DNA of 5,762 nucleotides from a bacterium (GTDB taxonomy: Bacteria > Krumholzibacteriota > Krumholzibacteriia > LZORAL124-64-63): assembly GCA_018652925.1 (NCBI GenBank), contig JABIBH010000236.1:1-5762 (forward strand), read 5' to 3'. The notes beneath the pieces were generated by a model. The model ran no database searches, was not told the DNA's origin, and saw only the letters and a program-made list of their open reading frames with translations. Both the position numbers and the translations under genes were made by a program. The first letter of the stretch is position 1; every line of letters begins with the position of its first letter. This document shows, one piece after another, positions 1 through 5,762 of this stretch.

Positions 1-1
1 C

Positions 2-841
2 ACCTGGGGTGTGAAGCGTGGAATTTTTTCCAATGAAGCTGGCCAGGGTTCAGCACCGATTGCTCATGCAGCAGCGAAAACTGACGAACCTGTGCGCGAA
101 GGTGCTGTAGCTATGCTCGGGCCAATGATTGACACACTTATAATCTGTACTATCACCGGTCTGGTCATTCTTACCACAGGTGTCTGGACTGAAAAGCATT
201 ATGACTCTCTGCCAATCAATTCACAATCCTCACTGACTTTCATCACAGCCGGTGCATCGGTTGCAACCAATGGTCGCATTATTGAAAGCGATCGGTTTAC
301 TGGTACTGTCAACGTTGACAACGGAGAACCTGAAGACGTTTTGATTGTCCGTAACCACAGCACAGTAATCAGCCCTGTTATTACTGCTGACGACAATAAT
401 TGGATTGGAGTACTTGAAATCATTGAAGGTAAAATTGTTTCTGAAGACATACCCGACCTTACTCTGCACGGCAATATGTCTCTCAACGGTTCTCCATTGA
501 CTGCGGCAGCTTTCACAAGGGGACTTGGGAAATATGGCTATCTGATTATTACTGTCGGTGTTTTTCTGTTTGGTATTTCAACTGCTATCAGCTGGAGTTA
601 CTACGGAGACAGAGCGATGGTTTACCTGTTCGGTACTGAATCAATTCTCCCATACAAAATCATCTTTTGCATAACGCATTTCCTTGGTGCAATATTCTCA
701 CTTGAAATTGTCTGGAACTTTGGCGACTCTGCTCTAGGATTGATGGCGTTACCAAACTTGCTGGCGTTGATTCTGCTTGCAAAGAAAACACGCAACATGA
801 CCGACGAGTACTTTGCTCGAGAACATAAACCACTGAGGTAA
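2..841 (+). CDS. Sodium:alanine symporter family (AGCS) protein, C-terminal part, with an internal insertion
   Basis: This is the 3' part of an inner-membrane amino-acid/cation symporter of the AGCS (alanine or glycine:cation symporter) family; the start lies left of the window, and the reading frame is open from base 2. The visible protein begins in the family hallmark segment GIFSNEAGQGSAPIAHAAA, followed by the AMLGPMIDTLIICTITGLVIL membrane segment (split here as AMLGPMIDTL then IICTITGLVIL). Downstream are SPLTAAAFTRGL, a membrane segment around GYLIITVGVFLFGIST, the SWSYYGDRAMVYLFGT motif, and a final helix containing GLMALPNLLALILL. These are all standard family landmarks in the right order. 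Odd feature: between the GVW after the first helix and SPLTAAAF there are about 100 extra hydrophilic residues (bases about 188-481), where typical members have only a short loop. The gene ends in TAA, 6 nt before the methyltransferase ATG. The family call is secure; the transported amino acid is not determined. Confidence 0.93.
   Translation, partial: TWGVKRGIFSNEAGQGSAPIAHAAAKTDEPVREGAVAMLGPMIDTLIICTITGLVILTTGVWTEKHYDSLPINSQSSLTFITAGASVATNGRIIESDRFTGTVNVDNGEPEDVLIVRNHSTVISPVITADDNNWIGVLEIIEGKIVSEDIPDLTLHGNMSLNGSPLTAAAFTRGLGKYGYLIITVGVFLFGISTAISWSYYGDRAMVYLFGTESILPYKIIFCITHFLGAIFSLEIVWNFGDSALGLMALPNLLALILLAKKTRNMTDEYFAREHKPLR
188..481 (+). other. Extra ~100-residue hydrophilic domain inserted in the AGCS symporter
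   Basis: This in-frame coding segment lies between two conserved membrane segments of the symporter. It lacks a hydrophobic stretch long enough to span a membrane. It is rich in Asp, Asn, Thr, Ser and Val, with alternating patterns such as TGTVNVDNG, DVLIVRNHSTVI and WIGVLEIIEGKIV that suggest a small beta-rich extramembrane domain. Base composition and frame are continuous with the flanks, so this is not an inserted element or a frameshift. Its role and the side of the membrane it faces are unknown. The boundaries are estimated by comparison with remembered family members and could be off by about 10 residues. Confidence 0.65.
835..838 (+). promoter_or_regulatory. Shine-Dalgarno for the methyltransferase
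   Basis: GAGG lies in the last codons of the symporter gene, 9 nt before the ATG at 848. It supports this start and suggests translation coupled to the end of the upstream gene. Confidence 0.6.
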
Positions 842-847
842 GAAACA

Positions 848-1642
848 ATGAACTACCTGACAGCAGGTCGTGCCGATAAGCATAAACTATATGAGACTTC
901 AGTCCAAAGTGCTGATACAGAAGTCGAATTCATGGATCGTGTTTTTGTTGAACGATTTGGTCGCACTCCCCAATACCTGCGCGAAGACTTTTGCGGCACT
1001 GCATTAATGTGCAAGGAGTGGGTCGAAAAACGTGAAAGCAATCACGCGATTGGTATCGATCTTGATGAGTCAACCTTGCAGTGGGGGAAAGAAAATAACC
1101 TCAACCCTATTGGGGCTGCTGCACAAAGAGTTTCTTTAATTTGTGATAACGTTTTGAACGTTACCGACCCATCGACTGAAATCATAGCCGCAACCAACTT
1201 CTCCTGGTGGGGGTTTCATGACCGCAAGGTATTGAAACAGTACTTTATGAGCAGCTTGAATTCCCTTGTAGATCAAGGAATGTTGATGCTGGACATCTTT
1301 GGTGGGCCTGAAGCTCAAGTCGTTCAATTTGAAGAACGTGAGTATGACGGATTCACTTATATCTGGGATCAGGACAAGTTCAACCCAATCACTCATTCCT
1401 ATAAATGTAACATCCATTTCCGTTTTCCTGACGATAGCAAGATGGAAAATGCCTTTCAGTACGACTGGAGAATTTGGACAATTCCTGAAACTCGTGATTT
1501 ATTACTTGAATCCGGGTTCAAGGAAGTAGTAATTTATTGGGAAGGGACTGATCAGGACGGAAACCCGAACGGAAATTTTCAACCATGCGGAGCTGGCGAT
1601 CTTGCTCCAGCTTGGGTTGCATATATAGTAGCTTTCAAATGA
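848..1642 (+). CDS. Class I SAM-dependent methyltransferase
   Basis: This cytoplasmic 264-residue protein has a Rossmann-type methyltransferase core. Visible motifs in order: YLREDFCGTA (about residues 43-52), a variant of the glycine-rich SAM-binding motif I; AIGIDLDES (67-75), with the acidic residue at the end of strand 2 that would contact the ribose; SLICDNVLNV (96-105), motif II/III; TNFSWWGFHDR (116-126), in the motif IV region; and GMLMLDIFGG (144-153). A C-terminal substrate-recognition region includes YDWRIWTIPETRDLLLESGF, where the TRDLLLESGF helix is typical of the strand 6-7 hairpin region in this fold. The LREDFCGTA signature belongs to a widespread but functionally uncharacterised methyltransferase group, so the substrate is unknown. 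The start is supported by GAGG 9 nt upstream. The gene lies 6 nt after the symporter and about 22 nt before the acidic protein, so all three are probably cotranscribed. Confidence 0.88.
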   Translation: MNYLTAGRADKHKLYETSVQSADTEVEFMDRVFVERFGRTPQYLREDFCGTALMCKEWVEKRESNHAIGIDLDESTLQWGKENNLNPIGAAAQRVSLICDNVLNVTDPSTEIIAATNFSWWGFHDRKVLKQYFMSSLNSLVDQGMLMLDIFGGPEAQVVQFEEREYDGFTYIWDQDKFNPITHSYKCNIHFRFPDDSKMENAFQYDWRIWTIPETRDLLLESGFKEVVIYWEGTDQDGNPNGNFQPCGAGDLAPAWVAYIVAFK

Positions 1643-1652
1643 GTGATGTGAT

Positions 1653-1657
1653 GGAGG
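1653..1657 (+). promoter_or_regulatory. Shine-Dalgarno that fixes the start of the acidic protein
   Basis: GGAGG stands 7 nt before the ATG at 1665. An in-frame TTG at 1659 is only 1 nt from this site, too close to be the start, so ATG 1665 is chosen. Confidence 0.75.
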
Positions 1658-1664
1658 ATTGTTA

Positions 1665-1919
1665 ATGGACAACCAGGCTTGTGTTCATTGTGAAAAATAT
1701 ATCGATGAAGATGCTGAATTCATCAAATATAAAAAAATGAAATTCTGCTCAAAGGATTGCAAAGAGGGTTGGATTGATAAACAGTCTGACGATGCAATAG
1801 TTGATCCTGATGATATTGATTTTGGTCTTGACGAACCAGTTGACCATGATGATCCCAATATTGACGACCTTGATGGTCTGGATGATATAGATGATCTGGA
1901 AAATCTTGACGATTTCTAA
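1665..1919 (+). CDS. Small protein with Cys4 zinc-binding-like head and acidic tail
   Basis: This hypothetical 84-residue protein is probably cytoplasmic, with no signal peptide or membrane segment. The N-terminal half has four cysteines, Cys6-x2-Cys9 and Cys28-x3-Cys32, in the contexts CVHC and KFCSKDC. This resembles the small treble-clef/TRASH or MYM-type zinc fingers that use an FCSxxC motif, so zinc binding is inferred. The head is basic around residues 21-33. From residue 42 to the end, about half the residues are Asp or Glu and there is no Lys or Arg, in a loose repeat of the form DD(I/L)D or DLDGLDDIDD. The head-plus-tail design could mediate protein binding or mimic nucleic acid, but no function is assigned. 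It is the last gene of the + strand run, just before the terminator. The ATG at 1665 is preferred because GGAGG is 7 nt upstream. Confidence 0.8.
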   Translation: MDNQACVHCEKYIDEDAEFIKYKKMKFCSKDCKEGWIDKQSDDAIVDPDDIDFGLDEPVDHDDPNIDDLDGLDDIDDLENLDDF

Positions 1920-1935
1920 GCTACGCTAAACAAAA

Positions 1936-1963
1936 AAAGGAGGACACAATTGTGTCCTCCTTT
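1936..1963. terminator. Bidirectional intrinsic terminator between convergent genes
   Basis: This is a perfect 14-bp palindrome, arms AAAGGAGGACACAA (1936-1949) and TTGTGTCCTCCTTT (1950-1963), with no separate loop in DNA; the RNA would open a few central bases. On the + strand it is followed by AATTTTTT, and on the - strand by a run of T (complement of the A-run at 1932-1938). It starts 17 nt after the acidic-protein stop and lies 21 nt after the HesB-like stop, so it can end transcription of both convergent units. Confidence 0.88.
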
Positions 1964-1984
1964 AATTTTTTCCCAACCAAAAGA

Positions 1985-2335
1985 CTATCCGCAACTACCG
2001 CTGCTACTGCAACTGGTATCACTGCATCCACCAGCAGCACTAGCCAATGAAATTGTGTAGCCTTTTCGCATGCCGTCATCAATGTAGTCAAGAACCAGGC
2101 CTCCGCCTTGGACAACTTGTTGTTCTACATCTGGAGCCATGCAATATTTTCTGCCTTCAATTTCCCAAGTTTTATCATCGTCAGCAGGCTCATCCAGAGC
2201 CATTCCCACAGAGGGACCGCCTCAGCCAAACCCCTGAAAGTAAAATCGGATTGCCTGAGGGCCATCCTCAGGAAGTTCTAACCCTGCCAATGCTTCATTG
2301 GCTGAGCTGGAAACTTTAATCAAGTCTGTACTCAT
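1985..2335 (-). CDS. HesB/IscA-family protein, predicted selenoprotein (UGA = Sec38)
   Basis: Read through the TGA at 2224-2222, this is a 116-residue protein of the HesB/IscA-like iron-sulfur biogenesis superfamily. Residues 1-37 end in AIRFYFQGFG, Sec is at 38, and GGPSVGMALDEPADDD follows directly. This matches the family pattern of a strand, a conserved Cys in a Gly-rich turn, then (L/M)ALDE. Sec replaces the first conserved metal/cluster-ligand Cys. The next family Cys is Cys104, 66 residues on, close to the usual spacing of about 63-65. The end reads GGCSDTSCSSSGSCG, so Cys104, 109 and 115 replace the canonical Cys-Gly-Cys; another Cys is at 65. ATG 2335 is supported by AAGGA 8 nt upstream. 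HesB-like selenoproteins are an established bacterial/archaeal group. Ordinary calling would give only a 74-residue fragment from GTG 2209. The alternative, a nonsense mutation in a Cys form (TGC/TGT to TGA), is less likely given the downstream hairpin. Role in Fe-S handling or redox is inferred. Confidence 0.88.
2187..2201 (-). promoter_or_regulatory. Candidate bacterial SECIS hairpin
   Basis: On the - strand, GGCUC (2201-2197), loop UGGAU (2196-2192) and GAGCC (2191-2187) form a 5-bp GC-rich stem with a pentaloop. The apical loop begins 25 nt after the UGA and has G at its second position. Both agree with the general description of bacterial SECIS elements, which have a loop roughly 16-37 nt from the UGA and a G among its first two bases. 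An outer A-U pair with a bulged U could extend the stem. It lies inside the coding region, as is normal in bacteria. Confidence 0.65.
2222..2224 (-). other. In-frame UGA recoded as selenocysteine (Sec38)
   Basis: This TGA on the - strand lies between the codons for GFG and GGPSVG. The reading frame is open and family-like for 37 codons before it and 78 after it. It occupies the position of the conserved first Cys of HesB/IscA proteins, the typical place for Sec/Cys exchange. Confidence 0.87.
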
Positions 2336-2344
2336 TTTATCCAT

Positions 2345-2349
2345 CCTTT
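2345..2349 (-). promoter_or_regulatory. Shine-Dalgarno for the HesB-like selenoprotein gene
   Basis: The - strand reads AAAAGGATGGATAAAATG, placing AAGGA about 8 nt before the ATG at 2335. It shows that initiation occurs upstream of the TGA, so the full 116-residue reading is the intended one. Confidence 0.65.
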
Positions 2350-2359
2350 TTGTGTTCAA

Positions 2360-2387
2360 AAATTACCTACTGGAATAGCATAGTCAA
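2360..2387 (-). promoter_or_regulatory. Weak candidate sigma-70-type promoter for the HesB-like gene
   Basis: The - strand has TTGACT (2387-2382; 5 of 6 to the -35 consensus), a 16-nt spacer, then TAATTT (2365-2360; only 3 of 6 to the -10). The alternative pair TTGCAT with TATGCT, spaced 17 nt, overlaps it. The 101-nt gap between the pump and this gene has room for a promoter, but no strong one stands out. The gene may instead be read from the pump operon, since no good terminator follows the pump gene. Confidence 0.3.
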
Positions 2388-2391
2388 TTAG

Positions 2392-2405
2392 TTGCATAGA
2401 TGCAA
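2392..2405. repeat. Short perfect inverted repeat upstream of the HesB-like gene
   Basis: TTGCAT-AG-ATGCAA is a 6-bp perfect dyad with a 2-bp centre, 57 bp before the selenoprotein start and overlapping a possible -35 region. It could be an operator for a dimeric regulator. A dyad this short can arise by chance. Confidence 0.35.
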
Positions 2406-2436
2406 ACATTAACTACCATCCCAGATTCAAAAGAAT

Positions 2437-5400
2437 CTAGTCAATTTTTCTACCATGTCCAAACTTCCGTTTGAAATCTTCCAGAACAGTATAGCTCACT
2501 GGAACCAGAATCAGCGTAATTGCAGTTGCAAACAACACTCCAAATCCGAGACTAATAGCCATCGGAATCAGGAACTGTGCCTGCAGGCTCTTCTCCAGCA
2601 ACAGCGGACTCAAGCCGGCAAAAGTTGTCAACGATGTCAAAATAATCGGCCTGAATCGTCGAGTTCCACTCTCAATAACTGCCTGCTTCAGATTACCGTC
2701 GGTCTTCAGTTTACGATTGATAAAATCGACCATAATCAGTGAGTCATTTACCACAACCCCCGTAAGAGCAACCACTCCAAAACTACTCAGTAATGTTAGG
2801 GATTTGCCCATAATCACATGGCCAAGCACTGCTCCTAAAAACCCGAACGGAATTGCGGTCATGATTATCAGAGGTTGAGTATAAGATCTGAACAGAACTG
2901 CAAGTAATGCAAAAATCAAAATCAGGGCCATTATAAATCCGTTGCCCAGGCTCTCCATCGATTCCTTTTTGTCTCTGTCCTCTCCTTCAAACGAGAAATG
3001 AAGAGAAGGATATTCTGCCCGCAGTTTAGGAATCAGCTCATTGGTTAAAGCTGCCTGAACCTGTCCTGCGTTGGTTACTTTCTCATCGACGTCAGCAATT
3101 ACACTGACAATCCGCCTGCGATCCATTCTGCTGATCGATGCATACCCTCTGCCTCTGTCAACTATTGCCACTTTGCTGAACGGAACTTCTGCACCATCGG
3201 GTGTTCTGATCAACATTTTTTCAATATCACCAATGCTCTGTCTGTTTGATTCTGGATAACGAATCATCACACGAACATCGTCTCTGCTACGCTGGATGCG
3301 CAACGCCTCTGCGCCATAGAAACCTTGTCTGACTTGTCTGGCCAGATCACTCAAAGTTAACCCAAGAGTTCGCGCTTCAGGTTTAAGCTTAAGTTTGAGC
3401 TCAACTTTTCCCTCTTCGTAGCTATCAGTTACATCTGTAACTCCAGGGTAGGACGAAAGCTCCAGCTTTACTTTTTCCGATGCTTCTGTCAGCAAATCAA
3501 CGTTATGTGATGACATCTGTAATTCCAGCGGCGCACTGCCGTGAAACAGGTTACTTGAAAACGTAACAGATACAACTCCAGGTACAGGTCCAGTAAGCTC
3601 CCGCCACCTTCTAATCATATCACTACTGGCAGCCTCGCGATCTTCACCCTTCACCAGTTCAACATTTATTTCAGCTTTATGTGCACCTGAAAATGATTTG
3701 TCGGTTCCACCGCCAGGCATATTAACACCACCTCTTGGCTGTGTTCCGATAGTCGTAAAAGTATGCTTGAAAACTGTTTGTCCATATTTTTCAGAAAGCT
3801 CCCGATCAAGTTCATTCAGCCCACTAGTAATTTGCGTAATAGCTTTCTCAGTCTGCTGAACAGTTGTTCCTGCCGGCATGTTCACCACACAAATCATATT
3901 GTCAGCATCAATTTTTGGCATGAATACAAACTTGATATGTCCACCGGACACATAGCCAATCAATAGCAACATCGATGCAGTTGCAATAGCTGACACAATT
4001 GCTTTATGGCATAGTGACCATTGAAGTACCGGCTTGTATTTTTTCTCGATAAAATTTTCAAAACCTGTGGCAAATTTTTCCTGAAGACCCATAATACCGC
4101 TACGAGGTTTTGTTTTAGTTTTGTCTGGAACTGTTGAAAGGTGGGCTGGTAAAATCAGCAATCCCTCAACTAGTGAAACCAGTAAAACTGAAATAACAAC
4201 AATTGGAATCACACCCATGAATTTACCCATGATCCCATCAACAGCAGCCAATGGATAGAACGCAATTACTGTGGTAGTGACTGCCAGAATAACAGGAGTT
4301 GCCACCTCTTTTGTGCCTTCTATTGCAGCTTTATATCTGCCCTTACCCATCTGCCGATGTGCATAAATATTTTCACCAATCACAATTGCATCATCAACAA
4401 CCAGACCAAGGACAATAATAAATGCAAACATCGATATCATATTCAATGAACCACCAAACCATGGCAGTATCCAGAATCCACCCATAAAAGAAATCGGGAT
4501 TCCAAGAGCAACCCAAAACGCAAGTCGAGGTTGCAGGAACAGAGCGAGGCAGCCAAAAACCAGAATCAAACCGATAACTCCATTACGAGTCATCAATTCC
4601 ATACGACCGCGATAAATTACTGCTCTATCTGCCCATGCTTCCATTGTCAATCCGGCAGGAAGTGCATCACGATTAAGTTCAATATATTCATTTACTGCAC
4701 CTGTCACATCGAGCACCGATTCATCGGCAGCTCTGTAAACAGCAATCTGGGCAGCCGGTTTTCCATCGAAACTTGTCCTGCTGTCCTGATCCTTGAATCC
4801 GTCAATCACAGTGGCAATTTCGCCAAGTTTTATACTGACGCCAGTAGCAGTAGAAATAACAGTGATATCAGCAAATTCCTTGCCCGTGAATCTTTGACCT
4901 TTAGTTCTAACCAGAATTTCGCCTGCATTTGTTTTGACCGATCCGCCAGGCAAATCCATACTTCCAGCTCTTACTGCGCCGGTTACTTGTTCAAACGTCA
5001 ACCCATATTTTCTCAGAGACTCTTCACTTACCTCGATAGAAATTTCATAAGGTCTTGTCCCAACAACTTCAGCAAGACTAACCTCTGGCAGAAGCAACAA
5101 ATCATCTCTTACTTTTTCACAGGTAACCTTCAGGGATTTCTCATCAACGTCTCCATAGACAACAACATTGATTGCCTGTTCCTTGGAGACCATAATCTGA
5201 ACTACAGGTTTTTCAGTTTCCGCAGGGAACGTTATGATTCTGTCGACGGCCTGTTTGATATCGTCCAGCACTCTTTGCTGATCAACACCAAGTTCCATCT
5301 CTGCAATAACAGTTCCGCTGTTTTCAACTGCTGTGGAAGTAATTCGTTTTATGCCATCGATGCCCTGAATTGATTCTTCAACTCTGACACAAACAGCTTC

Positions 5401-5583
5401 TTCAACATCGTCTGGACTTGCACCAAGATAGGGAACCGTAATAATCACCCGATCAAGATTAATGTCAGGAAACACTTCCTGTTTAATTGATTTAAGGCTC
5501 ATCAATCCAGCTAAAATTATAAATACCATTAGCAGATTTGCAGCAACATGATTGCCGGTGAACCATTCGACAAGTCTGTTCAT
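2437..5583 (-). CDS. RND-family efflux permease (AcrB-like, HAE-type)
   Basis: This complete 1048-residue inner-membrane pump is expected to use the proton gradient to export substrates, as a trimer with the adjacent fusion protein. It shows the classic two-fold RND layout: TM1 at about residues 12-30, a large periplasmic loop, TM2-TM6 at about 335-480, TM7 at about 527-547, a second periplasmic loop, and TM8-TM12 at about 880-1030. The proton-relay pair Asp397-Asp398 sits in TM4 within GLVVDDAIVIGENIY. The TM10 segment reads TGVVVNDSLIMVDFIN, so the position of the AcrB TM10 lysine is Asn946, followed by Asp947; this variant is common in an environmental AcrB-like branch. A Gly-rich stretch (about 612-632) lies in the second porter region. 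The metal-binding features of CusA/CzcA are not evident, and the substrate is unknown. The ATG overlaps the fusion-protein TAA by one base, and a G-run lies 7 nt upstream as ribosome binding site. Family call secure. Confidence 0.96.
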   Translation of the reverse strand: MNRLVEWFTGNHVAANLLMVFIILAGLMSLKSIKQEVFPDINLDRVIITVPYLGASPDDVEEAVCVRVEESIQGIDGIKRITSTAVENSGTVIAEMELGVDQQRVLDDIKQAVDRIITFPAETEKPVVQIMVSKEQAINVVVYGDVDEKSLKVTCEKVRDDLLLLPEVSLAEVVGTRPYEISIEVSEESLRKYGLTFEQVTGAVRAGSMDLPGGSVKTNAGEILVRTKGQRFTGKEFADITVISTATGVSIKLGEIATVIDGFKDQDSRTSFDGKPAAQIAVYRAADESVLDVTGAVNEYIELNRDALPAGLTMEAWADRAVIYRGRMELMTRNGVIGLILVFGCLALFLQPRLAFWVALGIPISFMGGFWILPWFGGSLNMISMFAFIIVLGLVVDDAIVIGENIYAHRQMGKGRYKAAIEGTKEVATPVILAVTTTVIAFYPLAAVDGIMGKFMGVIPIVVISVLLVSLVEGLLILPAHLSTVPDKTKTKPRSGIMGLQEKFATGFENFIEKKYKPVLQWSLCHKAIVSAIATASMLLLIGYVSGGHIKFVFMPKIDADNMICVVNMPAGTTVQQTEKAITQITSGLNELDRELSEKYGQTVFKHTFTTIGTQPRGGVNMPGGGTDKSFSGAHKAEINVELVKGEDREAASSDMIRRWRELTGPVPGVVSVTFSSNLFHGSAPLELQMSSHNVDLLTEASEKVKLELSSYPGVTDVTDSYEEGKVELKLKLKPEARTLGLTLSDLARQVRQGFYGAEALRIQRSRDDVRVMIRYPESNRQSIGDIEKMLIRTPDGAEVPFSKVAIVDRGRGYASISRMDRRRIVSVIADVDEKVTNAGQVQAALTNELIPKLRAEYPSLHFSFEGEDRDKKESMESLGNGFIMALILIFALLAVLFRSYTQPLIIMTAIPFGFLGAVLGHVIMGKSLTLLSSFGVVALTGVVVNDSLIMVDFINRKLKTDGNLKQAVIESGTRRFRPIILTSLTTFAGLSPLLLEKSLQAQFLIPMAISLGFGVLFATAITLILVPVSYTVLEDFKRKFGHGRKID

Positions 5584-5762
5584 TATTGGTCCCCCCCTGC
5601 TACTATAATTTCAATCCCATTAGTCACAACTTCAAGGTGTGATGTTACAACCTTCTCTCCTGAAGATAATCCACGCACAATTGCTGTCTCGTCTTCCAGG
5701 TGCAGAACTTCAACCTCTCGAATAACCAGTTTTGAATCTTCAACCACCCAGCAGTTATCGTC
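5583..5762 (-). CDS. Membrane fusion protein (HlyD/AcrA type) of the RND pump, C-terminal end
   Basis: These are the last 59 codons of a gene whose start lies beyond the right edge. The frame is open from 5762 to the TAA at 5585-5583. The translation includes WVVEDSKLVIREVEVLHLED and VRGLSSGEKVVTSHLEVVTNG. This is the typical membrane-proximal C-terminal region of RND periplasmic adaptors, where a beta-domain is followed by a 'GL..GE.VV' segment. The stop codon overlaps the pump ATG (TAATG), indicating translational coupling and roughly matched amounts of adaptor and pump. The identification rests on a short fragment plus its position directly before the RND gene, which is the standard order. 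Confidence 0.87.
   Translation of the reverse strand, partial: DDNCWVVEDSKLVIREVEVLHLEDETAIVRGLSSGEKVVTSHLEVVTNGIEIIVAGGDQ
5591..5597 (-). promoter_or_regulatory. G7 run serving as ribosome binding site of the RND gene
   Basis: Seven consecutive G (preceded by A on the - strand) sit 7 nt before the pump ATG and inside the last codons of the fusion protein. It is the only purine-rich site suitable for initiation here. It is also a homopolymer that could slip. Confidence 0.5.

Follow-up and report, generated by a model that had tools for sequence, protein, structure and literature searches.

The window, a 5,762-nucleotide stretch of DNA, contains on its minus strand an IscA/HesB-like gene (1985..2335) whose single in-frame TGA is very likely read as selenocysteine (Sec). 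Because 36 related genomes retain both this TGA and a hairpin downstream of it, a genuine selenoprotein gene is very likely. The predicted product of 116 residues was modelled with an IscA-like fold, and it probably carries Fe-S clusters or metal, with Sec as a putative ligand.

The reading frame was open from the ATG at 2335 to a TAG stop at 1987-1985, interrupted only by the TGA at codon 38 (2222..2224, minus strand), as the initial annotation had described, and this codon was preceded by GFG and followed by GGPSVGMALDE. The good ribosome binding site reported ahead of the full start was also present: the sequence and the start-site listing of 38 copies placed an RBS-like AAGGA (2344..2348, minus strand) 8 nt 5' of the ATG. 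A profile alignment paired Sec38 with Cys35 of E. coli IscA, in agreement with the claim that the TGA falls at the first conserved cysteine of the family, and C104 with Cys99; the residue at the place of Cys101 was not a cysteine. IscA uses Cys35, Cys99 and Cys101 as its ligands. Two further cysteines, 109 and 115, lay past the Cys101 place and, with C104, make up a Cys-rich C-terminus (1988..2026, minus strand) that likely provides further ligands. Among 41 aligned sequences, C104 was invariant and C109 and C115 were each conserved in at least 90%. The predicted fold was that of IscA and SufA. Residues 100-116, including the C-terminal cysteines, were modelled at pLDDT <50, so the ligand site stays only a candidate.

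Among the functions weighed, the role of an A-type carrier with Sec as a ligand was the best supported by our analysis. SelB and Sec-tRNA would decode the UGA with the assistance of the hairpin, and the protein would then act like an A-type carrier, in which the selenolate of Sec38 replaces the Cys35 thiolate and Sec38, C104, C109 and C115 may together make the ligand or redox site. The modelled protein shares the IscA fold with the A-type carriers IscA, SufA and ErpA (PF01521), but differs from them in that Sec replaces Cys35 and spaced cysteines replace the CGCG motif; it scored far under the IscA, SufA and ErpA curated cut-offs, and a Pfam search returned no match for it. A possible, though clearly less likely, alternative is a selenoprotein that carries no cluster, with Sec38 and the C-terminal cysteines forming, on a scaffold like that of IscA, a site for thiol redox chemistry or metal scavenging. 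The spaced Cys-rich C-terminus found instead of CGCG would fit such a site, most uncharacterised selenoproteins are probably redox proteins according to the available text of a 2026 review (PMC13188914), and a separate PF01521 protein, detected in 26 of the 38 genomes of the family, could serve as the carrier. However, Sec38 and C104 fall where IscA has its cluster ligands Cys35 and Cys99, the modelled protein folds like IscA and SufA, and no other PF01521 protein was seen in the genus to which the window belongs. The last observation also underlies a stronger version of the carrier role, which we consider improbable: in this genus the selenoprotein would be the sole A-type carrier and, with its selenolate ligand, would take the place of IscA/ErpA, making Fe-S delivery and growth selenium-dependent. 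That reading rests on a PF01521 search of the window's own genome and of the same-genus genome G046 in which none was seen, and it is weakened by gaps in the assemblies and by a model that misses divergent members, including the window's own protein.

Gene order was also considered. Directly upstream of the selenoprotein gene and on the same strand lies an RND efflux permease (ACR_tran by Pfam; 2437-5583, minus strand), and convergent to it is a gene for a small CxxC...FCxxxC protein with an Asp-rich tail (1659-1919, plus strand), which gave a sub-threshold match to the zinc-finger family zf-FLZ in Pfam. The two convergent genes are separated by a terminator-like hairpin of 12 pairs (1936..1963) that is T-rich on both strands; the search recovered it on both strands (2 finds, against a shuffle mean of 0.3). 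Across the 36 loci, the RND permease was upstream on the same strand in at least 22, a convergent methyltransferase was downstream in at least 23, and, by pattern count, a small acidic-tailed CxxC...FCxxxC protein was downstream on the opposite strand in at least 21, all of these counts being lower bounds owing to contig ends. The RND permease, the methyltransferase and a sodium:alanine symporter were the recurring neighbours, and no conserved Fe-S partner gene adjoined the selenoprotein gene in these loci. Since the recurring neighbours are not known Fe-S partners, we claim no function from gene order.

HesB-like proteins with Sec were already known, as had been stated at the outset: the available text of PMC1794560 lists 11 bacterial cases, and that of PMC11097638 describes a HesB-like selenoprotein of M. 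maripaludis identified by mutagenesis and 75Se labelling. The latter source (2024) describes the role of this protein as not clear and reports that its disruption left nitrogen fixation unimpaired, while the motif UxGP is assigned to HesB-like selenoproteins in the portion of PMC13188914 that was available. The window's protein resembles these proteins (TIGR01911, HesB_rel_seleno) in its UxGP motif (here UGGP), its small IscA-like form, a host with selA, selB and selD, and a SECIS-like hairpin. In contrast, it scored 24.4 bits against the TIGR01911 cut-off of 66.35, five other Sec members were below this cut-off too, and the lineage was restricted to one family among 80 genomes of the phylum. 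NF038090 (IscA_HesB_Se) was the best-scoring curated model, with the same core and several C-terminal cysteines, but the window's protein reached 49 bits and five other Sec members 55 to 63 bits, compared with a cut-off of 85; two database proteins used as controls scored 148 and 141. We found no account of this lineage in the available portions of the literature on HesB-like or krumholzibacterial selenoproteins.

To delimit the lineage, we ran a read-through search of the 80 phylum genomes. The protein was present in 36 of them, comprising 36 of the 38 genomes of the window's own family and none of the 42 from other families; the two family genomes without it were G048 (89% complete) and G068 (81% complete). 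A genome_contigs search returned one relative, and no relative was confirmed among viral contigs. All 36 inspected family copies, one per genome, had TGA at codon 38 (the G049 copy was cut by a contig end), and all 36 had UGGP or USGP at this site. Two genomes, G039 (L100 7290-7637, minus strand) and G038 (L110 4189-4536, plus strand), additionally had a paralogue adjoining the Sec copy, with Cys (TGC) in place of Sec; the single TGA counted in these second copies was rejected as a Sec codon, being their stop. The double TGA in G058, G059 and G067 was likewise rejected as two Sec sites, consisting of the Sec TGA and an ordinary TGA stop. Divergence over the 33 codons before the TGA, taken across all pairs of the 36 copies, was 0.278, 0.232 and 0.471 at codon positions 1, 2 and 3, and the corresponding values for the DNA 5' of the start in the same copies were 0.73, 0.72 and 0.71. 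Pooled differences before the TGA amounted to 0.563 per synonymous site and 0.253 per nonsynonymous site. Between the window and its closest relative, G046, this region had 3 synonymous substitutions and 3 nonsynonymous ones, a number that cannot by itself establish constraint. These results show that the stretch before the TGA is under coding constraint across the 36 copies.

The SECIS-like hairpin of the window (GGCUC-UGGAU-GAGCC; 2187..2201, minus strand) begins 20 nt after the UGA, and its consensus in the TGA copies was GGCUC-UGGAY-GAGCY. All five pairs formed in 36 of 36 TGA copies, of which 27 were identical, 6 had C in the loop and 3 had a closing G-U pair. All three closing G-U cases came from the g2 genomes (three of four), in which Leu replaces Pro without loss of the pair. 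One of the five pairs formed in each Cys paralogue of G038 and G039 (full stem in 0 of 2); these Cys copies have lost the hairpin. Three codons, Ala GCT, Leu CTG and Glu GAG, were invariant in all 36 copies, and GCT accounted on average for 13% (range 3 to 34%) of the Ala codons in long frames at the same loci; because the genomes are related, these counts were not converted to a probability. Under random synonymous recoding, all five pairs survived in 3021 of 72000 draws. The window's hairpin has a 5-bp stem, a 5-nt loop with G in second position, a UGA-to-loop distance of 25 nt and an energy of -7.6 kcal/mol, and it satisfies the bacterial SECIS limits given in a figure legend of PMC13188914 (a stem of 4-16 bp, a loop of 3-9 nt with G in its first two positions, spacing 16-37 nt, energy -7.5 kcal/mol or lower). 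In 9 of the 36 relatives the bare hairpin was weaker than -7.5 kcal/mol (-6.9 or -5.9), and when the UGA was folded together with 45 nt, the minimum-energy structure retained the stem in 26 of 36. Single-sequence folding z-scores for the window were weak (-1.3 to -1.5), and an Rfam scan of the window returned no family at the gathering score.

Database homologues (n = 142) partly agreed with the expectation that Cys or Sec would align at residue 38: Cys was present in 50, Trp occupied the site in 62, and the remaining 30 were fragments beginning past it. The Trp entries (P0021, P0023, P0036 and others) are possibly TGA codons translated with code 4 when metagenome genes were called. Cys also stands at the site of the TGA in full-length homologues and in the tandem paralogues of G038 and G039. 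We built a tree from 55 sequences, comprising 38 taken from the loci, 10 Cys homologues and 7 hand-chosen Cys outgroup rows; it placed Cys forms within Sec forms at two positions, with fork supports of 99/94 and 99/79, the latter just under the tool's mark. This nesting suggests that Sec changed to Cys two or more times, with a tandem duplication accompanying one of these changes.

Selenium machinery was then assessed in the genomes concerned. The window's own assembly (1.9 Mb, 420 contigs, 75.7% complete) contained SelA, SelB and SelD above curated cut-offs (441, 367 and 347 bits, respectively), so that selA, selB and selD were found as anticipated; selC was not, since no tRNA-Sec was detected in this assembly, incomplete at 75.7%, and it was present above the cut-off in the same-genus G046. 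Three sub-threshold tRNA-Sec candidates in the own genome were rejected because they sit on tRNA-Trp, tRNA-Tyr and tRNA-Leu. No counterpart of the 1950-bp tRNA-Sec stretch of G046 turned up in the own assembly, a result that, without a positive control, proves little. The own-genome selD (L082 1877-2938, plus strand) has an in-frame TGA (SGUAAK) and is predicted to encode a selenoprotein too. Above cut-off, tRNA-Sec was present in 71 and SelB in 70 of the 80 phylum genomes, and within the family SelB was found in 34 and tRNA-Sec in 33 of 38 genomes. SelB and/or tRNA-Sec accompanied the IscA/HesB-like gene in 35 of 36 genomes, G051 having neither. Four genomes of other families (G013, G019, G073 and G074) showed a second, weaker tRNA-Sec match above the cut-off, at 49.5 to 58.7 bits. 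Among the matches listed for SelB (at least 120), the named relatives were mostly Krumholzibacteria, with one from Gemmatimonadales, which makes Krumholzibacteriota the probable phylum of these genomes.

The lack of a tRNA-Sec in the own assembly would fit a TGA that acts as a true stop, whether the gene is a pseudogene, the TGA a sequencing error or the product only a C-terminal part translated from an internal start, and a GTG at 2209 does open a 74-residue frame. Gene calling with table 11 yielded exactly this fragment, as the initial annotation had predicted for standard annotation, and the protein-database entry P0001 is the same 74-residue fragment, with 6 member sequences on 18 contigs. 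However, a true stop is very improbable in view of the TGA shared by 36 of 36 inspected copies, the codon-like divergence upstream of it, the hairpin and codon invariance downstream of it, and the full-length homologues with Cys at the site. The stops of the 36 TGA copies were TGA in 24, TAG in 9 and TAA in 2, with one cut off, and with 24 of 36 ending in TGA, this codon therefore also serves as an ordinary stop in the family. A genome-wide reassignment of TGA, for example to Trp, which the 62 homologues from other sources with Trp at the site would fit, is scarcely credible against these TGA stops, the methyltransferase in the window that also stops at TGA, and the presence of SelA, SelB and SelD, the last of which itself contains an in-frame TGA.

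Together, these results define a HesB-like selenoprotein lineage that is conserved across the family, missed by the curated models tested and truncated in databases. The side-by-side Sec and Cys genes of G038 and G039 offer a natural pair for the role of Sec at a cluster-ligand position.
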